Below are positions 1 to 64,000 of a stretch of 64,000 nt of DNA, in pieces (position 1 is the stretch's first letter; every line of letters starts with the position of its first letter). Source of the DNA: Symploca sp. SIO3C6 (GTDB lineage: Bacteria; Cyanobacteriota; Cyanobacteriia; Cyanobacteriales; Coleofasciculaceae); contig JAAHHJ010000015.1 in NCBI GenBank assembly GCA_010692425.1, positions 62,001 through 126,000 on the forward strand, read 5' to 3'. The notes beneath the pieces were generated by a model. It searched no databases, was not told the origin of the DNA, and worked only from the letters and a program-made list of their open reading frames with translations. Both the position numbers and the translations under genes were made by a program.

Positions 1-353
1 ATTTTAGTCAAATCGATGTTAAAAGTCTGGGCATCTATATCTACGAAAACAGGAGTAGCACCGACAGCAGTAATTACCTCAGCCGTGGCAATAAATGTGA
101 AGGGAGTAGTAATTACCTCATCCCCTGGTTCAATTTCCAAGGCTCTTAACGCCAGGTAAAGAGCATCAGTACCAGAATTACAAGCCACACATTCAGAAAC
201 GCTTATGTAAGCAGCAAACTGCTGTTCAAAACTTTCTACTGTAGGACCACCGATATAGCGCCCAGAGTTTAGAACTTCAGCAACAGCTACACTAACCTGT
301 TCTCCAATAATTTTATACTGCCGCGTTAGTTCAAAAGGGGGGATATTCTTCAC
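1..353 (-). CDS. DegT/DnrJ/EryC1/StrS family aminotransferase, N-terminal part
   Basis: PLP-dependent sugar aminotransferase of the kind that makes amino sugars for surface polysaccharides. The gene runs off the left edge, so only about 117 N-terminal residues are visible. The reading frame begins at a GTG (353-351) directly after an in-frame TGA, with AGGTG upstream as a weak ribosome site. Visible family hallmarks are the PPFELTRQY opening, a SGRYIGGPTVESFE stretch, the CNSGTDALYLALRAL cofactor-phosphate segment, and the DEVITTPFTFIATAEVI segment followed by GATPVFVDID. The PLP lysine lies outside the window. A second, more distant family member lies at 21845-23038. The substrate cannot be told from this fragment. 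Confidence 0.85.
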   Translation of the reverse strand, partial: MKNIPPFELTRQYKIIGEQVSVAVAEVLNSGRYIGGPTVESFEQQFAAYISVSECVACNSGTDALYLALRALEIEPGDEVITTPFTFIATAEVITAVGATPVFVDIDAQTFNIDLTK

Positions 354-356
354 TCA

Positions 357-478
357 CTCGCACCTAGTAATCGTAAAAAGACTCGCTTCGGCGGTAGTCG
401 CCTCTGCACTAAATCCCACGCTTGAAAGACGTGGGCTTTGCTTACTTTTCTGTAATAAAATACAATCAAATTTAGCAT
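357..478 (-). mobile_element. IS200/IS605-type end remnant (hairpin plus truncated tnpB-like start)
   Basis: A short hairpin, CCCACG / CGTGGG with a 9-base loop (415-435), is followed on the minus strand by sequence rich in GGCGACTACCGCCGAAGCG. This is the kind of subterminal palindrome found at IS200/IS605 ends in cyanobacteria. Just upstream on the same strand is an ATG (478) opening MLNLIVFYYR, which resembles a TnpB N-terminus that runs directly into the hairpin. The simplest reading is an internally deleted copy. No transposase gene is present, and the left boundary is not defined. The family assignment is from memory of such ends. Confidence 0.4.
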
Positions 479-555
479 TTTATGGGAAAAAGAAATTTGG
501 GGATTTTTCATTCCTATTTCTTGAGCAATTGTAGATTTATCAACTTGTTTAAATC

Positions 556-1335
556 GTGGAGTCTTTAATTGAACTGGAGCCAACAGATTTACTCTGGGCA
601 TTGGGAATGATCGCCATTGCTATTGGTTTATCTAGCACTCAAAGATTAAGATTAGAAATTACACTAGTTAATGCCACTGGACGAACCATCCTACAATTAC
701 TAGTCGCTGGATATTTGCTAGCTATAGTCTTCACTTTAAACAACCCTATCCTGATTGTGGGGCTCTTAGTGCTGATGCTAGCGATCGCTACAATTGTAGC
801 CCGCAATCGCATTGGTAAAAAAATCCCCCACATCTCGAGCCTAGTTTTTGGGTCGATATTTTTTAGTACAACCCTGAGTGTTAGTTATACCATTGTCTTA
901 ATCATTCAACCAGAAATATGGTATAGTCCCCAGTACCTGATACCCTTAGGAGCAATTGTACTGGGACAGGTGATGAATGGAACTGCTATTGCTGGTGAGC
1001 GCTTGGTTAGCGCCATTAGCAACAGCCGCCAGGAAATCGAAACCCATCTTAGCTTAGGCGCAACACCGCAACAGTCAGTAGCAGCTTACCGCCAAGATGC
1101 CATCCGTGCTGGACTAATTCCTACCACAAACTCAATGATGGTCATCGGGTTAGTGGGTTTGCCATCGCTAATGAGTGGTCAATTGTTAAGTGGAATTGAC
1201 GCCCTGAATGCAGCATCTTATCAGATACTAATTATGTTAATGCTAGTCTTTGCTAACTTGCTCACAACCTTGTTAGTGACTCAAGGACTAGCGCGCCAAT
1301 TTTTCAACGCCCAAGCCCAGCTGCGGATACCCTGA
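556..1335 (+). CDS. fetB: FetB/UPF0014 family ABC transporter permease
   Basis: Integral membrane permease of the FetB (YbbM, UPF0014) family; E. coli FetAB is linked to iron export. The 259-residue protein is almost wholly hydrophobic, with about seven membrane segments. The family signature lies in the centre: PLGAIVLGQVMNGTAIAGER, then an ETHLSLGATPQQ coupling-type loop and RAGLIPTTNSMMVIGLVGLP. It starts at a GTG; the next residues MESLIELEPTDLLWAL match the usual short hydrophilic lead. No FetA-type ATPase gene lies beside it, so the ATPase partner must be elsewhere. The transported metal is not evident from sequence. Confidence 0.8.
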   Translation: MESLIELEPTDLLWALGMIAIAIGLSSTQRLRLEITLVNATGRTILQLLVAGYLLAIVFTLNNPILIVGLLVLMLAIATIVARNRIGKKIPHISSLVFGSIFFSTTLSVSYTIVLIIQPEIWYSPQYLIPLGAIVLGQVMNGTAIAGERLVSAISNSRQEIETHLSLGATPQQSVAAYRQDAIRAGLIPTTNSMMVIGLVGLPSLMSGQLLSGIDALNAASYQILIMLMLVFANLLTTLLVTQGLARQFFNAQAQLRIP

Positions 1336-1413
1336 ACTATACAAACCTTTGGCAAGTGCAGAAAGCTCGTCAAAATCCTCTCCCCATCTCTCCATCTCTC
1401 CATCCCCCCTCTT

Positions 1414-3246
1414 TCAATTCCCTTGACGATGTACTTCGATTAGAGAATCATCGGGTGTATAGACTTCCAGACGCATTTGAGCATTAGAGCTAACTACTTC
1501 CAATGCATCTTCTAACCTCAAAACGTGATTAATCACCCCAGCTTGAGCCTTAGAGTCACCACTTACTTGGGCAGTAAGGGCTGTTTTTCTCACTGTCTGC
1601 ATATAATTACGCGTCAGCTTGACTTTAATCACATTGTTGCTAATGCTGTAGCTACAGACTTGAGTTCCCCCAAAGCAAATCCGATTCAAATCTTCGCGGG
1701 CTTGTTGTGTCCTAATTACAACCTCCAACTTAGCTTGCGCTTGCTCAAAAGACTCCTGATAAGAATCAATCAAAGACTGTGCTTTAGCATAGTAAAAGGT
1801 GTTGTTAGGAACTTGATTAACGTAGGTCAAGGCATTACGCCAATTAATTACAGCTGTTGACCATTGCTGGTTCTTTTGAGCATCTTGAGCTAATTTAGCT
1901 AGACGGACTCCCTGATTATAAGCATTGGCAGCAATTTGCTCTTGGGTTTTGCGGTCTCGAGCCAAAGCCATCTTGGATGTATAAATAGCTGATAACTGCT
2001 GTGCTTCCTTGTAAGCAGTGGTGCCTTGGGGAATCTGATTGAGACGCTGGAGGGCTGTTTGCCAAGTAGCGAGAACTAACTGCCAATGTTCCAAAGACTG
2101 GGCAACTCCTTGACGAGCTTCAGCAATCTTAGCAGCGTCGGTTGCAGCTTTGATGTGTTCTAGGGACTGTCGCTCCTTCAACAATCGCTGATTAATTGTT
2201 GCTAAGTTAGTCTTATATTCCTTAAGCTTTCGTTGAGCCAAAGGTTGCAACTGGCTATCAGCAGGAACCTGTTCGAGACGGGCGATTGCCTGCCGCCATA
2301 GCTTCTGAATTTCTATCCATTTAGAAGCCGGATGAGGTGGATTTTGACTTTGAGCAGCAGCCCTCGAAGCAGTCTTCATTGCCTCAACAACCTCCTCAAG
2401 ATTTTGAGACTGTTGGCGATAATTTGCTAGTAGCTCTCGGGCATTAGAATGCTCTTTTGACCACATCGGAATCGATTCGAGCATCTTAATGGCAGAGTTC
2501 ATCTGTTGCTGTGCCTCCAGCACCTCCTTCCCAGACTGGAGATTTTCCAGGGAACTATTTGATTTCTCAAGTAATTGCTGAGCCTCATTAATCGCCGTAC
2601 AAGGTCCAGTCACGCAGGGACGGGTTAACAAATAGAGGATACTAGAGAAAACTACTATACTTAAGCCGACACTAGCCACCACCAATGAAAGCAGAGAAGG
2701 TTTAGGGTTAACTGGTGCTGGTGTTGAGGTTGTTGCAGGCAAAGGCTCCCCTTGTTGTTCAACCCCAGAGGGAAATTGATCCCAGGGGTGGGCTGAAGCC
2801 GATGAGGCAGTAGATTTCTCTTGGGGTTGAGTCAACTCTTCCTCTAAGGGTTCGCTTGCCAAAACTTCTGTGCTAGTATCCTCTGATAGTAGTTCAGTGT
2901 CCGTAAATTCCTCAAGGGTGTTAGGTTTAGTTGCTGATTCCCCTAGAGCTTTGAGTCGGAAACAGTGATAAACATAGGGTCGTTTTTGCCCTGCTACTCT
3001 CAAATAAATTTTAACCTCGTCACTAGCTGACGAGTGTTGGGCAATAATTGCTTGCTCTAAAAACTCAAAAGTTAACTGTGGATCTAGCACCACATCTTCT
3101 CGATGTTGAACCAGAACCATCAAATTTCCTTCTAAAAATCGACACTGAACCTGAACAGGAGCAATATCTGGCAAAATTGAGAGCAGCTCTGCCTGCAAAA
3201 TATTCGCCAAAATTCCTAAATCCTCTGGGCGCGTCGCTGTTTTCAT
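1414..3246 (-). CDS. Single-pass membrane protein with long coiled-coil region, function unknown
   Basis: I do not recognise a functional family. The 610 residues divide into a cytosolic N-terminal domain (about 1-100, beginning MKTATRPEDLGILANILQ), an acidic Ser/Thr/Glu/Pro-rich linker (about 105-185), and one transmembrane helix (about 187-210, SLLSLVVASVGLSIVVFSS). A long Gln/Ala/Leu-rich helical region of repeated TPR-like or coiled-coil character follows (about 220-510), then a compact C-terminal domain holding two Cys in a CFGGTQVC motif. Such proteins are common in cyanobacterial genomes as conserved hypotheticals. The gene stands alone, and the divergent spacer to the SDR gene at 3468 must hold both promoters. 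Confidence 0.7.
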   Translation of the reverse strand: MKTATRPEDLGILANILQAELLSILPDIAPVQVQCRFLEGNLMVLVQHREDVVLDPQLTFEFLEQAIIAQHSSASDEVKIYLRVAGQKRPYVYHCFRLKALGESATKPNTLEEFTDTELLSEDTSTEVLASEPLEEELTQPQEKSTASSASAHPWDQFPSGVEQQGEPLPATTSTPAPVNPKPSLLSLVVASVGLSIVVFSSILYLLTRPCVTGPCTAINEAQQLLEKSNSSLENLQSGKEVLEAQQQMNSAIKMLESIPMWSKEHSNARELLANYRQQSQNLEEVVEAMKTASRAAAQSQNPPHPASKWIEIQKLWRQAIARLEQVPADSQLQPLAQRKLKEYKTNLATINQRLLKERQSLEHIKAATDAAKIAEARQGVAQSLEHWQLVLATWQTALQRLNQIPQGTTAYKEAQQLSAIYTSKMALARDRKTQEQIAANAYNQGVRLAKLAQDAQKNQQWSTAVINWRNALTYVNQVPNNTFYYAKAQSLIDSYQESFEQAQAKLEVVIRTQQAREDLNRICFGGTQVCSYSISNNVIKVKLTRNYMQTVRKTALTAQVSGDSKAQAGVINHVLRLEDALEVVSSNAQMRLEVYTPDDSLIEVHRQGN

Positions 3247-3467
3247 GTCAACACTCGCGGCTGGATACCTCTACAAAGCCTAGGGTATGTGTGAGAGGAA
3301 GCCACGCCTCCACTCATACTGGCAAAACCGAAATTTTCTAAAAATGCATCATGAGCAATTGCTCACAACCAATCAAGTATAAAAGCCTTCTTCCCTGTCC
3401 TCTCTGTTACCATACCTATTTTCAAGGCTAGTTACTACATCTTTAGACCTAGCATGATAGATAACTA

Positions 3468-4364
3468 ATGATCATCTCTAACCAAGTTTTACTAATCACA
3501 GGCGCTTCCTCAGGAATTGGTGCTGCCTTAGCGCGGAAATTAGCAGCCCAATTCTCGGGCATTCGTTTGGTACTTGCTGCTCGTAACCAGCAGAAATTAG
3601 AGGCTGTGGCAGCTGAGTGCCTCAAAACTGGTGCCGATGTGCTAGTGGTAGCCACTGATATGAGCCAAGTTGAACAGGTTAAAACTTTAGCGCATTTAGC
3701 TGTTGAGCATTTTGGTCGGGTTGATGTCCTGGTCAATAATGCTGGTTATGGGCAGATTGGACCAATAGAATTAATGTCACCAGTAGATGCCAAGGAACAA
3801 TTCGCCGTTAATTTTCACGGTCCCTTGGTCTTGATTCAAGCTCTAATTCCCACCATGCGCAACCAAGGTGGTGGCAGGATTATCAACATCAGTTCTATAG
3901 CGGGGCGACTAGCCTTTCCCATGGTGGGTTTGTATAGTACATCTAAGTTTGCCTTGGAGGCTCTCAGTGATGTCCTGCGCATGGAATTAGAGGGGTTCAA
4001 CATCAAAGTTAGCATAATTGAACCAGGACCTGTGAATACGGAGTTTGCTCGCGTTGCCAGCCAGAAAATGTCACTAGCATTGCCAAACATAGAAAAAACA
4101 CCATACCGTGCCGCTTGGCAGGCAATCAAAGATATTGAACAGCGAGCTGCTAGTCTGGCATGGAGTTCCGAACAGGTGGCAAGGGTGATTGTGAGAGCAA
4201 TCACTGCTAATCACCCTCGTCCTCGCTATATTGCTTCCACTGGCGGTAGGACTCTGCTGTTTTTGATGACCAAACTTATGCCGCTTCGGCTTGTAGACAT
4301 GTTCTGGAAGCACTTCTATGGCATTAATCTGGTGGAAAAAGACTGGAGAAACCGCACTGATTGA
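3468..4364 (+). CDS. Short-chain dehydrogenase/reductase (classical SDR)
   Basis: NAD(P)-dependent oxidoreductase with a Rossmann fold. The 298 residues show the full classical SDR set: cofactor-binding TGASSGIG at 11-18, NNAG at 90-93, and the catalytic Ser at 142-143, Tyr156 and Lys160 (YSTSK). PGPVNTEF follows the active site. An arginine pair in the LAARNQQKL segment after strand 2 suggests NADP preference. The C-terminus is longer than in minimal SDRs and hydrophobic (LLFLMTKLMPLRLVDMFW), so membrane association is possible. The substrate is unknown. The sucC gene follows on the same strand after a 127-bp spacer. Confidence 0.88.
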   Translation: MIISNQVLLITGASSGIGAALARKLAAQFSGIRLVLAARNQQKLEAVAAECLKTGADVLVVATDMSQVEQVKTLAHLAVEHFGRVDVLVNNAGYGQIGPIELMSPVDAKEQFAVNFHGPLVLIQALIPTMRNQGGGRIINISSIAGRLAFPMVGLYSTSKFALEALSDVLRMELEGFNIKVSIIEPGPVNTEFARVASQKMSLALPNIEKTPYRAAWQAIKDIEQRAASLAWSSEQVARVIVRAITANHPRPRYIASTGGRTLLFLMTKLMPLRLVDMFWKHFYGINLVEKDWRNRTD

Positions 4365-4491
4365 AGAAGAGGGAATAGGGAACAGGGAACTCTTAACAGG
4401 GAACAGGGGAAAATTGGATGGGGATCAGTACCCATCGATAACGCAAGCTTTTAAAGAGAATAAAGACACAACAGGGTGTGCATCCAATACT

Positions 4492-5763
4492 ATGGACTTA
4501 CTAGAATACCAGGCAAAAGAATTATTTCGCGAGATCGGCATTCCTGTTTTGCCTTCTCAATGCATCGGTGATCCTACAGATATTAAGCGCTTGCAGATTC
4601 GTTATCCAGTGGTACTCAAGTCCCAAGTACCTGCTGGAGGGCGAGGTAGAGCTGGTGGCATTAGGTTTGTAGAAAATACTATAGATGCCATCGCTGCAGC
4701 TAGGGCAGTTTTTAATCTCCCTATTCTTGGTCAATATCCGCAAGTACTGCTGGCAGAATCCCGCTACGATGCTGATCAGGAATTTTATCTGGCATTACTC
4801 CTCGATTATGAATTGAGGCATCCTGTCTTGTTAGGTTCTGTAGAAGGAGGTTTAAATTCTGTCTTGGCAAGAGAGCAGATGCAAAAGGTGGTAATTGAGC
4901 AAGAATTCTCTCCTTTTTATGCTCGGCGTCTAGCAGTCAAAATGGGACTCCAGGGCAAACTGATTGACTCAGTTAGTGATATTGTCCAAAGGATGTACCA
5001 GATTTTTATCCAAAAAGACTTGGATTTGGTGGAAATTAATCCCCTCGGCATTAGTCCTCAAGGTGAGGTAATGGCTCTTGATGGCAAAATTAGTGTCAAT
5101 GAATACGCTCTAGGACGACATCCTGAACTGATCCCCTTAGCATTAGCCAGTGTTAACGGTCATAGAGAACAACCAATGTTCAAAAGTCAACTAAGTGAAT
5201 TTAATTTGACTGATAAACAAGGCAATATTGCCATCCTCTGTAACAGCACTTGTCTAGCAGCAGCAACCATAGATTTAATTTACAAAGCTAAGGGACAGCT
5301 AGCCAAATGTTTGATTTTAGAAGGCTATGCTAGCTGGGACTCACCTTCACTTTCATCTCCTGTGCAACAACTGCAAGCGGCACTAAAACTTCTTACAGAG
5401 GCTAAGGGAATCAAAGTAGTCTTAGTAAACATCTTGAGTAATTTTGCTGCTAGTGAGGAGGTAGCTGAGGTTATTGCCAACTATATCCTCTCCCTATTTG
5501 AGCAAACACCAGTACTGAGTGCTACTGACCGAGGAATGAGACCAACTGGTACTAATTCGCGTCCCCATCGCTCTCAAGCTCAATCTAGCAACACACAACA
5601 GCTACAACTAGCATCTAATGCTCAACTTCCTCATTTTGTGATCCGCTTGCTTGGGGATAATCTTGATGGTGTCAAGGAGCGCTTATCGACAATGCCCATA
5701 CACTGGAACCACGACTTGGAGCGGGCAGTTGAACAAAGTGTATCTTTAGCTAAGTCAGCGTGA
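4492..5763 (+). CDS. sucC: Succinyl-CoA ligase (ADP-forming) beta-subunit-like protein
   Basis: ATP-grasp subunit of succinyl-CoA synthetase, which in a working enzyme couples succinyl-CoA and ADP to succinate and ATP. I start it at ATG 4492 because MDLLEYQAKELF is the conserved opening; the open frame extends 58 codons further upstream, but that part is low-complexity. The grasp loop AGGRGRAGG (48-56) and the metal ligands in EINPL (181-185) and LDGK (196-199) are kept. The C-terminal ligase domain is divergent: the glycine-rich GGG segment is replaced, and a roughly 35-residue Ser/Gln/Asn-rich insertion precedes the final VIRLLGDN. Its partner sucD lies 2.5 kb downstream, not adjacent, and lacks key catalytic residues. 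Confidence 0.82.
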   Translation: MDLLEYQAKELFREIGIPVLPSQCIGDPTDIKRLQIRYPVVLKSQVPAGGRGRAGGIRFVENTIDAIAAARAVFNLPILGQYPQVLLAESRYDADQEFYLALLLDYELRHPVLLGSVEGGLNSVLAREQMQKVVIEQEFSPFYARRLAVKMGLQGKLIDSVSDIVQRMYQIFIQKDLDLVEINPLGISPQGEVMALDGKISVNEYALGRHPELIPLALASVNGHREQPMFKSQLSEFNLTDKQGNIAILCNSTCLAAATIDLIYKAKGQLAKCLILEGYASWDSPSLSSPVQQLQAALKLLTEAKGIKVVLVNILSNFAASEEVAEVIANYILSLFEQTPVLSATDRGMRPTGTNSRPHRSQAQSSNTQQLQLASNAQLPHFVIRLLGDNLDGVKERLSTMPIHWNHDLERAVEQSVSLAKSA

Positions 5764-5874
5764 CATTCTCCTGGGATCCAAAAGAGCTGGACATTCCATC
5801 TACTAAAACCAATAGACCTATTATGAGTTAGTGACTACAGTTTGATCTCAAGAAGATAATTTTTCTTGGAAAAA

Positions 5875-6519
5875 TTAGATGCTTTTGCTTTGGAGATAGA
5901 GTTCCCCACTAAATTCGCGAGTTTGTTTAGCGCTGCTTGCTATCAAATGAACAAAATTTTCCAAAATTTGCAGACCTCCCTCAGAAGACTTTTCTGGATG
6001 AAACTGAGTTGCCATCAAATTATTTCGTGCAACAGCAGCAGTGACTATTTGACTACCATGTGTGACTGTAGCTACAACACATTTTAAATCCTTAGGAATA
6101 ACGTAGTAGGAATGCACAAAGTACATCCAACAGCCATTATTCAAACCCATCCACAGAGGTATATCCTGAGCAAAATGCAGCTGATTCCAGCCTACATGAG
6201 GAATTCTTAAATTGGGTTCTGGTTTGAAGCGTTCTACCATACCAGAAAAAACTCCTAGTCCTGGTTCATCACCTTCAGTACTCCCATCAAACAAAATTTG
6301 TAAGCCTAGACAAATACCGAGTAAAGGTTGTTGACGAGCAATTGCTGCCTTAATCGGTTTTTCAAATCTGTGCTTTCTGAGGCTTCTCACTACAGGATCA
6401 AACGAGCCAACTCCAGGCAATACAAGACCATCGTATTGCTCTAAATCATAAGGTTTACTGACAATCTCGACTCGAGTTCCTGCTTTTTGCAACCCTTTAC
6501 AAACTGAATGTAAATTACC
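5875..6519 (-). pseudogene. hisH: Imidazole glycerol phosphate synthase glutaminase subunit HisH, 5' end lost
   Basis: HisH hydrolyses glutamine and passes ammonia to HisF in histidine synthesis. The class-I amidotransferase triad is intact: Cys61 in GICLGLQ, and His165 and Glu167 in FHPEKSSEGG (numbered from the TTG at 6492). HisH homology (GNLHSVCKGLQKAG) continues in frame upstream to about 6519 and then breaks. The usual first strand (M-x-VIAVVDYDMGN) is replaced by unrelated sequence with an in-frame TAG four codons further out. An ATGGCTGTT at 6596 is in another frame. Only a TTG inside the domain could serve as start, so I call it broken. No other his gene is nearby. Confidence 0.7.
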
Positions 6520-6734
6520 TACTGACTAGCAGAGGCAGTTACATAGCGCTGCTTTGCTATCGTTGATCTAAGATTGGTGCTAACTTGAACAGCCATAGTT
6601 ACAATTTTTCTCAAAACAAATTAGGCGTAAAATTCACATCTTCAGGTTCAGTTTTCTACGCTGTAATCATAGTTATACTTACAGTCGCACTGTTAACTTT
6701 CAGCAGTCATTTATCCTCACCATTAAACAAAAAT

Positions 6735-7195
6735 TTATAAGTCAACCTCAAAAGTTGTCTCCCCTTCGGTTATTTGAAATCCCATTTTGTGCCAAAAATT
6801 ATAACCAACTAAATTATCGTTAATAACAAAGAGGAATATTCGCTGTATTCCGAGCAATTTAAATGCCTTTAATGCTTGCTTTACTAGGCACAGCCTAATC
6901 CTTGATATCTATAACTTTCCTTGACTAGTAAGTGACTGATTGTCCCTCTTACACCAAACGATCCTCCAATTATTGCCCCTATAATTCTGTTGCTTTTCTT
7001 CGCTACTAAATTGGTATAAGGGTTGTCAAAAATTGCTTTCTCTAAAATGGAGATATCCTCCCATTCACACCAAGAAACCTCTGGAGAGTTTTTCATGAGT
7101 GCGATAATCTCAGGAATGTCTTGCCTTGTTGTAGTCGTAATTTCGACTTCTGAGGGAATTTCATTACTCAGAGTTGGTAAGAGAGCAGTTTTCAT
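6735..7195 (-). pseudogene. GNAT family N-acetyltransferase, frameshifted
   Basis: The ORF from ATG 7195 encodes the N-terminal two thirds of a GNAT domain, up to the acetyl-CoA loop RYQGLGC, and then stops at 6884. Shifting one frame at about 6890 restores the rest of the fold without a stop: LVKQALKAFKLLGIQRIFLFV followed by the family-typical NFWHKMGFQITEGETTFEVDL and a TAA at 6735-6737. A single-base deletion after the GLG motif explains this. Without the frameshift the protein would be about 153 residues, normal for the family. The acceptor substrate is unknown. Sequencing error is the main alternative. Confidence 0.75.
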
Positions 7196-7705
7196 TTTTT
7201 ATACCTATCGGAAAAAGCAGTGAAAGACTTGATGAACTCAATAAAAACGGGATAAATGGGTAAAATCAACTAAGGTGCCAGTAAGTGCAAAATAGCTCAC
7301 TCTGTTTGAAACAGCACTTTTTCGTGCCTTAGTAACAGGTTCGAAACTCAAATAATTTCTTTAAAATCAAACTTAGGCTTATGCAGATAAGCAATAAATT
7401 ATCTCTCAAGATTGAAAATTTGAGCATCTTGTTCTGTACTAATTGATTTTTACCAACAAATATCAGTTTTGCTGGAAAAAATGGAAACCGAGCGATAACA
7501 GGCTTGATCACCAGCAAATGATTCCAGAAGTCAAGTTTTTTTCTTCTATAGAAATCATAAAGAAATTATATAGAAAAGTCAAGATAAAACAAAGGAAATA
7601 TTAGTATTTGGATTTTTAAATTGCTTTTATAGCTTGTATACAAGTTATAATGCTATTTAGCCTTAGTTGTGTATACTAGATGTCGCGTGTTATGTTTTTT
7701 TTACA
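7196..7705. other. Gene-free AT-rich spacer with an imperfect hairpin
   Basis: About 510 bases between the GNAT relic and the ribbon-helix-helix locus hold no convincing gene. An imperfect inverted repeat brackets 7269-7329 (TAAGGTGCC... and ...GTGCCTTA) around an inner CTGTTT/AAACAG hairpin. This could be an element remnant or a small structured RNA. I see no promoter that I would defend. Confidence 0.4.
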
Positions 7706-7788
7706 ATGGCGGAACAGAAAAAGCCTGGTCCTCGTATAGCAGTACGTATTAAGGTTAGGACAAACTGAATCGCTAGAACTTTGTCAAA

Positions 7789-7816
7789 TTCTGCCTTCTG
7801 CCTTCTGCCTTCTGCC
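7789..7816. repeat. Heptanucleotide tandem repeat TTCTGCC x4
   Basis: Four exact head-to-tail copies of TTCTGCC. It sits between a short ATG frame at 7706 (18 codons, MAEQKKPGPR...) and the GTG frame at 7853. Short tandem heptamers of this kind are a known feature of filamentous cyanobacterial genomes. Confidence 0.9.
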
Positions 7817-7852
7817 CTGGAGCCTTGCGCGTAGCGCTATATTGGTCAAACT

Positions 7853-8110
7853 GTGGGGAGACCAGCTTACAATCCTAAGGGTGTCAATCAGTACTCGCAA
7901 GGTAAAGGTCAAGGTACTAAGTCTAGTAAACCAATGCAGGGCAGGATGCCGATCAATCTTGACAAAAGGATAAGGGCGATTGCTTCTCATGAAGGAATGA
8001 CTATTAGCAAAATTATGGAAGAGGCTTTTAGGGTGTTTCTAAAAGAGTATGAAGAAAGATCCTCCTATCAAAACGGAGGATTGTTGTATGCTCGCCAGAG
8101 CCAGGATTGA
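7853..8110 (+). CDS. Small basic ribbon-helix-helix-like protein
   Basis: An 85-residue basic protein starting at GTG 7853. Residues about 33-68 (MPINLDKRIRAIASHEGMTISKIMEEAFRVFL) look like a ribbon-helix-helix DNA-binding module (CopG/ParG type): a beta strand, then two helices with the usual T-x-S-x-x-x-E-E-A pattern. The N-terminal arm is rich in Gly, Gln and Lys. No toxin partner is evident. A short frame at 7706-7762 encodes a Lys/Pro-rich start (MAEQKKPG) that could be the original N-terminus, cut off by the 7-bp repeat tract. A strong inverted repeat follows the stop codon. Antitoxin or plasmid-partition ancestry is possible but unproven. Confidence 0.55.
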   Translation: MGRPAYNPKGVNQYSQGKGQGTKSSKPMQGRMPINLDKRIRAIASHEGMTISKIMEEAFRVFLKEYEERSSYQNGGLLYARQSQD

Positions 8111-8120
8111 TGGGAATTTG

Positions 8121-8152
8121 GGTTCATATAGTACTTTAGTGCTATATGAACC
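8121..8152. promoter_or_regulatory. 32-bp near-perfect inverted repeat upstream of sucD
   Basis: GGTTCATATAGTACT and AGTGCTATATGAACC pair over 15 bp (one G-T wobble) around a 2-base loop. It lies 10 bases after the ribbon-helix-helix-like gene and 160 bases before sucD. The core AGTACTTTAGTGCT matches the cyanobacterial LexA-box consensus except at one position. No T-run follows, so an operator is as likely as a terminator. Confidence 0.45.
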
Positions 8153-8312
8153 ATATATTTATGAGGAGGATAAAACCCATTTTTGGGAGTCATCTTTTAT
8201 TTGCCAGGGGCACATATCTTGCGACACTTTAATAAACGGTACCCATTCTAATTCAGTACTGTTTTACTACCTCTTTGGTGAGGTGAGTTTCCTAACTTCG
8301 CTGAGTTTTTTT

Positions 8313-9206
8313 ATGAACTTGACCCCAGACAGTAAAGTCCTAGTACAAGGTATTACACAACCACTAGGTCTACATCACACAGCCCGAATGAAAGCCTATG
8401 GTACAAAGATTATAGCTGGGATAAGTACCGGCCAAGGAGGGCAGCAATTGCAGGATATTCCAGTGTTTGACTTGGTGGAGGAGGCTTGCAATTACGCTGG
8501 AGTTATAGATATAACAATTATTTTTATGAAGCCATACCAGGCCATGGATGCTGCACTAGAAGCCATAGATGCTGGTATCAGGCAGATTATTCTGGTTACT
8601 GGTGGTATCCCTCCCCTAGATATGGTTCGCCTACTGCACAAAGCCCAAGCCACTAAAACTATAATTGTTGGTCCGAGTAGTTCTGGCATTATTTTGCCTG
8701 GTAAAGTTTTAGTTGGTACCCAGGAAACCAAATTTTATACCCCTGGTTCCGTGGGACTGATCACCCGTGCTGGGATTCTCACCTACGAGGTGTCTTTAGC
8801 TTTAACCCAGGCTAAATTGGGACAATCAATAGCTATCGATCTTGGCGGTGAGTCAATTATTAGTTCTTCTTTTCAACATTGGCTGAGAGTTTTGGCAAAA
8901 GACCAGAATACTAAGGCAATTGTTATCGTGGATCAGATTGGTGGCACGACTAAAACCGAAACAACTGAATATATTGCTGATTGTGTCAGCAAACCTGTGG
9001 TTGCTTATTTAGTGGGACAACATACACCTAGGGAACAACAAGGAATTAATGCTGCCACGATAATTACTACTCAGCTAGCAGGATCAACTGCTAAAGCCAC
9101 CACTTGTCAGGATGAACTCAAGGCTTTTAAGCGAGCTAAAGTACCAGTAGCAGAGCGCCCTTCCCAGATCCCCAGCCTGGTTAAAAAGGCACTTAAGAAA
9201 AATTGA
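8313..9206 (+). CDS. sucD: Succinyl-CoA ligase alpha-subunit-like protein lacking the phosphohistidine
   Basis: A CoA-binding Rossmann domain plus ligase domain, 297 residues, clearly homologous to SucD. I start at ATG 8313 (MNLTPDSKVLVQGIT) because the 88 upstream in-frame codons are unrelated to the family. Aligned with E. coli SucD without length change, position 246 is Asn (EQQGINAATII) instead of the phosphorylated His of GHAGA. Position 208 is Gln (VDQIGG) instead of the partner Glu of GEIGG. The GPNCPG loop is GPSSSG. The protein can probably still bind CoA, but classical phosphotransfer looks impossible. The partner subunit at 4492 keeps its metal ligands. The frame is intact, so the gene is probably maintained. 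Confidence 0.8.
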   Translation: MNLTPDSKVLVQGITQPLGLHHTARMKAYGTKIIAGISTGQGGQQLQDIPVFDLVEEACNYAGVIDITIIFMKPYQAMDAALEAIDAGIRQIILVTGGIPPLDMVRLLHKAQATKTIIVGPSSSGIILPGKVLVGTQETKFYTPGSVGLITRAGILTYEVSLALTQAKLGQSIAIDLGGESIISSSFQHWLRVLAKDQNTKAIVIVDQIGGTTKTETTEYIADCVSKPVVAYLVGQHTPREQQGINAATIITTQLAGSTAKATTCQDELKAFKRAKVPVAERPSQIPSLVKKALKKN

Positions 9207-9338
9207 AACAGAGGATTGAGATGGGAAAGTTCGTGAAAATTCTTTAAAAAACTCTACTTGGTACAAAATCTGGGTATGATGTTTAGTCGGCAAAAATTGC
9301 CTCCACTCGCTCAACTCTTGAACTAGCCAGAAATCAAA

Positions 9339-10427
9339 ATGACCCAGTCCTACCGCATTACCTTACTCCCGGGCGATGGCATTGGTCCGGAAATTATGAG
9401 TGTAACTGTAGATGTCTTGAAGGTTGTCGGGCAGCAGTTAGATATTGGTTTTGAATTCACTCAAGCTCTGATTGGTGGTGCAGCAATTGACGCCACTGGA
9501 GAACCTCTGCCTGCCCAGACTCTGGAAATGTGTCGCCAGAGTGATGCTGTTTTACTAGCAGCAATTGGCGGTTACAAGTGGGATAATCTGCCTCGCCATC
9601 AACGCCCAGAAACTGGATTGTTGGGATTAAGAGCTGGATTGGGTTTATTTGCTAATTTACGACCAGCGACGATCTTACCTCAACTCCTTGATGCCTCGAC
9701 ATTGAAACAGGAAGTGGTTGAGGGGGTCGATATTATGGTAGTGCGAGAACTTACTGGCGGTGTTTATTTTGGGCAACCTAAAGGGGTTTTTACTACTGAA
9801 ACTGGTGAGAAGCGTGGTGTCAATACCATGGCTTATACAGAAGCAGAAATTGACAGAATTGGTAGGGTAGCCTTTGAAACTGCTCAGAAACGCAGTAGAA
9901 AACTCTGTTCTGTGGATAAGGCAAATGTATTAGAAGTATCGCAGTTGTGGCGCGATCACATCACCCAGTTGGCATCTGAGTATCCTGATGTTGAACTGTC
10001 TCATCTGTATGTAGATAATGCCGCCATGCAACTTTTGAGGGCTCCTAGACAATTTGACACAATTGTCACGGGTAATCTATTTGGAGATATTCTCTCTGAC
10101 GCCGCTGCCATGCTTACTGGCAGTATTGGCATGTTGCCCTCTGCTAGCTTAGGTGATAGCAATCCTGGTGTCTTTGAACCTGTTCATGGCTCGGCTCCCG
10201 ATATCGCTCAACAGGATAAGGCTAATCCTTTGGCTCAAGTGCTGAGTGCGGCAATGATGCTACGCTACGGATTAAACCAACCCCAGGCAGCTGAACGCAT
10301 TGAGCAGGCAGTAATCAAGGTTTTAGAAAAAGGCGATCGCACTGGCGATATTATGTCACCAGGGATGAACCAGTTGGGTTGTGACGCGATGGGAAAGTCA
10401 CTGATTGAAGTTCTAGAAAATGCTTGA
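9339..10427 (+). CDS. leuB: 3-Isopropylmalate dehydrogenase
   Basis: Catalyses the NAD-dependent oxidative decarboxylation of 3-isopropylmalate in leucine synthesis. The 362-residue length is normal. Motifs seen: [11 protein letters not shown] at the N-terminus, [10 protein letters not shown] and [21 protein letters not shown] in the substrate-binding face, [12 protein letters not shown], and [11 protein letters not shown]. The C-terminal [22 protein letters not shown] / [12 protein letters not shown] signature carries the metal and cofactor residues. It follows sucD by 132 bp on the same strand and may be transcribed separately. No other leucine synthesis gene is in the window. Confidence 0.97.
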
Positions 10428-10491
10428 TATTTTACCTGATATTGTAGATTAATAGCGCGGATCAATTCAAATAAACTATAAGGGTAGGCGG

Positions 10492-10755
10492 GTGGTATAT
10501 ACATCACGGCAAAGGCGAAAAAATTACCAAGAGCAGATGGATCTACCAGTGCTGTTAGAACCTTCTTTATTAAGAGCAGCACGACAGATCTACCGCACTT
10601 ATTGCGAAGTTCACCCCAATCTTGCACAGGAGCCTTACGGTGTAGCTATTGATCGACATACCCATCGGGGAAAGTTAATTTTTAGGAGTCGGCCGATCCT
10701 TCTACCACAAGAGTGTTTTGTCCCTTTTAGCCAACTTGAAGCAGAGATTTATTAA
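10492..10755 (+). CDS. Small conserved cyanobacterial-type protein, function unknown
   Basis: An 87-residue soluble protein starting at GTG 10492, with AGGG about ten bases upstream. It begins with a very basic stretch (TSRQRRKNYQEQ) and ends with an LPQECFVPFSQLEAEIY segment. I do not recognise a domain. It lies between leuB and the prepilin peptidase on the same strand with short spacers, so the three may be cotranscribed. Confidence 0.55.
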   Translation: MVYTSRQRRKNYQEQMDLPVLLEPSLLRAARQIYRTYCEVHPNLAQEPYGVAIDRHTHRGKLIFRSRPILLPQECFVPFSQLEAEIY

Positions 10756-10824
10756 AACTCCAGATATGAGTAAGGTAAGTAGCTGTTCATCAATCTAGAC
10801 AATATTGAATACCTATTTGCTACT

Positions 10825-11640
10825 TTGACTTCATTAATTATTCTTATCCTAGGTGCCTCCATTGGCAGTTTCGTGAATGTCGTAGTTCATCGCTTGCCAG
10901 CTAATTTATCGATTCTGTGGCCCCCTTCTCGTTGTCCTCATTGTTTACATCGGCTAGGTAAGTTAGAAAATATACCAATCTTAGGTTGGCTGTGGCTTAA
11001 AGGTCGCTGTCGCCATTGTAGAAATAGGATCCCTATCCGCTATTTCCTAATTGAAGCCATAACAGGTGTATTGTTTGTCTCTATTTTCTGGAAATATGGC
11101 TTTGTTACCAACATTATAACTTGGCAAACTTTGGGGTACTGGGCTTTTTTAAGTTGGTTATTGAGTTTGTGTCTAATTGACCTAGATACTATGACCCTAC
11201 CCAACTCACTGACTCAATCAGGATTGTTGGCAGGTTTAGTGTTTCAAGGAATTACAGGCTATTTGTCAGCCTCAGAATTATCGGGAGTATCCCCTCAACT
11301 GTTTACTGGTATTGTCGGTGCTGTGCTTGGTATGTGGCTATTTGAGATTATTAGCTTTGGGGGATCAATTGCTTTTGGACAAGCGGCAATGGGTGGGGGC
11401 GATGCTAAATTAGCAGCGATGATCGGAGCTTGGTTAGGATGGAAGTATCTCCTATTAAGTGGGTTTATTGCCACAGCAATCGGGGCATTTGCTGGTGGAG
11501 GTGCAATCGCTCTTGGCTACCTGAACCGCAGACAACCAATACCCTTTGGGCCCTTTCTCACTCTGGGAGCAGGAGTGACAGTGTTTTGGGGTGAAGTGAT
11601 TTTATCAGCTTACCTGCAACTATTTTTCCCTTGGAGCTGA
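10825..11640 (+). CDS. pilD: Prepilin peptidase (type IV prepilin leader peptidase/methylase)
   Basis: A polytopic inner-membrane aspartyl peptidase that cleaves and N-methylates type IV pilin-like precursors. The methylase-side zinc site is complete, with two CxxC pairs (Cys37/40 and Cys62/65). Both peptidase aspartates are present: the pair around Asp119-Asp121 in CLIDLDTMTLP, and the GGGDAKLA motif near residue 194. The predicted start is a TTG at 10825. The usual protein has about ten more residues before GASIGSF, and in-frame codons upstream (DNIEYLFAT) look like the missing lead, so the true start may be a non-ATG codon near 10795. The gene is otherwise of normal length (271 aa). Confidence 0.92.
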   Translation: MTSLIILILGASIGSFVNVVVHRLPANLSILWPPSRCPHCLHRLGKLENIPILGWLWLKGRCRHCRNRIPIRYFLIEAITGVLFVSIFWKYGFVTNIITWQTLGYWAFLSWLLSLCLIDLDTMTLPNSLTQSGLLAGLVFQGITGYLSASELSGVSPQLFTGIVGAVLGMWLFEIISFGGSIAFGQAAMGGGDAKLAAMIGAWLGWKYLLLSGFIATAIGAFAGGGAIALGYLNRRQPIPFGPFLTLGAGVTVFWGEVILSAYLQLFFPWS

Positions 11641-11753
11641 AGAGATACTATCGCAACAGACATGTCAGTTAAAACATCCTATTTTGATTCAAAGGGAACA
11701 GGGAACGAAGAAGTATCCTAACAGCTGTGACGACTGCAATCAGATCACAAATC

Positions 11754-11921
11754 TAGGAGTTACGCACTATACAAATCAGCCATAATGTGCATCATGTGAT
11801 TCGGTCATTTTACACGCTTCTACTAACCCTAATTTACTCGCTGCTTTTGCTATCTCAGGCACTATAAATGGCTGAAATAACCAAATCTCCTATAGTACTG
11901 ATGTACGATGCGTAAGTCCTA
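11754..11921. mobile_element. MITE-like element, terminal inverted repeats TAGGASTTACGCA
   Basis: Thirteen-base termini TAGGAGTTACGCA (11754) and TGCGTAAGTCCTA (11909-11921) are inverted with one mismatch; weaker pairing extends to about 24 bases (TACA, TCAG). The 168-bp unit has no ORF. TA at both outer edges would fit a TA-target transposon. Related termini occur at 49410-49505. Confidence 0.65.
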
Positions 11922-12126
11922 CCGGCGATAAATCACACTAGTTTTGTGTATAATCATTACATCAATTTAAGTAGCCTCAGTTTCAATTTCTAGCCACAGT
12001 TGGTGAAAAATCCGACAGCTAGGAAAGTTTTCGCAAATGCAGCGACTGGGGTAAAACTCTTTCACAGTAGAGATACAGTTAAGCGTAAGTTTAGCCAACG
12101 TCTGTAGGACATTTTGACCGTGCTTA

Positions 12127-12179
12127 CCAGATGTAAAATCTGGGAAACTCCTGTGGAGGAGCGTCTTTTAATGCGCTCC
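12127..12179 (+). other. Cluster of three short hairpins, two mutually exclusive
   Basis: CCAGAT/ATCTGG (12127-12143), CTCCT/AGGAG (12148-12161) and GGAGCG/CGCTCC (12158-12179). The second and third share the GGAG bases, so only one can form at a time. No known RNA family is recognised; it may be structured RNA or a transposon end. Confidence 0.3.
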
Positions 12180-12541
12180 GGAACAACCACTTGAATCCTC
12201 GTCATTTCAACGCGAAGAGAGGTCAAAACTATTTTGATAGGCTGAAAATCAAAAGTGATGTTAAATGTGTGTTGGGTAACAAAAATACAAAGATTGAAAT
12301 AATAAAGTTTAGTAAGGAGTACTATTAAGAGTTATACCCGTCTTAGAACCAGGTAATCAACAAATTACCTAAGCCTACAATCATCAGAGGAAAGGCTCGA
12401 ACAAGGCAAAAGCACAAGAACTCGCGCTTAGCAAGTAGATCAATCTTTTTTTCCGATTTGCGCTCTTTCTGAATTGCTGCGGGGGGCAAAAGAAGGGGAA
12501 AGTTGCTACAGGGGACTTTGTAGTCTTGACACAATTAGCCT

Positions 12542-12775
12542 GTGTACTGGATAACCATCAGAACTACTAATGTACGTTGGGAAGCTGAACTAATGCAGCA
12601 AGTTTTAGCTGCTCATGAGATTCCCAGTCGTATTATTGATACTGGGATAAGTTCCTATTTCGGTGCCGGTAGTTCTGCTGCCTTGCAAGTTCAACCACAA
12701 GATCAATGGACAGCTTTACTCCTGTTAAGTCCTCCAGAAGAGGAGCCAACAGGATCATCAGATAAAAAAAATTAA
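12542..12775 (+). CDS. DUF2007-like small protein
   Basis: A 77-residue protein starting at GTG 12542. The pattern (TNVRWEAELMQQVLAAHEIPSRIIDTG, then AALQVQPQDQWTALLLL) fits the small DUF2007 family of putative signal-transducing proteins, which fold as a compact alpha-beta domain. The C-terminal tail is acidic and probably flexible. It ends 32 bp before accD on the same strand, so the two are probably cotranscribed; whether it has any link to fatty acid synthesis is not known. Confidence 0.6.
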   Translation: MYWITIRTTNVRWEAELMQQVLAAHEIPSRIIDTGISSYFGAGSSAALQVQPQDQWTALLLLSPPEEEPTGSSDKKN

Positions 12776-12807
12776 GGAAGTAAAAATTTCGGGAATTAAC
12801 AAATCCT

Positions 12808-13731
12808 ATGTCTCTATTCGATTGGTTTGCAAATCGGCGTAAATCAGAACCGACTAATCAACAGCGACAGGAACCAGAGATTGCAGACGGACTATGGACA
12901 AAGTGTGAGGCTTGCGGTGTCTTAGCTTACACCAAAGACCTCAAAGCTAATCAAATGGTCTGCCTGGAGTGTGGTCATCACATGCGGGTGTATAGTGAAG
13001 AACGCATTTCACAACTTATTGATGCCAATAGCTGGGTTCCTCTCAATGAGCAGTTGAGTCCCACCGATCCCCTGAGATTTCGAGACCGTAAATCTTACAG
13101 TGATCGGTTGCGAGAAACTCAAGAAAAAACGAAGCTGGTGGACTCAGTAATTACTGGCAATGGTCAACTTGAGGGTTATCCAGTTGCTTTAGGTGTTATG
13201 GATTTCCGCTTTATGGGCGGTAGTATGGGTTCTGTCGTCGGGGAAAAGCTTACCCGCCTAATTGAGAAAGCGACGCTGCGACGTTTGCCTGTAATCATCG
13301 TCTGTGCCTCTGGTGGTGCCAGAATGCAAGAGGGGATGTTAAGTCTGATGCAGATGGCGAAAATTTCAGGGGCGCTGGAGCGCCACCGCCAAGCTGGACT
13401 GCTCTACATCCCAGTCCTGACTCATCCCACCACCGGTGGCGTAACAGCTAGTTTTGCCATGCTAGGAGACATTATTTTAGCAGAACCTCAGGCCTTGATT
13501 GGTTTTGCAGGACGTCGGGTAATCGAGCAAACTCTTAGAGAAAAGCTTCCCGAAGGTTTTCAAACCTCTGAATATCTTCTTCAGCACGGCTTCATTGATG
13601 CCATCATACCCCGCACCCAGTTAAAGAAAACTATGGCACAGCTGATTAAACTGCATCAACCTATCCCACCTGAACCCCTAGTTGTCCCACTTCCAGAAGC
13701 AATGAGTTTGACTGTTAAAGGCTCAGATTAA
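12808..13731 (+). CDS. accD: Acetyl-CoA carboxylase carboxyltransferase subunit beta
   Basis: The beta half of the carboxyltransferase that moves CO2 from carboxybiotin to acetyl-CoA, the first committed step of fatty acid synthesis. The N-terminal zinc ribbon is complete (Cys33, 36, 52 and 55: KCEAC...CLEC). The crotonase-like body carries [31 protein letters not shown] and [16 protein letters not shown], which form the acyl-CoA site. The 307-residue length is typical of cyanobacteria and plastids. A stem-loop (13758) follows the stop. accA, accB and accC are not in the window, the usual cyanobacterial scatter. Confidence 0.97.
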
Positions 13732-13757
13732 TCTAAAACCAAGAAATGATTGAGTTG

Positions 13758-13787
13758 ATAATCCCCTTCCTCAAGTAAGGGGATTAT
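13758..13787 (+). terminator. Stem-loop downstream of accD
   Basis: ATAATCCCCTT and AAGGGGATTAT pair perfectly (11 bp) around an 8-base loop, 26 bases after the accD stop. No run of T follows, so it may act as an mRNA 3'-end stabiliser as well as a terminator. Confidence 0.6.
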
Positions 13788-13806
13788 TCGATCTACCAGT
13801 TTCCTC

Positions 13807-13903
13807 ATAGCAGTTTTCACTCTTAATGAAGTACAACGTCTCTATAGTTCTCGGATAAAAGTCAGCCCAGAAGAATAATTTCTCCGCGTCTGGAGCGTCT
13901 CCG
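13807..13903. repeat. Truncated copy of the 15802-15946 repeat element
   Basis: From ATAGCAGTTTTCACT to CTCCGCGTCTGGA this segment matches the left two thirds of the element at 15802-15946 with scattered substitutions. The right terminal repeat is not found, so this copy is truncated. Confidence 0.7.
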
Positions 13904-14069
13904 TTACTCCCCATCTCCCCCTCTCCCCCACTGGAAAGAGGGGGCTTTGCTCGAAAATTAGGTAAAGGCGTCGCTCGGTGGCATCATATTTATATGAAAG
14001 CGACTCAATCTTTCTTAACTAATCGATAATTATGGGGGTTTGTCAAAAGCTCAATCGTGGAGATTTTTG

Positions 14070-14099
14070 TTGTGAGCTTCCCGACTGGGAAGCTCACAA
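14070..14099. repeat. 13-bp perfect inverted repeat
   Basis: TTGTGAGCTTCCC and GGGAAGCTCACAA around a GACT loop. There is no T-run after it on either strand. It lies 330 bases before psbV; it could be an operator, processing site or repeat scrap. Confidence 0.55.
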
Positions 14100-14425
14100 T
14101 CTGTGCAGGCAGTTGCAATTGCTTACAAAACTTAAGAAAAACATCTAGCCTAAGGCTATTATTTCTCAGCTTTTGTTCCCGATCTAAGGCAGACTTCTCT
14201 TCAGAGTAGGGAAAGTTATGCTCACCCTACTACTAGTGAACAAAGCCTTGGGGAAATATTACGGGGAACAAATGCCTGTTTTCTCTACTTTATGAGGTAA
14301 GAGTGCCTCTACTCGGTTGGTTAATAGCCCTGTTTCTTGAAAATAAGAGGATATATATGGGTTGAGTCGCGCCTGAAGAGAACATTCAAGCATGAATAAT
14401 CCAAATTTCTGAAGGAGGACCAAGA

Positions 14426-14914
14426 ATGAAGCGATTCATTTTGCTGGCGGTGGCGACTGTATTCTTTGCCTTGCAAATAGCGGTAACAAGTGCAGCAGCA
14501 ATTGAACTTGATGAGGATATCCGGACGGTGCCGTTGAATGAAGCGGGTGACACTGTTGTTTTAAGCCTTAAACAAGTCAAGACAGGCAAACGCCTCTTTA
14601 ATGATACCTGTGCTCAGTGTCACGAGGGAGGCAGAACTAAAACTAACCCTAATGTTAACCTCAGTACTGTGGTTCTTTCCGGTGCAGAGCCACCGCGCGA
14701 TAATATTGCTGCTTTGGTTGATTACATGCAAAATCCAACCACCTATGATGGGGAAATTGAAATTTATGAGTTACACCCCAGCACTAGGAGCGCTGATATT
14801 TTTCCTGAAATGAGGAATTTGACAGAAGAGGATTTAGAGGCTGTTGCTGGTCATATTCTCCTTCAACAAAAAATTCGCGGCATCAGATGGGGAGGCGGCA
14901 AAGTTTACAACTAG
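14426..14914 (+). CDS. psbV: Cytochrome c-550, photosystem II extrinsic subunit PsbV
   Basis: A lumenal monoheme c-type cytochrome that stabilises the Mn4CaO5 cluster and the chloride site on the donor side of cyanobacterial photosystem II. A Sec signal peptide of about 25 residues leaves a 137-residue mature protein, the usual size. The heme is bound through CAQCH (Cys62, Cys65, His66); the second axial ligand is His117 in YELHPS, equivalent to mature His92. The start is clear from a strong GAAGGAGG ten bases before the ATG. The neighbour psbV2 follows after a spacer holding an inverted-repeat element. Confidence 0.97.
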   Translation: MKRFILLAVATVFFALQIAVTSAAAIELDEDIRTVPLNEAGDTVVLSLKQVKTGKRLFNDTCAQCHEGGRTKTNPNVNLSTVVLSGAEPPRDNIAALVDYMQNPTTYDGEIEIYELHPSTRSADIFPEMRNLTEEDLEAVAGHILLQQKIRGIRWGGGKVYN

Positions 14915-14980
14915 TTTCTAGCTCCTGTAATGATTAGAGGTAATATCTGCTGAGTTAGGAATTCTCGATCACAAAACCGA

Positions 14981-15108
14981 GTAACCTGCTCAAGTCTTGC
15001 TTATCTTTACCTAAGCCAGGCGCAGCCAACTTTTTCGCTCTCATCAGTGTTAAATTTTGAAGTGTTTGGGACTAATGCGTAAAGATCGGCAAATCTTGAG
15101 CAGGATAC
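14981..15108. mobile_element. MITE-like element between psbV and psbV2
   Basis: A 128-bp unit with long imperfect terminal inverted repeats. GTAACCTGCTCAAGTCTTGC at the left pairs with the complement of the right end (GTATCCTGCTCAAGATTTGC), and pairing continues to ATCTTTAC, about 23 of 29 positions. There is no ORF. Its termini are unlike those of the other repeat families here. Confidence 0.65.
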
Positions 15109-15205
15109 TATAAATTGCTATCCCAGCAGCGTCTACAAAATCCTAATAGTGATAGAATGTCCCAACTGGATATGATTTTCGGTTCTGTAGCTTCGAGAGG
15201 TAGGG

Positions 15206-15751
15206 ATGCTGGTTAGGTACATCAAAATCGCTCAGTTTTTGCATTCATGGCGGCATCAACTGTGTTCAGGAAGCTTTCTATTGGCAATTGTTTTTACTGT
15301 ATCTAGTAATTTTTTGGTCAGTCTACCAGCGGAGGCGGCGACAGACACTTATGTCAGGGTTTACCTGGAGGTGAGAGAACCAATTGCCCTAGAGTTGAAT
15401 GAGCAAGGAGAGACGAAACTTTTCAGTACCGAAGATATAACCGAAGGCAAAGAGTTGTTCAAAGCAAATTGCATTAATTGTCATGTCGGTGGCAAGACTT
15501 TGCCCTATCCACCTGTATCTCTAGCTTTAGATAAACTCTCTGGTGCTACACCTCCTCGCGACAATATTAATGGCATAGTAAACTTCCTCAGACAACCAAT
15601 GACTTATGACGGCAGTGAGGAAACTTTTTGGTGTCGCACAGTCACGGCAAGTTGGATGCCACAGGAACAAATAGAAAAGTTAGCGGCATTTGTGCTGAGG
15701 GCAGCACAGAAAGCTCCTGGTTGGGCAGAGGATAACTCTGAGCAATTCTAA
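15206..15751 (+). CDS. psbV2: PsbV2, cytochrome c-550-like protein with Cys as distal heme ligand
   Basis: Paralogue of PsbV found beside it in some cyanobacteria. An N-terminal region of about 45 residues with a hydrophobic core (SFLLAIVFTVSSNFLVSLPAEA) acts as export signal. The heme site is CINCH (Cys89, Cys92, His93). The PsbV segment around the distal ligand, YDG...ELHP, is here YDGSEETFWCR, putting Cys143 where PsbV has His. The 50-residue spacing from His93 to Cys143 fits the reported His/Cys coordination of Thermosynechococcus PsbV2. Its role in vivo is unsettled. AGAGGTAGGG precedes the ATG. Confidence 0.9.
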   Translation: MLVRYIKIAQFLHSWRHQLCSGSFLLAIVFTVSSNFLVSLPAEAATDTYVRVYLEVREPIALELNEQGETKLFSTEDITEGKELFKANCINCHVGGKTLPYPPVSLALDKLSGATPPRDNINGIVNFLRQPMTYDGSEETFWCRTVTASWMPQEQIEKLAAFVLRAAQKAPGWAEDNSEQF

Positions 15752-15801
15752 TGCTCTCAACACCAAGAGTTGTTATTGCTCCTAAAGCTGAAGGCAGCTC
15801 T

Positions 15802-15946
15802 TATAGCAGTTTTCACTTTTGATGAAGTGCAACGCTTCTGAGTTCTCGGATACAAGTAAGCCCAGAAGAATAATTTCTCCGTGTCTGGAGTGTCTGGAGT
15901 GTCTCCCTTTAACAGGGTGTACCTCACTAAATTTAAAAGCGCTATA
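15802..15946. mobile_element. MITE-like element, termini TATAGC(A/G)-TTTT...GAAGTRCA
   Basis: A 145-bp unit. The left end TATAGCAGTTTTCACTTTTG and the complement of the right end (TATAGCGCTTTTAAATTTAG) share about 20 of 29 terminal positions including GA-GT-CA. The same family occurs at 60273-60372 (shorter) and as a truncated copy at 13807. It ends 3 bp from the stop of the Wzc-like gene. Confidence 0.7.
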
Positions 15947-15948
15947 TC

Positions 15949-18180
15949 TTACCAGCGAGTAGCACCTGTAGCCACATTGCCTTCTGGTGTGAAGTTCTCT
16001 TCATCATAATCTTCTTCCTGCTCGTACTCACGTCCTAGCGGTTTCCTGAGTCCGGAAGCAGAAGGCTTGTCCACACCGTTAATAATTGTTCCCAATAGCG
16101 GTGAAAGTTCTGTCTCTGTTAGCTCGTCTAGAGCTGTAGTTAAGATTCCCCCTTGAGTGTATCCTGGTCGAGTAACTAAAACCATACCGTCAGTTAGTGG
16201 TTCTAGTAACAGGGCATCATTACAACGGGAGAGCGCTGGACTATCGACAACTACAAAGTCAAAGCGACCACGAGCATCTTCTATAAACTGCCGTAGTTCG
16301 CTCGATTCCAGAATCGCAACTGATTGCTGCCCTTGCGGTCCTGGGCTAGGTACAATGTACAAATTCTCAATTTCCGGAGCCAATCTAATACAACCACTCA
16401 TGGGGCTGTAGTAGCGTATGGGTTGAACCCTAGCATCAGGATCAGCGCTAACTTTGAGGAAGCTGGCTTGGGAAGGAGACCGAAAATCAGCTTCTAACAA
16501 CAGAGTGCGCTTACCTGCTTGTGCCGAAGCAATCGCCAGGTTATAGGCGCTCACGGTTTTACCCTCTTCTTCAACGGTACTGGTAATCAATACTACCTTC
16601 AAAGATTGACTATCTAAGCGGCGTAGATTAGAGCGGAACAGCTCATAGAAGTGCAAGTAGGGAGAACTAGAATTGAGTAAAATGCCTGTCTTACTACGAT
16701 CTGGAGCCAGCACAGTGACAGAAGGCAATTCTCCGAGTAAGGGAACATCTCGCTCCTCAAGGGCTTTGCGTATCTCTTCAGGAGTGTATAGGGTGTTATC
16801 CAAGGTTGCCAGCAAGAAAATCAAGCCCCCTGCAACTAACAAACCAAAAACGGCACCACCTCCCAAGATAACTGCCGGGTTAGTTACTTCCTGTTGTTCT
16901 TGCTCAATCTTATTAGCTATTGGCGTCATAGCAATGCTCAGATTACTAGCGGTTTCTGCCTCTGCCACCTTGGCATCCTGTAACTGCGCCTGCAATTGGT
17001 TGTAAAAAGCTTTCTTAAATTGTACCTGCTGCTCTAAGCGCTCCTGTTGTAGCTGCTTATTGGGGAAATTACGGTATTGGTTCGTTAGTTCGTTCTGTGT
17101 TCTCTTGGTGACTGCTAGTGAGGTTTGAAGTGTTTCCAGTTGTGTTTGTAGAGATACTAACTGGTTTGCTATTTGTTGCCTTGCCGGATCTAGGCTACTA
17201 TCGATGCGAATTTTGCTAGCAGCTAGTGGTTCACCTAAACCATTGCCGCCTCTTACCTCATTGCCTCGATTCTGTAGCAGTTGTTCATAGGAATCGATTT
17301 GTTTGCGTAATTCTATCATCTGAGGATGCTCTGGACGCAAATCTCGGCTGAGAATTTGTAGTTGTGTTTCAGTATCAAGTATCTGCTGTCGCAGCTGGGC
17401 AATAGTTGGATCTGCACTCAGGGCAGAAGCAGTATATGCTTCATCTGCAGTTAAACCTAGTCTAGTTTCTAGGCTGTTTATTTCAGTTGTTACTCTCTCG
17501 ATATCTAATTCTAATTGCCGCTGTTGTTGTTCGCTAGTTGTGATCGCGCTGACTAGGGTTCCGTCTTGAGCTGCTAATAGGGCTGTACCTTCAGTACGCC
17601 TAAAGCGCTCTAACTGTTGTTCAGCCACATCCAGTTCCTTTTGAGCAGGCTCTAGACGCTCTTCAATAGATTCTTGTCTGACTCGCAGTTGGGCTGTATT
17701 GTTAGAGTAGCTCTGCTGAATCATGTTCTGCATGAGCGATTCTACAGTTGTCGCCGCCACTTGAGGCTGCTCATCTTCGTAGGTTACGGTAATTTCCGCC
17801 TCTGAAGTCTTTTTGACTCCCAAGCTTTCCATGAATTTATCTGGTTTAGCTCCAGCTACAGATGCCGCTTTTTGCAGCACTTCCTCTGTTAACAGAGTTT
17901 CTGGCTCTAGCTCTTGTACCGACGAGTTAATCAGTTCGCCCGTCTCTGAAAAAATGGTAGGGGGAGTAATAATCTTAAGCAGACCTTCAGCTTTAAAACG
18001 GGGCTCAGCTTTAGGGGGTGGTTCTTGCTGAAGGGAGAAAACACCCGCGATCCCAGTAATCAGAGCAAAGCTAGCAAGACCAATCAACTTATGTCGATTG
18101 AGAGTAATCAGATAACGTTTGATAATGGGGGGAGTCATGGCAGTTTCGGCGCTTGTATGAGTTAAGCAAGGGGCGACCAA
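15949..18180 (-). CDS. Wzc-like polysaccharide co-polymerase / BY-kinase-type ATPase
   Basis: Membrane protein governing chain length and export of exopolysaccharide. The order is: N-terminal membrane helix (about 33-50) with a Wzz domain, a long periplasmic coiled coil (about 165-420, many QQ and LE heptads), a second membrane helix (about 437-461, AVILGGGAVFGLLVAGGLIF) and a cytosolic BY-kinase-type ATPase domain (about 510-720). Walker A is altered (STVEEEGKT, without the usual PGEGK core), Walker A' is LLLEADFRSP with Glu for the first Asp, and Walker B is VVVDSPAL. The C-terminal tail has only two or three tyrosines, so autophosphorylation may be weak. It may start at ATG 18138 (MTPPIIKRYL). 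The Wza-like gene lies 71 bp upstream. Confidence 0.85.
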   Translation of the reverse strand: MVAPCLTHTSAETAMTPPIIKRYLITLNRHKLIGLASFALITGIAGVFSLQQEPPPKAEPRFKAEGLLKIITPPTIFSETGELINSSVQELEPETLLTEEVLQKAASVAGAKPDKFMESLGVKKTSEAEITVTYEDEQPQVAATTVESLMQNMIQQSYSNNTAQLRVRQESIEERLEPAQKELDVAEQQLERFRRTEGTALLAAQDGTLVSAITTSEQQQRQLELDIERVTTEINSLETRLGLTADEAYTASALSADPTIAQLRQQILDTETQLQILSRDLRPEHPQMIELRKQIDSYEQLLQNRGNEVRGGNGLGEPLAASKIRIDSSLDPARQQIANQLVSLQTQLETLQTSLAVTKRTQNELTNQYRNFPNKQLQQERLEQQVQFKKAFYNQLQAQLQDAKVAEAETASNLSIAMTPIANKIEQEQQEVTNPAVILGGGAVFGLLVAGGLIFLLATLDNTLYTPEEIRKALEERDVPLLGELPSVTVLAPDRSKTGILLNSSSPYLHFYELFRSNLRRLDSQSLKVVLITSTVEEEGKTVSAYNLAIASAQAGKRTLLLEADFRSPSQASFLKVSADPDARVQPIRYYSPMSGCIRLAPEIENLYIVPSPGPQGQQSVAILESSELRQFIEDARGRFDFVVVDSPALSRCNDALLLEPLTDGMVLVTRPGYTQGGILTTALDELTETELSPLLGTIINGVDKPSASGLRKPLGREYEQEEDYDEENFTPEGNVATGATRW

Positions 18181-18251
18181 GAGGAGATTTTAGCAGGAAT
18201 GGGCAACAATGCCTCTGGCACGAAAGCCAATCATATCAGCACTCTTGCCAC

Positions 18252-19532
18252 TTAATCACCACCACCTAATTGGTCTGCTGCATCTTCAAAAAACCTCTGG
18301 AAGTTCAAAACATCTGTGAATGGTCTGGTGATTCTATCAACCAAATTGGTGATTTTAGCAACTAGGTTACGACCAACAACGATTACATCATCATTCTGGA
18401 GCGGAACGTTTTGCGAAATATCACCCAAAAGTGCTTTTTTCCCGTCCAGGATCTGAGTAACAGCTTTGCCTCTTTCTGGATCAAAGCGAATCAAAGCAAT
18501 TTTGCGTACATTGGCATCATCTAAATTGGGAGCGATCGCTGTAAAAGCATCTACAAAGTTACTACCATTGGGCAAGGTAACATTCCCGATTCTTTCACCA
18601 GGGTAGTTCAAAACTCTAACATTGATCTGAGCCTGAGCAAAGCTAGAGCGAGAAGCCAAGGTACGGTCGTAATCAGTTACATCTTGGGACTCTAATTGCA
18701 ATACAATTAGAGCATCACCATCTTGGAGGATTAAATTTGGTTGATCCGTGGCATTTTGTAGGGGTGTAAACAAGTCAAGCTGCTGCTCAAGAATGGAATC
18801 ATCAAATAGCGCTCGACGACGAACCACAACCTTGCGCAAATCAGCATCATTGGTAGTGCCGCCTGCTGCTAGAAGTGCTTCATTAATTGTAGAACCTGGC
18901 TGTAGGGTATAAAATCCTGGTCTTTGAACTTCTCCAGTAATTGTCACCTCTGCTGGGCGGAAACCTGAAACTACTACACTAACTTTAGGATCAACTACAA
19001 ATCTATCTAATCCTGCCCTTATCGTTTCCTGAACTTCTTCTACAGTCTTGCCCCCTACCCTAATTTGACCTAGAAGTGGTACAACGATGTTCCCTTGTAT
19101 GTCAATAGTATAGGCAAAACTGAGGTCGGGGAAGCGTTCTACTTGTATCTGTAGCGTATCTCCTGATCCTAGACGGTAGCGATTGAATTGAGCAGTCGGT
19201 TGATTGTTCTGTAAAAACAAATCTTGGTAGCCTAGTGGTGGTGGTGGGGCATTAGGATCAGGGACATTCAATTCCAAGATCTCAGCAGGAATAATAACAG
19301 GTACCTGGTCTTCTGGGGCACCATTGCTCTCCACCTGCTCTGACTGCTCGCCCGTTAACTCTGGTAGGCTCTGACTTTGCCCAACATCAGCAATAACTCC
19401 AGCTTCAGCACTCCACAGTAACATCGCACCAACTAATGTAAAGGCGGTTTTGCTTACAGCAGTAGAACTAAGGGTGATTAATCTATTACCCTGGAATAAT
19501 GGAAGCTTGTGTGGCTTGGGCGTGGGGTTCAT
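18252..19532 (-). CDS. Wza-like polysaccharide export protein (SLBB domains)
   Basis: Outer-membrane or periplasmic component for polysaccharide export. I start at ATG 19532 (MNPTPKPHKL): the frame opens 34 codons earlier, but that part is Cys/Arg-rich and unlike an export signal. A hydrophobic segment (about 26-48) precedes a Pro/Glu-rich linker. The polysaccharide export domain follows (YRLGSGDTLQIQVERFPDLS, then GNIVVPLLGQIRVGGKTVEE), then SLBB repeats (EVQRPGFYTLQPGSTINEALLAAGGTT and a second with VTLPNGSNFVDAF). No lipobox was found. The length is 426 residues. It is immediately upstream of the Wzc-like gene on the same strand, an export pair. Confidence 0.85.
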   Translation of the reverse strand: MNPTPKPHKLPLFQGNRLITLSSTAVSKTAFTLVGAMLLWSAEAGVIADVGQSQSLPELTGEQSEQVESNGAPEDQVPVIIPAEILELNVPDPNAPPPPLGYQDLFLQNNQPTAQFNRYRLGSGDTLQIQVERFPDLSFAYTIDIQGNIVVPLLGQIRVGGKTVEEVQETIRAGLDRFVVDPKVSVVVSGFRPAEVTITGEVQRPGFYTLQPGSTINEALLAAGGTTNDADLRKVVVRRRALFDDSILEQQLDLFTPLQNATDQPNLILQDGDALIVLQLESQDVTDYDRTLASRSSFAQAQINVRVLNYPGERIGNVTLPNGSNFVDAFTAIAPNLDDANVRKIALIRFDPERGKAVTQILDGKKALLGDISQNVPLQNDDVIVVGRNLVAKITNLVDRITRPFTDVLNFQRFFEDAADQLGGGD

Positions 19533-20025
19533 CAGATTCTCGATACAAGTGCATCTGAATTGTAAATGGATACACCAGTAATTACGACTACGATTTGTAG
19601 CTATCCGGACTATTCTACCCGGTATATGTGCCAAGCTCTGACTCCGTTACATAAGACTTACCCAAAGCTACCCAGATCTGGGCTTTCCTATACTGGACAA
19701 CTAATCCCAAGGTAACATCAGAGCTTACTTCCCACTTGATCCTGAAGGCGATGGCGCTACTCCAGTCCGTAGGGCGTAGACGACGTAACTCGCCGCGTAT
19801 AAGTTCAAGGTTGTTAATTTGAGTACTTCGCTACCTATCCGTTGTTGCCAATTTCAAACTGACACCTAATCCTCAGTTACCTGTAAGGGCTCAGCTGTTT
19901 GACGGGTTTTGTTGAGGTTCTCAAGCCGTAAGTTTTTAAGCTTAGTTTTGGCTTTTTACCAAGATACCACATCTGTACAAAAACTCAAGCAATGGGTAAC
20001 CTTGTCCAACAATTAAGTTACGGTG
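19533..20025. other. Gene-free spacer inside the exopolysaccharide block
   Basis: About 490 bases with no credible ORF on either strand. It should contain the promoter for the Wza/Wzc-like pair on the minus strand; I cannot point to a specific box. No repeat seen. Confidence 0.4.
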
Positions 20026-20769
20026 TCAAACCCCCATCTCAACTCTCGATAAAGGGCCTCTCATCAAGGCATTTTGTACTATTTTAGCTAGGGATGTGGC
20101 TAAGGGTTGAAATTCTTCAAGCTTACCTAAAGGTCTAATGGGAATCTGGATACAAACAGCAACCCAAGGGACTCTCCTACGGTGTAACTGAGCCAGTTGC
20201 TCTGCCCAGAACCAACGAACTGGAGCCGGATGCCCTCCCTCAGGCCAGGCATACCACTGTAGCACAGCGAAGGTCTGGCGGTTAGTCCAAGCGCGAAATA
20301 AGCGAGCTTCGACAGTTACAGTTTTCTCCAGTTTTGAAGCCCCTACAGACTGGGACAACTGTGAGCTTTCAACTGTAAACTTGATCATTTTTTCAGAATC
20401 TGTCTTCCATCTCCGACTGCTGTTGATGTCTGCCCAATCAACCTGCGGCTGAGACTTAGAACTGTCTTGGGGGCGCAACAGCAGCAGTATTGGCTTGGAA
20501 TAGTCTCCCTTAATTGCCTGGAATGACCATTTGTTACCCCCAAGCTCTACCGTTTCTTGCTGAATGGTTTTCCATTCAGTGAGTTCTAGTCCTGTGTTTC
20601 GTATGGCTCTGATTTGTTTAAGGTTAATTACTGGTGGCAGTTGGGACAAAGACCAATTGCCCCTCCAATAGCTGGGAACTGCTCCCATTACTATTAAGAT
20701 CAACAAAAAGCACAGTAGTGCAATTCTAGGCGTAATTAACACTCTTAAGGACTTGGGCATAGTGAGCAA
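20026..20769 (-). CDS. Cyanoexosortase B system-associated protein
   Basis: A 247-residue protein with one N-terminal membrane helix (about 15-33, ITPRIALLCFLLILIVMGAV) and an extracytoplasmic domain containing GLELTEWKTIQQETVELGG. It resembles EpsI-type exosortase accessory proteins, several of which are linked to exopolysaccharide systems. Placement 30 bp downstream of the exosortase on the same strand supports its being the standard cyanoexosortase B partner. A conserved WPEGGHPAPVRWFWAEQ block lies near residue 173. The biochemical role is not known. Confidence 0.75.
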   Translation of the reverse strand: MLTMPKSLRVLITPRIALLCFLLILIVMGAVPSYWRGNWSLSQLPPVINLKQIRAIRNTGLELTEWKTIQQETVELGGNKWSFQAIKGDYSKPILLLLRPQDSSKSQPQVDWADINSSRRWKTDSEKMIKFTVESSQLSQSVGASKLEKTVTVEARLFRAWTNRQTFAVLQWYAWPEGGHPAPVRWFWAEQLAQLHRRRVPWVAVCIQIPIRPLGKLEEFQPLATSLAKIVQNALMRGPLSRVEMGV

Positions 20770-20799
20770 TTGGGGGATATTAACCTTAATAGCTAGCCC

Positions 20800-21711
20800 T
20801 TATTGTTCAGAAAGGCTATTTTTTGTGGGGGCTAGTGGCTCAGATTTATCTAGATAATATTTTTCGATGCCGTTGAGTAATACTATCAGCATAGCCAGCA
20901 TGCAAGCAGAATAGAGGTCGCCACCCCAGCTATCATGCAGCCAATGAAAGGCATGATCTTGACCAGTGCCATGAAAGAATGTCAGTATGGCATTGCGAAT
21001 TATATTGGCACTAACACTGACTAACACGGCACCAGATAACAACAAAATAGTCTTTTGACGTGATAACCAAGCACCTGACCAATAAAGGAGCATTAAACTC
21101 ACATAAAGACTCGTAAACAACATCTTGAGTCCCGCGCAATGGGGAGCAACTTCCACAATTCTGCCGCCAACGAATAAGTTGATTCCTACAACTGTGACAT
21201 CTAGACCAAACTGAACCAGAATAAAGCCAGCTACATTGGCTATGAATTGCTGTAGGGGCAAAATATATGGTTCGATTAAGTATGGCATTGCTGTTGGTGT
21301 TGCCAGCAATATTAGCAGTAAGGGAAAACTTTGAAGTTTAAAGCCAGCAATACCCTTTAATCCGAAGCACAGCCCCGCTAAGATGATTGGGAAAGATAAA
21401 TTAACAAGTTCTGACTGACCACTTAAATAGAATACCCCTCCTAATCCTAGGATAGCGGTACCGACGGGATGAACGCCCTCTGGTAATTGACGCCATTGCT
21501 GTCGATTTGTCCAAATAATGTAGGCAGCAAAGGGTAAGCCAATTAAACCGTGGCTGAAATATTCATGCTCAATGCTGATACTTTTGTTGAGCCAGCCATC
21601 ATACCAGTGAATTAGCAAAGGTGCATAAAGAATTAATACTAAAGCAACCAGCACACTGTCTAGAAAGTAGGGCTCGAGAGTAATGGGGATCTTGCTTCGA
21701 GATTGCATCAT
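20800..21711 (-). CDS. crtB: Cyanoexosortase B
   Basis: A polytopic membrane transpeptidase-like enzyme of the exosortase/archaeosortase superfamily, which processes proteins with C-terminal sorting tails (PEP-CTERM type) at the cell envelope. The 303 residues contain about eight membrane segments and the complete catalytic set: Cys192 in VAPHCAGLKML, Arg239 in ANIIRNAIL and His259 in WLHDSWGG. crtB here is the exosortase symbol and is not phytoene synthase. It forms a unit with the accessory gene downstream and sits in an exopolysaccharide block, a known association. I found no PEP-CTERM substrate in the window. Confidence 0.88.
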   Translation of the reverse strand: MMQSRSKIPITLEPYFLDSVLVALVLILYAPLLIHWYDGWLNKSISIEHEYFSHGLIGLPFAAYIIWTNRQQWRQLPEGVHPVGTAILGLGGVFYLSGQSELVNLSFPIILAGLCFGLKGIAGFKLQSFPLLLILLATPTAMPYLIEPYILPLQQFIANVAGFILVQFGLDVTVVGINLFVGGRIVEVAPHCAGLKMLFTSLYVSLMLLYWSGAWLSRQKTILLLSGAVLVSVSANIIRNAILTFFHGTGQDHAFHWLHDSWGGDLYSACMLAMLIVLLNGIEKYYLDKSEPLAPTKNSLSEQ

Positions 21712-21726
21712 TTTAGGGGGGGATGG

Positions 21727-21760
21727 GGAGACACTCCAGACGCGGAGACACTCCAGACGC
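21727..21760. repeat. 17-bp direct repeat, two exact copies
   Basis: GGAGACACTCCAGACGC occurs twice head to tail, just upstream of the exosortase gene. Its complement also appears inside the repeat element copies at 13807 and 15802, so it is probably derived from that family. Confidence 0.85.
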
Positions 21761-21844
21761 GGAGATAGGGAGATGGAAATATATGATATTTATCGCTAGT
21801 TCATATATCGTTTTTTTGTCAATTTTTATTAGTGAATTGAAGTT

Positions 21845-23038
21845 CTAGAATAAGCTTTGTAAGGAATTAACAATGTAATTGATTTGATCATTACTTAAGC
21901 CTGGATACATCGGTAGAGATAAAATTTCCTGGCAAAGGGCTTCGGAGTTGGGAAAATCACCAGTTTTATACCCCAAATATTGGTAAGCTGGCTGGAGATG
22001 GCAGGGAATAGGATAATGGATGCCAGTTTGAATTCCCCTAGCTGCAAGTTTTTCTTGAATGGTTTGTCGTCCCAGAGGACACTCAGCGCTAACCCTAATT
22101 ACATAAAGATGGTAGACGTGACCGGTGCCATTCTGGTTAAGTATGGGTATAATACCCTGTGACTTTAGAGGCGTAAGCAGGGCATCGTAGTGCCTAGCAG
22201 CCAAGTTGCGCCACTGATTCCACTTAGCTAAGTGAGGAAGCTTGACATTAAGCACAGCTGCCTGTATTGTATCTAGTCTACTGTTTGTACCGATATCCGT
22301 GTGGAAGTATTTACGAGGTGCTCCGTAATTGCGCAGTGCTCTTACTTTGTCAGCAACTTGAAGATCATTGGTGAGTACGATTCCGCCATTACCAAAAGCC
22401 CCTAAATTTTTACTAGGATAAAAGCTGAAAGCAGCGGCTTTGCCCACTGAGCCTGCACAATAACCCTCACCTTTAGATAGGTGAGCTTGGGCAGCGTCTT
22501 CAAAAATTAGTAAATTATAGGTCTGTGCCAACTTTAATAATTGGTGCGGCGCAACCATTTGACCATAGAGATGTACAGGGACAACTGCCTTAGTTTTATT
22601 TGTGATTACTTGATTAAGGGTTCTTAGGTTAATTAGGGCAGTATCTGGGTAACAATCGACTAAAATTGGTGTGGCACCAGCTTTGATAACACCAATTAAG
22701 GTGGCGATAAACGTATTAGCGGGAACAATCACTTCATCACCAGTACCAATACCACAAGCTTGCAGTCCTAGAGCGATCGCATCTGTACCAGAGGCTACCC
22801 CAATCGCGTATTTGACGCCAGAGGCTGTCGCAAATGACTCTTCAAAATCTGCTAAGGCTTTACCTAAAACAAAGTCTCCCTGCTGCACCACTGCCTTGAT
22901 AGCCTCTTCAATCTGAGCTTCAATGGGCTGATGTTGCAGCTTAAGATCGACAAAAGGAATTTTTACTGAGGAGTGTTGATTCCTAGAAGCCGAAGAAGTT
23001 TGGACAGATGCATATTCGTTATCAGTAATAAGTTTCAA
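21845..23038 (-). CDS. DegT/DnrJ/EryC1/StrS family sugar aminotransferase
   Basis: PLP-dependent transamination of keto-sugars, typically dTDP- or UDP-linked, for surface glycans. The 397 residues carry the PLP Lys210 in YPSKNLGAFGNGG, the cofactor-ring motif DAAQAH (181-186), SGTDAIALGLQA (83-94) and the TFIATLIGVIKAGATPILVD segment. It has about 25 extra non-conserved residues before VKIPFVDL, so translation might begin later, but no better start is evident. It lies upstream of the exosortase genes on the same strand after a 133-bp spacer with a tandem repeat, and fits an amino-sugar step of the exopolysaccharide pathway. Confidence 0.9.
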   Translation of the reverse strand: MKLITDNEYASVQTSSASRNQHSSVKIPFVDLKLQHQPIEAQIEEAIKAVVQQGDFVLGKALADFEESFATASGVKYAIGVASGTDAIALGLQACGIGTGDEVIVPANTFIATLIGVIKAGATPILVDCYPDTALINLRTLNQVITNKTKAVVPVHLYGQMVAPHQLLKLAQTYNLLIFEDAAQAHLSKGEGYCAGSVGKAAAFSFYPSKNLGAFGNGGIVLTNDLQVADKVRALRNYGAPRKYFHTDIGTNSRLDTIQAAVLNVKLPHLAKWNQWRNLAARHYDALLTPLKSQGIIPILNQNGTGHVYHLYVIRVSAECPLGRQTIQEKLAARGIQTGIHYPIPCHLQPAYQYLGYKTGDFPNSEALCQEILSLPMYPGLSNDQINYIVNSLQSLF

Positions 23039-23137
23039 TACTCTTACCCCTATCTTCTAAATCCATTAAGGTCTAATTTTTACCCTGCTGCCCACCCTAA
23101 AAGCATCAAGAGTTGGTAAAGTTTTGACTTTTGAGTG

Positions 23138-23225
23138 TTCATGGTTGATTGTTTATAGTTCATTGGGAAGTATTCCACAATTGCCGCATACCAACCCAAT
23201 GAGTTATGAACCATGAGCTATGAAC
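23138..23225. repeat. Dispersed inverted-repeat element (TTCATTGGG ... CCCAATGA family)
   Basis: TTCATTGGGAAGTATTCCAC, then a GCATAC core and CCCAATGA followed by TATGAACCATGAGCTATGAAC. Similar units lie at 47674-47752 and 51777-51905. All three share a TTCATTGGG-type left arm, a GTATAC or GCATAC core and an AATGAAC-rich right arm. Confidence 0.65.
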
Positions 23226-23232
23226 AAACTAG

Positions 23233-24774
23233 CTACAAGAAAGTGCTGCCGAAGAAAATATAACTTGCCCCCGCAACAGTTTTGCCGTGGGGATCCGCTG
23301 CTGGAGCTCCCAAAATTAAGTCATCAATGCCATCGCTATTAACGTCACCGACAGCACTAACTGAAGAGCCTAATAAATCTCCAGCATTAATACCGTTAAA
23401 CACAATAAAGCTATTGCTGCCGTCTGGTGCTGAAAGCTCAAGACTGCCACCAGTACCTACACCTGCACCGCCGAAGACTAGGTAAACTTCTCCAGCAATA
23501 TTGTTACCATCAGGATCGGCACCCTCAGCTCCAATAATTAGGTCATCAATACCATCATTGTTAATATCTCCAGCTGCGCTTACTGAAGAACCCAATAAAT
23601 CCTCAGTATCAATACCTTGAATAACAAAGCCATTATTGCCATCGAGTGCAGATAGATCAAAATTACCAGTAATGCCTACATTAGCGCTACCGAAGACAAC
23701 ATAGCTCTCTCCTGCATAAAAGTTGCCGTTGGAGTTAGCTATCGAGGCACCGATAATCAAATCATCGATACCATCATTGTTAATATCTCCGGCAGCACCG
23801 ATGGAGAAACCGATCTGATCGTAGGCATCAATGCCTGTAATTGTAAAGCCATTGCTACCATCAAGTTCAGATAGCTCCAGACTACCAATTCCATCCATCT
23901 CAATACTGCCGAAAATAACATAGCTCTCTCCTGCAAAAGATTTGTCGTCTGGATCAGCTCCTGGAGCACCTATAATCAGGTCATCAATACCATCGTTGTT
24001 GATATCTCCGGCAGCTTTGACAGACAAGCTTGAATAGTCATAAGCATCAATACCATGGATTACAAAGCCATTGCTACCGTCAAGATCAGATAGCTCAAAA
24101 GTACCACCAGTGCCGACACTATTGCCACCAAAGACTACATAGCTGGCACCGGCAAAAACTTGGCCGTTATGATCAAAGCCTTTGGCTCCAATAATTAAGT
24201 CATCAAACTCATCGCCATTGATATCCCCAACTGCACTTACTGAAGAGCCGGAAAAGTCATAGGCATTAACACCGTTAATGACAAAGCCATTACTACCATC
24301 AAGCTCAGATAACTCCAGGCTGCCACCAGCACCAACACTAGTGCCGCCGAAAACTACATAGCTGGCACCGGCAAAGGCTTGATCGTTGTTTCCAACTCCC
24401 GGAGCTCCGATAATTAGGTCATCAATGCCATCATTATTGATATCTCCAGCCGCACTGACAGATAGGCCAGAAAAATCATTGGCATTAGTACCGTTGATGG
24501 CAAAGCCATTGCTACCATCAAGCTCAGATAATTCAAAAGTGCCACCAGTGCCGACGCCAGTGCCACCAAAGACTACATAGCTTGCACCTACAGCAACTTC
24601 ACCATTGGGCTTAGCAAAAGGAGCTCCAATAATTAGGTCATTAATGCCATCGTTATTGATATCTCCAGCTGCACTAACAGAGAAGCCTGAGTTGTCACCA
24701 GCATCAACGCCGTTGATTACAAAGCCATTGTTGCCATTGAGTTCACTGAGATTGAAAAAAGGATTATTAAGCAT
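23233..24774 (-). CDS. FG-GAP (integrin alpha-like) beta-propeller protein, seven repeats
   Basis: A 513-residue protein built almost entirely of seven repeats of about 66-70 residues. Each holds a calcium-binding loop (GDINNDGIDDLIIGAP and variants) and an FVINGxxAxDxSGxSVSAAGD segment, as in integrin-type seven-bladed propellers. The repeats are also similar at DNA level, showing tandem duplication. There is no signal peptide or membrane helix; export, if any, would need a non-classical route. The C-terminus (YIFFGSTFL) is not a sorting tail. The third and seventh repeats have diverged loops (INGDEFDD, VNSDGIDD). Cell-surface adhesion is plausible but inferred. Confidence 0.85.
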   Translation of the reverse strand: MLNNPFFNLSELNGNNGFVINGVDAGDNSGFSVSAAGDINNDGINDLIIGAPFAKPNGEVAVGASYVVFGGTGVGTGGTFELSELDGSNGFAINGTNANDFSGLSVSAAGDINNDGIDDLIIGAPGVGNNDQAFAGASYVVFGGTSVGAGGSLELSELDGSNGFVINGVNAYDFSGSSVSAVGDINGDEFDDLIIGAKGFDHNGQVFAGASYVVFGGNSVGTGGTFELSDLDGSNGFVIHGIDAYDYSSLSVKAAGDINNDGIDDLIIGAPGADPDDKSFAGESYVIFGSIEMDGIGSLELSELDGSNGFTITGIDAYDQIGFSIGAAGDINNDGIDDLIIGASIANSNGNFYAGESYVVFGSANVGITGNFDLSALDGNNGFVIQGIDTEDLLGSSVSAAGDINNDGIDDLIIGAEGADPDGNNIAGEVYLVFGGAGVGTGGSLELSAPDGSNSFIVFNGINAGDLLGSSVSAVGDVNSDGIDDLILGAPAADPHGKTVAGASYIFFGSTFL

Positions 24775-25458
24775 GGTATTTATGTAGATGCAGCTTTGGC
24801 TAGCAAGTGGAGTTTGTTGAACATGACTAGCTCTGAGGAAAACTGCGATAAAATCCTTGACAATATTGATTCAGTATTCCTATTTTCCTTTAACTGGCGT
24901 CGGAATATTCACCGGGAAAGTACTGAACTTTTTGTAGGTACAATTATGAATTGTAATAGTGAGTACTAAAATTTATGCTTCTTCCGGAATTGTTATGCTA
25001 AACTAGCATAGTTTATAGCCTAAATTACTATTGTACATAGCTTTGAGTATTTGATAATTAGTTTTTTATTTTAAATGAGAACTAAGCCATAAAATTCTTA
25101 TTTCAGCAGTAAGTTTAGGCTTTACCTGTGGTAACTTACATACTAAATACGAAAAAAATAATTTTCGCTGAATTCCTTGCAGAAAATGTTTTGGGTGGTG
25201 ATAACTTTGAGCATAAGATTCAGGCTGTTTCATTTTCACTATACTAATAGTGAGAAACCCACGCAATAAGTATGATTGTGCAATGAATTCAATAAACTAA
25301 AAACTTGTTTACACTCAACTTTTTTCCTAGAAAAGTTGAGGAAGATTTCATTTTGGGTTTTGCATAACCAGTGTGAAAGAGTTGAAATTTTTCTGTTATC
25401 GTCTATTACAGACTTCGGCAAAAAATATATTAATTACTTCTCAACTACTTATTGATTC
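24775..25458. other. AT-rich gene-free spacer
   Basis: About 680 bases between divergent genes at 24774 (minus) and 25459 (plus), so it should hold both promoters. A perfect 7-bp inverted repeat TATGCTA/TAGCATA (24994-25010) could be an operator. I see no ORF with a recognisable family. Confidence 0.45.
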
Positions 25459-26496
25459 ATGTCTCAGAAAAACGAAACAACTGTTTTAACTTTAACTATC
25501 CTGATTACACTTGGGTTATTGGGTATCTGTTTTTGGTTGTTTAGCAATAAGTTCAACTTCCAACCAGGCTCTATTAACTTGAATCAACCGGAACTAACCC
25601 AACAATTTAACAAAGTTGATACTTTTAGTAAAGTACAGAATGTGCCATCAGGACTGTTTAATTATGGTGGCAGCACTAGTTGGGCACCAATCCGTAGAGA
25701 TGTAGATCCAATAATACAAGTCAGCTGGCTAAAATTTCGGCTACGCTACACTCAATCAATTAGTAATATACCTGGTTCTGGAACTGCCATCAAGATGTTG
25801 TTAAACAACCAACTAGCTTTTGCTCAATCCTCTCGTCCCCTTAAACAACAAGAATACCAGGAGGCTTTACAAAAAGGTTTTACCCTCAAAGAAATACCGG
25901 TAGCAATCGATGGAATTGCGATCGCCGTCAATCCCAATCTTCCAGTTTCTGGTTTAACCATTGCTCAACTCCAACAGATCTATCTGGGCAAATTAACTAA
26001 CTGGAATCAGGTGGGCGGCCCTAACCTTCCCATAGTTGCCTACTCCCGTCCCCTAGAAGCAGGTGGCACGGTTGAATTTTTTGTAGAAAATGTTTTGAAT
26101 GGTGAGGACTTTGGTAACAAAATTAAGTTGATTGACACCACTACTCAAGCCTTAAGAAAAGTGGCTCAAGAAGCTGGCAGTATCTACTACGCCTCAGCAC
26201 CAGAAGTCGTACCACAATGTAGTGTTAAATCCCTGCCCATTGGTCGCACAGTAGATGAACTTGTACCTCCCTATCAAGAGCCTTTCATTGCTCTTTATCA
26301 ATGTCCAAGTCAGCGCAATCAGCTAAACATTCCAGCTTTTCGCACTGGAGAATATCCCATTACTCGCCGATTATTTGTCATTGTTAAAGAAAATGGACAA
26401 GTTGATCAGCAAGCGGGTCTCGCCTATGCTAATTTGTTGCTGACTACTCAAGGACAGGACTTGCTCACTAAAGCAGGATTTGTCAGTCTTCGTTAA
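25459..26496 (+). CDS. PstS-like substrate-binding protein
   Basis: A periplasmic phosphate-binding-type protein of 345 residues. An N-terminal uncleaved anchor or signal (about 10-28, LTLTILITLGLLGICFWLF) has no lipobox Cys. The binding fold shows NYGGSTSWAPIRR near residue 69, an AFAQSSRPLKQQEY stretch, DGIAIAVNPNLPVSGLTIAQ, YLGKLTNWNQVGGP and a RPLEAGGTVEFF segment, which replaces the usual Ser/Gly phosphate loop. No pstCAB genes are adjacent, so it may be a stand-alone sensor or scavenger. Phosphate specificity is not proven, because the loop residues differ from classical PstS. Confidence 0.8.
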   Translation: MSQKNETTVLTLTILITLGLLGICFWLFSNKFNFQPGSINLNQPELTQQFNKVDTFSKVQNVPSGLFNYGGSTSWAPIRRDVDPIIQVSWLKFRLRYTQSISNIPGSGTAIKMLLNNQLAFAQSSRPLKQQEYQEALQKGFTLKEIPVAIDGIAIAVNPNLPVSGLTIAQLQQIYLGKLTNWNQVGGPNLPIVAYSRPLEAGGTVEFFVENVLNGEDFGNKIKLIDTTTQALRKVAQEAGSIYYASAPEVVPQCSVKSLPIGRTVDELVPPYQEPFIALYQCPSQRNQLNIPAFRTGEYPITRRLFVIVKENGQVDQQAGLAYANLLLTTQGQDLLTKAGFVSLR

Positions 26497-26554
26497 CAAA
26501 GACTGGTTGTGGGGAATTTAACAGACCTTACCCCAAACAAATATTCTTGTTATC

Positions 26555-26607
26555 ACTTATTACTTATTACTTATTACTTATTACTTATTACTTATTACTT
26601 ATTACTT
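26555..26607. repeat. Heptanucleotide tandem repeat (TTATTAC), about 7.5 copies
   Basis: An exact head-to-tail run of ACTTATT. The same heptamer with similar left flank (TTCTT-TT-TCACTTATTAC) recurs at 54797-54843, showing a dispersed family. Confidence 0.95.
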
Positions 26608-26627
26608 AAATTCAGACTATTTCTTGT

Positions 26628-27656
26628 TCATGGAACTGCAATCTCAGTAAAATAGCGGTTGCGCCCTGCTGCTTTTGCCTGATACAAAGCTTTATCAGCT
26701 GCTGAAATCAACATTTGTGGTGTTTTGCTAGGCTTCGGATAAATAGAACCTATGCCCAAACTAAGAGTAACATGCTTGCTCACCTCTGACTGATCATGAA
26801 CAATTTCTAAATTACTAACCACTTCCAGAATTACCTTAGCAACTCGAGATGCACCAGCAGCATTAGTGTTGGGCAAAATAACTGCAAATTCCTCGCCCCC
26901 GTACCTAGCGACTAAATCAACAGAGCGCTTCGCACAAAAGCGTAGGGCATCAGCGACTCGACGCAAGCAATCATCACCAGCCTGATGACCATAGGTATCA
27001 TTATATCTCTTAAAAAAATCAATATCACACAGGATTAGAGACAAAGGCAAACGTTCTCTAACCATACGATTCCACTCATCCTCAAGATATTCATCAAATC
27101 GGCGTCGATTTGCTACCCCTGTCAGCCCATCTAAAAGAGCCAGACGTCGCAACTCCCGATTTGCTTCCTCTAGCTGCTGATACAGCTGAAACTGTTGAAT
27201 CAGACGCCGTACCCTCTGGCGCAACACTGCCAAGTGAATCGGCTTAGTGAGGTAATCGGTGGCTCCAACGGCAAAAGCTCGATCTACGGACTCTTGATCA
27301 TTTAATCCAGTGATCATCAATACTGGGATATGGTCGGCGAAGTATAGGTTTTTGGGATCAAAACTACCATTGCCGTTGACTACCGAGAGATGGTTTCTCA
27401 CTTCTCTACTCTGATCAGAAAGCTTTTGTAGCCTGGTGCAGCAAACAAAGCCATCCATCACAGGCATCATGGCATCTAAGAGTACCAAATGTGGCCTGAT
27501 GCGTTGGTAAGCTTCTAAACCTTGTTCACCGTTTGCTGCCTCGACAACCTGATAGCCCTCTCGTTCCATAACTTTACGTAAAGTTTGCCGCAGCAAGTAG
27601 TCGTCATCTACTACCAAAATGATCGGTTTTTCTTCAGAGAGATAGACTGCATTCAT
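26628..27656 (-). CDS. Response regulator with diguanylate cyclase (GGDEF) output
   Basis: Synthesises cyclic di-GMP under control of a receiver domain. The receiver (about 11-150) has the acidic pocket DDD at 17-19, phospho-acceptor Asp61 (LVLLDAMMP) and Lys138 in YLTKPI. It holds a roughly 27-residue insertion (SDQSREVRNHL...) between strands 3 and 4. A linker helix leads to the GGDEF domain, with active-site GGEEF at 253-257 and the inhibitory I-site RSVD at 244-247 five residues before it, so product inhibition is expected. No histidine kinase is adjacent. Confidence 0.95.
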   Translation of the reverse strand: MNAVYLSEEKPIILVVDDDYLLRQTLRKVMEREGYQVVEAANGEQGLEAYQRIRPHLVLLDAMMPVMDGFVCCTRLQKLSDQSREVRNHLSVVNGNGSFDPKNLYFADHIPVLMITGLNDQESVDRAFAVGATDYLTKPIHLAVLRQRVRRLIQQFQLYQQLEEANRELRRLALLDGLTGVANRRRFDEYLEDEWNRMVRERLPLSLILCDIDFFKRYNDTYGHQAGDDCLRRVADALRFCAKRSVDLVARYGGEEFAVILPNTNAAGASRVAKVILEVVSNLEIVHDQSEVSKHVTLSLGIGSIYPKPSKTPQMLISAADKALYQAKAAGRNRYFTEIAVP

Positions 27657-28232
27657 GTAGATATTGCTGATCTCGCTGTGGTTTAGCCTAAATAGTTGTC
27701 CTGATTTGTCTTAATCTTTCAAATCATCAGCCCTGATGAGGCAAAACTGTAGCACTTCTGGTAGGGAAACAGAGCGAGATAACTCCTTTTATCTGCCTCC
27801 AGACTAAGATTGATACATTCAAGTGGCAATTTTTATAGTGCTATAGTGCCAAATATCGACATTTTTATCTCAACCATGTACCTTAATTGTCCATTGTCAA
27901 CTAATCCGCAAAGTGATAGCCAAGAAGACTACTTCGTGAGCATCGTTAACTTTGAAGCAATTACAGAATTAATTGAGCAAAATTCAGCAGATGCGATACA
28001 CACCCTCTCCATTGTTGCTGCCGCCTGAGGGTGGAACTCTTAAGCCAATCCTAGCTTTTTTTCTCAGACTTGGTGTAACAACAGACCCCTAACTCCCTCG
28101 AAACAGAATACTAGTTTCAAGGGATTATCCCCCAGTTTTTATTGGCTAGAGTTAGTACCCCGGAGGTCGGGGATAGCAATACTCGTTGCCCCAATTGAAG
28201 GTAACTCCCTAATCATCCTAACTCTTAGTAGT
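27657..28232. other. Gene-poor spacer between the GGDEF and RelA/SpoT genes
   Basis: A plus-strand frame (27876-28028, MYLNCPLSTNPQ..., 50 codons) has no recognised family and no clear ribosome site, so I do not call it. The rest shows GC-rich stem-forming segments near 28080-28200 that could end the RelA/SpoT transcript. No firm feature. Confidence 0.4.
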
Positions 28233-30509
28233 TTACTCTTCAACTTTACTGAGGCGGCGTATATTCAGAATATCACTCATTTTTTTGATTTGGCAAAAGC
28301 TGCGCTCCAATTGCTGAAGATCACTGACATCAATGCAGAGATTGATTAAAGCAGGTTTACCCACCTTAGTTTTTACCTGGGCGTTACGGACATTAATGTT
28401 CTGATCACTCAAGCGCAATAAAATATCCTTAAACACCCCTACGCGGTCAAGAACTTCAATTTGAATGTTGACAGGATAAGTTTGGGGACGTCGGCTATCA
28501 GTGTCTTTCCGGTTCCAGTTGACCGGTACTAGTCGCTCTCCTGCTACATTATTGACATTGGGGCAACCTTGTTGGTGAATGGAAATACCGTGTCGTTGTG
28601 TGACAACACCAATAATTGGTTCACCGGGTACCGGATTGCAACAGCCGGCAAGATGGTGCATTAGCCCCTCAACTCCGGCAATCGGGTAATCCTTGCCAGC
28701 AGGGAGCATTTTTGTTGGAGCTGCTGGTGGTAAAAGTTTTTCCTGTATTTGTAAAGACTCAGTTTGAATTTTCTGTGCAATTGGTTGCTGAGTTTTGACG
28801 GCTTCTCGCAGTCGGTTAACCACCAAATTAAGGGTAATCTCGCCGTAACCCAGAGCAGCCAAGACATCATCAACGTTGTGGTAATTACATCGTTCTGCTA
28901 CTTTTTGCATTGGCTCCGACTTGAGCAAAGCTTCAAAGCCTTTTTTCCCCACCTCCTTTTCTAAAAGTTCCCTACCACGAGTGATATTTTCTTCCCGATG
29001 AGAGCGCTTGTACCATTGCTTAATCCGATTCCGGGCGCTAGGAGTAACCACAAAGTTGAGCCAATCTAAACTTGGGTGACTATTTTTGTTGGTGATAATT
29101 TCGACAATGTCCCCATTCTGTAAGGGAGTATCAAGTACGCGCCACTGCTCATTAACTCTTACCCCTGCACAGTGATTCCCCACCTCTGTGTGAATTCGAT
29201 AAGCAAAATCTACAGGTGTTGCCCCCCGATTTAGGGGTACAACATCCCCATCTGGTGTAAACACATAAACATCATCATCAAACAAATTATCCTTGATGCT
29301 ATCCATGTATTCCTGAGCATCCTTGAGGTCATTTTGCCATTCCAGTAGCTGCCGCAGCCAGGTAAACTTCTCATCTTCAGCTGTAATCCGGGTAGGATTG
29401 GAGGCACCAGTTTCCTTGTACTTCCAGTGCGCTGCAATCCCGTATTCAGCAACATGATGCATTTCCATGGTGCGAATTTGAACTTCAATGGGGCGGCCTG
29501 TCAAACCGATAACTGCTGTATGCAAAGACTGATAGCGATTTGGTTTCGGTAAACCGATGTAGTCTTTGAACCGCCCTGGAATTGGTCGAAAGGCATCATG
29601 AACTACAGCCAAAGTTCGGTAGCATTCCTCCTTAGTTTGCACAATTAGTCGCACTGCGGCAATATCGTATATTTCATCAAATCCCTTCTGCTTTCGTTGC
29701 ATCTTGCGATAGATGCCGTACAGATGCTTAGGACGACCGCTGATTTCAAGACAATTAATGCCAGCAGCATCCATACGCTCCTGTAAAATATTTACTACCT
29801 TTGTCAGCCGATTTTCCCGGTCTGATCGCCTTTCTACCACTAATGCCTGCATCTGACGGTAGGCAAGGGGTTCAAGATACTTAAAAGCCAAATCTTCCAA
29901 TTCCCACTTCAAGCGCCCAATTCCTAGTCGATTGGCTAGCGGGGCAAAAATTTCCCTAGTTTCGAGACTGATACGGCGCTGTTTTTCTGGCTTCAGATGT
30001 TCTAGCGTCCGCATATTGTGTAGCCTGTCTGCTAGCTTAACTACAATCACCCGGATATCTGCTGCCATTGCCAGGAACATGCGACGGAAGTTCTCAGCTT
30101 GGCGTTCAGTTGAACTGGAAAAGTTGAATTTAGAAAGTTTGGTTACGCCTTCAACCAGTTGCCGTACCTCGACTCCAAAGTTAGATTCTATTTCTTCTGG
30201 GGTGACGTTTGTATCTTCAACAACATCATGCAAAAAACCAGCAGCAATCATCGTGCTGCTGCCGCCTAAATCTCTTAATAAACCAGCAACGGCGATGGGA
30301 TGAGCAATGTATGGTTCCCCTGATGCCCGATATTGACCTTGATGTAGTTGGTAGGCAAACTCAAAAGCCCTAGGGATCAAAGTGCTTTCCTCAGATACTG
30401 AAGATACTGAGTTCTCGTCTACTTGAGAACTAACACTGAGATATTCTTGCAGCCATTTAGGTAGCTCAAGCTCAAGGTCAAGATTACAGGTTGTAGCTAT
30501 GGCGTTCAT
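28233..30509 (-). CDS. spoT: RelA/SpoT bifunctional (p)ppGpp synthetase/hydrolase
   Basis: Makes and degrades the alarmone (p)ppGpp. I start at ATG 30509 because AAGGAAAG lies just before it; the frame also opens at a GTG 12 codons earlier. The length is 758 residues. The hydrolase HD domain is intact (His70 in YIAHP, His94-Asp95 in HDVVEDT). The synthetase domain is intact (GLPKPNRYQSLHTAVIG, EVQIRTMEMHHVAEYGIAAHW). Then come a TGS domain (VYVFTPDGDVVPLNRGATPVDFAY), a helical/CC region with GCCNPVPGEPIIG, and a C-terminal ACT domain. Both activities appear preserved, as in most cyanobacterial Rel enzymes. Confidence 0.96.
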   Translation of the reverse strand: MNAIATTCNLDLELELPKWLQEYLSVSSQVDENSVSSVSEESTLIPRAFEFAYQLHQGQYRASGEPYIAHPIAVAGLLRDLGGSSTMIAAGFLHDVVEDTNVTPEEIESNFGVEVRQLVEGVTKLSKFNFSSSTERQAENFRRMFLAMAADIRVIVVKLADRLHNMRTLEHLKPEKQRRISLETREIFAPLANRLGIGRLKWELEDLAFKYLEPLAYRQMQALVVERRSDRENRLTKVVNILQERMDAAGINCLEISGRPKHLYGIYRKMQRKQKGFDEIYDIAAVRLIVQTKEECYRTLAVVHDAFRPIPGRFKDYIGLPKPNRYQSLHTAVIGLTGRPIEVQIRTMEMHHVAEYGIAAHWKYKETGASNPTRITAEDEKFTWLRQLLEWQNDLKDAQEYMDSIKDNLFDDDVYVFTPDGDVVPLNRGATPVDFAYRIHTEVGNHCAGVRVNEQWRVLDTPLQNGDIVEIITNKNSHPSLDWLNFVVTPSARNRIKQWYKRSHREENITRGRELLEKEVGKKGFEALLKSEPMQKVAERCNYHNVDDVLAALGYGEITLNLVVNRLREAVKTQQPIAQKIQTESLQIQEKLLPPAAPTKMLPAGKDYPIAGVEGLMHHLAGCCNPVPGEPIIGVVTQRHGISIHQQGCPNVNNVAGERLVPVNWNRKDTDSRRPQTYPVNIQIEVLDRVGVFKDILLRLSDQNINVRNAQVKTKVGKPALINLCIDVSDLQQLERSFCQIKKMSDILNIRRLSKVEE

Positions 30510-30843
30510 ATTTCTTTCCTTAACGATAAAAAAAGATATGAGCACTGGCCTTCAACTTTAGGTTAGGAGTATTGCTAAAAGTTGACTGCTCCTGACCTCT
30601 CCTAGACCTCCAAAACCTTTTAGAGCTGGTGTTTTGGAAGTGTTAAGGTCTGCGGTGAGCGCTCAAGGGTCAAATGCAGTGTTGAGTGCTAAAGTAACAG
30701 AGCTAGAATTACTTGAGACTCATTACTCCTCAGGTGTTGCAGTTTGCTTTTAGGTATCAACCTTAGCGCCAGCGTGTTGGTGATAATCGGCTTTGACAAA
30801 AGACAAATTTCTTTACACTGATTCTAGAACAGCAAGAACCAGA

Positions 30844-31203
30844 ATGTTACCACAGTTACATTCCCAACGCTATCAGGAATTTCAACAAGTCCTTAAACAG
30901 ATGCACGAAACAGCTGCCGCCCAGGATTTGCAGTTTCCAAGACTCCGAGAGCAACTCCAGGAGCTACAGCAGCTGTTTAACAGCCAAATTGTTATTCTAA
31001 GTTCAGATAACCTGACACCAGAGTATGCATCTCGATGGCAGTCTTTGCAGACAGAAATCTACAAACAGATGCGACTTTTAGATATCGATGTGATGCTGTT
31101 GCAGGCTTCTCGGAGTTCTGCAACATCACTTTCTAGAGCTGCAAACCTCAGAGAACGAATCAATACCCTGATGGTATACTGCCAGACTCTACTTCAACTT
31201 TAG
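30844..31203 (+). CDS. patD: PatD-like protein (heterocyst frequency control family)
   Basis: A 119-residue helical protein starting at ATG 30844; the frame also opens at a TTG 17 codons earlier. It contains QIVILSSDNLTPEYASRW, QTEIYKQMRLLDIDVMLLQ and AANLRERINTLMVYCQTLL. I recall this pattern in cyanobacterial proteins annotated PatD, which influences heterocyst frequency in Anabaena. Homologues are also found in strains without heterocysts, so it does not prove that this organism forms them. No membrane segment. The assignment is from memory and moderately sure. Confidence 0.6.
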   Translation: MLPQLHSQRYQEFQQVLKQMHETAAAQDLQFPRLREQLQELQQLFNSQIVILSSDNLTPEYASRWQSLQTEIYKQMRLLDIDVMLLQASRSSATSLSRAANLRERINTLMVYCQTLLQL

Positions 31204-31410
31204 CCGAAAAAAACTGAGAAAATAAAGCCAAATTGCCAGTGAAATTAAGAAAGATTCAGGAATTTAGGAATCAGAAGAAATAGGGAGGGGGGAGTGTGGG
31301 CAATTTAGGAAGGGTGGGGAGATTCTTATGTACACTATTTCCTCCCTATCCCTCCACACTCTCCTATTTCCTCTATACTCAAACAAACCTCAGCATCGGA
31401 TCCCCATAAA

Positions 31411-33102
31411 ATGTCACTGTTGTGCGTTCAAAATTTGCGCATTGCCTATCCCCACAGCCCATCAGCAGCCAAGTTAAATTGGGCTGTCGATAATGTCTGT
31501 TTATCCCTAGATGCTGGGGAAAGGTTGGGATTAGTGGGTGAGTCAGGCTGTGGGAAATCAACCTTAGGAAGAGCAGTAATGCGCTTGCTGCCAGCATCAA
31601 CGCACATTGAGGGCAGGATAGACTTTAGTGAAAAATCAGTATTTGATTTAACCCCTGCCCAGTTGCGCCATTTTCGAGGAGAAGCAGTGGCGCTAGTATT
31701 TCAAGACCCTATGACTCGTCTTGACCCGCTCATGACGATTGGTCAACATTGTCTTGAGACTTTAAAGGCACATCAACCCCTGTTGTCACAACAACAGAGC
31801 AAGGAAAAAGTAATTGAGACCCTAGAAGCGGTTGAGATTCCAGCGTCACGATGGTTTCAGTATCCCCATGAGTTTAGTGGTGGTATGCGGCAGCGGGTGG
31901 CGATTGCTTTGGCACTATTGTTAGAACCAAAACTTATTGTGGCAGATGAGCCAACTACTAGCCTGGATGTCACTGTAGCTGCACAGATTTTACGAGAACT
32001 AACTAGACTCTGCCGGGAAAGGGATATGGCTTTATTGCTGATTTCTCACGACTTGGCAATGGTGGGAGAATATTGCGATCGCTTAGCAGTAATGTATGGT
32101 GGGCAAATTGTGGAAATGGGGGCAACTTCAGCTATTTTACAGCAGCCCCAGCACGAATATACCCGCTCTCTTTTGGAAGCTGCTTTGCATATTCAGGCAG
32201 TTAGTAGTCGGGATCAAAAAAATCCTCGGAGATGGGGAGATGGGGAAATGGGGAGACGGGGAGATGGGGAGAATTTTCAAGCCCCGATTGATCGTCCTTT
32301 GCTGAGGGTAAGGAATTTAAGGAAATATTACAGTTTGGAAAGTAATTTTTTGCAACAACTGCTGACTAAGGAAAATAAGCTGATTAAAGCTGTAGATGAT
32401 GTCAGTTTTGAACTATATCCAGGCGAGGTTTTGGGATTGGTAGGGGAATCTGGCTGTGGTAAGAGTACTCTGTCTCGCACAATTTTGCAGCTAGTTCGCC
32501 CTACTTCTGGCAATGTTGAGTTTCTAGGACAGAATTTAACTAAAATCGAGAATTATTACCTGCGCTTGGTTCGCCGCCAAATGCAAATGGTGTTTCAAGA
32601 TCCCCATGCTTGCCTCAATCCCTTAATGACGGTGGGAGAAAGTATTGCTGATCCTTTATTTATTCACAAGTTGGCTAATGCCAAGGAAGCAAGAGTACAG
32701 GTAATACAAATGCTGGAACGGGTGGGATTAACGCCAGCTATCGATTACTATAGTCGTTATCCGTCTGACTTATCAGGAGGACAACAACAAAGAGTAGCGA
32801 TCGCTCGCGCTTTGATTACTTGCCCCAGTTTGCTAATCTGTGATGAGCCTGTAAGTATGCTTGATGCTAGTGTGCAGACGCAGGTGCTGGAGTTGATGCG
32901 AGAACTTAAGGACGAATTGAATCTTACCTATTTGTTTATTACTCATGACCTCTCTGTAGCACGCTTCTTTTGCGATCGCATTGCGGTGATGAACAGTGGT
33001 AAGATTGTCGAGATTGGGATAACTGAGGCAATTTTTACTAATCCTCAGCATCCTTATACACAAACACTGCTCAAAGCCGCTCCTCTATTGATCACCAACT
33101 AA
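31411..33102 (+). CDS. Fused two-domain ABC transporter ATPase (dipeptide/oligopeptide type)
   Basis: One 563-residue polypeptide carrying both ATPases of an Opp/Dpp-type importer. Domain 1 (about 4-265) has Walker A GESGCGKST, signature FSGGMRQR and Walker B LIVADEP. Domain 2 (about 295-560) has GESGCGKST, LSGGQQQR and LLICDEP. Both carry the family's C-terminal PQHEYT / PQHPYT motifs. The linker (about 272-288) includes RWGDGEMGRRGDGE, coded by purine-rich tandem repeats (32228-32274) of the kind usually seen between genes here. Permease and binding-protein genes are not adjacent. The substrate is unknown; peptides or nickel are typical. Confidence 0.93.
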   Translation: MSLLCVQNLRIAYPHSPSAAKLNWAVDNVCLSLDAGERLGLVGESGCGKSTLGRAVMRLLPASTHIEGRIDFSEKSVFDLTPAQLRHFRGEAVALVFQDPMTRLDPLMTIGQHCLETLKAHQPLLSQQQSKEKVIETLEAVEIPASRWFQYPHEFSGGMRQRVAIALALLLEPKLIVADEPTTSLDVTVAAQILRELTRLCRERDMALLLISHDLAMVGEYCDRLAVMYGGQIVEMGATSAILQQPQHEYTRSLLEAALHIQAVSSRDQKNPRRWGDGEMGRRGDGENFQAPIDRPLLRVRNLRKYYSLESNFLQQLLTKENKLIKAVDDVSFELYPGEVLGLVGESGCGKSTLSRTILQLVRPTSGNVEFLGQNLTKIENYYLRLVRRQMQMVFQDPHACLNPLMTVGESIADPLFIHKLANAKEARVQVIQMLERVGLTPAIDYYSRYPSDLSGGQQQRVAIARALITCPSLLICDEPVSMLDASVQTQVLELMRELKDELNLTYLFITHDLSVARFFCDRIAVMNSGKIVEIGITEAIFTNPQHPYTQTLLKAAPLLITN

Positions 33103-33464
33103 TTGGTATCCACAAGGACAGTAACAGAAGCAACAGCTACCAGCATTTCATCATTTTTATCATTAAGCGAAGCGATCGCTCGACCTTGAACTACCATACC
33201 ACCGGACTCAACAGTGATAGTTTTGTTACCAAAGGGCAGCACCGCCAGCACCTCCTCTACTTGCACCTGCTCTGGGTAAGGTACTGCTACTTGCACTTCG
33301 ACGATCATCTCATCGGGTTCACTTAAACCAGCTACTTCCCAAACACCGGGCAAAGCATTGTGAGCAATGGCATTGCGTACAGCTCTAGCGGCAGCAACAG
33401 TAGGTTCCTGCCCATGCTGATCAATTCCCATGCCCATCTCAATAATTAAGCGTTTACGAACCAC
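33099..33464 (-). CDS. Lin0512 family protein
   Basis: A 121-residue protein starting at GTG 33464, preceded by AGGAGAACTTC. VVRKRLIIEMGMGIDQHGQ, PTVAAARAVRNAIAHNALPG and the C-terminal VAVASVTVLVD pattern match the small Lin0512 family (ring-forming, function unknown). The frame opens 28 codons further upstream, but that part overlaps a stem-loop and lacks the family's start. It lies just downstream of the petN pair on the same strand, 46 bp after the second small gene. Any link to the electron transport chain is only positional. Its 3' end overlaps the end of the convergent ABC gene by 4 bp. Confidence 0.8.
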   Translation of the reverse strand: MVRKRLIIEMGMGIDQHGQEPTVAAARAVRNAIAHNALPGVWEVAGLSEPDEMIVEVQVAVPYPEQVQVEEVLAVLPFGNKTITVESGGMVVQGRAIASLNDKNDEMLVAVASVTVLVDTN

Positions 33465-33510
33465 GAAGTTCTCCTGAAGTATTGGGAGCCTAAGCAGCTC
33501 CCAATGGATT

Positions 33511-33645
33511 TTACATTTTTTTATCCCGCTGTTGGCGGCGGCGATCACGCCACTCTACCGCAGTCAAATAAATGATGCCGCCAGTCACCAAAACTAATAA
33601 ACTAGCAGCAGAGAAAAACAGAACAGTTACCAAAGGACTTTCCAC
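33511..33645 (-). CDS. Small single-pass membrane protein, possibly NdhP
   Basis: A 44-residue protein beginning at GTG 33645, 7 bases after the petN stop. One membrane helix (about 4-27: PLVTVLFFSAASLLVLVTGG) is followed by IIYLTAVEWRDRRR and a basic tail. Small size, helix position and basic C-terminus resemble the NDH-1 small subunit NdhP of cyanobacteria, but I compare from memory only. Close linkage to petN suggests a thylakoid electron-transport role. An inverted repeat TTGGGAGC/GCTCCCAA (about 33482-33504) lies after the stop and may end or attenuate the transcript before the Lin0512 gene. Confidence 0.55.
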   Translation of the reverse strand: MESPLVTVLFFSAASLLVLVTGGIIYLTAVEWRDRRRQQRDKKM

Positions 33646-33652
33646 AATACTT

Positions 33653-33742
33653 CTAGAAACCGTTGCGACCCCAGACAACCATAGCAATTGACCATGTAAA
33701 CAAAACTAGCACCGAAACCCAACCCAGCATCAGAATATCCAT
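33653..33742 (-). CDS. petN: Cytochrome b6f complex subunit 8 (PetN)
   Basis: A 29-residue single-helix subunit needed for assembly of the cytochrome b6f complex in thylakoids. The whole sequence is diagnostic: it begins [15 protein letters not shown] and ends [14 protein letters not shown], matching cyanobacterial and plastid PetN along its length. ATG at 33742, TAG at 33653. Too short for ordinary ORF thresholds. The upstream spacer (33743-33887) should hold its promoter, and the second small membrane gene follows immediately. Confidence 0.93.
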
Positions 33743-33887
33743 AGCGGTCTATATAAACTGCAAAATGACTCCAGCAATTATCATAAGTGAAGTCTCAGCC
33801 CTAATCCAAATAATGATTTTGGTCTATCAGTGGAGGCTTTAGCTCAGAGGTGGGCAAATCAACTCCATCAGGCTATCGATAAACCAC

Positions 33888-34245
33888 CATTGGCAATCTA
33901 GTCATTGGACAGAATGAGGGGATGAAAAACGGCTCTTCCATGAGCAAGAGAAATAATCAGAACTTCACGCCCATCCCCACTGGCAGCTTGATATATAACC
34001 CGACTCAAACAATTATGTACTGAGTATGGAATAGTTTTAACCGTAACCGAAGAAGCTAACACTTCAGCAGCTTCATTCTTTAGATAGCGACTCTTTAGCA
34101 AAGCACGGCGAAAAATCCGTAAGGAGTCGAGCATCAGGAAAAAGATTGCAGCGCAGTCTTTACCGTAGTGCTAAAGGCTTCCTAATTAATGCTGATTGCA
34201 ATGGTGCAGCTAATATCATTATTGTGAATCCAAGGTTTGGCTAAG
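33888..34245 (+). pseudogene. tnpB: Degenerate tnpB (IS200/IS605 superfamily) C-terminal remnant
   Basis: RNA-guided nuclease/transposon accessory gene, decayed. The first frame reads IGNLVIGQNEGMKNGSSM then KRNNQNFTPIPTGSLI, the RuvC-II region of TnpB (GKNxGWK...NNQNF). It reaches a stop at about 34021. Another frame then gives EYGIVLTVTEEANTSAASFF. The last frame gives DSDSLAKHGEKSVRSR, RLQRSLYRSAKGFLINADC and NGAANIIIVNPRFG with a stop at 34243-34245. NADxNGAANI is the RuvC-III motif. At least two frameshifts and the missing N-terminal half make it nonfunctional. Its end overlaps the 3' end of the mscS gene on the other strand. Confidence 0.85.
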
Positions 34246-35085
34246 TATCCTAGGATAGGTTAAATGGTATTTGGCAAATACTCGATTAGCTCGTTTGATC
34301 AGGTCGGTTTTATAAATAAATTCCTCTCGTGCATCCATCGGGTAGCTCTTGAGTTCAAACAACTTTCCCCAAGGTTTTTCTTCCACCAGCACTAAGATGG
34401 GAAGTTTTAATTGAGTATATTTGCTAGTATAGGCAACCCGCTCCAAAATCCTGATTACTAACTCGACATCTATCTCGTGAGCTAAGTGAAACTGGGTAAC
34501 AACTTGAGCTTCTAACTGCCCTGTATTAGCATTGGAAATTGCCGTTGTCCAGATTTTATTGTGAGGAATTGAAACCAGGTTATCTTCAGGAGTTTGCATG
34601 CGAATTCCCCTTAAGCCATAACTAGTAACCTCACCGTAATGCTCCTCAATTTGGACACGATCTCCTACTCGATAGGGATTCTCAAATAGAGCAATTAATC
34701 CAGCAATCACCGAACTAGCATAATCTTTAAAGGCAAAGCCTAAAGCCACAGATACAGTACCAGTTAGTGCTAGAACATTGTTAGGTGATAAGTCAACAAA
34801 TAAATTTAACAAAATAACGACGGCAATTGTCAATACTAACGTCCGCAAGAAAGGCAAGGATTGTTTAATCCCCAAACGCCACTCTCTATCAACTCGTTCT
34901 GATAGCCAACTGATCGATTTGTCAATTATCAAAATTCCCAGATAGGCAACTCCTAAAACCAAGAGTGCTTGGGTAATCTTCCAAGTAGTGATTTCTGCAA
35001 TGAGTTCTTGTGTATTCTCAGCAGTCTCTAAGGAAGTATCGCTGATAGAATCAGCCAACAGTAAGGGAAGGAGAAATTGAAGCAT
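34219..35085 (-). CDS. MscS family small-conductance mechanosensitive channel
   Basis: A 288-residue membrane channel that opens on osmotic downshock. Three membrane helices (about 36-55, 74-96, 102-125) are followed by the pore-lining and beta-domain region: LALTGTVSVALGFAFKDYASSVIAGL, then ENPYRVGDRVQIEEHYGEVTSYGLRGIRMQTPEDN. The C-terminal alpha/beta domain ends at LTYPRILSQTLDSQ. Its ATG overlaps the stop of the upstream gene (TAATG, 35085-35087), so the two are translationally coupled. The extreme 3' end overlaps the tnpB relic on the opposite strand. Confidence 0.92.
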   Translation of the reverse strand: MLQFLLPLLLADSISDTSLETAENTQELIAEITTWKITQALLVLGVAYLGILIIDKSISWLSERVDREWRLGIKQSLPFLRTLVLTIAVVILLNLFVDLSPNNVLALTGTVSVALGFAFKDYASSVIAGLIALFENPYRVGDRVQIEEHYGEVTSYGLRGIRMQTPEDNLVSIPHNKIWTTAISNANTGQLEAQVVTQFHLAHEIDVELVIRILERVAYTSKYTQLKLPILVLVEEKPWGKLFELKSYPMDAREEFIYKTDLIKRANRVFAKYHLTYPRILSQTLDSQ

Positions 35086-36245
35086 TATCCATTAATCAAG
35101 AAGTTGTTATTATCTAGTTCTGCTCTGAGTCTGGGGTAATGAATCGGATTAACTTGCAGCAATTGCTCTTGTCTGTTGATAATACCCTTCTGGCGCAAAA
35201 CTTGAACTTGGTGTTGAACAAGAGTTTGATCATCTCCTAAACTCAAGGCAAGATGAGGTAAAGTTAGCTCTGTGTGTAACAGTAGGGAGTATAGGAGATA
35301 TTGCTCATCTGCTGTTAAATCTAGTAAATCAGGCAGGCTGGGATTAGTGGTTGTTACTTTACCATGAGGATTTGTAGTCTCCTCTGAGGATTCTTCATAG
35401 CACAGTGATTGCCAAAACAACTCTACAGCAACACGGCTCAGACCGTCTGACACCGCAGCTAACCTGTCAAAATATCTTCTTTGGGAACTTTCATCTTCCT
35501 CTGACAGCTCTAGTTTCAAGAACCTTTTACCAAAATTTATGTTCAATTCACTAACAACTGGTGCTAACCACTCTTGCAGTTGTTCTCCACTTAGGGCTGG
35601 CAACCGCAAACTCTGCTCAAAATAAGCTTTCACTTTACAAAGATAGTCGAGATAGTCCCAACAAATCTGACTTGAGCCAATTAGCCAAAATCGGGAGCGA
35701 TTTTGTAGTATGGTATCTCGTAAGTACTCAATACCCCCTAACCCTTCGACACAGCGCAGAAAACAACGACTCAATTGAGGAATTACAACAATTTCCTGCT
35801 GTTGGGAGGTTGTCAAAGAACCCAGACCTAGTTGTGTTTGGATCTTTTTCTTAATACTTGTCGGGTCAGCTGGTCTTTGTTGCCATTGTAAAATCTGGAT
35901 GGGAGTCTGGTGTTTTGACGCCCAAGCTTCTATGCTTTTATTAAGAAGAATTGCTCCCGGCTCAACAGGACTGCTAAAAATTACTAGAGAATTAGCGGCA
36001 ACCGATGGTTGCGATCGCCACCACTCTAAAGCTGAGTTTACCTTGTTTTGCACCACTTCCAGTTCAGCTGGAGGGCTGGGTAAACTTTGAGTAGTTTTCA
36101 GTAGACGTTGCCTAATCTCTAATGGTAGTTCGGTAAGAGGTCTCTCCGGGAGAATCTCCTCTTTTTGAGTTTTGGAAAAAAGGGTGAGGAATTGGTCACG
36201 GTTTTTGAGATACCAAGTTTTGAACTGCTCAAATATATTGAACAC
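35085..36245 (-). CDS. Protein of unknown function coupled to MscS
   Basis: A 386-residue soluble protein that I do not recognise. The middle (about 105-275) has the feel of a degenerate P-loop or AAA-like fold: SLVIFSSPVEPGAILLNK, a QQEIVVIPQLSRCFLRC strand, a RFWLIGSSQICWDYL strand and a lid-like LPALSGEQLQEWLAPV, but no Walker A GxxxxGKS. The C-terminus (about 325-380) looks like a small winged-helix domain (LHTELTLPHLALSLGDD, VQVLRQKGIINR). The stop overlaps the mscS start by one base, so it probably acts with the channel. No signal peptide. Confidence 0.7.
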   Translation of the reverse strand: MFNIFEQFKTWYLKNRDQFLTLFSKTQKEEILPERPLTELPLEIRQRLLKTTQSLPSPPAELEVVQNKVNSALEWWRSQPSVAANSLVIFSSPVEPGAILLNKSIEAWASKHQTPIQILQWQQRPADPTSIKKKIQTQLGLGSLTTSQQQEIVVIPQLSRCFLRCVEGLGGIEYLRDTILQNRSRFWLIGSSQICWDYLDYLCKVKAYFEQSLRLPALSGEQLQEWLAPVVSELNINFGKRFLKLELSEEDESSQRRYFDRLAAVSDGLSRVAVELFWQSLCYEESSEETTNPHGKVTTTNPSLPDLLDLTADEQYLLYSLLLHTELTLPHLALSLGDDQTLVQHQVQVLRQKGIINRQEQLLQVNPIHYPRLRAELDNNNFLING

Positions 36246-36301
36246 AAGCTTTAGGTTAAAAATGAGAAAAATTTAATGATGAAAGTATTTTGCCTCATTA
36301 A

Positions 36302-37954
36302 CTAGTTACAATTTGCACTAGACCAATTTTGATTACCTCTTCCCGGCTGGCATTTTTGTTGAGTACCAACCCAAACAACTTTCCAGAATTTACCTTGTTG
36401 TTGAGAACCATAGGGTGCAAACTCAATACGATACCTCAATCCCAAAACTGAGTCGTCGGGCAAATTAGTCTGAGTGATGGTGACAATAGCTTTACTAGCA
36501 TGAGGGTACTCAACGCTAACTTCCTCTTCTTCTGCTGGCTTGAGCGCAGGTATACGTAAAGGTGAGACAGCAATAGCTTTAGGTTCAGCTATTATCGGTA
36601 AACCCTCTGCCCAGATATCTATTAAGGGTATGGGCATGTAGTTAGCTCTATTGGAAGCTGCTGAAGCTAGAGAAAGTTCCTCTGCTATCGGTTCTCCAAC
36701 AGGCCAGAGGCGAATTAGGGGATTAGGAAAAGTCGGTGGTTGACCTGCCCAGGCTAATATCTTACCATCTGGGCTAAAAGCTAAGGCACTTGCTCCTCCT
36801 TGCATAGGGATGTTGATGTTGCTGTCAATTTTTTGTCCTGTTTTTAACTCCAACAGGATACCGTCGCCAAAATTACCAGCAATCAACTTACTATCTTGAC
36901 TAAGACTAAAGGATTCACCATCGTAACCCTGTGTCCTGATTGATTTTCCTTGTTGCCAATCCCAGATTTTGATGGTTCCTTCTGCTTCTTCTCCACTGAT
37001 AAAGCTACCACTGACAAGAAACTGACCATCTGGAGTAAAGGCAATTTTATTAATATCACGGTTATGACCTTTGAGGGTACGCAGGGGTTGTGCTCCCCCA
37101 GCATTCAAATTCCAGAGCTTAATGGCATTACTTTCTTCACCAGCTTCTCCCCCAGTGAGATTTAGATCTACAGTGGCTAGTATCTTACCTTGAGGATGCA
37201 GGGCAATTGCCTCTACAGGAAGTTCTGAGTAAAAATTCAATAGTTGTTCACCAGTTTTGGGGTTCCAAACCTGAATTCCCTCACCACAACTACTAATAAG
37301 TTTGCCTCCATCGGGGCTGAAGATGACATCCCGGCAACCGACAGAGCCTGCAAGGCTACGAATTTCTTCTCCAGTATTGGGGTTCCAGATAATAAGCGAT
37401 TTTTTGGGTGAACCTCCTTGACTCCAGCTACTGCTAGCCAGTAGACTTCCATCAAGGCTGAAGGCAAGGGAAGTTGCCAGCATCGGCTCGGTGTCATACT
37501 CGCTAAATCGATGTCCAGGCAGAATACGGCGTACTTCCCTAGTTTTGGTATCCCAAATAAAGATGCCTTGATATTCGGCGCTGGCTAAAAGGTTCCCATC
37601 TCGACTAAAAGAGATTAACTCTACCCGAGAGGCATGCCCTTCCAAGGCTGGCGCTATTTGAGAATTTGGCAAGTCGCTGACAGAGGGAAAGTTTTGACTT
37701 AACAGAGTTTGACTAATAGGGCTTGGTGAGGGTTGAGAGTTTGTTAAGGATTTCCCCTCTTTGGCTTTTTCTTCTGTTATCTTGTTATCTTGCTCTGTTT
37801 CTTCCTGCTGATTGTTGAGAGGATCTGAGTTTGATTTCTGCTGATTGCTAAGTGGGGTAGGTAGGTTACTACAACTGCTAATGATCAATCCTGTAATAAA
37901 ACTGACACCAAACCATAGGATAGGAGAGGAGACTTTGAGTTGACCCAAGAACAT
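36302..37954 (-). CDS. WD40 repeat lipoprotein
   Basis: A 550-residue exported beta-propeller protein. A lipoprotein signal ends in LIISSC with the acceptor Cys28. A Ser/Gln/Glu-rich linker (about 30-100) leads to about seven WD40-type repeats (110-435) with FSxDGxLLAS and IWNxxTGEE cores. The C-terminal region (about 440-550) is unrelated and ends with a two-cysteine segment (CQPGRGNQNWSSANC). Probably attached to a membrane facing the periplasm. It precedes the MscS pair on the same strand by 56 bp and might be cotranscribed. The binding partner is unknown. Confidence 0.85.
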   Translation of the reverse strand: MFLGQLKVSSPILWFGVSFITGLIISSCSNLPTPLSNQQKSNSDPLNNQQEETEQDNKITEEKAKEGKSLTNSQPSPSPISQTLLSQNFPSVSDLPNSQIAPALEGHASRVELISFSRDGNLLASAEYQGIFIWDTKTREVRRILPGHRFSEYDTEPMLATSLAFSLDGSLLASSSWSQGGSPKKSLIIWNPNTGEEIRSLAGSVGCRDVIFSPDGGKLISSCGEGIQVWNPKTGEQLLNFYSELPVEAIALHPQGKILATVDLNLTGGEAGEESNAIKLWNLNAGGAQPLRTLKGHNRDINKIAFTPDGQFLVSGSFISGEEAEGTIKIWDWQQGKSIRTQGYDGESFSLSQDSKLIAGNFGDGILLELKTGQKIDSNINIPMQGGASALAFSPDGKILAWAGQPPTFPNPLIRLWPVGEPIAEELSLASAASNRANYMPIPLIDIWAEGLPIIAEPKAIAVSPLRIPALKPAEEEEVSVEYPHASKAIVTITQTNLPDDSVLGLRYRIEFAPYGSQQQGKFWKVVWVGTQQKCQPGRGNQNWSSANCN

Positions 37955-38118
37955 ATGATATCTTTCCTCACATTCACCTACTTATTGTCCGTCTACAAAA
38001 TGATTTGAGTCTTCTTTCTTATTGTTCATTGTTCATGGCAATCAACAATTAATAATTAACTGAGTGTGTTTGTCGCCATCTCTTTTAAGGATGGTAGAAA
38101 ATTTTCCCTTGGTGTGAG

Positions 38119-38553
38119 ATGAGAGATTACGAGCGTCTAGAATCCTTGAAAGCAGGTACTCTGTCAGCTTTTGCTCTGATATGTACCTATGCCTTTAATG
38201 CTATAGCTAATAGCTCAGTACTGGCAAAGCAGTTTGAGGTATTTGCCCCCTTGCAAATTAATACCCTCTTTGGTTTGCTGGTTAAGTTTGCGATCGCTTT
38301 TTTGTCTGGCTTTTTGTTTGGTGTCACCTACCGTTATGTGATTCGGGAAGACGAAAATCAACACCTCAAAGATGGAGTTGTACTTGCTTTTGCTTTGGTG
38401 AGAGGATTAGCACCAACAGAGGTGGAATCCCATTTGGCTTTTTGGTTATTGGGAGTATTGACTATCGAGTCTATTTTATGTTTTACAATTGCCCGTCTGA
38501 TTCTCGACTGGGCAATTAAGAATTACTGGCTCAAACCTTTTAAGTCAAACTAA
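38119..38553 (+). CDS. Conserved membrane protein, function unknown
   Basis: A 144-residue protein with about three membrane segments (about 13-34, 47-70, 104-132). It begins MRDYERLESLKAGTLSAFAL and ends with a basic LKPFKSN tail. The arrangement of helices after a RDYERLESLKAG opening is one I associate with cyanobacterial conserved hypotheticals; no function is known to me. It converges on the NmrA-like gene, overlapping its 3' end by 14 bp. Confidence 0.65.
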   Translation: MRDYERLESLKAGTLSAFALICTYAFNAIANSSVLAKQFEVFAPLQINTLFGLLVKFAIAFLSGFLFGVTYRYVIREDENQHLKDGVVLAFALVRGLAPTEVESHLAFWLLGVLTIESILCFTIARLILDWAIKNYWLKPFKSN

Positions 38554-39217
38554 ACTCCTCAAACCCTGTCTGACCATACATCATCTCACGGTCAACAGCA
38601 GAAAGGACTTTGTTATTAGCGGCATCAGCAAACAAACACTTGCACACCAAGTCGGCAACGTCGGCACGATGTATTGTCCCTGCTACTTTATAATCTTCTG
38701 TCAAGATACCATTACCTGTAGCTGGTTCTGATTTCAATCCTCCTGGTCGAATTATCGTATAGGTCAATCCACTTGCAATTAAGTATTTTTCTGCCTGCTC
38801 TTTCTCTATCAAAACAGGTTTTAGGGTTTCCAGCGCTTGCGGTGGTAGGGCAACAACGCTTTCTCCACTGCCAATGGAAGAAATCAGGATAAACTTGTGT
38901 ACTTTTGCCTTAACAGCGGCATCAATGAGATTTTTATTACCCAGATAGTCGGCTCGTTGACCATCTTTAGGTAAACCGCCAATGGTGCTAATTACTGCCT
39001 CAATTGGTTCATTTGCCAGTATAGCTTGCTCGACGGAAACTGTATCTAGGGCGTCTCCCATTACCACTTCAATGTCCATTGCTTCTAATTCCGGGCGAGA
39101 ATCTTCTTGACGCAGTAGAGCTTTAACTTTGTAGTTTTGTTGTCTCAAATCTTTGGCGATTTCTCGACCAACTCCCCTACTGGCCCCAGCTAGGAAAATA
39201 TAGGATAAATCAGTCAT
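38540..39217 (-). CDS. NAD(P)-binding atypical SDR (NmrA/YwnB-like)
   Basis: A 225-residue protein with a Rossmann fold. I start at ATG 39217, which has AGGGAAG upstream; a GTG two codons earlier is less likely. The cofactor loop is LAGASRGVGREIA near residue 9. ALLRQ with an Arg after strand 2 suggests NADP, and VVMGDALD and AVISTIGG follow. FILISSIG and YTIIRPGG are typical of the atypical, NmrA-like branch, which lacks the classical YxxxK proton relay. Either an oxidoreductase or a redox-sensing binding protein is possible. Confidence 0.8.
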   Translation of the reverse strand: MTDLSYIFLAGASRGVGREIAKDLRQQNYKVKALLRQEDSRPELEAMDIEVVMGDALDTVSVEQAILANEPIEAVISTIGGLPKDGQRADYLGNKNLIDAAVKAKVHKFILISSIGSGESVVALPPQALETLKPVLIEKEQAEKYLIASGLTYTIIRPGGLKSEPATGNGILTEDYKVAGTIHRADVADLVCKCLFADAANNKVLSAVDREMMYGQTGFEEFSLT

Positions 39218-39822
39218 GTTCACTTCCCTACAGTTATACTTTCCTAATATTTTCAGCCTAAGCTTGTTTCTCTGCTGCTCAGACTAAATCCTTTTGTAAA
39301 AACACGATAATCTCCCCTCCCAAGGAGCATTAATTAAAGTTTTGTAAAAAACAATAGCAGCCTGCGTAAAAGGGTAAGGATTGCCATGAGAAGTATATAG
39401 CAACTCAAATCAAGGATCATACAGGGTGCAAACACCACGCTGTGTGCGTGGTTTAGGTCAGTCAAAGCCCAATTCCTAGAGGGATTGAAACACAAGGGGT
39501 GTATCTAAATCAGGTAAATTACCCGAGAAGGGTAATTTCAAGCAACTACTGGCTTTGCTGGCATGAGTTACTAAGGCATAGTTAGGGTTTGGCTAGGGTG
39601 CGTCTGCTTTTCCTGATTAATATCAAAAATATTATTAATTAACAATATAGTCAAATAGTTGATTTCTTACTAAGTAAAAAACTTTTTGTAAATGTTTGTA
39701 ACAAAAAAGACACTCTTTACAGAAGGAATGGATTTAACCTTGATTAATACTTACAAGTTAAACGACAAAGATTTTAACTTTTGCAAGCCAAACTAACACT
39801 ATCAATCTTTTGGAGGAATGTT
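39218..39822. other. Gene-free nblA upstream region with repeat-like sequences
   Basis: About 600 bases without an ORF, AT-rich in the right half. It contains a hairpin ACCACGC/GCGTGGT (39433-39453), a single CRISPR-repeat-like unit (39461-39491) and a 9-bp perfect inverted repeat AAATTACCC/GGGTAATTT (39516-39538). The right half should carry the nblA promoter. Confidence 0.5.
39461..39491. repeat. Solitary CRISPR-repeat-like sequence
   Basis: CAATTCCTAGAGGGATTGAAAC (39470-39491) has the partly palindromic centre and GGGATTGAAAC end typical of cyanobacterial CRISPR repeats. There is only one copy; no second repeat, spacer or cas gene is nearby. Confidence 0.35.
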
Positions 39823-40026
39823 ATGGAAAAAGAGCCGCCAATCCAACTATCCCTAGAGCAACAATTCAACCTTAGAGCTTTTGAAGAACACATCAAAGGC
39901 ATAACCCTAGAACAAGCTCAAATTCTCCTTTCTGATCTACATAGACAGCTGTTAGTGCGCGAGGCTTACTTTAAGCATTTTATTAGGCAAAGTTTACTAG
40001 GGGAACCCTCACCTGAGATTGACTAA
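39823..40026 (+). CDS. nblA: NblA-like phycobilisome degradation protein
   Basis: A 67-residue adaptor of the NblA/Ycf18 family, which directs phycobilisomes to proteolysis under nutrient starvation. The start is fixed by TTTGGAGGA eight bases before ATG 39823. IQLSLEQQFNLRAFEEHIKG, then LEQAQILLSDLHRQLLVREA and the FKHFIRQSL end match the two-helix NblA pattern (LSLEQ...LTxEQAQ...LVREAxYKHLLK). The long spacer upstream is where starvation-responsive control would act, but I see no perfect NtcA box. The C-terminal extension (LGEPSPEID) is slightly longer than in minimal NblA. Confidence 0.85.
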   Translation: MEKEPPIQLSLEQQFNLRAFEEHIKGITLEQAQILLSDLHRQLLVREAYFKHFIRQSLLGEPSPEID

Positions 40027-40193
40027 CAAAATTATCCGGAGCCAACAGCCAAGTCGTTGTAAGGATACAACGAGCAAAAGAGCCAAAGTCATTGTTTCAA
40101 AGGATCCCTGAAAGTAAAAGGCACGACTTTACTCGCTTGATGTTGGTTAATCAGAACTTTTGAGCGGGAATTAAATTAACTAAGGAGTTTTCC

Positions 40194-40439
40194 ATGCAAC
40201 GACAAATGTGCTGGTTGTCTAGGTTGGGCACAGATGGAGAGAAAATCTTGCATTTGCGCACAGCCTCCCATAAACCATGGCAACCCTATACCGCCTTTGC
40301 CCAATACGCTATCCCAGATTATCGCATACCTGGAGGTTCTAAGGGTTATGCCACTTTTCAGAAACTACTCACTGAAGGCTGGGTTTTAATGCCCAGCCAA
40401 GGTGAAATCGCCGATGTAGATGAGAATCTTGCTAGCTAA
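40194..40439 (+). CDS. Small conserved protein, function unknown
   Basis: An 81-residue protein with a good ribosome site (TAAGGAG, nine bases before ATG 40194). It is rich in aromatics (QPYTAFAQYAIPDYRIPGG), followed by a KGYATFQKLLTEGWVLMP segment, which looks like a small globular domain as seen in cyanobacterial hypothetical proteins of the 'DUF4177-like' size class. I do not recognise the family. It follows nblA by 167 bp on the same strand. Confidence 0.6.
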   Translation: MQRQMCWLSRLGTDGEKILHLRTASHKPWQPYTAFAQYAIPDYRIPGGSKGYATFQKLLTEGWVLMPSQGEIADVDENLAS

Positions 40440-40464
40440 AACAAGTTAAGAAATGCGCTTTAGC

Positions 40465-42573
40465 TTAGAGCAAGGTTCGATAAGGACTGGTTAATTTATC
40501 CAGCTGTTGTACCAATAGGGAAAGAAACAAACCAACATCAGTGACGACACCGACCGATTCTACGGAACCGCGGTCACTTAACTTCGTCACCACAGCTGGG
40601 TTAATATCAACACAAACCATCTTAACTCCGGCTGGGGTCATATTACCAACCCCGATGGAGTGTAGCATCGTTGAGAGCATCAAAATCATGTCGCTTCCTT
40701 CCAGAAGCTGGGCATATTCAGCCTGAGCTTTGATCAAGTCCATCTGGGTATCAGGCAAAGGTCCGTCATCGCGGATCGAACCAGCTAGAGCAAAGGGAAC
40801 CTGATTACGCACGCATTCATACATCACGCCTTTGGTGAGCAAGCCTTGCTCTACCGCCTTGGCAATGCTGCCGCACCGGCGGATCAGATTGATGACTTTC
40901 AAATGGTGCCGATGCCCACCTTGGACAGGAATTCCTCTTTGCATATCAACTCCTAGAGAGGTTCCCATCAATGATTGCTCAATGTCGTGCACAGCGATGG
41001 CATTGCCACCTAGCAACCCCTGCACATAACCTTCTCTAATCAGGCGTGCCAGGTGTTTACTGCCACCAGTGTGAATTACAACTGGTCCTGCTGTAGCAAC
41101 AACTTTTCCGCCTTGATCACGAATTTGACGCAGTTCCCAAGCTATTTGCTCAACCACCAATTCTACCCGACGTTCGCTAGAAACACCGGCACCCATAAAA
41201 CTGAATTCCTCTTTGTTACGTTGTTCCCTGGATTCTTTTTTATGGACAGTGCGGATTCCGTCGACGCCAACAATTGCTTGTTCACCGACTTGAAGATCCC
41301 GCACTAGTTTACAATGAGCAACTGGACCAGATTCAGTCTGAGTTACAGCAATTGCAGCATCCATGCGTTGATTTTGCACCTTCACCCATTCGCAATTGAT
41401 GCGCACTTCGGTGGGATAGATGGTAGTGACATAAAAATCATCAGGAGCTACACCGTCTATGGTTACAGGTTCGAGCTTAGTATCACAAACTTCTTGGGGA
41501 GGAGTCAACGCACCTAGATCGATCAGCTGACTCATGATCTCTTCCATGAGTTTGTGGGAAGGAGCAGATACCTTGACTTCAACGCTGGAGGTACTTTGCC
41601 GTTGCACTCCCAAATCGAATTTGAGGATTTGGAAGCTGCCCCCAGCATCTATAATCAAATCTAGTGTTTTGCTGATTAGACCAGAATCTAAAAGATGTCC
41701 TTCCATACGAATGACGCGACTTTCTACTGACGCGTTGGCATGGACTTCAGAACTTACTGGCTCAGTGACTCGCAGCGTCAGGCACTTAGCAGCACCACCA
41801 GCTTTAAGAAATTCTGTCAAAGGCGTTTCCACCACTTCAAAGCCAACTGCCGCGAGGCGTTCTTTGAGTCCCTCACTAACTTTGTTCATGACTACAACTT
41901 TGTCGATATTAACCGCGTTGCAGGCAAAATTGACGGCATCAGCTTCTTCAATGGCAATCCGCTTTTCTGGCGACACCCGCATTTCGATTAAGCGATTGGA
42001 GTAGGAGTCAAAAGCTGGTGGGTAGTAAAGTAAATAGCCGCCAGTGAGGGGACAAAAACAGGTATCAAGGTGATAGAACCGCTCATCCGTTAGTCGCAGT
42101 GATACCACTTCTATGTCTAGCCATTGAGCGATGTAGGGGTGAGAATCGAGTTCAGAGCGGAAACCGTAGCCAGCCCATAACCAACGCCCTTCTCGGTCAA
42201 GCAGGGCATCTCCAGCGCCTTCAAAGGGCAATTCCTTGGGCAATTCATGTACAGTATAGCCACGATCCTCAAACCATTTTTTGAAGTGAGGCTCTTCACC
42301 CTGGCGCTCTTTGTGAAGGAAGCGGCTGAGTACAACGCTGTTACCTAAGACCAAACCGGCATTGGCAGTAAATACCATATCAGGCCAACCGACTTGAGGC
42401 TCAACTAAATCAACGATGGTGTGTTCTTTGAGGACATGGTGCAGTTTTTGCCACTGCTCGACGGCGCGATCGCGCGACGATTTGTGAATATTCCCCTCCA
42501 TCCAGGGATTAATCACGTAATCCACATCGTAGTGGTTGGGGGGACACATCAGGAAGCGAATCGAATCAGTCAT
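40465..42573 (-). CDS. argZ: Arginine dihydrolase / ornithine cyclodeaminase-type bifunctional enzyme (ArgZ/AgrE)
   Basis: Cleaves arginine to ornithine, CO2 and two ammonia, a cyanobacterial route for mobilising nitrogen including that from cyanophycin. The 702 residues comprise an N-terminal guanidine-modifying (GME-fold) domain and a C-terminal LOR/SDH-type domain (from about 285), which in AgrE acts on ornithine/proline. Catalytic residues match the characterised enzymes by number: Cys264 in GGAAKCLTL, His168 in FYHLD and Asn71 in FTANAG. The C-terminal domain keeps a nucleotide-type GGSKHLARLI segment and VCVDINPAVV. It stands alone on its strand; 3' ends converge with the 81-aa gene. 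Confidence 0.95.
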   Translation of the reverse strand: MTDSIRFLMCPPNHYDVDYVINPWMEGNIHKSSRDRAVEQWQKLHHVLKEHTIVDLVEPQVGWPDMVFTANAGLVLGNSVVLSRFLHKERQGEEPHFKKWFEDRGYTVHELPKELPFEGAGDALLDREGRWLWAGYGFRSELDSHPYIAQWLDIEVVSLRLTDERFYHLDTCFCPLTGGYLLYYPPAFDSYSNRLIEMRVSPEKRIAIEEADAVNFACNAVNIDKVVVMNKVSEGLKERLAAVGFEVVETPLTEFLKAGGAAKCLTLRVTEPVSSEVHANASVESRVIRMEGHLLDSGLISKTLDLIIDAGGSFQILKFDLGVQRQSTSSVEVKVSAPSHKLMEEIMSQLIDLGALTPPQEVCDTKLEPVTIDGVAPDDFYVTTIYPTEVRINCEWVKVQNQRMDAAIAVTQTESGPVAHCKLVRDLQVGEQAIVGVDGIRTVHKKESREQRNKEEFSFMGAGVSSERRVELVVEQIAWELRQIRDQGGKVVATAGPVVIHTGGSKHLARLIREGYVQGLLGGNAIAVHDIEQSLMGTSLGVDMQRGIPVQGGHRHHLKVINLIRRCGSIAKAVEQGLLTKGVMYECVRNQVPFALAGSIRDDGPLPDTQMDLIKAQAEYAQLLEGSDMILMLSTMLHSIGVGNMTPAGVKMVCVDINPAVVTKLSDRGSVESVGVVTDVGLFLSLLVQQLDKLTSPYRTLL

Positions 42574-42920
42574 AGTCAGTTAGATAATCAGGTAGACGCC
42601 TGAGTGGTTTAGCAATTGCCTGGAGTTGACTGCAAGAGCTATCTATATAGAGATCATTGCATTAGGAGTGTGCTACTTGGTACTTTGAGCAGAGTAATTT
42701 TCTTTTTCTATTTCTATTTTAGGATGTTGGGGCTCTTTACTGATGGGGCTAGAGCTGAGGGTGTAAAGCCAAATAGTCCGAGACTGAATTTCCCCGTTGA
42801 CAAAACAGGACACTGTATGGTGGGGGGATGATTTGAGGGTTCTCACTTCCCCATTTACTGGGTACAAAATACCGAAACTTCCAGTAATTCTAGGGCTTTT
42901 TTGAACAGGAGTGGCTTGGG
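42574..42920. other. Spacer upstream of argZ
   Basis: About 350 bases between the argZ start and the stop of the MBL gene, both on the minus strand. Frames of 60-70 codons on both strands here have no family resemblance and I treat them as chance. The argZ promoter should lie here; I cannot identify a specific box. Confidence 0.4.
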
Positions 42921-43775
42921 TTATTTTAGCGATACAATCATTCCTTCGCGAGCTAAAAAACCACCATCAAAGGCTGTTTTTACTTGTACCTCAATCTGAT
43001 CAAGAACATCATCACTGTGATTAGGTTCGTGGTGAAAAATTGCCAACTGCTTGACACCTGCTGCCTGAGCTACTTTGACCGCTTCCTGCCAACTTGAGTG
43101 CCCCCAACCTACCTTGGGAGATTTGGGGTTATTATATTCCTCGTCAGTGTACATAGCATCGTAAATAAGCAAGTCGGCATCGCGAGCTAGCTCCACGACA
43201 TTGTTATCGAGACGGTCTGGCAAATGTTCTGTATCAGTGCAGTAAACTACACTATGCCCCTGCCACATCACCCGATAGCCAATTGCCCCATTGGGATGGT
43301 TGAGAGAAGTAGAGCTGGTTGCAACTTTTACCTCCCCCAGTGTAGTTGCCTCGCCAAAATTCAGGTCATAAAACTTTAAATCTGCTTTTATTTCTTTGAT
43401 GGGTACGGGAGAGTTTTTATGCAAAACATGCTCACTAAAATGCCGTGCCATCGATACCCCTTCTGGTGCTGTCCCGTGAATGTGGAAAGTATTGCCTTCA
43501 ATAAAAGCCGGGGCGAAAAATGGCACTCCTTGGATGTGATCCCAGTGATAGTGACTAAAAAACCAATAAACTTCAATTGGCAGCTGAGATTTGAGGCTTT
43601 TACCCAGCATCCGTAAGCCAGTGCCGCCGTCAAAAATTAGGCGTTTCCCAGCTACTCGCATCTCAACACAGGAAGTATTGCCGCCATAGCGAACTGTCTC
43701 GCTACCAGGGGAAGGTACACTGCCTCGAACTCCCCAGAATTGGACAACGAACTCGGAGGAAAGACTAGTTGCCAT
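42921..43775 (-). CDS. Metallo-beta-lactamase-fold hydrolase
   Basis: A zinc-dependent hydrolase of the MBL superfamily, 284 residues. The di-metal motif SHYHWDH (His75, His77, Asp79, His80) is complete, and later ligands include SLNHPNGAIGYR, YCTDTEH (Asp and His) and FHHEPNHSDD. The opening FWGVRGSVPSPG...RYGGNTSCVEMR places it in the branch of cyclic-phosphodiesterase- and RNase Z-like MBL proteins often found next to signalling genes. The substrate cannot be inferred. The start is ATG 43775. Confidence 0.88.
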   Translation of the reverse strand: MATSLSSEFVVQFWGVRGSVPSPGSETVRYGGNTSCVEMRVAGKRLIFDGGTGLRMLGKSLKSQLPIEVYWFFSHYHWDHIQGVPFFAPAFIEGNTFHIHGTAPEGVSMARHFSEHVLHKNSPVPIKEIKADLKFYDLNFGEATTLGEVKVATSSTSLNHPNGAIGYRVMWQGHSVVYCTDTEHLPDRLDNNVVELARDADLLIYDAMYTDEEYNNPKSPKVGWGHSSWQEAVKVAQAAGVKQLAIFHHEPNHSDDVLDQIEVQVKTAFDGGFLAREGMIVSLK

Positions 43776-43880
43776 TGTTTTTTAAAGGAAGTTAACAATT
43801 GAAGGAGAAATGGGGGTAGCTTTGATGGTAAAGGCTATCAGTTTTGTAGCTTAACATTAGTTGATTTGAGCAAGGGCAGC

Positions 43881-43919
43881 TTTTGTAACTTTTTGCATAT
43901 ATTTATAACCTTTTGCATA
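43881..43919. repeat. Helically phased TTTTGYA repeats
   Basis: TTTTGTA at 43881 and TTTTGCATA at 43891 and 43911, all in the same orientation at one- and two-turn spacing. They lie about 110-145 bases upstream of the MBL gene start (minus strand). Possible binding sites for one regulator. Confidence 0.45.
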
Positions 43920-44257
43920 GATTATGAACGCAACGCAGTTATGATCTAAACATTCCAGAGTGAATATAATTCTCCAGTCGAAGTAGATGTAAACAATTAG
44001 AGTAGGTGAGGTTTCCCTTACACTTAACTGTAGGGAGGATGGGAGAACTTCACACTACATTGATACAAACGTTCTTAACCTGGTTAATTTTAGCACCTTG
44101 CAATGATTTCCGCCACTAATCTTACGTTGATGGTGGGATAAGTAAGAAAGACAGGGAAATGTGGGAAGTGTGGGGGGATTTTTGTAGACAAAGATCCCCC
44201 TATACCTCCCCCTATCCTCTCTCCCCACAATCTTTTCAGGGTGGGGTGGTGCTATAT

Positions 44258-44275
44258 TTAGTACAAAAGTACTAA
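44258..44275. promoter_or_regulatory. LexA-box-like palindrome upstream of the 660-aa/decarboxylase operon
   Basis: TTAGTACAAAAGTACTAA is a perfect 7-bp inverted repeat around AAAA. The inner AGTACAAAAGTACT (44260-44273) fits every position of the published cyanobacterial LexA consensus RGTACNNNDGTWCB. It ends 12 bases before ATG 44288. Confidence 0.55.
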
Positions 44276-44287
44276 GTGGTTAGACAG

Positions 44288-46270
44288 ATGAAAAGTAGCG
44301 CCACACCATATAATCAACCCCAATCTCAACCTGGCAGCAGCCAGTTTTCTTCCAATAGCAGAAGTAAATTCACGCTCTATAATTTTGCTGGACTCCAAAA
44401 AGCTCACTATCTAGTGGACACAAAAGTAGTCAATTGTGCAACAGTTGAGGAAAACTTAGAGAAGCAGTACGATTACCAGGTTTTTCTGTCGAAAAGTGCC
44501 AAAATTATCAAGGGTTCATCAGGGTCACTGAAAATTAGTGGTATCCAGGCAGAAGATAATTGTATTTTCTATAAGTATCAACAGATTAGTCAAGAAATAT
44601 ATGAAGGACTTATCAGTGTTCCTGTAACCCAAACCGATGTATCAGTGTTAGCTTTTGCCAGAGCTAATCTTGCCCAAGGTTATCTCAATACTGCTAAATA
44701 TGCTCTGGTGAGTAGTTTCGATGCTACTTTAACTAAAAAACATGCTAAGGCACTCACAAATCTAGAAATAACTGAATTAGAACGAGACCTTGAGGAGGTT
44801 ATTTTTGAGCCTTGTATTTTAAAAAAACATACCATTTTGAATAGTATCGAAGTTAATAATAAAATTTCTCTGTGGTCGTTAATCAAACTTTTAGAAAAAC
44901 ATAAAAGTAGTATCATTATTAATCTACAGCACTTACAAGAAAACTATCAACGTCAAGGTGCAAAAAGAATTGAGGGTATAAGAGATCAGGAGGGCAATAT
45001 TGTCAAACCTAAGCTGACAACTGAATATCTAGATGATGCTGAGTATGTGCAAATGGGTTCATTTGCTGTTAATCACAATACAGCGAATATCAATATGTTG
45101 ATTACTAAAAAAGTTAAATTGGTAGGTACTGAAGATGGGAGTAAAATCAACGAAGTAGCTGGCATACTAGTGACTGAACTTAAAAAATTTAGAAATTACA
45201 CCATTATCAGTGATGGTAAAGTTAATGTGAAATCATTAAAGGTCAAAATTAGTTCTAAAAAAGTATTTGAGTTGCTCAAACTAAAAGGTGTCATTGCTAA
45301 AAATGGCTTGCCTGGTGAGGAAGAAGAATTTGATTTCCGAGTTGAATGGGATTTAAGATTTGAGCATCTGCCCCTTATGGACTTTGATAGTAGTTTCGGT
45401 AGCCTTGAGAAGGTATTCAAAGAGTTAGCTACAATTAAAATTATCTCTAGTATACTCTCCGCTCATTTGCAGCAAGAGTCAGCTGTCTATATCCATGAAC
45501 AGCTGGAAGAACTACAAAATAAATATTTATCAAAGAGTATCTATATTAATTTTCCAACTACAACAGAATACTCTAATTTAGAAGAAGCGATCGCTAGTGG
45601 TGAGATTGATTCACATTTTATTCATAAAATCGATATTGGCAGTCAAGAAATTCTCAATCTCAGTAAATTATATTCAGCTAACAAATTTCTCAATCGACTA
45701 TACGAAGGATATAACCAAGATACTGGGGACAAACTAGAAAAACTGAGGTTTGATATCACTTTAGATACAAACATTATTTGTGGTCATAAGAATCTTTCTT
45801 CACGCCTAAAATTGACGAAAGTAGATGAATTAATGAGGCAGATTTTTGATAATTTTTTGGGTATCGAGGATAACGGTACCATCGCTGCTATTTTACTAAA
45901 GACTGGTGCAGAATCTCTATTGCCGATATTGGAGGCAAAATGGCAGGGTAAAGGTGTTATGAAAGAGGAACTTGTGGCAGCCTTCATTAAGGCTAATAAC
46001 CAACTTAAGGCATATACTGAAAAAATTTACAGGGAACAAGTTTCTCCTCTAGTATTCTACATCGGTGCCACTGGACTAATCCCTGAACAAATGAATGGAA
46101 TTGCAGAAACTGCTGAAGCAATTGGTGCCAAGTATGGCGATTTGCAGTTTTCTAAGCACGAGCGACAAGGAACGTTCTTTGAAGTAGATAATTCGATTAT
46201 TAGCATCTACCCTAAAAAGGAGTATTACAGCACAATTGTTGAGCTAAAATTTCCAATCAAATCAGGTTAA
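44288..46270 (+). CDS. Unrecognised 660-aa soluble protein, first gene of decarboxylase operon
   Basis: I do not recognise this protein. It starts at ATG 44288 (a GTG four codons earlier is also possible) with a Ser/Gln/Pro-rich lead of about 30 residues, then SKFTLYNFAGLQKAHYLVDT. The rest alternates strands and helices, Lys/Glu/Ile/Leu-rich, without membrane helices, a signal peptide or clear repeats. A stretch IKLVGTEDGSKINEVAGILV-like (about residue 270) and a VFYIGATGLIPEQMNGIAET segment near the C-terminus could be diagnostic in a search. Its stop overlaps the ATG of the PLP enzyme (TTAATGACG), so the two are translationally coupled. Its lower GC than flanking genes suggests acquisition. 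Confidence 0.75.
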   Translation: MKSSATPYNQPQSQPGSSQFSSNSRSKFTLYNFAGLQKAHYLVDTKVVNCATVEENLEKQYDYQVFLSKSAKIIKGSSGSLKISGIQAEDNCIFYKYQQISQEIYEGLISVPVTQTDVSVLAFARANLAQGYLNTAKYALVSSFDATLTKKHAKALTNLEITELERDLEEVIFEPCILKKHTILNSIEVNNKISLWSLIKLLEKHKSSIIINLQHLQENYQRQGAKRIEGIRDQEGNIVKPKLTTEYLDDAEYVQMGSFAVNHNTANINMLITKKVKLVGTEDGSKINEVAGILVTELKKFRNYTIISDGKVNVKSLKVKISSKKVFELLKLKGVIAKNGLPGEEEEFDFRVEWDLRFEHLPLMDFDSSFGSLEKVFKELATIKIISSILSAHLQQESAVYIHEQLEELQNKYLSKSIYINFPTTTEYSNLEEAIASGEIDSHFIHKIDIGSQEILNLSKLYSANKFLNRLYEGYNQDTGDKLEKLRFDITLDTNIICGHKNLSSRLKLTKVDELMRQIFDNFLGIEDNGTIAAILLKTGAESLLPILEAKWQGKGVMKEELVAAFIKANNQLKAYTEKIYREQVSPLVFYIGATGLIPEQMNGIAETAEAIGAKYGDLQFSKHERQGTFFEVDNSIISIYPKKEYYSTIVELKFPIKSG

Positions 46271-47673
46271 TGACGCAACCCAAACACTACCACATGTCCC
46301 CGGAAGAATTTCGCCACTGGGGATATAAGACTATCAATTGGATCGCAGACTACCTAGAGAATGTCGAGAATCTACCTGTTCTTTCTCAAGTTAAACCTGG
46401 AGAGATTAGAGCCAAACTACCAGCAATACCCCCTCAAAAGGGAGAATCTTTCGACGCAATTTTACAAGACCTCAATCAAATCATAGTACCTGGACTAACC
46501 CACTGGCAATCTCCCAACTTCTTTGCTTTCTTCCCCGGCAATAACTCTGCTCCTTCAATTCTGGGAGAATTAATCAGTGCTGGGATGGGGGTGCAGGGGA
46601 TGTTGTGGGCAACTTCTCCTGCCTGTACCGAATTAGAAACCCATGTTCTTGACTGGTTAGTAGATATGCTAGGGCTACCAAACCAGTTTAAATCCTCTGG
46701 CACTGGGGGAGGAGTAATCCAAGATTCAGCTAGCAGTGCCGCTCTAGTCGCCCTAATTGCAGCTAGAGAAGTTGCCAAGGCAGATACTAGTCAACTAGTT
46801 GCCTACACTTCTACTCAGGGACACTCCTCAATTGAGAAAGGAGTTAAAATTGCAGGACTACGCCGCGAAAACTTGCGCTTAGTTGAGGTTGATAATAACT
46901 ATGCCATGCGCCCAGATTTGCTACAAAAGTGCATTGAAGCTGATCTTAAGGCAGGCTTAACTCCTTGTTATCTGGCTGCCACTGTAGGGACAACCTCATC
47001 AAATGCTATAGATCCCATTCCTGAGTTAGGAGCGATCGCACAGAAGCATAATATCTGGTTTCATGTTGATGGGGCAATGAGTGGTACGGCAGCTCTATGC
47101 CCTGAATTTCGCTGGATTCATCAGGGATTAGAGTTAGCCGATAGCTATTGCTTCAATCCACATAAGTGGATGATGGTTAACTTTGACTGCAATTGCTTCT
47201 ATGTAAAAGATCGAACCAAGCTAATTAAAGCGCTATCGATTATGCCAGAATTCCTGAAAAATCAAGCCACTGCCTCGGGGGAGGTAATAGACTATCGGGA
47301 TTGGCAAATTCCCTTAGGAAGAAGATTCAGAAGCCTCAAACTCTGGTTTGTGATTAGACATTATGGTGTTGAGGGCTTAAAGCACTATGTTCGCAAGCAC
47401 GTCGCCTTAGCACAAGAGTTTGCCCAGTGGGTAAGTGCTGACTCACGCTTTGAACTAGTTGCTAATCCCCCTCTTAACTTAGTATGTTTCCGACACCAAG
47501 GCGGCGACGAGGTTAATCAGTTAATTCTAGATAATCTCAACGCCTCGGGAAAAATTTACCTGAGTTCAACTAAGCTTGATCACAAATTAACCTTGCGGAT
47601 GTCGATTGGGCAAGCCACAACTGAGAAGATTAACGTCGAGCAAGCTTGGCAACTGATTAGCTCTGGCGGCTAA
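46270..47673 (+). CDS. Aromatic-L-amino-acid decarboxylase-fold PLP enzyme with Tyr-to-Phe loop change
   Basis: Group II PLP-dependent decarboxylase family, 467 residues. PLP Lys299 is in NPHKWMMVNFDC, ring-stacking His185 in TQGHSSIEKG, and Asp267 in FHVDGAMSG. SPACTELE and DYRDWQIPLGRRFRSLKLW match aromatic amino acid decarboxylases closely. Counting from the PLP lysine exactly as in human DDC, the catalytic-loop Tyr332 is Phe328 here (IMPEFLKN). In plants Phe at this position marks aromatic acetaldehyde synthases, which decarboxylate and oxidatively deaminate to an aldehyde. Thus the product may be phenyl- or indole-acetaldehyde rather than the amine. Its ATG overlaps the stop of the 660-aa gene. 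Confidence 0.92.
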   Translation: MTQPKHYHMSPEEFRHWGYKTINWIADYLENVENLPVLSQVKPGEIRAKLPAIPPQKGESFDAILQDLNQIIVPGLTHWQSPNFFAFFPGNNSAPSILGELISAGMGVQGMLWATSPACTELETHVLDWLVDMLGLPNQFKSSGTGGGVIQDSASSAALVALIAAREVAKADTSQLVAYTSTQGHSSIEKGVKIAGLRRENLRLVEVDNNYAMRPDLLQKCIEADLKAGLTPCYLAATVGTTSSNAIDPIPELGAIAQKHNIWFHVDGAMSGTAALCPEFRWIHQGLELADSYCFNPHKWMMVNFDCNCFYVKDRTKLIKALSIMPEFLKNQATASGEVIDYRDWQIPLGRRFRSLKLWFVIRHYGVEGLKHYVRKHVALAQEFAQWVSADSRFELVANPPLNLVCFRHQGGDEVNQLILDNLNASGKIYLSSTKLDHKLTLRMSIGQATTEKINVEQAWQLISSGG

Positions 47674-47752
47674 GGTTGATGGTTCATTGGGAGAAGTACT
47701 TTACAGCTATGGTATACAAGCCAATGAACCATGAGCAATCAATAATGAACAA
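47674..47752. repeat. Dispersed inverted-repeat element (TTCATTGGG ... CCAATGAA family)
   Basis: GATGGTTCATTGGGAG, then a GGTATAC core and GCCAATGAACCATGAG followed by AATGAAC. Second member of the family at 23138. The 3' end of the hybrid kinase gene (47739) runs into it, so the last five residues of that protein are repeat-derived. Confidence 0.65.
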
Positions 47753-49250
47753 TTCTTCTTGGAAACAATGGCAGTTGAACCGTAAACTTAGTACCAACTC
47801 CAGGTTTGCTACTAAGGCTAATTTCTCCCTGGTGTCGCTCTACGCACCGTTTAACAATGGCTAGTCCCAAACCAGTGCCTTGAATCTTCTTAACATTGTT
47901 GCCTCGATAAAACAACTGGAAAACTTGGGTTTGGTCCGGCTCAGAAATACCAATACCTTGATCCTGGATTTGGAAGATTGCTACTTGTTGTTGATGATCG
48001 CAAGTTAAGTTAAACTCAATCTTCTCATTAGCTGGGGAGTATTTAATCGCATTCGAGAGTAAATTGGCAAGTATATAGTGTAAAAGTCTTGTGTCCATGA
48101 CAGCATTTGTACAGTCTCCAAAGCTGGTTAAGGTAATCTGGTTGAAACCTTCCCCTGTCTGGGAGAGTTCTTCGATTAACTCACGACAGAATTGCTCCAG
48201 CTCTAGTGGCACTGGGTCAAATTCTAACTTACCTGTTTCAGCTTGACCAAGCAGCAGTAAATCTTCCATAAGCTGGTTCATTCGCCCTACAGAGCTTTTT
48301 ATACGCTGTAGGTAGGTTTTTTTTTGAACCTCTGTTGCTACATCACCATAGCGATCCAGTAACTCAGCTGCTGTCAAAATGGCACTGAGAGGATTGCGAA
48401 ATTCGTGGGAAACTAAGGATGTGAACTGGGCTCGAAAACGGCTGATTTCTTGCTCTTTGACCAGAGCGTCCTCTAGGATTTTAGTCTGACGATGCTCACT
48501 GATATCCCAAAACACAACTACCGCACCACAGATTTCTCCAGATTTCTGTTTGAGGGGTGAAGCACTATAGCAAATAGGAATTTGACTCTGTTGCTTAGAA
48601 ATCAGGATTTTGTAATCTTCTAAATCAACAACTTGCTCTGTCTCAAGGACTTGTGCCACCGGATTTTCTCTGCCAGTGCCCGTAACTTCATCAAAAATCT
48701 GGAAAATATCTGTCACCTTCTTACCCACAGCCTCTGACTGACTACAGCCGGTTAGCTTTTCGGCGGTAGGATTGATAAAGTTGATCAATCCCTGTCGATC
48801 AGTAGCAATCACACCATCATTAATTGACTCTAAGATAGTTTCTAACTGCTCTTGGCTTTCTTGTAGCGATCGCTCTAACTTATTTTGATATAGGGCAAGT
48901 TCAATTGCAACTTGCAACTCGATCTCGTTAAAAGGCTTAATTATATAAGCTAAGGGTTTTGTTAGCTTAGCCCTTTCTAGAGTGTTGTGATCAGCGTAGG
49001 CTGTCAAGTAAATTACCGGAATATTCAACTGCTGACGGATTTGCGCAGCCGCAGTGATGCCATCTATCTCCCCTTTCAGGAAAATGTCCATCAATATTAA
49101 GTCAGGTTTGGTTTCTATCGCCTTAGCAATAGCTTGGGAACCAGAAGTCACCTTAGCAGTAACGATATAACCAATTCGACTCAGTTTATTAGCAATTGTT
49201 GTCGCTACGATTAATTCGTCTTCAACTACTAAAATCTTGGCGGCACTCAT
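47739..49250 (-). CDS. Receiver-PAS-histidine kinase hybrid
   Basis: A cytosolic sensor kinase of 503 residues with an N-terminal receiver (1-120: Glu10-Asp11, phospho-acceptor Asp55 in LILMDIF, Lys105 in YIIKPF). A PAS domain (about 130-255) has the GVIATDRQGLINFINPTAEKLTG core. The HisKA domain has phospho-His282 in VSHEFRNPLSA, and the HATPase has the N box LANLLSNAIKYSP, G1 DQGIGI and G2 GTGLGLAI. A receiver at the N-terminus means it can be input to its own PAS-kinase. No response-regulator gene is adjacent. The C-terminal FPRRIVHY overlaps a repeat. Confidence 0.94.
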   Translation of the reverse strand: MSAAKILVVEDELIVATTIANKLSRIGYIVTAKVTSGSQAIAKAIETKPDLILMDIFLKGEIDGITAAAQIRQQLNIPVIYLTAYADHNTLERAKLTKPLAYIIKPFNEIELQVAIELALYQNKLERSLQESQEQLETILESINDGVIATDRQGLINFINPTAEKLTGCSQSEAVGKKVTDIFQIFDEVTGTGRENPVAQVLETEQVVDLEDYKILISKQQSQIPICYSASPLKQKSGEICGAVVVFWDISEHRQTKILEDALVKEQEISRFRAQFTSLVSHEFRNPLSAILTAAELLDRYGDVATEVQKKTYLQRIKSSVGRMNQLMEDLLLLGQAETGKLEFDPVPLELEQFCRELIEELSQTGEGFNQITLTSFGDCTNAVMDTRLLHYILANLLSNAIKYSPANEKIEFNLTCDHQQQVAIFQIQDQGIGISEPDQTQVFQLFYRGNNVKKIQGTGLGLAIVKRCVERHQGEISLSSKPGVGTKFTVQLPLFPRRIVHY

Positions 49251-49409
49251 CTAGCTCCTGTCTTTTAGATCGCTACTTCTTGAATTTAACCTTAAATCCT
49301 TTGGATTTAATCTAGCTATGAGCAATATTATCTACTAATTGCTTAATTGCCATAAGATATACAGCGATTATCTTCAAGACTTTCTATTGTCATTATTTAC
49401 TAGATTGAT

Positions 49410-49505
49410 TAGGACTTAGACAACACTTTCTTGAAACTATGATTTTTAGTAGTGGTAATTCATGAATTACCACTACTAAGAGGCGACATTTCTTGCGTAA
49501 GTCCC
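49410..49505. mobile_element. MITE-like element with internal 34-bp palindrome
   Basis: The ends TAGGACTTAGACAA and TTGCGTAAGTCCCG are inverted, with differences at two to three positions, and resemble the 11754-11921 element. Inside, 49446-49479 is an uninterrupted palindrome (TAGTAGTGGTAATTCA and its complement) that would extrude as a 17-bp hairpin without a loop. Confidence 0.55.
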
Positions 49506-49525
49506 GGTAATGCTGCTAAAACCTA

Positions 49526-50260
49526 CTATAGTCTAATTCTATCCCCCTGAGTTATTTCAACATAGATATGCTCTAAGCCCACTGGCAAACGAGCAACCGA
49601 ATCTAAGGGAATGTCATCGAAGCAAGAGATAATTTCTTTAATAGTTCCGGTTTTGAGAATCCCAATTCTATGACACAGGCGTTCTGCTTCATCCAATAAA
49701 TGAGTAGTCAACAGTACTGTAATTCCCTGGTTTTTAAGTAAGCTTATCAAGTTCCAAATCTCATAACGTGCCTCAATATCTAAACCAGTAGTCGGTTCAT
49801 CTAAAATTACCAGTTGTGGTTGATGTACTAAGGCAGCAGCAATATTTAGTCGTCGCTGCATCCCCCCACTCAAGGTTTCCACTGGACTTTGTGTTCTGTC
49901 TGAGAGGTTAACTGCTTCTAAACAAGCTTTAACTTGTTGTCTGCACTGCTGAGAATTTAAGCCATAGATACGAGCATAAAAATTCAGATTCTCTTCACAA
50001 CTAAGGGTTTGATAAAGTAAATTTTTTTGGGGAGCAACACCCACCAATAATTTTGTTGATTCTGAAATTGGTTGCCCTTTTATACTAATCATCCCGCTAT
50101 CAGCTTGAAGCAAATTACAGATGATATTAATAGTCGTAGTTTTACCAGCTCCATTGGGTCCAAGCAATCCATAGATTTCCCCAGCTTGGATATGCAGGTT
50201 TAAATCTCGGAGTACTTGTCGTTTACCGTAAGACTTACTGAGTTGTTCGATATTTAGCAC
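49526..50260 (-). CDS. ABC-2 type transporter ATPase
   Basis: The ATPase of a drug- or lipid-export-like ABC system, 244 residues. Walker A GPNGAGKTT, Q-loop APQKNLLY, signature LSGGMQRR and Walker B LVILDEPTTGLD, then switch His in TTHLLDEAERL. The C-terminus is slightly short for the family. It is the last gene of a minus-strand series: ABC-2 permease (51909-52709), Ser/Thr kinase (50291-51649) and this ATPase, 30 bp from the kinase. Permease and ATPase probably form one exporter despite the intervening kinase. Confidence 0.93.
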   Translation of the reverse strand: MLNIEQLSKSYGKRQVLRDLNLHIQAGEIYGLLGPNGAGKTTTINIICNLLQADSGMISIKGQPISESTKLLVGVAPQKNLLYQTLSCEENLNFYARIYGLNSQQCRQQVKACLEAVNLSDRTQSPVETLSGGMQRRLNIAAALVHQPQLVILDEPTTGLDIEARYEIWNLISLLKNQGITVLLTTHLLDEAERLCHRIGILKTGTIKEIISCFDDIPLDSVARLPVGLEHIYVEITQGDRIRL

Positions 50261-50290
50261 GCTTTTCTACTCATTATTTTCTAAAGCCTT

Positions 50291-51649
50291 TCAAGATTGA
50301 AGCCAGTCTTGAATTTCTTGAGCTAACCAAGCCCCTTCGTTTTCCCCTAAGGCACCACCGAGCCGATAGTTTTTATTCTCAGAACGAATAAGTACTTGAT
50401 AAACTTGTCCTTTTTGGTTCAATAAAACCCCCAAAATTCTTCCAAAATATACACCATGTTTACCATAAGATATACCCAAGGTTTCCCGTTCTATATCTAA
50501 ATATTCCCGGTTCAAATCAACATGGGTTCGTTCACCAAATAATTTAGCTAAAGAAGCCAAGATAGCGAGCAATGAAGCTGTGCAAAAAACCGATAATAGA
50601 GGTGGCCCTTCGATAATACCAGCTACTAGTCCTACTACTACAGATAATACTGTTATACCCCCTATATACAAATAAAAGAATAAACCTAATAAACCAGATG
50701 TTGCTAATTTTCTGAGTCCTGGAGCTGGGACAGTAATTTTGAGTTGTTCCCTCGATTTATTGAGCTGAATGTAACTGCCGGAAGGTTTGGGAATTTTGCG
50801 GATTACGGAGTTTCTGGCATGATCTTTAGGCTGAACTTGCCCAGATTTTAATGCCTCTAGTGCTTGTGTAGCCGTACTATAGCGTTTTTCAAGGGCTATT
50901 TCCGTCATTTTTTCAATCCAGCCTACAAAAATAGGGTCTAAATTATTGACATACTCTGCAAATTGAAGGCGAGAATCTTTTTGTGGTAAATCAGCAGGAG
51001 CAATACCAGTGATCAGGTGAATGAGAGTGGCACCTAAGGCGTAAAGATCTGAGGCTGCAACTGCACGTCCCCAAAACTGTTCTAGAGGTGCATAGCCACT
51101 GGTTCCAACAACAGTGAAGGTTACTCCTGTAACAGCTGCTTGAGCTTGTACTGCGCCAAAGTCTACCAGGTACACTTGTTTATTTTCTGTCAAGATTAAA
51201 TTACTTGGTTTAATATCGCGATGTAAAACAGGTGGACTGAGTTGATGAAGATAAACCAAAATCTGCAAAATTTCAGTAGCAATTTTTTTTGCCTGCTTCT
51301 GGGTGAGGCGTTTGCCAGACTCGATGAATTCCTGAAGAGAAACACCGGGAATATACTGCTGTACTAATCCAAACCAAGAAATTTGGGCCCCTGTCTGCAA
51401 ATCCAAGCAAAAGTAATCTCGATAGCGAGGAATTCGGGGATGATTCAAAGACTGTAGAACTTGTGCTTCTCTCTCAAACAGCTTAAGTTCTTCCCACTGC
51501 ATCTGAGGGCTAAATGCTAACAGCTTGAGAATTACCTGTTCACTTGATTTTACATCCTTAGCAAGCCAGGTTTGACGACCTGCAGCAGTTCGCCCTAACC
51601 TTGTTTGCAATTGATAACGCTCTTGTAATACCTGCTGTGCTTGGAGCAT
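50291..51649 (-). CDS. Membrane-anchored serine/threonine protein kinase
   Basis: Hanks-type kinase of 452 residues. The kinase domain (about 10-270) has an unusual, Gly-poor nucleotide loop (LGRTAAGRQTWLA), ATP Lys42 (VILKLL), catalytic HRDIKPSN at 143-150 and DFGAV at 163-167, GTSGYAPLEQ and SDLYALGATL. Two membrane helices follow (about 317-337 and 340-370), then a C-terminal cytosolic domain (about 375-452) resembling a PH-like small beta domain (HVDLNREYLDIERE, YFGRILGVLLNQKGQVYQVLI). It sits between the permease and ATPase genes of an ABC exporter, so it may phosphorylate or gate that exporter. Confidence 0.92.
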   Translation of the reverse strand: MLQAQQVLQERYQLQTRLGRTAAGRQTWLAKDVKSSEQVILKLLAFSPQMQWEELKLFEREAQVLQSLNHPRIPRYRDYFCLDLQTGAQISWFGLVQQYIPGVSLQEFIESGKRLTQKQAKKIATEILQILVYLHQLSPPVLHRDIKPSNLILTENKQVYLVDFGAVQAQAAVTGVTFTVVGTSGYAPLEQFWGRAVAASDLYALGATLIHLITGIAPADLPQKDSRLQFAEYVNNLDPIFVGWIEKMTEIALEKRYSTATQALEALKSGQVQPKDHARNSVIRKIPKPSGSYIQLNKSREQLKITVPAPGLRKLATSGLLGLFFYLYIGGITVLSVVVGLVAGIIEGPPLLSVFCTASLLAILASLAKLFGERTHVDLNREYLDIERETLGISYGKHGVYFGRILGVLLNQKGQVYQVLIRSENKNYRLGGALGENEGAWLAQEIQDWLQS

Positions 51650-51733
51650 CTCAAATACCCTTGCGTTTTAACCCTGTCTCTAGTATTCTTCAGGATTCAG
51701 TGAATTGGCAATTGATTAGCTCTCAGAGCTAGA

Positions 51734-51782
51734 TTCATGGTTCATGGTTCATGGCTCATGGCTCATGGTTCATGGTTCATGG
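51734..51782. repeat. Heptanucleotide tandem repeat (YTCATGG), 7 copies
   Basis: Seven head-to-tail copies of TTCATGG or CTCATGG. It runs directly into a further member of the 23138/47674 inverted-repeat family at 51777-51905, whose right part is dominated by AATGAAC and ACTATGAAC units. Confidence 0.95.
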
Positions 51783-51905
51783 GGTTTGTATAAGGGCAGT
51801 TGTGGTATACATTCCCAATGAACAATCAACAATGAACTATGAACACTCCTTGAACAATCAGCAATGAACTATGAACCCTCTTCTCAATGAACTATGAACA
51901 ATCCT
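51777..51905. repeat. Dispersed TTCATGGGG ... CCCAATGAAC element
   Basis: TTCATGGGGTTTGTATAAG, then a GTGGTATAC core and CCCAATGAACAATCAACAATG with three further ACTATGAAC units. Third copy of the family at 23138 and 47674. It lies between the kinase and permease genes of the ABC block. Confidence 0.6.
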
Positions 51906-51908
51906 TGC

Positions 51909-52709
51909 TCATAACCTCCTCTCAACTCTTAGCATCCGCTGATATGAGAACCATCCGCCAGCAACCATAACTAGAGCAAATACACTTAAGAACCAGAAAT
52001 GCTCTCGAATTTCTGCCAAACCGTCGCCACTAGCCCAGACACCTAGCAAGGCTTCATTCATATGGTAAACGGGGTTAAATTTGGCAATTTCGAGTAGTTG
52101 TTCTGGAAATAAGGATGTTGGTAGAAATGCTCCCCCTAGAATTAATAGGGGTACGCCGAAAGCTGCTACTAAGGAATTAACATCCTCAGTCCTTCGTGCA
52201 AACTGTGTGCCAAGAATAAATCCAACACCTACATAAGCAATTATACTGAGCAAGATAATTAATATTCCCAACCATAAAGAACCCTGGAACTGAGCACCCC
52301 AAAAAGCCGACACAGTATAAACTAGGAGAGTTTGACCTGTGCCAATACAGCTATGGGCAAAAAAAATCCCAAGAAAATAAGATGTTCCGCTCAAAGGAGA
52401 GATAAATAAGCGTTTAAGGGTTTGTTGTTCTCGCTCTGCCACTACTGTTGCTACACTACCGCCTAAGCAACTAAAAAACAACGCAGCACCTACTAAAGTT
52501 GAGGGTGCAGCACTTTCAAAAGCCTTAGCATTTGATAGTTGAGCTCTTTCTGCCAAAATAAATCCATTGAGTAAGAGTACGGAAATGGGAAAAATACCCC
52601 AAAAAACTAGACTACGGCCTCGTCGCCACAGTTCTATTAAAATTCGCTGGGTTACAGCCAGTGTTTCGCGCCAATATTTCATCGTTTGAGCAATATCTGA
52701 CCGCTTCAT
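51909..52709 (-). CDS. ABC-2 type transporter permease
   Basis: A 266-residue exporter permease with six membrane segments (about 35-52, 70-90, 108-132, 142-164, 180-198 and 238-255). VVAEREQQTLKRLFISPLSG is the typical coupling region, and FILGTQFARRTEDVNSLVAAFGVP precedes the PLLILGGAFLPTSLFP segment of ABC-2 permeases. The gene leads the permease-kinase-ATPase series. Its ATG shares the tetranucleotide CATG (52707-52710) with the ATG of the divergent flavoprotein gene, so the two coding regions overlap head to head by two bases. Confidence 0.92.
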   Translation of the reverse strand: MKRSDIAQTMKYWRETLAVTQRILIELWRRGRSLVFWGIFPISVLLLNGFILAERAQLSNAKAFESAAPSTLVGAALFFSCLGGSVATVVAEREQQTLKRLFISPLSGTSYFLGIFFAHSCIGTGQTLLVYTVSAFWGAQFQGSLWLGILIILLSIIAYVGVGFILGTQFARRTEDVNSLVAAFGVPLLILGGAFLPTSLFPEQLLEIAKFNPVYHMNEALLGVWASGDGLAEIREHFWFLSVFALVMVAGGWFSYQRMLRVERRL

Positions 52710-54762
52710 GAGTCAATCATATAATTCTCCTCGATCAACACCCCCTTCGTTGCCACCTCATCAAGGGAATTCCACAGAACTAAACTTGCCGGCAATTTCT
52801 CGGCGCACTGCCCTGAAATTACTGAGTGCTGGTGCCATTGGTGGGGCGCTGGGATACTCCCGCTTTTGCAAACCTCAGCCGACAATTTTTCAGCAGGATA
52901 CTTTAGATTTACCGCGACAGCTTAACCGACAAAAAAGTGTTGTCGTCGTGGGTGCGGGATTAGCTGGGCTAGCTTGTGCCTATCAACTTAGCCAACGTGG
53001 TTTTATGGTTACACTTCTGGAGCGATCGCCTATTCTAGGAGGTAAGGTTGCCAGTTGGCCGATTCAGGTTGGTGATGAAACCTTGAGGATGGAACATGGT
53101 TTCCATGGCTTTTTCCCCCAGTATTACAACCTCAAAAGTCTGGTGGAAGAGTTAAAAATCAGCGATAATTTCCTCTCGTTAGAGTTTTATTCAGTAATTT
53201 TCCGAGATGGTAAGTACCAGCCAGAGGTATTCCGACCTAACCATTCAGCCTTTCCCTGGAATATAGTAGATTTGACAATTGCCTCTGATAATCGGCTACG
53301 CTGGGGCATCAACCTCACCAAACCTCAACATTGGCGAGTATTTAGAGAAATCGGTGGTTTCCAAATTCCCCAAAGTTTTGAGCGTCTTGATCAATTTTCA
53401 GTTGCCCAGTGGGTAGCACAAGATTTCCCACAGGGACTTTATGATTTGTACTTTTTGCCCTTTGCTAAATCTAGTCTAAATGCTCCAGATCAACTCAGTG
53501 CAGCAGAATTGATGCAGTTTTTCCACTTCTATTTTTTTGGCAATCCTGAGGGTTTAGCCTTCAATGGCACTCGGCAGGATATGGGTACCAGTTTAGTGCA
53601 ACCAATCGCCGAGGCAATTAAAAGCAAAGGTGGCCAAATTGTTACTGAGGCAACTGTAAATAGTATTAACTGGCAGCAAGGTAAAATTAAGTCCCTCAGC
53701 TACCAGCAAGGGAATGCTCACAATGATGTCCCTTTTTGGGTGAAACGTAATCCCAATTTGGAAGTAGGGAAGCAGGAAAAAGATACCGTTAACGGTAAGC
53801 TTATCCCCTCTAGAAACAACCAATCCCTAAATCTGGAATACTATGGTGGTGGCGATCGCGTTTTTGCAGTAGTACCTGGGACAACGGAAGCTATTTCTTT
53901 AAGTTGTACTCATCAAGGCTGTACGGTGCAGCAGCAAGCTGATGGTAAGTTCCTTTGCCCTTGTCATGGTGCAGTCTATAGTGCTTCGGGGCAAGTAATT
54001 TCTGGGCCTGCTCAAAGGGATTTACCCCGTTTCCAAATTACTCAACGTACAGAAAACCAGTTGCAACTGCGAGGAGTAGCAACAGCATTAACTGCACCTG
54101 GTGAGATAATTGCAGCAGATTATTACGTCTTTGCTACAGATGTGCCGGGAGTGCAACAGTTATTTACTCTTAGTGAGGGCGAAGTTAATCAACAGTTGTT
54201 TGATCAAGTGCAGAAACTAGCTGTAGCTGATCCCTTTGCTGTGGCTCGCTTTTGGTTTGACCGCGACTTTGATTGGTCACACAGCAATTTTACCTCGATT
54301 TCTGGCTATCAACTCACTGACAGTATTACCCTATATCACAGGATTCAAGAGCAATTTGTGGCTTGGAGTCAAAAAACTGGCGGTAGTGTGGTAGAGTTAC
54401 ATGCTTACTGCTACAAAGAAAAAGAATTCCCCAATCAACAAGCATTGTTGAGTACGTTTGAGGAAGAACTATACGAGATTGTGCCACAGTTGGCGTCGGC
54501 GAAGATTTTGCATCGGGAATTAGTAAATCAGAAAAACTTCTCTGGCTATCCACCAGGTAGCTATGCTCAACGCCCAGAAACTTGCACCGATGCAGCTAAT
54601 CTCTTCTTTGCCGGTGACTGGGTGAAGATGCCTTTTCCCTGTGGTTTAATGGAGCGAGCAATTAGCAGTGGTTTATTAGCATCAAATGCCGTTTTACACC
54701 GGGAAGGATTACAAAGGCGTACATTGCTATCGGTCAATCCAGAAGGACTTCTGACAATTTGA
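52708..54762 (+). CDS. Carotenoid-desaturase-type flavoprotein with inserted Rieske domain (CrtU/CruE-like)
   Basis: A 684-residue FAD enzyme. A twin-arginine-like segment (SRRTALKLLSAGAIGGALG, 31-49) precedes the dinucleotide-binding motif VVVVGAGLAGLACAYQL (78-94) and a GGKVASW flavin segment. The phytoene-desaturase/amine-oxidase body runs to AGDWVKMPFPCGLMERAISSG near the C-terminus. A complete Rieske [2Fe-2S] motif lies within the fold: Cys400, His402, Cys417 and His420 (CTHQGC...CPCH) with the extra Cys405/Cys419 pair. Related enzymes make aromatic carotenoids by desaturating and shifting methyls on beta rings; the substrate here is inferred. The next gene is a UbiH-like flavoprotein on the same strand. 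Confidence 0.85.
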   Translation: MSQSYNSPRSTPPSLPPHQGNSTELNLPAISRRTALKLLSAGAIGGALGYSRFCKPQPTIFQQDTLDLPRQLNRQKSVVVVGAGLAGLACAYQLSQRGFMVTLLERSPILGGKVASWPIQVGDETLRMEHGFHGFFPQYYNLKSLVEELKISDNFLSLEFYSVIFRDGKYQPEVFRPNHSAFPWNIVDLTIASDNRLRWGINLTKPQHWRVFREIGGFQIPQSFERLDQFSVAQWVAQDFPQGLYDLYFLPFAKSSLNAPDQLSAAELMQFFHFYFFGNPEGLAFNGTRQDMGTSLVQPIAEAIKSKGGQIVTEATVNSINWQQGKIKSLSYQQGNAHNDVPFWVKRNPNLEVGKQEKDTVNGKLIPSRNNQSLNLEYYGGGDRVFAVVPGTTEAISLSCTHQGCTVQQQADGKFLCPCHGAVYSASGQVISGPAQRDLPRFQITQRTENQLQLRGVATALTAPGEIIAADYYVFATDVPGVQQLFTLSEGEVNQQLFDQVQKLAVADPFAVARFWFDRDFDWSHSNFTSISGYQLTDSITLYHRIQEQFVAWSQKTGGSVVELHAYCYKEKEFPNQQALLSTFEEELYEIVPQLASAKILHRELVNQKNFSGYPPGSYAQRPETCTDAANLFFAGDWVKMPFPCGLMERAISSGLLASNAVLHREGLQRRTLLSVNPEGLLTI

Positions 54763-54796
54763 CTTGAAGTAGTAAGTAATAAATGTTCTTATTGTC

Positions 54797-54843
54797 ACTT
54801 ATTACTTATTACTTATTACTTATTACTTATTACTTATTACTTA
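54797..54843. repeat. Heptanucleotide tandem repeat (TTATTAC), about 6.5 copies
   Basis: Same unit and similar left flank as at 26555-26607. It lies between the Rieske flavoprotein and the UbiH-like gene. Confidence 0.95.
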
Positions 54844-54940
54844 ATTCCTGTATCAATTCTAACTTGATCGCTATCGCCGCAAACGTCACAATATGAAGAA
54901 GAGTAAACTTTACTCTGGTCACTGACTACCGATCTCCAAC

Positions 54941-56185
54941 ATGGTACTGGAACAGCTCACTAAACCTATCCCCACAACTAACAAGGGCTTTGACTACGAC
55001 TTGGCAATTGTCGGCGGAGCTATTGCTGGTGCAACCCTCGCTTCCGCCCTAAAAAATTCTGGACTGAGGGTGGTATTAATTGAAGCACAACCTCAGTCTG
55101 TAGCAGTGTCAAGGAGGCAAGCTTACAACCTTTCTATTCTCTCAGGGCGCATTTTTGATGGTATTGGCGTCTGGGATAAAATCTTGCCTCAGATTACGGC
55201 TTATAATCAAATTCGCCTCTCAGATGCTGACTATAGCGGTATCGTGCAATTTCATCCTGCCGATTTGGGTACTGATGCTCTTGGTTATGTGGGCGAACAT
55301 TATCCTGTACTGAAATCCCTACAAGAGTTTTTGGCTGATTGTGACAATGTCACTTGGCTGTGTCCTGCTGAGGTAGTGAATGTCGAGTATCAGCAATCTA
55401 GAGTTAAAATTGAGGTCAAGGTAGATGGCGAGTATCGTCAGTTGCAGACACGCCTAGTTGTCGCTGCTGATGGGGCAAGATCCCGCATTCGTACTAATGC
55501 TGGTATTGATACCAAGGGGTGGAAATACTGGCAATCCTGTGTAACGGCAAGAATTAAACCAGAGAAATCCCACAATAATACTGCCTTTGAACGCTTTTGG
55601 TGGAGTGGGCCAATGGGAGTATTGCCGCTACCAGATAACCTTTGTCAAGTAGTATGGACAGCACCTCATGCTGAAGCTAAAGCCTTAAAAGAATTGGATG
55701 AAAAAGAGTTCCTGAAACTGCTAGAAGTACGCACTGGTGGTCTTTTGGGTCGTTTGGAACTGGATAGCAATCGCCTTTTATTTCCGGTACAATTAATGCA
55801 GAGCGATCGCTATACTAAATCCAGATTAGCTCTAATTGGTGATGCTGCCCATTGTTGCCATCCTGTCGGTGGTCAAGGTTTAAATATGGGTATTCGAGAT
55901 GCTGCTGCCTTGGCGCAAGTACTGCAAGAGGCCCAGCAGCGAGGGGAAGATATCGGGGATGTTAGAGTACTCCAGCGTTATGAGCGCTGGCGCAAGCGGG
56001 AAAATCTGGCAATTTTAGGCTTTACCGATTTTCTGGATAGAACTTTTTCTACTAGTTGGTTGCCTTTGGTAGTAATTCGTCGCTTTGGTTTGTGGATGCT
56101 ACAGAGGATTCGCCCCTTAAAGGTTTATGCTCTAAAATTGATGACTGGTTTAAAGGGATATCCTCCTAAATTGTCTCAAAGTTAG
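54941..56185 (+). CDS. UbiH/Coq6-type FAD-dependent monooxygenase
   Basis: A group A flavin hydroxylase of 414 residues. Motifs: DLAIVGGAIAGATLA (FAD GxGxxG, 20-34), the DG motif VVAADGARSRIR near residue 171, and GDAAHCCHPVGGQGLNMGIRD (C-terminal FAD/GD motif). The family hydroxylates quinone precursors or similar aromatic rings; in cyanobacteria the homologue (UbiH-like) has been linked to prenylquinone or tocopherol chemistry, which I do not assert here. It lies 178 bp after the Rieske flavoprotein, with a 7-bp repeat between. No signal or membrane anchor. Confidence 0.9.
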   Translation: MVLEQLTKPIPTTNKGFDYDLAIVGGAIAGATLASALKNSGLRVVLIEAQPQSVAVSRRQAYNLSILSGRIFDGIGVWDKILPQITAYNQIRLSDADYSGIVQFHPADLGTDALGYVGEHYPVLKSLQEFLADCDNVTWLCPAEVVNVEYQQSRVKIEVKVDGEYRQLQTRLVVAADGARSRIRTNAGIDTKGWKYWQSCVTARIKPEKSHNNTAFERFWWSGPMGVLPLPDNLCQVVWTAPHAEAKALKELDEKEFLKLLEVRTGGLLGRLELDSNRLLFPVQLMQSDRYTKSRLALIGDAAHCCHPVGGQGLNMGIRDAAALAQVLQEAQQRGEDIGDVRVLQRYERWRKRENLAILGFTDFLDRTFSTSWLPLVVIRRFGLWMLQRIRPLKVYALKLMTGLKGYPPKLSQS

Positions 56186-56382
56186 CTTGAGGATTTCCAA
56201 TTAACCATTGGATACAATTATGATGCCCAGTTGAACAGTTACGATATAACTCAAATACACTAAGCACCTGGAATAATAATGTTAGGTTTTGTGCATTGCC
56301 AGCTTGATCATAAGCGATTATGCGGACACTATATCAAACATTGCTTAGCACTTGGTTGTAGATTGGCTATCTGTGCCATATC

Positions 56383-57201
56383 CTAAAACGGAAGCTCATC
56401 ACACTCTTTATCATCCAGTGCTTCTTGATCCTTGTTTTGATTTTCTAAAGAATCAATAAACTTAATTGAGCTTGCTACATGCCCCAAAATTAAAAAACTC
56501 TCGTTACGATTAAGTAGTTTATTATCGTGAGCAAGGCTATGCTCATTTCTAACTCGATTGAAGGCTTCCATAACGGAAATGCTCGATTTCAGTATTCGCT
56601 TAGTCATCTCTGATTCAATTAGACCTTCGCGTTCTAAGGCTTTTACATATTCTCCGACTAGGCTGTGCAAAGGCTTGTCACGAGATGTATTAATCCCTTT
56701 TTTATTGCACAGACTCCTAAAATACTTCACCAAGTAAGTATGCAGCCTATCTAAACCTGTTTCAGGTTCACCTCTTTCTATTGATGATTTAACAGAACGC
56801 ACCAAAGCATCAAAGGATTGATCTTCATAATTTGGTGCGGTATTTTCGATAGCTTCGATGTCAGGTACAAGGGTACTATCTTTCAACCTCTGAACAATTT
56901 TTAGACAGTCTTCAGAAGGTTCCTCTGGAGAATCATAGCACTTAAAGTCATCCCATTTAGTGAAAAGTAGATCAAGAACACGTCCAACTAAGTAATTACT
57001 TTCTTCGTTCCAGAAAGCACGCATTCTGTTTGCTTTGGAGCCACTACCGTACTTATCATATTTAGCATCATAAATATCAACATCAAAGTTTTTGGCAAAG
57101 AATTCAGCAAATGTTTGGTTAGAGAACTTCAAAACATAACCATTCCTCATTCCCAAAGCATCCTCTAGTTTTAATTGTTCAACATTTGTCAGGTTTGACA
57201 T
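56383..57201 (-). CDS. Abortive infection family protein (Abi_C domain)
   Basis: A 272-residue protein starting at ATG 57201, with GGAGAA five bases before it. The C-terminal part (about 150-258) carries the Abi_C pattern: LDRLHTYLVKYFRSLC, PLHSLVGEYVKAL, SSISVMEAFNRVRNEHSLAHDNKLL with the conserved RNxxSxxHG-like motif, and a final helix LGHVASSIKFID. The N-terminal half binds no recognised partner. Such proteins are often in phage-defence islands. Its ATG overlaps the stop of the truncated AAA gene (TGATG), so it was, or is, translationally coupled to that partner. Confidence 0.8.
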   Translation of the reverse strand: MSNLTNVEQLKLEDALGMRNGYVLKFSNQTFAEFFAKNFDVDIYDAKYDKYGSGSKANRMRAFWNEESNYLVGRVLDLLFTKWDDFKCYDSPEEPSEDCLKIVQRLKDSTLVPDIEAIENTAPNYEDQSFDALVRSVKSSIERGEPETGLDRLHTYLVKYFRSLCNKKGINTSRDKPLHSLVGEYVKALEREGLIESEMTKRILKSSISVMEAFNRVRNEHSLAHDNKLLNRNESFLILGHVASSIKFIDSLENQNKDQEALDDKECDELPF

Positions 57202-57428
57202 CAATTCTCCCATATACAGATATAGATAGTTTTTTCAAATTTAATTATATCTTCCGAGAGAAAGACAAAAACATCAAATATCGTGGATTTGCCACTACCA
57301 TTAGGCCCGAGAAACACCGTCAAAGGCTTAATATTTTTTAACTCCAAATTTCGCAAAGCGCGGTAGTTTTTCACTAACAAGTATTCAATGCGCGGCACAA
57401 CTTTTTTGGAGTTCTCTGGTTTACTCAT
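57201..57428 (-). pseudogene. Truncated AAA/RecF-like ATPase (N-terminal stub)
   Basis: A 75-residue frame containing only the first strand-helix unit of an OLD/RecF-type AAA ATPase: [34 protein letters not shown] (Walker A, 41-49) and [11 protein letters not shown]. It then ends after a short unrelated [15 protein letters not shown]. Family members have about 350-450 residues with signature and Walker B motifs, all missing here. A deletion has probably joined the 5' end directly to the Abi_C gene, preserving a TGATG overlap. A very short natural protein is the less likely alternative. Confidence 0.7.
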
Positions 57429-57537
57429 TAAGCGAACCTCGAGGAATTTCTGGGCGTCTCATGGCTAGGGAAAGACCTACAACCTGACGCCTTACTTGCT
57501 CTAGATTATCCCTAATTGGCACTAAGCTAATGTGCAT
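57421..57537 (-). CDS. 38-aa ORF overlapping the AAA stub
   Basis: ATG 57537 to TAA 57421. It begins [20 protein letters not shown] and ends with [18 protein letters not shown]. Its last eight bases (ATGAGTAA) contain the ATG of the AAA stub, a classic coupling overlap. No family recognised. The chain of overlaps (this ORF, AAA stub, Abi_C) argues for a real upstream cistron, but it is too short to be sure. Confidence 0.4.
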
Positions 57538-57640
57538 TTAAAATTTATATCTTCTAGTTGCAGAAGAATTTTTCAAATCTTCTTCCCCTCTTATTGAATA
57601 CACACTCTTAATGCGTGACAACTTACCTTATTCACTGCTC

Positions 57641-58474
57641 TCAGCTATTCTCTTTCTCAATTGGCTCCAAATTAACAACACCATTTGTCTGCATAGGCGA
57701 TGCTTCTACTGTGTTACCATTTTGCAGTACCTCTGTCCATTGCTTAGCTAAGGTAATCAAATCAGAGGGCATCATAATCAGCGTGGTAGTATTATTCTCT
57801 GCGCCAATTTCTGTGAGCATCTGTAAACGGCGCAATTCTAAGGCTGCTGGATTCTCGACAATTTTTTGAGATGCTTCTGCTAACTTAATTGAGGCTTCTT
57901 GCTCTGCTGAGGCCTTAATGATGCGGGCTCGTTTTTCACGAACTGCTTCGGCTTCCTTTGCCATTGCCCTTTGCATCCCGAGGGGAATTTCAACATCCTT
58001 GATTTCCACCCGTTCAATCACCACACCCCAAGGTTCAGTGATTTCATCGACAATTTCTTGGACTTTGAGATTAATCTTATCACGGTTTTGCAGCACATCA
58101 TCAAGGATGTTTTGCCCAACGACATTGCGCAAAGTTGTCATTGCCGCTTGGTATACCGCCATTTGATAATTCTCAACTTTATTAATTGCCTTGGAGGGGT
58201 TAAGAATGCGGTAGTAGAGAACAGCATTAACTTTAATCGTAACGCTATCAGCTGTTACAGCTTCTTGAGGGGCTATATCTACAGTTTTGGTGCGGACATC
58301 CACTTGTGCCTTTTGGTCGATCGCAGGGATAATCCAGTACATACCTGGTCCTTTAATGCCACTGAACCGACCTAACCTAAAGATAACGCCACGCTCGTAT
58401 TCCCGGTCAATTTTGATGCCGCTAGCACCTACCAAGAGGGCTAAGCCGACAATGGCACCTAGAATAGTTTCCAT
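57641..58474 (-). CDS. SPFH/band 7 family protein (slipin/stomatin type)
   Basis: A membrane-microdomain scaffold of 277 residues. The N-terminal hairpin-like membrane segment (about 4-20, ILGAIVGLALLVGASGI) is followed by the SPFH domain (YERGVIFRLGRFSGIKGPG, IDQKAQVDVRTKTVDI, SVTIKVNAVLYYRI), then an Ala/Glu-rich coiled coil (MAKEAEAVREKRARII, AEQEASIKLAEAS) and a short tail. This matches bacterial slipins. An NfeD partner, commonly linked, is not present here. It stands alone on the minus strand. Confidence 0.9.
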   Translation of the reverse strand: METILGAIVGLALLVGASGIKIDREYERGVIFRLGRFSGIKGPGMYWIIPAIDQKAQVDVRTKTVDIAPQEAVTADSVTIKVNAVLYYRILNPSKAINKVENYQMAVYQAAMTTLRNVVGQNILDDVLQNRDKINLKVQEIVDEITEPWGVVIERVEIKDVEIPLGMQRAMAKEAEAVREKRARIIKASAEQEASIKLAEASQKIVENPAALELRRLQMLTEIGAENNTTTLIMMPSDLITLAKQWTEVLQNGNTVEASPMQTNGVVNLEPIEKENS

Positions 58475-58605
58475 CTCTAGCTCCTGGAGACTTTCAGAGG
58501 ATCAAAACAGTTATCAGTAATCAGTGAAAAGCTACCAGGTCCAAACTGATAACTGAATAACTGCTTTACTCTATTCTAGAGGTCAAGAAATTAGCTTCCC
58601 TTAAA

Positions 58606-59667
58606 CTAAAAAGATTCCTTAATCTGTAACTTGTGTAACTCTTCAGGTGCCACTGCCCCTTGTTCAGTTATAATCGCCTTAATTAACTCAGCAGGGGTGA
58701 CATCAAAGGCTGGATTATAAAACTCTGCCCCTGGTGGAGAAACAACAGTCTCACCAAGTTGATAGATTTCTGAAGGGTGACGCTCTTCTATGGGAATTTC
58801 TTCGCCAGTGGCTAACTTAAAGTCAACTGTGGAGAGAGGAGCAGCCACGAAGAAAGGTATATCGTGAGCCTTGGCAACTAGCGCCAAGCTGTAGGTACCA
58901 ATCTTATTAGCAGTATCCCCATTGGCAGCAATGCGATCAGCACCGACGATCACAGCGTCAATCATATCCCGTTTCAGGCAATGAGCTGCCATATTATCGG
59001 TAATAATGGTAACTGGTATCCCTTCCTGCACACATTCCCAAGCTGTCAGCTTGGAACCTTGCAAGCGGGGACGAGTTTCTGAGGCATAGAGTCTTGCCAG
59101 TCTTTGTTCTCGCCAAGCAGAGCGCACTACACCCAAAGCCGTGCCATAACCTGCTGTTGCCAGTGCGCCAGTATTGCAGTAGGTTAAAATGCAAAGTTGA
59201 TTGGGTTGTTGGGGTAAAGCTTCCAGACCATGATCACCAATGGACTGACAAGTCTGCAAGTCTTCAATTTGAATTATTTGAGCTGTTTCCAGTAAAGATG
59301 CCTTAATTTCTTCGACTGTACCCATGGTTTCATAGGCAGTCTTGAGCATGCGGCTGATTGCCCAAAATAAATTCACCGCTGTGGGGCGAGTTTGGCGCAA
59401 CTGTTGGGCAACTTCTTCCAGTTGATTTAAGAAGAGATCTCGATTTCTTTCCTTAATTTCACGAGCTCCCAGATACATGCCGTAAGCTGCTGCTACACCA
59501 ATTGCTGGCGCTCCCCTGACAATCATGGTTTTAATTGCCTGTGCCATATCATCACAGCGATTGATTGCTACAACTGTGTATTTAGTTGGCAATTTAGTTT
59601 GATCAATCAGCAAAACTTTGTTGTCGTGCCAAATAACGGGATAAACCTGAGTAGAAGGGTTAGTCAT
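58606..59667 (-). CDS. mtnA: S-methyl-5-thioribose-1-phosphate isomerase
   Basis: Isomerises methylthioribose-1-phosphate to methylthioribulose-1-phosphate in the methionine salvage pathway. The 353-residue length is normal. Motifs: [17 protein letters not shown] at about 48-64, [11 protein letters not shown], the catalytic Cys in [19 protein letters not shown], and catalytic Asp in [47 protein letters not shown] closes the family signature. The eIF2B-like fold could cause confusion with the translation factor, but the residues favour MtnA. No other salvage gene is in the window. Confidence 0.96.
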
Positions 59668-59921
59668 TACTTAACTCTAGCAATAAAACTTACTAACTAT
59701 TTTGCCCTGAGAATCTATATTAAGTTACGATACCCTGTTACTGACCCTTCATCGTAAATTGCTAGTATGTTCGGAGCTGGCACTAAAGTACCCCTGGGTA
59801 AGACTAATTTTCTCCCGTTTAAGCTCCAGGAATCTACTCCCCCGTCACCTTTGGTGCTGTCAAAGACTCATCTAAAACAGTGCAACAACACCATGGCTAA
59901 CGAGTAATCATATCGCCTCGG

Positions 59922-60242
59922 TTAATATGCTCCTTGATTAGTTTTAGTAGTTATTTTTATATCAACTCTGCTATCAACAGACCACTTATTGATTGGACAT
60001 TGGGCAGCTCTAATGAGGGTTTTAGTAGGTAGGAAGCATCCACAGTGACCACATCTCGGTTGTTGATAGTACTCGCATTGACTGCAAATTGAACGACGAG
60101 TACTTACTACTTGGGGTGCAACTAGAATATTCTTACCTTTGAGCGCTTCAGTGATAACACGCCATCCAAGTTTCAGAAAAGTAATGGTCATTTTTCTGAG
60201 AGTTGGTGGCTGATAAATAGTTAGTGTTTTTTGGTTTTTCAT
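59922..60242 (-). CDS. Small zinc-ribbon protein
   Basis: A 106-residue basic protein. The second half has a cysteine array RRSICSQCEYYQQPRCGHCGCFLPTK then AAQCPINKW, i.e. CxxC, CxxCGC and a final Cys, consistent with a zinc-ribbon or double-CxxC knuckle of the kind seen in small phage-related and cyanobacterial proteins. The first half (TIYQPPTLRKMTITFLKL) is basic and amphipathic. I start at ATG 60242; the frame opens eight codons earlier at a TTG. Function unknown. An inverted-repeat element lies directly upstream (60273). Confidence 0.6.
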   Translation of the reverse strand: MKNQKTLTIYQPPTLRKMTITFLKLGWRVITEALKGKNILVAPQVVSTRRSICSQCEYYQQPRCGHCGCFLPTKTLIRAAQCPINKWSVDSRVDIKITTKTNQGAY

Positions 60243-60875
60243 TGGAGAAAATCTATAACTAGGCAATTAGTTTATAGCGTTTTAAAATTGATGAAGTACA
60301 GTTTCTGGACTTTGAAGAAACAAAGGATAGGCAAGAATGTAGAGTGTACTTCACTAATTCTAGAATTGCTATCTATGACTATTGTGATAAGTATTCATGA
60401 TTTGTAGCATCTGTATTTAGGAAGATATATGAGATAAATATTTGTTTTAAAAACAAAAAAATATAAATCATTTATTCTTGTTATTTAAGGAATAAAACTT
60501 CCCAAAAAGTAATTTATAGTACAGGTTATTTTAATTGATAAAAGTAAATTGCCGAGACCTGACAGACGGGATTATGATGATCTACAGGACTTACACAAAG
60601 AGCCTTGTAGGCATGATGCGTAAGTTATAATGTCAGAGAAACATATAAGTCTTTACCAGACAAAGAAATAGAGAATTAAGTAGTAGTTACTTCCACTTCT
60701 CTACTCCCTTCTCTATGACTCCCCACACCTCCCACACTCCACCAATCTCATCTCCATAAATTAAAGATGCCGTCAAAAGTCAGAAGAGGGACGAATGTTT
60801 ATCTCTCCCCCAGACCCCAACTTTTGGATAAAATATTTAGGGTGAGGCAATTTGAACCGAGCAGGAGTAGTTTTT
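60243..60875. other. Repeat-containing spacer upstream of leuS
   Basis: About 630 bases without a gene. It holds the element at 60273-60372, a 44-bp scrap with AGGACTTACACA ... TGCGTAAGTTA ends (60590-60630) related to the 11754 family, and a pyrimidine-rich tract (60690-60760). The leuS ribosome site AGGAG is at about 60863. Confidence 0.5.
60273..60372. mobile_element. MITE-like element, TATAGCG...GAAGTACA termini
   Basis: A 100-bp unit. The left end TATAGCGTTTTAAAATTGAT with GAAGTACA and the complement of the right end (ATAGCAATTCTAGAATTAGT with GAAGTACA) match at about 20 of 27 positions. Same family as 15802-15946, without that copy's central segment. Located in the spacer upstream of the zinc-ribbon gene. 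Confidence 0.7.
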
Positions 60876-63440
60876 GTGGAATCTCGATACGAACCCGCAG
60901 AGATAGAAGGAAAGTGGCAAAAGACTTGGGCTGAACTTGGCTTAGACCAAACCCCTACAAATAGTAATCAGCCTAAATTTTATGCCCTGTCCATGTTTCC
61001 CTATCCCTCGGGTAACCTGCACGTAGGGCACACCCGTAATTATGTGATTACGGATGTAATTGCCCGACTCAAACGTATGCAAGGGTATCGGGTTCTGCAA
61101 CCTCTGGGCTGGGATGCTTTTGGCTTGCCCGCTGAAAATGCCGCCATTGAAAGAGGCATTCATCCAGCTAAATGGACCTATAAAAATATTGCTCATATGA
61201 AGGAGCAATTGCGCCCTTTGGGTCTGTCTATCGACTGGAGTCGAGAAGTTACAACCTGCTCCCCTGATTACTATAAATGGACACAGTGGATTTTTCTACA
61301 GTTTTTTAAACAAGGATTAGCTTCTCAAAGAGAAGCAGCTGTCAACTGGGATCCGATTGACCAAACTGTATTGGCAAACGAGCAAGTAGATAATGAGGGT
61401 CGTTCTTGGCGTTCTGGTGCTAAGGTAGAGCGTAAACTCCTGAGACAGTGGTTCCTCAAAATTACTGACTATGCCGAGGAATTGCTCAATGACCTTGAAA
61501 AGCTAAGCGGTTGGCCAGAACGGGTAAAGTTGATGCAAGCCAACTGGATTGGTAAATCTGTTGGTGCCTATCTGGAATTTCCCATTGTCGGGATGGAGGA
61601 AAAAATTGGCGTATTCACCACCCGCCCCGATACGGTTTATGGTGTTAGTTATGTTGTCCTCGCACCAGAACATCCTCTAACCCCAAAAATCACTACTGCC
61701 CAGCAGAAAGCGGCTGTTGATGCCTTTATTCAACAGGTTGCCCAAGAAAGTGAACTTGAGCGCACGGCTGAGGATAGGCCCAAGCAAGGTATTCCTACAG
61801 GTGGTAAGGCAATCAATCCCTTCACTGGAGAGGAAATCCCCATCTGGATTGCAGATTACGTCCTCTATGAGTATGGCACTGGTGCAGTGATGGGTGTGCC
61901 TGCCCATGATGCACGGGATTTTAAATTTGCTCAAGCTAAACAATTACCGATAAAGGAGGTAATTGTGCCAAAGGAGCAGGATTCAGCAGCATCCAAAATT
62001 GAGAAAGCCTACACTGAAACAGGGATTTTGGTTAATTCTGACCAATTTAACCAGATGGATTCAGTAGAGGCAAAATCGGCAATTATTGAGTATGCAGAAA
62101 AGCAAGGATGGGGCAAAGCGAAAGTGCAGTATCGCCTCAGGGATTGGTTGATTTCTCGCCAGCGCTATTGGGGAGCTCCCATACCAGTAATTCACTGCCC
62201 CAATTGTGGCACGGTGCCAGTGCCGGACGAAGATTTACCCGTGCAGTTGCCGGAAGATATAGAATTTACTGGGCGTGGCTTATCTCCTTTGGCACAATTA
62301 GAGAGTTGGGTTAATGTCCCTTGCCCTAGTTGTGGCACTCCAGCCAAACGGGAAACAGACACCATGGATACTTTTATTGATTCTTCCTGGTATTTCCTGC
62401 GCTATCCTGATGCCAATAATGATCAGCAGGCTTTTGATCCAGCCAAGACTAATGATTGGATGCCAGTAGACCAATATGTTGGTGGTATTGAACACGCGAT
62501 TTTGCATCTGCTTTATTCGCGTTTCTTTACTAAAGTACTACGCGATTGCGGTTTACTCAATTTTGATGAACCCTTCCGACACCTATTAACCCAAGGCATG
62601 GTGCAAAACACTGCCTACAAAAATCCTGTTAGTGGCAAGTATATTCCTCCAGCAGAAGTTGATTCAGATAATCCAAAGGATCCAGAAACTGGTGAACCCT
62701 TACAAGTCTTCTACGAAAAAATGTCAAAGTCAAAGTACAATGGCATTCCTCCAGAAGAGGTGATTTCTAAATATGGGGCAGATACGGCAAGAATGAATAT
62801 TTTGTTCAAAGCCCCACCGGAGAAAGACTTAGAGTGGGATGATGCTGATGTTGAAGGGCAATTTCGCTTCCTCAATCGTGTCTGGCGGCTAGCGGTTGAG
62901 TTTGCTGCTGGTGCTGCTGATTATTCGGCGGCAACACCACAGGAATTGACGAAAACAGAAAAAGACTTGCGTCGAGCAATCCACACGGCGATTAAAGAAG
63001 TCAGTGAAGATTTAGAGGGTGAGTATCAGTTTAATACTGCTGTTTCCGAGTTGATGAAACTCAGTAATGCTCTGGCTGATGCTAGTTGTAAAGATTCACC
63101 AGTGTATGCCGAAGGGATTGAAACCTTAATTAAGATGCTGGCTCCTTTTGCACCTCACATTGCGGAGGAATTATGGCATGCGATCGGCTATAGTGAGTCG
63201 GTACACATGCAAAGTTGGCCACCATTTGACTCTGCTGCCTTGATTGCTGATGAAATTACCCTAGTGATTCAAATTAAGGGTAAAACTCGTGGTACAATTC
63301 AAGTCCCAGCGCAAGCAGATAAGCAGGCTTTAGAAAAGTATGCCAGGGAATCTGAAGTTGCCAAGCGCCATATTGAGGGCAAAGAAATTAAGAAAGTTAT
63401 TGTGGTGCCTGGTAAATTGGTGAATTTTGTGGTGGTTTAG
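60876..63440 (+). CDS. leuS: Leucyl-tRNA synthetase
   Basis: Charges tRNA-Leu. Class Ia synthetase of 854 residues; I start at GTG 60876 because AGGAG lies eight bases before it and [15 protein letters not shown] is the usual opening (a TTG eight codons earlier gives a longer frame). The HIGH-type motif is [17 protein letters not shown], and KMSKS is [15 protein letters not shown]. The CP1 editing domain is intact ([35 protein letters not shown]). A bacterial-type Zn ribbon ([11 protein letters not shown]...CPSCGTP) and the LeuS-specific [10 protein letters not shown] are present. The C-terminal domain ends [16 protein letters not shown] stem-loop follows. Confidence 0.97.
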
Positions 63441-63445
63441 ATAAG

Positions 63446-63472
63446 CTGTTGTGCATTAAAAATGCACAACAG
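63446..63472 (+). terminator. Stem-loop after leuS
   Basis: CTGTTGTGCATT and AATGCACAACAG form a perfect 12-bp stem with an AAA loop, beginning six bases after the leuS stop. No T-run follows. Confidence 0.65.
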
Positions 63473-63689
63473 TAAGGCAGTCTCGATGAAAAATTTTTTT
63501 CATCATCAAGCATTTAAGAGGGTTATTTCCCCTACACCCCACACCCTACACCCTCTTTCAAGTCAGAAGGCTCTAAGGTAGAAGGTACAAGAGTTTGGGT
63601 CATTAACTAGTATCAAAATAAATATATGATTTAAATGCCTAACAGCTTATCCCTTTTTTAAAAACTTGACAGCTTATATTAATTGTAAA

Positions 63690-64000
63690 ATGCTCAAAGA
63701 ATTAATTAGAAGAGGATTCCGTAAATTAGGATTTGACATTCGCTCAGTAGAAGAAACTCTGGTTCCATTTGGAGTTAATTGGTGTGATGATCTCAAATCT
63801 CTGATCAAAGAGAATAAATTAGAAGTTATTTTTGATGTTGGAGCTAATATAGGTCAAACTAGTCAAGAATTAATCAACTATTTTCCTGACAGTTATATTT
63901 ATGCATTTGAGCCTGTTCCTAGCACATTTAAAGAATTATTGCGTAATACTAATAACTTCAAAAACATAAAACCGATAAATATCGCCTTTGGTGATCAGAT
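63690..64000 (+). CDS. FkbM family methyltransferase, N-terminal part
   Basis: SAM-dependent methyltransferase. The gene starts at ATG 63690 and leaves the window at its right edge after about 103 codons. Visible: MLKELIRRGFRKLGFDIRS, then the SAM motif I VIFDVGANIGQTSQELI and YIYAFEPVPSTFKELL, which is motif II of FkbM-type enzymes. Family members O-methylate glycans, lipids or secondary metabolites. The catalytic end is outside the window. Confidence 0.85.
   Translation, partial: MLKELIRRGFRKLGFDIRSVEETLVPFGVNWCDDLKSLIKENKLEVIFDVGANIGQTSQELINYFPDSYIYAFEPVPSTFKELLRNTNNFKNIKPINIAFGDQ

Follow-up and report, generated by a model that had tools for sequence, protein, structure and literature searches.

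The locus raises the question whether a bacterial member of the AADC family (PF00282), in which a loop Tyr is replaced by Phe, releases an amine or an arylacetaldehyde. The gene (46270..47673) lies on the forward strand of the window, i.e. the whole stretch of 64,000 nucleotides that was analysed, and encodes a PLP enzyme of 467 amino acids, as assigned by ORF, Pfam and PDB sequence alignment. By analogy with eukaryotic enzymes, we consider it probable, with moderate confidence, that this standalone bacterial enzyme acts as an aromatic acetaldehyde synthase, which would form arylacetaldehyde, NH3, CO2 and H2O2. The cited papers were available as excerpts, to which all statements about them refer.

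Fold and active-site loop

The Pfam profile of the group II PLP decarboxylase/AADC family matches residues 43-409 (389.5 bits; cut-off 27), and in the NCBIfam search no cut-off was reached (best 150.5 bits against 900). A second in-frame ATG is present at 46294 (Met9). The PLP-binding Lys299 (NPHKW, codon 47164..47166), the pyridine-ring Asp (D267) and the PLP-stacking His185, the equivalent of DDC His192 (codon 46822..46824, like that of Lys299 on the forward strand), are invariant across 45 aligned rows. We take Lys303 to be the human DDC equivalent of Lys299. The earlier note had equated the 29-residue spacing between Lys299 and Phe328 with that between Lys303 and Tyr332 of human DDC and had pointed to strong flanking identity, and both observations were borne out: HMMER aligns the Lys-to-loop stretch without gaps to human DDC (NPHKW...DPTYLK) and to Arabidopsis 6eei (NAHKW...NPEFLK), and the motif DYRDWQIPLGRRFRSLK shares 16 of its 17 residues with human DYRHWQIPLGRRFRSLK. 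An alignment of the loop with plant AAS and bacterial AADC sequences, which had been proposed as a check, places Phe328 (MPEFLK; codon TTC, 47251..47253, forward strand) opposite the Phe of AtPAAS 6eei, i.e. Phe338 in the plant numbering (PMC6411801).

In the PDB sequence search, 6eei, titled as Arabidopsis phenylacetaldehyde synthase with L-phenylalanine, ranked first (511.6 bits), followed by human AADC (459.7). The AlphaFold2 model, built from 45 sequences, has a mean pLDDT of 88 and a pTM of 0.87, with the loop region among its least confident parts (pLDDT 67, 66 and 57 for the blocks 321-330, 331-340 and 341-350). VIA-align again returned 6eei first (Z 54.2, 1.8 A, 451 residues, 50% identity), but the scores of human AADC, rice TDC, poppy TyDC and human HDC all lie within 1 Z unit of it, so that synthases and decarboxylases cannot be separated by fold and the loop residue alone discriminates. 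The Pseudomonas DODC structure 7xin was also among the matches. We presume that the loop residue of Pseudomonas putida PP_2552 is Tyr. This enzyme, which like that of the window is a bacterial member of the AADC family, has been characterised as a DOPA decarboxylase (PMC6411801).

Plant-type AAS keep the active-site His, whereas insect DHPAAS has Asn192 (PMC6411801). With Phe328 in place of Tyr and with His185, the window enzyme has the loop and active-site residues of the plant/fungal type; the insect 3,4-dihydroxyphenylacetaldehyde synthase (6jrl) shares the fold of the model and the proposed type of product, but carries Asn where His185 is found here. The Arabidopsis thaliana enzyme AtPAAS/AtAAS (6eei) is similar in whole-chain fold, loop Phe and retained His. 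It is, however, a plant protein, whereas, in a tree of bacterial sequences from which L031 and L076 were dropped, the window enzyme falls within a group of bacterial homologues (55-83% identical) most of which carry Tyr, and because of this placement its Phe would most simply have been gained independently of the plant one.

Loop exchanges and the proposed reaction

The human DDC variant Y332F, a decarboxylation-dependent oxidative deaminase, forms dihydroxyphenylacetaldehyde and ammonia, not the amine (PMC7497351), and the changes F338Y in AtAAS and Y348F in CrTDC exchanged the activities (PMC6411801). According to simulations, the effect of the swap is due to the lost proton donor and not to O2 access (PMC11308512). 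Psilocybe mexicana IasA makes indole-3-acetaldehyde with a natural Phe329 (PMC11046786); likened by description, it resembles the window enzyme as a microbial protein with Phe at the same loop position, but is fungal, has 500 aa and acts best on Trp and hydroxy-Trp.

Our reading carries these eukaryotic results over to a bacterial enzyme as an assumption, since the literature searched contained no example of a bacterial AADC with Tyr exchanged for Phe. An aromatic L-amino acid would be bound as external aldimine and lose CO2; since Phe lacks the phenolic OH for Calpha protonation, the loop would give no support for this step, and the quinonoid would react with O2 to arylacetaldehyde, NH3 and H2O2 without formation of the amine. 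The aldehyde might then be converted by general dehydrogenases into arylacetate or arylethanol; the source genome has eight PF00171 (aldehyde dehydrogenase) matches over cut-off, six strong and two weak and none on the window's contig, and could hence oxidise it. The O2 level varies in photosynthetic cells, which would suit an enzyme that releases both amine and aldehyde in proportions governed by O2, with light and dark shifting the product, and variants with mixed activities have been described for both DDC and insect DHPAAS. We nevertheless regard such a mixed output as improbable, given that AtAAS (PMC6411801) and IasA (PMC11046786) are described as aldehyde makers.

The earlier note knew of no described bacterial case, and our search agrees with it: in the open-licence literature, with most subscription papers outside its scope, no characterised bacterial acetaldehyde synthase of the AADC family was found, a search by name gave a fungal paper only, the excerpts of PMC8927377, PMC6494836, PMC9048412 and PMC4993783 mention none, and a word search of PMC12607914 gave no hits. 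To our knowledge, CcbF of the lincosamide pathway lies outside the AADC sequence family. Likened by description, it is a PLP enzyme that with O2 gives aldehyde, CO2, H2O2 and ammonia, as proposed here, but acts on a cysteine S-conjugate; of such oxidase activity, the same source states that a bacterial or fungal role is hard to envisage (PMC7497351).

Phe and Tyr among the relatives

The source genome (7.49 Mb, 289 contigs) has one match to the AADC protein at E<=0.001. Relatives are patchily distributed: of 388 genomes sampled from the order, 18 have a match at E<=1e-100; at E<=1e-150, the same holds for 19 of 217 in the family of G639 and 5 of 10 in the family of G418; and a sample of 386 genomes across the phylum includes 70 with a match at E<=1e-30, only five of which reach at least 47% identity. 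A Phe-type relative is carried by a conjugative Nostoc plasmid. The wider bacterial family spans many phyla, with at least 583 relatives confirmed in a genome contig scan of which the best 80 were kept. It is highly improbable that the gene is decaying or misassembled and its Phe accidental. Although the patchy distribution among the order genomes and a 281-aa fragment (L167) would fit decay, the full-length frames read in the sister species and relatives contain no inner stops, and with dN/dS of 0.044-0.192 in 13 pairs (NG86, Phe rows among them; the synonymous distance is saturated, at about 2, in both pairs involving the window AADC) the AADC genes look like working genes. Phe328 is also not a lone assembly error, as the same residue occurs in several assemblies: it is common to both species of the window's genus (the second being G386, L042) and found in several Nostoc-group genomes.

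A first reading of residue 328 in 98 distinct ORFs, including the window copy, gave 8 Phe and 90 Tyr (dropped were a duplicate of that copy, L031/L001, and the exact duplicates L043, L048 and L049). The wider genome sample yielded 33 cyanobacterial rows with 14 Phe and 19 Tyr, or 30 rows with 11 Phe and 19 Tyr after two duplicates (L045, L046) and the fragment L167 were left out. The conservation of Phe across cyanobacterial orthologues, which the earlier note had wanted to see checked, thus gives a mixed picture: Phe is shared by the two species of the window's genus but is not fixed, and close orthologues often carry Tyr, a fact invisible from the window sequence by itself. A uniform Phe would commonly indicate a settled function, but it is not strictly needed, as one residue carries the activity. 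The Phe-loop type is also not peculiar to cyanobacteria: 6 of 27 Pseudomonadota relatives carry Phe as well (all 28 matches were read; counting the search centre would give 7 of 28, but it was picked since L112 was already known to have Phe, and 6 of 27 is the fair count).

Tyr occupies position 328 in 74 of 75 non-cyanobacterial rows, which were among the best matches of the scan and so lean toward close relatives (the distant L003, L004, L005 and L136 were left out), and in all 30 loci read from each of Bacteroidota (40 matching genomes) and Acidobacteriota (141 matching genomes). In the 75 rows, 123 of 467 columns are conserved to at least 97%, 93 of which are unchanged in cyanobacteria, and column 328 has the most changes there, namely seven (next six). 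These seven Phe/Tyr changes were inferred among the 30 rows with IQ-TREE, with column 328 masked and the changes unpolarised. A FastTree of 188 rows, without L082 (exact duplicate), L176, L177 and L178 (repeats of a known record), the partial L076 and the fragment L167, gave 14 changes, seven within cyanobacteria and seven among the other rows; the outgroups used in the Phe/Tyr trees have Tyr. No other column of the alignment was found to follow residue 328, the best one agreeing with it in 74% of 27 rows. At position 78, where 74 of 74 others have His, cyanobacteria have His or Asn, but this variation is not in step with residue 328.

The alternation reaches down to close relatives. Two same-genus pairs differ at the loop, L130 (Phe) and L156 (Tyr) with 96.3% identity and L159 (Phe) and L129 (Tyr) with 96.8%; L159 and L046 are one and the same protein. 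Shared neighbouring genes mark L046 (Phe) and L143 (Tyr), and also L045 (Phe) and L140 (Tyr), as orthologues in the same position. In L130/L156 and L163/L164, few differences are seen in the codons near 328, which fits point mutation. Many synonymous differences separate L157 and L159 from L129 in this region; here, gene conversion may have carried the Phe, and the count of seven changes may then be too high.

Such alternation between relatives 96-97% identical, twice in the same gene neighbourhood, is what one would expect if the window enzyme were an ordinary decarboxylase, in which the quinonoid receives its proton from another residue or from water, so that Phe328 makes little difference and mainly amine is released. 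We consider this unlikely, though it deserves to be taken seriously. Against it stand the retention of Tyr outside cyanobacteria (74 of the 75 rows, and all 60 loci read from Bacteroidota and Acidobacteriota), the restriction of cyanobacterial rows to Tyr or Phe with no third residue, and the altered reactions of DDC, HDC, TDC and TyDC upon Tyr-to-Phe swaps (PMC6411801, PMC7497351, PMC11308512). The frequent flips could also reflect a relaxed constraint on the product. On our reading, cyanobacteria and Pseudomonadota would each have gained Phe on their own and apart from plants, so that relatives would probably differ in amine versus aldehyde output. One could then tentatively imagine that, in cyanobacteria and again in Pseudomonadota, a single base change has repeatedly flipped one decarboxylase gene between an amine form and a form yielding aldehyde and H2O2, leaving close relatives in the same neighbourhood with differing products; we regard this as possible, and as less probable than the synthase activity itself.

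Gene neighbourhoods and implications

The stop codon of an upstream ORF of 664 aa (44276..46270, forward strand; family unassigned) shares one base with the start codon of the AADC gene (TAATG). This ORF has no match in Pfam or NCBIfam and a weak PHROG match (27.9 bits). As AADC and the homologue of the upstream gene sit on different contigs in the sister species, the overlap is probably a local arrangement. A conserved operon was rejected: when the ORFs around 20 AADC loci (the window and 19 relatives) were clustered, there was no general companion gene, and the widest sharing of a neighbour, at 4 of 20 loci, mostly tracked relatedness. Among 20 neighbour proteins scanned beside cyanobacterial Phe types, aldehyde or peroxide handling turned up in isolated cases and in no consistent pattern. 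Individual loci have a large catalase about 1.1 kb downstream with another ORF between (L144), an MFS transporter as neighbour (L147), a PS-decarboxylase-family gene about 60 bp downstream (L142) and a cytokinin-dehydrogenase-like FAD enzyme about 850 bp upstream (L146).

Relatives with about 41% identity in rhizobia and Ruegeria lie inside homoprotocatechuate (3,4-dihydroxyphenylacetate) operons. In a test of 27 loci, clear hpaE and/or hpaD matches were found at L266-L270, L281 and L282 and weaker ones at L292; all eight carry Tyr, which counts against the aldehyde-synthase reading. The idea that the Phe types are the hpa-linked ones was likewise rejected, as none of the seven Phe-type Pseudomonadota loci has an hpaE or hpaD match within about 6 kb. 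Scanning 20 neighbour proteins of these seven loci revealed no common theme. At one of them (L276), a glutamine-synthetase-family gene and an iron-alcohol-dehydrogenase adjoin the Phe enzyme, an arrangement that may be compatible with either amine or aldehyde chemistry. Some members of the glutamine synthetase family ligate amines, and this neighbour would fit amine output and favour the ordinary decarboxylase considered above. Taken as a whole, the aldehyde synthase proposed in the earlier note agrees with the plant-type Phe and His, with AtPAAS as best solved match and with the eukaryotic swaps, but less well with the Phe/Tyr mosaic and the lack of an aldehyde-using operon at the loci analysed.

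Phe-loop aldehyde synthases are a known kind of enzyme, of which the window enzyme, judged by its sequence, is most likely a bacterial member; the frequent flipping of the deciding residue in cyanobacteria and Pseudomonadota is an unexpected extra. Phenylacetaldehyde and indoleacetaldehyde can be converted by common enzymes to phenylacetic and indoleacetic acid, both auxins, and several Phe carriers belong to the Nostoc group, some members of which are partners of plants. Phenylacetic acid has been reported from algae, and the excerpt of the same source contains no report of cyanobacterial phenylacetaldehyde (PMC5218379). Under the annotation 'pyridoxal-dependent decarboxylase', which the Phe-type gene of the Nostoc plasmid bears, a difference in product may go unnoticed, and the natural Phe/Tyr pairs offer built-in controls for the effect of the loop residue. 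If the activity is confirmed, this would be, as far as the literature searched shows, the first characterised bacterial Phe-loop aromatic acetaldehyde synthase and would provide a one-step route from aromatic amino acid to aldehyde in oxygen-evolving cells; the repeated flip, if true, would represent a natural one-residue chemotype switch in bacteria.

Gene neighbourhood in the window

Directly upstream of the decarboxylase-family gene AADC (46270-47673, + strand), an orphan protein of 664 aa is encoded at 44276-46270 on the same strand, its stop codon overlapping the AADC start (TAATG). Homologues of this protein are present in 6 of the 36 other genomes searched, where the open frames reach 879 aa, and it has no match beyond a weak PHROG one. 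On the opposite strand lie a bifunctional arginine dihydrolase/ornithine cyclodeaminase of the ArgZ type (40465-42573; NF052231, 1402 bits) and a hybrid signalling protein with the domain order receiver, PAS, histidine kinase (47739-49250).

Position 78 of the AADC family

In alignment with its orthologues, AADC carries His78 (codon 46501-46503, + strand), a residue found in all 74 rows from bacteria outside the cyanobacteria. Among the 30 cyanobacterial rows, 14 have His and 16 Asn, with four changes, and no linkage was found in these rows between this state and residue 328, the equivalent of human DDC Tyr332.

Homologues in other genomic settings

The cluster that holds the Phe-type homologue L276 also has genes for amidohydrolase, for a glutamine-synthetase-family protein and for iron-containing alcohol dehydrogenase, and may represent a separate catabolic pathway. 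Another homologue, L119, comes from a record titled as a Klebsiella pneumoniae MAG; its tree neighbours are gammaproteobacterial and other proteobacterial MAGs, and the label may be wrong.

Seven homologues with 39-42% identity, all of Tyr type (L266, L267, L268, L269, L270, L281 and L282), are enclosed by hpa (homoprotocatechuate) operons, in rhizobia as well as in further Pseudomonadota; some of these operons also contain an aldehyde dehydrogenase. These embedded enzymes look like part of DOPA or tyrosine catabolism via 3,4-dihydroxyphenylacetate.
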